Origin: JAUXIQ01 sp030620925 [NCBI: Nitrospinota bacterium]
GTDB lineage: Bacteria > JAUXIQ01
DNA: 9,016 nucleotides
Assembly (NCBI GenBank): GCA_030620925.1
Contig: JAUXIQ010000056.1
Span: 1-9,016, forward strand
Direction of reading: 5' to 3'
A program made the translations under genes and the position numbers. A model generated the notes under the pieces. That model was not told the DNA's origin. It saw nothing but the letters and a program-made list of their open reading frames with translations, and did no database searches. Each line of letters starts with the position of its first letter. The stretch's first letter is position 1. Below, piece after piece: positions 1-9,016 of the stretch.

Positions 1-1
1 A

Positions 2-1531
2 GTGCCCTGGGCAAGTTTCGCCGAGGTGCCCGGAGAGCTCACCGTCCCGGAAATCGAAGAGCTCGTGCAGTGCTACGCCCTGGCCGCATGCCGGGCGAGA
101 GAGGCGGGTTTCGACGGGGTGGAGTTTCATGGAGCCCACGGCTACCTCATCTGCCAGTTCTTCTCCCCCCTATCCAACAAACGCACCGATGACTACGGAG
201 GAGACGTCAATAAACGGGCCAAATTCGGCGTGGACATAATGAAACTGGCCAGGGAAATGCTGGGGCCTGAATACCCCGTCCTGTTCCGCATCTCAGGGAG
301 CGAGATGGAAGAAGGGGGCCTGACCACCGACGACACCCGGATAATCGCCGGCCTGCTCCAGGAGGCCGGGGCGGACTGCATAGACGTCTCCGCCGGAAAC
401 TACGGAGCATCGGAGTGGATGTCGCAGACCGCTTTCATGAAACCCGGATGCATCGTCAAGTACGCCACCGAGATTAAGCGGGAGGTGGACGTGCCGGTCA
501 TCACGGTGGGCAGGATCAACGATCCTCGCCTGGCGGAGACCATCCTGGAAGAGGACAACGCAGACATAATCGCCCTGGGCCGGCCCCTGCTGGCGGACCC
601 CGACTATCCCCTCAAGGCCCAACAAGGGAGGCGTGAAGACATAGTAAAATGCATCGCCTGCAATAACTGTCTGGACATCATATTCCTCTATAAACCCATA
701 GGGTGCATCCAGAACCCCTACGTGAGCTACGAGCACGAGGAAAACGCCGAAGAAAAAGCGGTAACCCCCCGTAAAGTGCTGATAATCGGGGAAGGACCGG
801 CCGCACTGGAGGCGGCCCGGACAGCCGCCCTCCGGGGACACGACACAACCCTCTGGAAAACAAAAGAGCAGCCCGGGGGCTACTGGTCATGGCTCATCCA
901 CGGTTTCGTCGCCGAGAAATTGAAAGCCATCAAGAAGCTGGGCGTGAAAATAGAGGACAAGAGCCGGGTGACCGCGGAAATGGTCAACCGGCTTATCCCC
1001 GACGCAGTGCTGGTGGAAAATGAGGTGAGCCCCGGCGTGCCGGGTATACCGGGAGTTGACGGGCGCAACGTTTTGCAGGCGGTAGACATCCTTTCAGGTG
1101 AAAAAACGGCGGAAGGGAAGGTCGCAATTCTGGGGGGCGGCAGCATAGGCGTTCAAACCGCGCTGCACCTGGGAAAGAGGGGAGCCGACGTCACGATCAT
1201 CGAAGAGAAGCGGGGGCCTGCTTTCGAGATCGAACAGGTTACCAGAAAAGTGCTCGTGCAAAGGTTGAACTCCTGCAACGTGAAGACCTTGTTCCGCTGT
1301 AAGGCCACGGCCATCGAAGAAAACGGCGTTAAATATCTCGACGGAGACGGCAACCAGGGGAGGATGGAAGCTGAAAACGTCGTGCTGGCCCTGGAGATGG
1401 AAACCCACACGGAGCTGATCGATAACCTCGAAAAGGAGGGCTTTCATACGGTTGCCCTGGAATACTGCCACTCGCAGCGGGGTGTTTGCAATTCAGTGCG
1501 CCAGGGGGCGGAAGCGGCGCGCAGTATATAG
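2..1531 (+). CDS. OYE-family FMN/[4Fe-4S]/FAD oxidoreductase (2,4-dienoyl-CoA or 2-enoate reductase type), 5' end missing
   Basis: The reading frame runs in from the left edge, so the GTG at position 2 is probably not the start; about 120-140 N-terminal residues are missing compared with the ~640-670 aa family. Numbering from position 2, the end of an FMN-binding TIM barrel is visible: the HGAHGYL motif (His43, His46), SNKRTDDYGG near 58-67, and the flavin-phosphate segment VGRINDPR...ALGRPLLADP near 169-200. An iron-sulfur cluster motif follows (Cys217, 220, 223, 235). Next come a Rossmann FAD segment (GEGPAALEAA, 263-272) and a second nucleotide-binding GGGSIG near 373-378. The family passes electrons from NAD(P)H through FAD and Fe-S to FMN and reduces the C=C bond of enoates or dienoyl-CoAs in the cytosol. 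The exact substrate cannot be read from sequence. It is separated from the next gene by about 975 bases and is not in its operon. Confidence 0.93.
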   Translation: MPWASFAEVPGELTVPEIEELVQCYALAACRAREAGFDGVEFHGAHGYLICQFFSPLSNKRTDDYGGDVNKRAKFGVDIMKLAREMLGPEYPVLFRISGSEMEEGGLTTDDTRIIAGLLQEAGADCIDVSAGNYGASEWMSQTAFMKPGCIVKYATEIKREVDVPVITVGRINDPRLAETILEEDNADIIALGRPLLADPDYPLKAQQGRREDIVKCIACNNCLDIIFLYKPIGCIQNPYVSYEHEENAEEKAVTPRKVLIIGEGPAALEAARTAALRGHDTTLWKTKEQPGGYWSWLIHGFVAEKLKAIKKLGVKIEDKSRVTAEMVNRLIPDAVLVENEVSPGVPGIPGVDGRNVLQAVDILSGEKTAEGKVAILGGGSIGVQTALHLGKRGADVTIIEEKRGPAFEIEQVTRKVLVQRLNSCNVKTLFRCKATAIEENGVKYLDGDGNQGRMEAENVVLALEMETHTELIDNLEKEGFHTVALEYCHSQRGVCNSVRQGAEAARSI

Positions 1532-1540
1532 CAGTATATA
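1521..1540 (+). repeat. 10-bp tandem duplication spanning the stop codon
   Basis: The decamer gcagtatata occurs twice head to tail. The reductase stop codon (TAG, 1529-1531) is formed across the junction of the two copies, so the last residues (ARSI) are encoded within the repeat. It is a small slippage-type duplication; no function is inferred. Confidence 0.8.
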
Positions 1541-1578
1541 ATTGTGAGGGAACCTTTGTGTATGCCTCAAATTAGATA

Positions 1579-1598
1579 CCCACCCATTCATGGGTGGG
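1579..1598. repeat. Perfect hairpin downstream of the reductase gene
   Basis: The sequence cccacccattcatgggtggg forms an 8-bp perfect GC-rich stem with a 4-base loop about 48 bases after the reductase stop. There is no T-tract after it, so it is not a classical intrinsic terminator. It could still end or stabilise the upstream mRNA. Confidence 0.6.
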
Positions 1599-1609
1599 AG
1601 CATCATGTC

Positions 1610-1660
1610 CCGCCTCGGCGGAATCACGAACCCCGTCACTTGTGGCGGGGGCACGCTTTT
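1610..1660. repeat. Two further GC-rich hairpins with a short T-run
   Basis: A 5-bp stem (ccgcc/ggcgg, 1610-1621) is followed by a longer stem, ccccgtcac/gtggcgggg (1631-1650), with one G-T pair and a tiny loop. A short T-run follows at 1657-1660. The second could be a weak terminator for the reductase transcript. Together with the hairpin at 1579 it makes a run of stem-loops typical of intergenic repeat clusters. Confidence 0.45.
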
Positions 1661-1662
1661 CT

Positions 1663-1713
1663 GTCATTCTGAACGTAGCCCCGTGGTACGCGGGGCGGAG
1701 TGAAGAATCTCGC
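1663..1713 (+). repeat. Dispersed intergenic repeat, left inverted copy
   Basis: The left part (gtcattctgaacg, 1663-1675) and right part (gaagaatctcgc, 1702-1713) match the reverse complement of 1826-1854. Here they are separated by an extra segment that folds as gccccg/cggggc (around 1678-1696). The core, of the type tcattctgagcgaag...gaagaatct, is one I recognise as a common dispersed intergenic sequence in many bacterial genomes. No coding sense is apparent. Confidence 0.6.
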
Positions 1714-1806
1714 CTACCCTTGCAAGCCCGTTTTCTTATGCGCTTTTCACACACTCCCTCCCCGTGGTTTATACAAACTTAGTGACCAGCGTTCTTTAAG
1801 GGAAAA

Positions 1807-1823
1807 ATCCGAGTAGCTCGGAT
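1807..1823. repeat. Perfect 7-bp hairpin
   Basis: The sequence atccgag-tag-ctcggat makes a perfect 7-bp stem with a 3-base loop, directly beside the right copy of the inverted intergenic repeat. Confidence 0.55.
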
Positions 1824-1825
1824 AT

Positions 1826-1854
1826 GCGAGATTCTTCGCTTCGCTCAGAATGAC
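1826..1854 (-). repeat. Dispersed intergenic repeat, right inverted copy
   Basis: Read on the minus strand this begins gtcattctgagcgaagcg and ends gaagaatctcgc. It is therefore the inverted partner of 1663-1713, without the internal palindromic segment of that copy. The two copies bracket about 110 bases with no gene, an arrangement like a REP/MITE-type non-coding element. Confidence 0.6.
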
Positions 1855-1870
1855 CGTGGCGGACAAGCGT

Positions 1871-1889
1871 GAGCGGCAAGATACCGCTC
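1871..1889. repeat. Short hairpin
   Basis: The arms gagcgg and ccgctc form a perfect 6-bp stem around a 7-base loop. The adjoining gctcctact (1886-1894) recurs at 2205-2213 inside the leucine leader. Confidence 0.4.
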
Positions 1890-1892
1890 CTA

Positions 1893-1997
1893 CTATGATG
1901 TGATCAAAGCATCAACCCTCTCCTTAAGAGCGCCTTCCAGGTGTGACCGGCTGCTCGCCCGTTTTCCCCTCCCCCGGTTCCCCCAAAACTTTTGTGT
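1893..1997 (-). pseudogene. Possible C-terminal remnant of an unidentified gene (minus strand)
   Basis: On the minus strand, 34 codons lie open between an upstream stop (1998-2000) and a TAG stop (1893-1895). The last residues read HLEGALKERVDALITS, which looks like an amphipathic protein C-terminus rather than random translation. There is no start codon with a ribosome binding site, and the sequence upstream on that strand becomes AT-rich and stop-bearing. I do not recognise the family. It could be the stump of a truncated gene or chance. Confidence 0.2.
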
Positions 1998-2057
1998 TTA
2001 GACTTCCAGATAGCTAAAGTACCAGCAAAAAATATTTAAAATAATGTTAATTATAAT

Positions 2058-2086
2058 TTGACTGCGTGCCGATACTAAGTTATAAT
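2058..2086 (+). promoter_or_regulatory. Near-consensus sigma-70 promoter of the leucine leader
   Basis: TTGACT (2058-2063) and TATAAT (2081-2086) are separated by exactly 17 bases, so 11 of 12 hexamer positions match consensus. Transcription should begin near 2092-2094, about 50 bases before the leader peptide start. The surrounding sequence is AT-rich, unlike the genes on both sides. This is the only strong promoter I see in the window. Confidence 0.85.
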
Positions 2087-2144
2087 CAGACACAATATAA
2101 ATGAACGGTTACTTTTAACCCGAACTATCAGGACAACAGTATTA

Positions 2145-2249
2145 ATGTTTAGCAACACTACTCTCAATTTAGATGGGCTTCTCGGCCTCGCTTTATTAGG
2201 GCTGCTCCTACTTTTGCGGGAGCCCGTCGCGTCGAGTAGTGTTCGGTAG
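2145..2249 (+). CDS. Leucine-rich leader peptide of a transcription attenuator (34 aa)
   Basis: An ATG at 2145 opens a 34-codon frame ending in TAG at 2247-2249. The peptide begins MFSNTTLNLDG, continues LLGLALLGLLLLL and ends REPVASSSVR. Twelve of 34 residues are leucine, ten of them within 13 consecutive residues. Several leucine codon types are used (ctt, ctc, tta, ctg, cta, ttg), so many tRNA-Leu isoacceptors are sampled. A modest AGGA (2130-2133) lies 11 bases upstream. The frame lies between a near-consensus promoter and an intrinsic terminator, the signature of leu/ilv leader peptides whose translation senses charged leucyl-tRNA. The peptide itself is not expected to have a function. 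Leucine-rich membrane segments can look similar, but the position and overlapping RNA structures favour a leader. Confidence 0.87.
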   Translation: MFSNTTLNLDGLLGLALLGLLLLLREPVASSSVR

Positions 2250-2310
2250 TTAATAATAAAATATAGAGTACTCGATGCCATGGGCTCAAAAAGCTCATGG
2301 CATTTTTTTT
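2154..2310 (+). promoter_or_regulatory. Leucine attenuator: alternative anti-antiterminator, antiterminator and terminator stems
   Basis: Three competing helices can be drawn by hand. 1:2 pairs 2154-2163 (aacactactc) with 2234-2243 (gagtagtgtt), a perfect 10 bp enclosing the leucine codons. 2:3 pairs 2221-2238 with 2269-2286 over 18 positions, with one mismatch and two G-U pairs. 3:4 pairs 2275-2286 with 2292-2303, the terminator. Strand 2 is shared by the first two and strand 3 by the last two, so they exclude one another. A ribosome stalled in the leucine run (2178-2216) leaves strand 2 free for the antiterminator. A ribosome reaching the stop at 2247 covers strand 2 and lets the terminator form. 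Without translation, 1:2 again favours termination. Expected output: expression rises when leucyl-tRNA is scarce. Confidence 0.8.
2275..2310 (+). terminator. Intrinsic terminator of the leucine attenuator
   Basis: The 12-bp stem atgccatgggct/agctcatggcat (one G-U pair) has a 5-base loop (caaaa) and runs directly into eight T residues (2303-2310). It is the strongest Rho-independent terminator in the window. With the promoter at 2058 it defines a terminated leader RNA of about 217 nt. Confidence 0.93.
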
Positions 2311-2325
2311 GACTGAAATCGTTTC

Positions 2326-2352
2326 GCCGGACAACATCTTAACCTGTCCGGC
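2326..2352. repeat. Hairpin between attenuator and HMG-CoA synthase gene
   Basis: The arms gccggaca (2326-2333) and tgtccggc (2345-2352) pair perfectly over 8 bp with an 11-base loop, just before a G-rich run (2354-2366). No T-tract follows. It may shape the 5' end of the read-through mRNA. Its role is unknown. Confidence 0.5.
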
Positions 2353-2368
2353 AGGGGGAAGGGGGGTG

Positions 2369-2515
2369 ATGGCCTTGGGGTTAGCCATAGCCAAAGATTT
2401 ATCTGACGAAGCTGAACTTAACGAGATTTGTGTAGATTCCATAACTGAGAAACACTTTTCACCCAAGCAGAACTTTAAGAGAACTAAGATACCGGAGGTT
2501 CAAGAGAATGATTAA
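2369..2515 (+). CDS. Tentative 48-aa small ORF overlapping the HMG-CoA synthase start
   Basis: An ATG at 2369 follows a G-rich, Shine-Dalgarno-like stretch (ggaagggggg, 2357-2366) and opens 48 codons (MALGLAIAKDLSDEAELNEI...). The TAA at 2513-2515 overlaps the HMG-CoA synthase start by 8 bases, as in translationally coupled genes. I recognise no family. It could be a real small protein, a coupling peptide, a relic of a gene that once followed the attenuator, or chance. The Shine-Dalgarno-like run sits closer than usual to the ATG. Confidence 0.25.
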   Translation: MALGLAIAKDLSDEAELNEICVDSITEKHFSPKQNFKRTKIPEVQEND

Positions 2516-4064
2516 CGTTGGCATTGATGACATTGAAATCTATTTCCCTCGCCTGTTCTTTGACATCAAAGACCTGGCCGAGCTGCGCGATATCGAGTAT
2601 GACAAACTGAACCGCGGCCTCGGCCTGGAGGCAATGGCTATTCCCGATACCCACGAGGACGCGGCCACCATGGGGGCCAACCCCGTGGCCAGCCTCATCG
2701 ACCGCAACAATATAGACCCCCGCCGCATCGGCCGCATCTATTTGGGGACGGAAAGCGCCCTGGACGGCTCCAAACCGACGGCGACCTACATCCTGGACAT
2801 GCTGGAACAGCGCTATTCGCCCGAGTACGGTGAGGACTGCCTGCGCAACTGCGACGTGGTAGATATGACTTTCGCCTGCATCGGCGCTGTCGACGCCCTG
2901 CACAACTCCCTCGACTGGGTCGCACGGGGCGGCGAAAGCGATGACCGCATCGGCATCGTCGTCTTCTCCGACATCGCCAAGTACGACATGCACTCCTCGG
3001 GCGAGTATACCCAGGGTGCCGCCGGCGGCGCGCTGCTCATCAAGCAGAACCCCAGGTTGATGGTGATACCCGACTGCTGGGGCGTCTCCACCAAGCCCGT
3101 GCACGACTTTTTCAAGCCGCGCCGGACGGTCGGTTTTTCGCAACTGTTCGATAACGTGTTGACCCTGGCCAAGGAGATGGGTGCCGACCTCCCCGGAGGT
3201 TTGGCCGAGAAGATGATCAAGATGCTGCCCAAATCCAAAGTCAAGGACCAGGGCATCTTCAGCCACGGCCATAAATCCTTGAACCTGCACGTAGACACGC
3301 CGGTGTTCGACGGCCAATACTCAAACCGCTGCTACAGCGGCGCCATCAAAACCGCCTTCACGTCGTTCAAGGAGCAGGCGATCAAAACCGGACGCTACAA
3401 CCCCGCTCAGGACGAGATTATCACCGAGCAGTGGAAGCGCGTAAACATGCACCTCCCCTACGCTTTCCAGGGTAAGCGAATGTTCCCGGACATCTTCCTC
3501 TGCGACCGCCGCGGCCTGCCCGCCTGGCAGGAGATAACCGATCAGGTCGGCGAGGAACCGAATCGCGAGAATTTCGACGACACGCCTGAGGGTAAAGATG
3601 AATGGCACCGCCAGATGGACAGTTTCCGCAGGACTGTCTCCCAGACGCCGCACTACAAGAAATTCGTGGAGGAGCGCATCGAGAAGGGACAGCGCGCATC
3701 GAGCCTCATCGGCAACATATACACCGGCTCCATATTCCTCTCTTTGATGAGCATGCTGGAGGCCGATATGCAGGACGGTATAGAACTCACCGGCAAGCCC
3801 GTAGGAATGTTCGGCTACGGTTCGGGCGCCAAGGCGAAAGTATTCGAGGGCATCATCCAGCCGGAATGGAAAGAGGTCACCGCCCGGTTCAACCTGTTCG
3901 ATCGTCTGGCTACTCGCCACTCCGTGGACAGCAAGTGCTACGAGGAGCTGCACCGCGAGGCGAGGAGAGAAAGCGTGGTACCGCCCAAAGGCGAGTTCGC
4001 TCTTGTCGAAGTGGGTGTAGACGGCGTAAACGAAGGCGCACGCTCATACCAGTGGATCGGTTAG
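2508..4064 (+). CDS. Hydroxymethylglutaryl-CoA synthase, long form with internal insertion
   Basis: The 518-aa product belongs to the thiolase-fold HMG-CoA synthases, which condense acetyl-CoA with acetoacetyl-CoA to HMG-CoA in the cytosol. The expected triad is present: Glu82 (GTESALDGSK), Cys124 (TFACIGA) and His315 (NMHLPYAF). Other family marks are IEIYFP near the N-terminus, DGQYSNRCY (268-276), GNIYTGS (402-408) and the GYGSG loop (436-440). It is longer than typical bacterial enzymes (~390 aa). About 50 extra residues lie between 207 and 262, and a C-terminal extension after ~450 ends RSYQW, as in eukaryote-like forms. GGAGG at 2494-2498 lies 9 bases before the ATG. The gene is strongly GC-biased at third positions. 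It is the first large gene after the leucine attenuator. HMG-CoA could feed mevalonate/isoprenoid or ketone-body-type chemistry; no other pathway gene is visible. Confidence 0.9.
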   Translation: MINVGIDDIEIYFPRLFFDIKDLAELRDIEYDKLNRGLGLEAMAIPDTHEDAATMGANPVASLIDRNNIDPRRIGRIYLGTESALDGSKPTATYILDMLEQRYSPEYGEDCLRNCDVVDMTFACIGAVDALHNSLDWVARGGESDDRIGIVVFSDIAKYDMHSSGEYTQGAAGGALLIKQNPRLMVIPDCWGVSTKPVHDFFKPRRTVGFSQLFDNVLTLAKEMGADLPGGLAEKMIKMLPKSKVKDQGIFSHGHKSLNLHVDTPVFDGQYSNRCYSGAIKTAFTSFKEQAIKTGRYNPAQDEIITEQWKRVNMHLPYAFQGKRMFPDIFLCDRRGLPAWQEITDQVGEEPNRENFDDTPEGKDEWHRQMDSFRRTVSQTPHYKKFVEERIEKGQRASSLIGNIYTGSIFLSLMSMLEADMQDGIELTGKPVGMFGYGSGAKAKVFEGIIQPEWKEVTARFNLFDRLATRHSVDSKCYEELHREARRESVVPPKGEFALVEVGVDGVNEGARSYQWIG

Positions 4065-4091
4065 CCGGTCCACTGCCGGCGGGCGCCGCCG

Positions 4092-4175
4092 CTCGACCGT
4101 TGAGGTCGAGAATTACGACGGTTCGGTCGCTCCGACCGAACCGCAAGGCCCTGAAGAGAAGTGCGTCTCGGGCCT
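4092..4175. terminator. Three consecutive hairpins after HMG-CoA synthase
   Basis: A perfect 7-bp stem (ctcgacc/ggtcgag, 4092-4110) is followed by a perfect 10-bp stem (cggttcggtc/gaccgaaccg, 4119-4143) and a bulged stem closed by aggccc/gggcct (4146-4175). None has a convincing T-tract, so this may be a Rho-type or mRNA-end structure rather than a classical terminator. They lie just before the decayed crotonase fragment. Confidence 0.45.
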
Positions 4176-4188
4176 AAAGCAATCCTTC

Positions 4189-4320
4189 GATTTCTATCTG
4201 CCCTTGAATACCGGCTTTCTTTTTTCAACGAAGGCCGTAGCGCCTTCCTTATGGTTTTCGGTGGCGAAGCCAGTAGCGCATGGCGAATTAGTGCCGCTCC
4301 TTCCACTCATCCAGCGGCAT
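4189..4320. repeat. Left copy of a ~132-bp direct repeat flanking the sugar operon
   Basis: It aligns with 8560-8690 in the same orientation. By hand I count 11 mismatches and a single 1-base insertion (an extra c near 4270-4271), about 91% identity. Similarity fades abruptly to the right of 4320. The right copy is the 3' end of the crotonase gene. Confidence 0.9.
4194..4320 (-). pseudogene. Decayed 3' fragment of an enoyl-CoA hydratase/isomerase (crotonase) gene
   Basis: Read on the minus strand from 4320, the fragment begins MPLDEWKERH and then hits an in-frame TAA where the intact gene has TCA (Ser). A 1-base insertion shifts the frame shortly after. Past the shift the family C-terminus is clear: TENHKEGATAFVEKRKPVF, ending at a stop at 4194-4196. 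The matching part of the intact gene at 8565 reads TEDHKEGATAFVEKREPVF. Some differences are silent and others change residues (Asn to Lys, Trp to Arg, Asp to Asn, Glu to Lys), so this may be the stump of a diverged paralogue or an old duplicate. The 5' part of the gene is absent; unrelated sequence leading to the sugar operon takes its place. Confidence 0.88.
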
Positions 4321-4474
4321 TTTGGAAGAAAACTGCCATCCTTCTCAGATAAGTCTATATCACCCGCGCCCGCTGAGTCATATAATATAGGGGAAAGACT
4401 TTTTTAGACACTGCGCGGCTTTTTTTGTATTATAGAACAGGTGATCTCGAATATAGGGAGGGATACGAGTAAAT
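4321..4474 (+). promoter_or_regulatory. AT-rich leader before the GH130 operon, lone -10-like element
   Basis: The region turns AT-rich and contains TATAAT at 4381-4386, about 90 bases before the first GH130 start, and two T-runs (around 4400 and 4420). No acceptable -35 hexamer lies 16-18 bases upstream, so the promoter call is weak. An agggagg (4455-4461) lies 13 bases before the ATG at 4475. The sugar operon promoter is probably in here but cannot be fixed by eye. Confidence 0.3.
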
Positions 4475-5410
4475 ATGTCCAGTAAATTCAAGCATGACGT
4501 TGTTAACCGATGGGCGGGTAATCCAATTATTACACAGGATAACCTGCCTTTTACCACCACGAACATCTACAGCGCTGCAGCGGTCGAAAAAGATGGTGAG
4601 TATATCCTGCTGGTGACGGTGGAAGATCTTGAGGGCAAGACTTTCATTCACCTGGCCCGCAGCGACGATGGGTACAATTTCGATGTAGCGGGCGACCCGT
4701 TTTTAAGCCCCTCTCAAGACGAAAAATACCGGTTATTCGAGGAGAGGGGAGTACGCGAAGCCAGGGTAACCTTTATGGAGGGGAAATATTATATCGTTTA
4801 TATGGGTACAGGGTTTCATGGTTTTGTTTTATGTCTGGCAGTTACAGAGGATTTTAACAATGTAGAGAGACTCGGAGTGATATCGGAGCCGGAAACCAAG
4901 GCGGGGGCACTGTTCCCGTGCAAATTCAACGGCAAATACGCCAGGCTGGAGCGTCCCAAAGAGGGAGACCGGATCTGGATATCCTATTCTCATGATCTTT
5001 TGACCTGGGGAGAAAGTGATGAGGTGATTTCTCCTCGAGGCGGGTTCTGGGATTCCGGATTGATCGGGTGCGCCTTTCCACCCATGGAAATCGAGGAAGG
5101 ATGGCTTCTGGGATACTACGCCATAAAGAATAAGCCGAGCGGCCCCATTTGGAGGATTGGAGCAGCCATTTTAGACCGCGATGATCCCTGCAGGGTCACA
5201 GCCCGGAGCAATATACCGATTATCTCCCCCCGCGAGGATTATGAGCGGATAGGGGATATGAACAACGTGGTTTTCTCTTCCGGGGCAATACTGGAAAAAA
5301 CCGGCGAACTTAAAATCTATTATGCCGCCGCCGACAACTGCCTGTGTGTGGGTACTGCAAAGCTTTCAGAAGTCGTTACAACCTGTATCGAAAGCAGCAA
5401 GGAGTATTGA
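4475..5410 (+). CDS. GH130-family protein, probable pseudoenzyme (first of three)
   Basis: The 311-aa protein has the five-bladed beta-propeller repeat pattern of GH130 (NPIIT, ARSDDGYNFD, GKYYIVY, RIWISYSHDLLTWG, RIGDMNNVVFSSG). It aligns end to end with the next gene. GH130 enzymes phosphorolyse or hydrolyse beta-mannosides using an Asp proton donor in an EDPR-type motif. Here that motif reads REAR (94-97), putting Glu95 in place of Asp. Other conserved positions are also changed relative to its neighbour: Asn33 to Ser33, Arg48 to Thr48 and His218 to Tyr215. The YARLERP segment (Arg158, Arg160) and Asp287 remain. The frame is intact and has a Shine-Dalgarno sequence, so it appears maintained. 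It may be a substrate-binding or partner subunit, or an enzyme with altered chemistry. There is no signal peptide, so it is probably cytosolic. Confidence 0.87.
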   Translation: MSSKFKHDVVNRWAGNPIITQDNLPFTTTNIYSAAAVEKDGEYILLVTVEDLEGKTFIHLARSDDGYNFDVAGDPFLSPSQDEKYRLFEERGVREARVTFMEGKYYIVYMGTGFHGFVLCLAVTEDFNNVERLGVISEPETKAGALFPCKFNGKYARLERPKEGDRIWISYSHDLLTWGESDEVISPRGGFWDSGLIGCAFPPMEIEEGWLLGYYAIKNKPSGPIWRIGAAILDRDDPCRVTARSNIPIISPREDYERIGDMNNVVFSSGAILEKTGELKIYYAAADNCLCVGTAKLSEVVTTCIESSKEY

Positions 5411-5411
5411 G

Positions 5412-6344
5412 ATGCCCGGTAGGCGAGGTCCTGATCTTTTACACCGCTGGGAAGGGAATCCGATTATTACCCTGGAAGACATTCCTTTCCGGTGCAATAC
5501 GGTATTTAACGGCTCCTCTGTAAAGATCGGAGATGAATATTTGATTCTTCTGCGGGTCGAGGGACAGCAGGGTTATTCATTCTTCGCCCTGGCCAGGGGG
5601 GATGACGGCTATCATTTTGATGTAGACCCGGAGCCTGTCCTGCTTCCGGAAAAAAACGGTCCTTTTGCAAAATATGAGACCCGTGGGTTGGAAGACCCAC
5701 GGATCACCTTAATCGATGGGGTCTATTACATTCTATATTCTGTTGCTTCCAGTTACGGAACAAGGATCGCTATTGCAAAAACCCATGACTTTCAACGCTA
5801 CGAACGCATCGCCATCATTTCCGAACCGGGCAACAAGGACGGCGTGCTCTTCCCGGAGAAGATCAAGGGAAGGTATGCCAGGCTGGACCGACCTCTTGGA
5901 TCGTATAATGTCGGCTGCATCTGGATTTCATATTCTGACGACCTGATCCACTGGGGCCATCATGAACCGGTAATCATGCCGCGGTCGGGATATTGGGACG
6001 CTGACCGCATAGGAGCATCCGTTCCGCCTATAAAAACCGAGAAGGGATGGCTGGAAATTTACCACGGCTTCAAAATGACAGCCTCAGGCCCCATCTACCG
6101 GATGGGAGCGGTTCTCCTGGACCTGGACGATCCCGCAAAAGTGATTGCCCGAAGCGATGATGCCATACTTTCACCAAGGGAAAAATACGAGCGAATAGGA
6201 GACGTCAACAACGTAGTTTTTGCCTGCGGCGCCATAGTAGAGCCGAACAACGAAGTGAAAATATATTACGGTGGGGCGGACACCTGTTTATGTGTTGCGA
6301 CCGTAAATATAGATCGGCTGATTGAGGTTATAATAGAGGTATGA
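5412..6344 (+). CDS. GH130-family glycoside phosphorylase/hydrolase (second of three)
   Basis: The start is placed at the ATG at 5412: aaggag (5399-5404) lies 7 bases upstream and the preceding gene stops at 5410. The frame extends further upstream, but only over the end of that gene. The 310-aa product keeps the GH130 signature residues: FNGSS (Asn33), LLRVE (Arg48), GLEDPRIT with catalytic-type Asp95, YARLDRP (Arg158, Arg160), IYHG (His218) and YYGGAD (Asp290). The retained Arg and His residues suit a phosphorylase that would release a sugar 1-phosphate, probably mannose 1-phosphate, from a beta-mannoside, but linkage and substrate cannot be assigned from sequence. It overlaps the next gene by 4 bases (ATGA), implying translational coupling. 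It is a tandem paralogue of the gene before it. Confidence 0.9.
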   Translation: MPGRRGPDLLHRWEGNPIITLEDIPFRCNTVFNGSSVKIGDEYLILLRVEGQQGYSFFALARGDDGYHFDVDPEPVLLPEKNGPFAKYETRGLEDPRITLIDGVYYILYSVASSYGTRIAIAKTHDFQRYERIAIISEPGNKDGVLFPEKIKGRYARLDRPLGSYNVGCIWISYSDDLIHWGHHEPVIMPRSGYWDADRIGASVPPIKTEKGWLEIYHGFKMTASGPIYRMGAVLLDLDDPAKVIARSDDAILSPREKYERIGDVNNVVFACGAIVEPNNEVKIYYGGADTCLCVATVNIDRLIEVIIEV

Positions 6345-7387
6345 TTCGACGACATGAGACAAATCCTCTGATCAAGCCTGAAATGGTCAAGCCGTCCCGC
6401 AGCGGCTATCGTGTGAGAGGAGTGTTTAACCCGGCGGCCGCAGTCTACGGCGACGAGATAGTTCTTTTGCTGAGGGTAGCCGAGGACTGCGAGAGCAAAG
6501 ACGGCCGGGTGGCGGTTCCCTATTACAGGTTTGAAGGGGGACGGGGCCATCCGGAAATTCTGGAAGTAAGGGCGGATGATCCCGCTGTGCAGTTAAAGGA
6601 TACGCGGGGCGTGGTTTATGAGGGAAGAGACTACCTGTCCACCCTGAGTCATATTCGGCTGGCTCGCAGCCGGGATGGGGTAAATTTTAAAGTAGACGAA
6701 AAACCGTTCATCTATCCCTGCCATGAGAGTGAATCTTTCGGGGTGGAAGACGCAAGAGTTACAAAAATAGGCGACAACTATTATATCAACTATACCGCCG
6801 TTTCCGGCGACGGCTTTGCCACCGCCCTGGCCGCCACTGAAAATTTCGTCGATATTGACCGGAAGGGGATTATCTTCCCGCCGCAGAATAAGGATGTTTC
6901 CATTCTCCCGGAAAAGATCAAGGGGAAATATTGCGCACTGCACCGCCCCAACAACGACGGGTTCGGTTTGCCCTCCATCTGGTACAGCGAATCGCAGGAC
7001 CTTATTCACTGGGGCAATCACAAGTGCCTGGCCCGGCCGCTGGACACGATGTGGGAGAAAATGAAAATAGGTGGTGGAGCGGCACCGATAAAAACAAGGG
7101 AAGGATGGCTGGAAATTTACCACGGCAAAGGAGAAGACCATGTCTACTCGTTGTCGTTATTATTGTTGGATTTAAACCAGCCTTCACTAGTGTTGAAAAG
7201 AGGGCGAGAGCCGATCCTATTCCCGCAAGAGAAATATGAAACCGAGGGCTTTTTCCCCAACGTCGTGTTTTCCAACGGCTTGATTGAAAAAGATGACGGC
7301 AGACTTTTTATTTATTACGGCGCATGCGATGAAACAGTTTGTCTGGCGGAAACGACCGTGGAATCACTTTTAAACACATTGAAATAG
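6341..7387 (+). CDS. GH130-family glycoside phosphorylase/hydrolase (third, divergent)
   Basis: The 348-aa product is a more distant GH130 member with about 35 extra residues between the first two blades. Key positions are present: GVFNPAA (Asn30), LLLRVAED (Arg45), ESFGVEDARVT with Asp137, KYCALHRP (His201, Arg202), LEIYHG (His261) and YYGACDE. The ALHRP motif in place of the ARLDRP of its neighbour suggests a different GH130 subfamily and a different linkage or chain length. Family members include beta-1,2- and beta-1,4-mannoside phosphorylases and some hydrolases. The start overlaps the preceding stop (ATGA) and has only a poor Shine-Dalgarno, consistent with coupled translation. No signal peptide is visible, so the substrate is probably cytosolic. 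Confidence 0.9.
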   Translation: MIRRHETNPLIKPEMVKPSRSGYRVRGVFNPAAAVYGDEIVLLLRVAEDCESKDGRVAVPYYRFEGGRGHPEILEVRADDPAVQLKDTRGVVYEGRDYLSTLSHIRLARSRDGVNFKVDEKPFIYPCHESESFGVEDARVTKIGDNYYINYTAVSGDGFATALAATENFVDIDRKGIIFPPQNKDVSILPEKIKGKYCALHRPNNDGFGLPSIWYSESQDLIHWGNHKCLARPLDTMWEKMKIGGGAAPIKTREGWLEIYHGKGEDHVYSLSLLLLDLNQPSLVLKRGREPILFPQEKYETEGFFPNVVFSNGLIEKDDGRLFIYYGACDETVCLAETTVESLLNTLK

Positions 7388-7388
7388 A

Positions 7389-7396
7389 GGAGGAGG
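7389..7396 (+). promoter_or_regulatory. Strong ribosome binding site of the GT4 gene
   Basis: The sequence ggaggagg follows the preceding stop immediately and ends 4 bases before the ATG at 7401; its 5' GGAGG gives a spacing of 7. It is much stronger than the site for the preceding gene, so the glycosyltransferase may be translated independently and at a higher level. Confidence 0.65.
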
Positions 7397-7400
7397 CAAA

Positions 7401-8531
7401 ATGAGAATAGCTTTTATTTCCACCTATCCTCCCATTGAATGCGGCATTGCCACTTACACCAGTTACCTTAATGATGCGTTGAGAAAGCTGCATAACGAGA
7501 CGCTGGTGATCAGCCCTTTCGGTGCAGCGGGAGAAAATGTGTTTCCCATTTACTCGCGGGGCAGCGCCTACTTCGCCTCTGAAACCTTTAACATTTGCGA
7601 AGAGATAACCCCCGACCTGGTCCACATACAACACGAATACGGACTCTACGGCCCTCAGAAGGGAGTCCACATAATAGAGCTGATTCTGAGATTACGCCTG
7701 GTCGGCTTACCTGTCGTTACCACTCTGCACACGGTGTACGAAGACCTTAATAATGATGAACAAATTATTCTCCGCATAGTGGTGGATGAAAGCTCGGCGA
7801 TTATCGTCCACGAGGATTATCAGAAAGAGACGCTGGTGAGATATTTCGGCGGAGGGGAAAAAATCCACGTGATACCCCATGGCGTGCGGGAGCTCCTGCC
7901 CATTCCCGACGCCAAAGAGAAGCTGGAAATCTTCGACAAACAGGTGATACTTTTATGCGGCTACTTTCGGCCCACCAAGGGGTTTCATAAAATTGTGGAA
8001 TGGTTCCCGGAAATCTGTAGGCAAGTGGATGATGTGATTCTGGTAATCGCAGGGAAATCGCGAGGCCTGGAGTTCCGGGACTATCAGAGGAAGTTTTTTG
8101 AGTCGATCAACAGTTCTCCGGTCAGTGACAAAATCGCTGTGCTGAGAGGACAATTCCCCCAGGATACCTTTGATACGATCGTCTCCGCCAGCGACGTGGT
8201 GGTATTACCTTATGAAATCGGCGCCCAAAGCGGCATAATGGCACACTGTTTCGCCTTCGGCAAGCCGGTCATTACCTCAAATCTGCCGGCGTTTAAGAAG
8301 ACCATCGACAAGAGCAAAGGGGGCTTCACCTGCGATACCGAAGCAGATTACATGGAAAATATTGTAAACACCCTCAATGACTCGAACTTACAAAAGATGC
8401 TCGAGGAAAATATAAGAAACTACGTAAAAGAAAAAGTGGGCTGGTCAACTGTGGCCCAACAACATATCGAGGTTTATCGCTCGGTCATTAGAGTTCCCTA
8501 CGGCAACGCAAAGTATGTCTATCTGGGATAA
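7401..8531 (+). CDS. GT4-family glycosyltransferase (GT-B fold)
   Basis: The 376-aa product has the GT-B two-domain layout. The N-terminal acceptor domain contains MRIAFISTYPPIECGIATYT and VHIQHEYGLYGPQKG. The C-terminal nucleotide-sugar domain contains GYFRPTKG (187-194, with the phosphate-contacting Lys194) and ASDVVVLPYEIGAQSG (263-278). Such enzymes transfer a sugar from a nucleotide-sugar donor with retention. In place of the usual EX7E pair only Glu272 is present; the second position (280) is Met, as in a GT4 subgroup with PYxxxxxSG. No membrane segment is seen. It follows the GH130 genes by 13 bases, so it probably makes the oligosaccharide or glycoside that they break down. GDP-mannose is a reasonable donor guess from the GH130 context only. 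Confidence 0.88.
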   Translation: MRIAFISTYPPIECGIATYTSYLNDALRKLHNETLVISPFGAAGENVFPIYSRGSAYFASETFNICEEITPDLVHIQHEYGLYGPQKGVHIIELILRLRLVGLPVVTTLHTVYEDLNNDEQIILRIVVDESSAIIVHEDYQKETLVRYFGGGEKIHVIPHGVRELLPIPDAKEKLEIFDKQVILLCGYFRPTKGFHKIVEWFPEICRQVDDVILVIAGKSRGLEFRDYQRKFFESINSSPVSDKIAVLRGQFPQDTFDTIVSASDVVVLPYEIGAQSGIMAHCFAFGKPVITSNLPAFKKTIDKSKGGFTCDTEADYMENIVNTLNDSNLQKMLEENIRNYVKEKVGWSTVAQQHIEVYRSVIRVPYGNAKYVYLG

Positions 8532-8559
8532 ACGTCACGTGTAACTGAGAAGTTAATCC

Positions 8560-8690
8560 GATTTCTATTTCCCCTTGAATACCGGCTCTCTCTTCTCGAC
8601 GAAGGCCGTAGCGCCTTCCTTATGGTCTTCGGTGGCGAAGCAGTAGCGCATGGCGAATGAGTGCCACTCATTCCACTCGTCCAGCGGCAT
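8560..8690. repeat. Right copy of the direct repeat flanking the sugar operon
   Basis: This segment is the last ~126 coding bases of the crotonase gene plus 5 bases beyond its stop. It matches 4189-4320 at about 91% in the same orientation. It is the intact, coding copy. Confidence 0.9.
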
Positions 8691-9016
8691 ATTAAGGCCC
8701 CTGCGGATGCCTTCCTTGGCCAGTTTCAGCGATATCGGAGGCTTGTTGGCGATCCTGCCCGCCAGCTCCATGGTAGCAGGCATCAGCTCCTCGTGGGGAA
8801 CCACCTTGTTGACCAGGCCGATGCGCGCCGCCTCCGCCCCGTCTATGATGTCGGCGGTTAGTATCAGCTCGTAAGCCTTGGCCAGACCCACCAGCCTGGG
8901 CAGCATGATCATCCCTTCGTCGGGGATCAGCCCCACTCTCAGGAACACCTCCCCGAACCTGGCTCTTTCAGAGGCTATCCTCATGTCGCACATCAGGGTG
9001 ATATCGCAGCCGTAGC
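8565..9016 (-). CDS. Crotonase-superfamily enoyl-CoA hydratase/isomerase, 5' end missing
   Basis: The gene runs off the right edge on the minus strand, so the ATG at 8993 is internal. The visible ~150 residues begin YGCDITLMCDMRIASERARF, which includes the oxyanion-hole loop. They continue through GLIPDEG...LPRLVG, DIIDGAEAARIGLVNKVVP and the C-terminal FATEDHKEGATAFVEKREPVF typical of mitochondrial-type enoyl-CoA hydratases. Crotonases stabilise a thioester enolate and carry out hydration, isomerisation or hydrolysis of acyl-CoAs. Compared with rat or human hydratase, the catalytic Glu144 is Asp here and Glu164 is Phe (in FGEVF). An Asp in IPDEG sits 8 residues later, where dienoyl-CoA isomerase has its second acid. 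The function may therefore be isomerase or another activity. The gene converges with the GT4 gene across 33 bases. Confidence 0.9.
   Translation of the reverse strand, partial: YGCDITLMCDMRIASERARFGEVFLRVGLIPDEGMIMLPRLVGLAKAYELILTADIIDGAEAARIGLVNKVVPHEELMPATMELAGRIANKPPISLKLAKEGIRRGLNMPLDEWNEWHSFAMRYCFATEDHKEGATAFVEKREPVFKGK

What the first reader, a model, noticed from the sequence alone, without database searches (positions are those of the whole stretch)
2058..2310. Complete leucine-sensing attenuator with an unannotated 34-aa leader peptide
A TTGACT-N17-TATAAT promoter, a 34-codon leader with ten leucines in 13 residues, and a terminator with eight T's lie within 253 bases. Three mutually exclusive helices can be drawn: 2154-2163/2234-2243, 2221-2238/2269-2286 and 2275-2286/2292-2303. 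The leucine codons sit exactly where a stalled ribosome would leave the antiterminator strand free. The element is easy to miss because the peptide is so short. Ribosome-mediated attenuation of leu/ilv operons is established; assigning it here is my inference from the fit.
Basis: partly seen in the sequence, partly recalled or inferred. Interest (0 to 1): 0.82.

Follow-up and report, generated by a model that had tools for sequence, protein, structure and literature searches.

The report
Leucine-sensing switch before HMG-CoA synthase
A short leucine-rich peptide and a refolding RNA appear to form a classic amino-acid-starvation switch; a sister copy sits before the leucine gene leuA, but this copy unexpectedly precedes a gene for HMG-CoA synthase, which is not a leucine-making enzyme.

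Summary
Promoter-like site, 34-codon leader (2145-2249; 10 Leu in 13 residues), three helices and terminator are where stated and exceed chance. A near-copy (78% over 137 bp) lies in the same genome directly before leuA; a third, rich in aromatic codons, lies before a DAHP synthase. Two other genomes carry a Leu-rich version before leuA, two more a Val-rich version before acetolactate synthase. The antiterminator covaries across these seven (15 double-sided changes, shuffled mean 5.1). Masking a ribosome codon by codon gives antiterminator with the A-site at residues 18-22 and terminator from residue 26 on. The attenuator type is known; the new point is the target. Why leucine should control it is inferred: it may replace HMG-CoA or isovaleryl-CoA that leucine breakdown would otherwise supply. 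No expression data were available.

The parts
2058..2086 (+). sigma-70-type promoter-like site TTGACT-N17-TATAAT
   Evidence: 11 of 12 consensus matches; a consensus match only, initiation near 2093 is inferred
2145..2249 (+). 34-codon leader peptide ORF; codons 18-22 (2196-2210) are the computed stall window
2154..2243 (+). outer anti-antiterminator helix 2154-2163 with 2234-2243
   Evidence: fold
   Evidence: fold
2221..2286 (+). antiterminator helix 2221-2238 with 2269-2286 (17 of 18 pairs)
   Evidence: covariation; constrained folds
2274..2310 (+). intrinsic terminator: stem 2274-2286/2292-2304, loop of 5, eight T at 2303-2310
   Evidence: folds
2369..2515 (+). 48-aa ORF (frame open from 2297) after the terminator that overlaps the start of the next gene; function unknown
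   Evidence: no Pfam or NCBIfam match at E <= 0.001
2508..4064 (+). HMG-CoA synthase homologue, 518 aa; Glu82, Cys124, His315 align with conserved residues of solved HMG-CoA synthases
   Evidence: below the stricter NCBIfam cut-offs (235 of 360.35 bits for TIGR01835), so the exact reaction is inferred; that these three are the catalytic triad is recalled

Best explanation
A ribosome-mediated transcription attenuator that senses charged leucyl-tRNA and controls an HMG-CoA synthase gene. With enough leucine the ribosome reaches the stop codon (2247-2249) and covers 2221-2238; the terminator 2274-2304 forms and transcription ends near 2310. If it stalls at codons 18-22 it blocks the 5' arms 2154-2163 and 2172-2182, 2221-2238 pairs with 2269-2286, no terminator forms and polymerase reads into 2508-4064. 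Untranslated RNA also terminates. Shown by computation: the parts, the folds, the covariation, the sister copies. Inferred: initiation near 2093, the response to leucine, and the purpose, which I take to be making HMG-CoA from acetyl units when leucine, whose breakdown can yield HMG-CoA and isovaleryl-CoA, is short.
For: Parts present and beyond chance. A 78% identical copy before leuA in the same genome. Same architecture with codons matched to the pathway before leuA in G365 and G097, acetolactate synthase in G143 and G281, and DAHP synthase in the own genome. Antiterminator covariation: 5 double-sided cells in 4 sequences (shuffled mean 2.5, 10 of 500 as high) and 15 in 7 sequences (mean 5.1, 0 of 500). 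Constrained folds: antiterminator 0.82-0.94 with the A-site at residues 18-22, terminator 0.95-0.99 from residue 26 to the stop; leuA_own switches at 17-21 and leuA_G097 at 14-19.
Against: The controlled gene is not a leucine-biosynthesis gene. The seven-sequence alignment was fitted to the model, and the counts of varying pairs alone are unremarkable (169 of 500 shuffles as high, 39 of 500). Terminator pairs hardly vary. G365 with a single stalled mask gave only 0.51, and aroF, with my rough strand definition, none. Stalls at residues 2-17 and 23-25 of the window element give mixed results (0.13-0.72 and 0.40-0.44). The leader start has only a weak Shine-Dalgarno-like stretch (by reading). 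Predictions of this type have failed tests before: in Streptomyces, changing candidate regulatory codons of ilvB had no effect (PMC1262725, passages). No other HMG-CoA synthase with this leader was found. No expression data.
Confidence: 0.85

Rival explanations
1. A relic: the leuA attenuator was copied in front of HMG-CoA synthase by chance and acts there only as a terminator or promoter source, with no regulatory value.
For: The similarity to the leuA element found by BLAST covers 2175-2311 and is high (78%), as expected of a duplication; the controlled gene lies outside leucine synthesis; the element was not found at other HMG-CoA synthase loci.
Against: All three differences in the antiterminator strand between the two copies keep the pairing state: two are G-U/A-U or C-G/U-G exchanges and one lies at the position unpaired in both. 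The reading frame is intact and Leu-richer than leuA's (12 against 9 Leu), the computed switch is intact and an 11-of-12 promoter-like site stands in front.
Confidence: 0.1
2. The 34-aa ORF encodes a functional small hydrophobic (membrane) protein, and the hairpin is its ordinary terminator.
For: Leu-rich short peptides can span membranes; a terminator directly follows the ORF.
Against: No Pfam or NCBIfam match. What is conserved is the alternative pairing, and the peptide changes from Leu- to Val- to aromatic-rich with the downstream gene, which a membrane protein would not do.
Confidence: 0.03
3. A T-box, riboswitch or other translation-independent leader RNA senses leucine or another ligand.
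For: An upstream leader RNA with alternative hairpins before a metabolic gene.
Against: No match to any of 4227 Rfam families at E <= 1 in the window; the Leu-rich ORF and the stall scan explain the sensing without a ligand pocket.
Confidence: 0.02

Closest known systems
Ribosome-mediated leader-peptide attenuators of leu and ilv operons (E. coli and Salmonella leu/ilv leaders, recalled; S. aureus ilv-leu, PMC5794164, passages)
   Same: Short ORF with clustered codons of the sensed amino acid, anti-antiterminator, antiterminator and intrinsic terminator in one leader.
   Different: The gene downstream is an HMG-CoA synthase homologue rather than a branched-chain amino-acid gene. No Rfam family matches at E <= 1.
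leuA attenuator of the same genome (L015) and of G365 and G097 (L020, L022)
   Same: Homologous: 78% identity to L015 over 137 bp and the same antiterminator and terminator strands in all four.
   Different: The own leuA leader also has Ile and Val codons (3 Ile, 4 Val), where the window's leader has 12 Leu, no Ile, 2 Val. BLAST similarity does not extend upstream of 2175.
Myxobacterial alternative isovaleryl-CoA (Aib) operon with MvaS (PMC9131029 and PMC9636800, passages)
   Same: An HMG-CoA synthase raised on starvation and in bkd mutants, which lack the leucine-breakdown route to isovaleryl-CoA. 5hwq and 5hwo, the best solved relatives of the window's protein, are to my recollection M. xanthus MvaS.
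   Different: There a protein, AibR, senses isovaleryl-CoA; here an RNA would sense leucyl-tRNA. PMC9131029 calls that pathway possibly unique to myxobacteria, and no separate AibA/AibB pair was found in this genome.

Membership tests
Ribosome-mediated leader-peptide attenuator | Short ORF with clustered codons for one amino acid | tested here: met
   2145-2249, 10 Leu in 13 residues; 0 of 2000 shuffles as dense
Ribosome-mediated leader-peptide attenuator | Intrinsic terminator between leader ORF and gene | tested here: met
   2274-2310
Ribosome-mediated leader-peptide attenuator | Antiterminator that competes with the terminator | tested here: met
   2221-2238/2269-2286, covarying
Ribosome-mediated leader-peptide attenuator | Anti-antiterminator that forms when no ribosome is present | tested here: met
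   Fold of 2093-2310 and P(terminator) 0.98 for free RNA
Ribosome-mediated leader-peptide attenuator | Stalling at the regulatory codons favours the antiterminator, completion the terminator | tested here: met
   By computation only, 3 of 3 elements scanned codon by codon; the coarser single mask gave 0.51 for G365 and 0.00 for aroF
Ribosome-mediated leader-peptide attenuator | Codons sensed belong to the pathway of the gene controlled | tested here: inconclusive
   Fits in the six sister elements (G281's gene judged by eye), but the window's gene is an HMG-CoA synthase homologue
Ribosome-mediated leader-peptide attenuator | Measured terminated RNA and leucine-dependent read-through | not testable with these tools
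   Needs RNA or reporter data
Rfam families, including leader and T-box families | Covariance-model match | tested here: not met
   0 matches at E <= 1 in the window, both strands
Actinobacterial LEU element (PMC1262725) | Conserved pseudoknot before leuA | not tested
   Known from passages only
HMG-CoA synthase | Both Pfam domains and the Glu/Cys/His residues | tested here: met
   PF01154 80.7 and PF08540 72.5 bits, cut-offs 25 and 25.1; residues 82, 124, 315
HMG-CoA synthase (NCBIfam equivalogs) | Curated equivalog cut-off | tested here: not met
   Best TIGR01835, 235 of 360.35 bits
Myxobacterial Aib pathway | Separate AibA and AibB CoA-transferase-type subunits | tested here: not met
   One PF01144 match, in a 533-aa protein whose best NCBIfam match is FadX (372.7 of 750 bits); the genome is 89.47% complete

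The most novel reading that the evidence does not exclude
HMG-CoA synthase is a working member of this bacterium's leucine-starvation regulon: when leucyl-tRNA runs low the cell makes HMG-CoA from acetyl-CoA to replace what leucine breakdown would give, for mevalonate or for isovaleryl-CoA (branched lipids, or even leucine itself by reductive carboxylation). It would be an RNA-based counterpart of the myxobacterial AibR control.
Probability: 0.3. Interest if true: 0.68.

Novelty: new member of a known kind. Interest (0 to 1): 0.5.

Why it matters
If true, leader-peptide attenuation reaches a branch-point enzyme outside amino-acid biosynthesis, and leucine supply is tied to HMG-CoA metabolism by a switch that can be tested directly. 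Attenuator codons reveal which amino acid matters to a gene, so this one is a clue to what an HMG-CoA synthase does in a genome that also has DXR of the MEP isoprenoid route and in which mevalonate diphosphate decarboxylase was not found.

Tried and rejected
T-box or riboswitch: no Rfam match at E <= 1.

The same element before other HMG-CoA synthase genes: not found, but few were seen. One search (22 pattern stretches, 2 relatives) gave L013 and L014; L013 has no model match, L014 was not examined. One search (386 genomes, E <= 1e-40) gave only the own gene and G334, whose 400 upstream bases were read by eye. The more distant hits were not examined for leaders.

Metabolic route: HMG-CoA reductase found (378.4 bits, cut-off 27; below the NCBIfam cut-off, 354.6 of 441.8); DXR found; no match to TIGR01240 mevalonate diphosphate decarboxylase (the control rang in 8 of 14 genomes, over the cut-off in 2). 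Other lower mevalonate variants were not tested. Aib route: no separate AibA/AibB. HMG-CoA lyase present (361.7 bits, cut-off 246); I scanned 5 of the 9 longest ORFs on its contig and saw a thiamine-diphosphate enzyme and a hydro-lyase beside it, no methylcrotonyl-CoA carboxylase.

Other attenuators by terminator pattern: 52 matches in the own genome, 4 for the reversed control. Of the 30 with fetched loci, 4 had a T-run in the tail: the three known elements and one in coding-like sequence. The other 22 were not examined.

Model R1 in 386 genomes: 11 matches in 9 genomes, with strict filters. Four are the sequences the model was built from, one is own aroF, two are Val-rich leaders before acetolactate synthase. 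The other four (G168, G096, G159, G269) showed no convincing leader and were dropped before the count. The earlier count held four antisense matches and is not used.

leuA loci: one search used wrong orientations and was redone. Of 29 loci (L020-L048) only L020 and L022 match the model at E <= 10; several others have Leu-rich short ORFs with other structures, not pursued. The phylum of G365 holds only 4 genomes. Plasmid search with 1532-2507: no match.

Full report
What was checked. The stated promoter, leader ORF, helices and terminator are present at the stated places. The leader ORF runs 2145-2249. The antiterminator helix has 17 of 18 pairs. Chance is unlikely on two counts: 0 of 2000 shuffles of the intergenic region gave a comparably Leu-dense short ORF, and 0 of 200 shuffles folded as stably.

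Sister copies. A search of the own genome with 2058-2420 found one other place, on contig C128, 78% identical over 137 bp of the query. It lies directly before a 2-isopropylmalate synthase gene, leuA (717.4 bits against a cut-off of 598.7 for TIGR00973), with the leader MFYGVTQIIGGLISLVLLGLLLLVREPVALSSA. A covariance model of four elements then found a third in the own genome, on C183, before a DAHP synthase. Its leader, MGNRKAYFFNGYRFFWGYFWFSRSPSPCVFT, has 12 Phe, Tyr or Trp in 31 residues and no Leu. So this genome carries at least three attenuators of one design, with codons that fit leucine or aromatic amino acids.

Relatives elsewhere. No other genome of the phylum is held, so relatives were sought in a set of 386 genomes, own included, from across the domain. 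LeuA of G365 and G097 is 75% identical over residues 2-378 and is preceded by MTGLIRLQTLLLSLLDGLLLLKKPIACRGA and the same antiterminator and terminator strands. Two weaker model matches (E 0.008 and 0.04 for one genome each) lie before acetolactate synthase genes with Val-rich leaders (9 Val each; family tested for G143, judged alike by eye for G281). Weak E-values alone would not convince; the fitting leader and gene do.

Covariation. On the MAFFT alignment of the four closest elements the antiterminator has 93.1% of 72 cells paired, against 25.0-40.3% when slid, and 5 double-sided cells against a shuffled mean of 2.5 (10 of 500 as high). On seven elements it has 88.1% of 126 cells paired (25.8-40.7% slid), 6 pairs with double-sided changes (39 of 500 shuffles as high), 15 such cells against 5.1 (0 of 500), and a covariation score of 0.373 against 0.143 (0 of 500). 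That alignment was fitted to the model, which favours the structure; the four-sequence alignment was not. One position of the helix is unpaired in 7 of 7. In the window fold the same base, C2228, pairs with G2172 in the anti-antiterminator, which may explain why it stays unpaired here (inference). The terminator stem is nearly invariant in the four closest and uninformative.

Switch logic. Masking the RNA under and behind a ribosome, codon by codon, gives for the window element P(antiterminator) 0.82-0.94 with the A-site at residues 18-22 (Leu-Gly-Leu-Leu-Leu) and P(terminator) 0.95-0.99 from residue 26 to the stop. leuA_own switches at residues 17-21 and leuA_G097 at 14-19. Stalls elsewhere give mixed results in the window element: P(antiterminator) 0.13-0.72 at residues 2-17 and 0.40-0.44 at residues 23-25. 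Free RNA terminates in 5 of 5 elements folded (P 0.82-0.98). With a single stalled mask the window, leuA_own and leuA_G097 gave 0.90-0.93, G365 only 0.51, and aroF, with my rough strand definition, 0.00. These are equilibrium estimates with an assumed footprint.

The gene controlled. 2508-4064 is an HMG-CoA synthase homologue (PF01154 80.7 bits, PF08540 72.5 bits, both over cut-off; below the NCBIfam equivalog cut-offs). Its best solved relatives are 5hwq and 5hwo, to my recollection Myxococcus xanthus MvaS, whose structure paper is in a reference list seen. Two archaeal contigs encode a 62% identical protein; the one examined, L013, has no match to the leader model. A 48-aa ORF (2369-2515) precedes and overlaps the gene. 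The own genome also encodes an HMG-CoA reductase, directly after the end of an enoyl-CoA hydratase gene, an HMG-CoA lyase and DXR, while mevalonate diphosphate decarboxylase was not found by TIGR01240. The genome is 89.47% complete with 3.55% contamination, so absences and single contigs are weak evidence.

Meaning. In M. xanthus an HMG-CoA synthase helps make isovaleryl-CoA by a second route; its operon is lowered by AibR with isovaleryl-CoA and raised on starvation and in bkd mutants (PMC9131029, passages; PMC9636800, passages). A leucine attenuator before HMG-CoA synthase would have a like logic by another mechanism. That is inference: separate Aib decarboxylase subunits were not found, and PMC9131029 calls the pathway possibly unique to myxobacteria. 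A plainer reading, that HMG-CoA from leucine breakdown normally feeds the reductase and the synthase is needed only without leucine, is equally open.

Against known work. Leader-peptide attenuation of branched-chain amino-acid genes is long known; S. aureus has a Leu-rich case (PMC5794164, passages). Leader-peptide systems outside Proteobacteria and Actinobacteria were called unshown until 2010 (PMC2965389, passages). Caution comes from Streptomyces, where changing candidate codons of ilvB had no effect (PMC1262725, passages). A search for papers holding 'leader peptide', 'attenuation' and 'HMG-CoA synthase' together returned 0; a looser one returned 1, a paper on HMG-CoA lyase seen only in the listing. 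Both cover only the open-licence library.

Verdict.

Noticed in passing
L066 (own genome C183:13011-13134, minus strand): A third attenuator of the same design, before a DAHP synthase, with a leader holding 12 Phe/Tyr/Trp in 31 residues.
   Followed up: partly
L060 and L062 (G143, G281): Val-rich leaders (9 Val each) with the same antiterminator and terminator layout before acetolactate synthase genes.
   Followed up: partly
window 4188-4323 and 8559-8693: Direct repeat (92% over 83 nt, 91% over 53 nt). The right copy is the 3' end of the enoyl-CoA hydratase gene (minus strand); the left copy looks like a remnant of it, as if the GH130/glycosyltransferase block between had been inserted with a duplication.
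   Followed up: partly
window 4475-7387: Three consecutive GH130 mannoside-phosphorylase-like genes, followed by a glycosyltransferase (7401-8531).
   Followed up: no
window 1662-1712 and about 1826-1855: Inverted copies of a TGTCATTCTGA...GAAGAATCTCGC sequence, of the sort seen in dispersed short repeats (recalled).
   Followed up: no
L020 and L022 (G365, G097): The leuA that follows the attenuator matches only residues 2-378 of 501 (frames of 387 and 395 aa), so it seems to lack the C-terminal part, which in other LeuA proteins is the leucine feedback domain (recalled). Both genomes also have a full-length leuA (L051, L052).
   Followed up: no
L035 and L042, upstream of leuA: Other Leu-rich short ORFs before leuA with different downstream structures; possibly unrelated attenuators.
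   Followed up: no
L053:2-1576 (own genome C89): HMG-CoA reductase gene starts 21 bp after the end of an enoyl-CoA hydratase gene, a second place where these two enzyme types lie close together.
   Followed up: no
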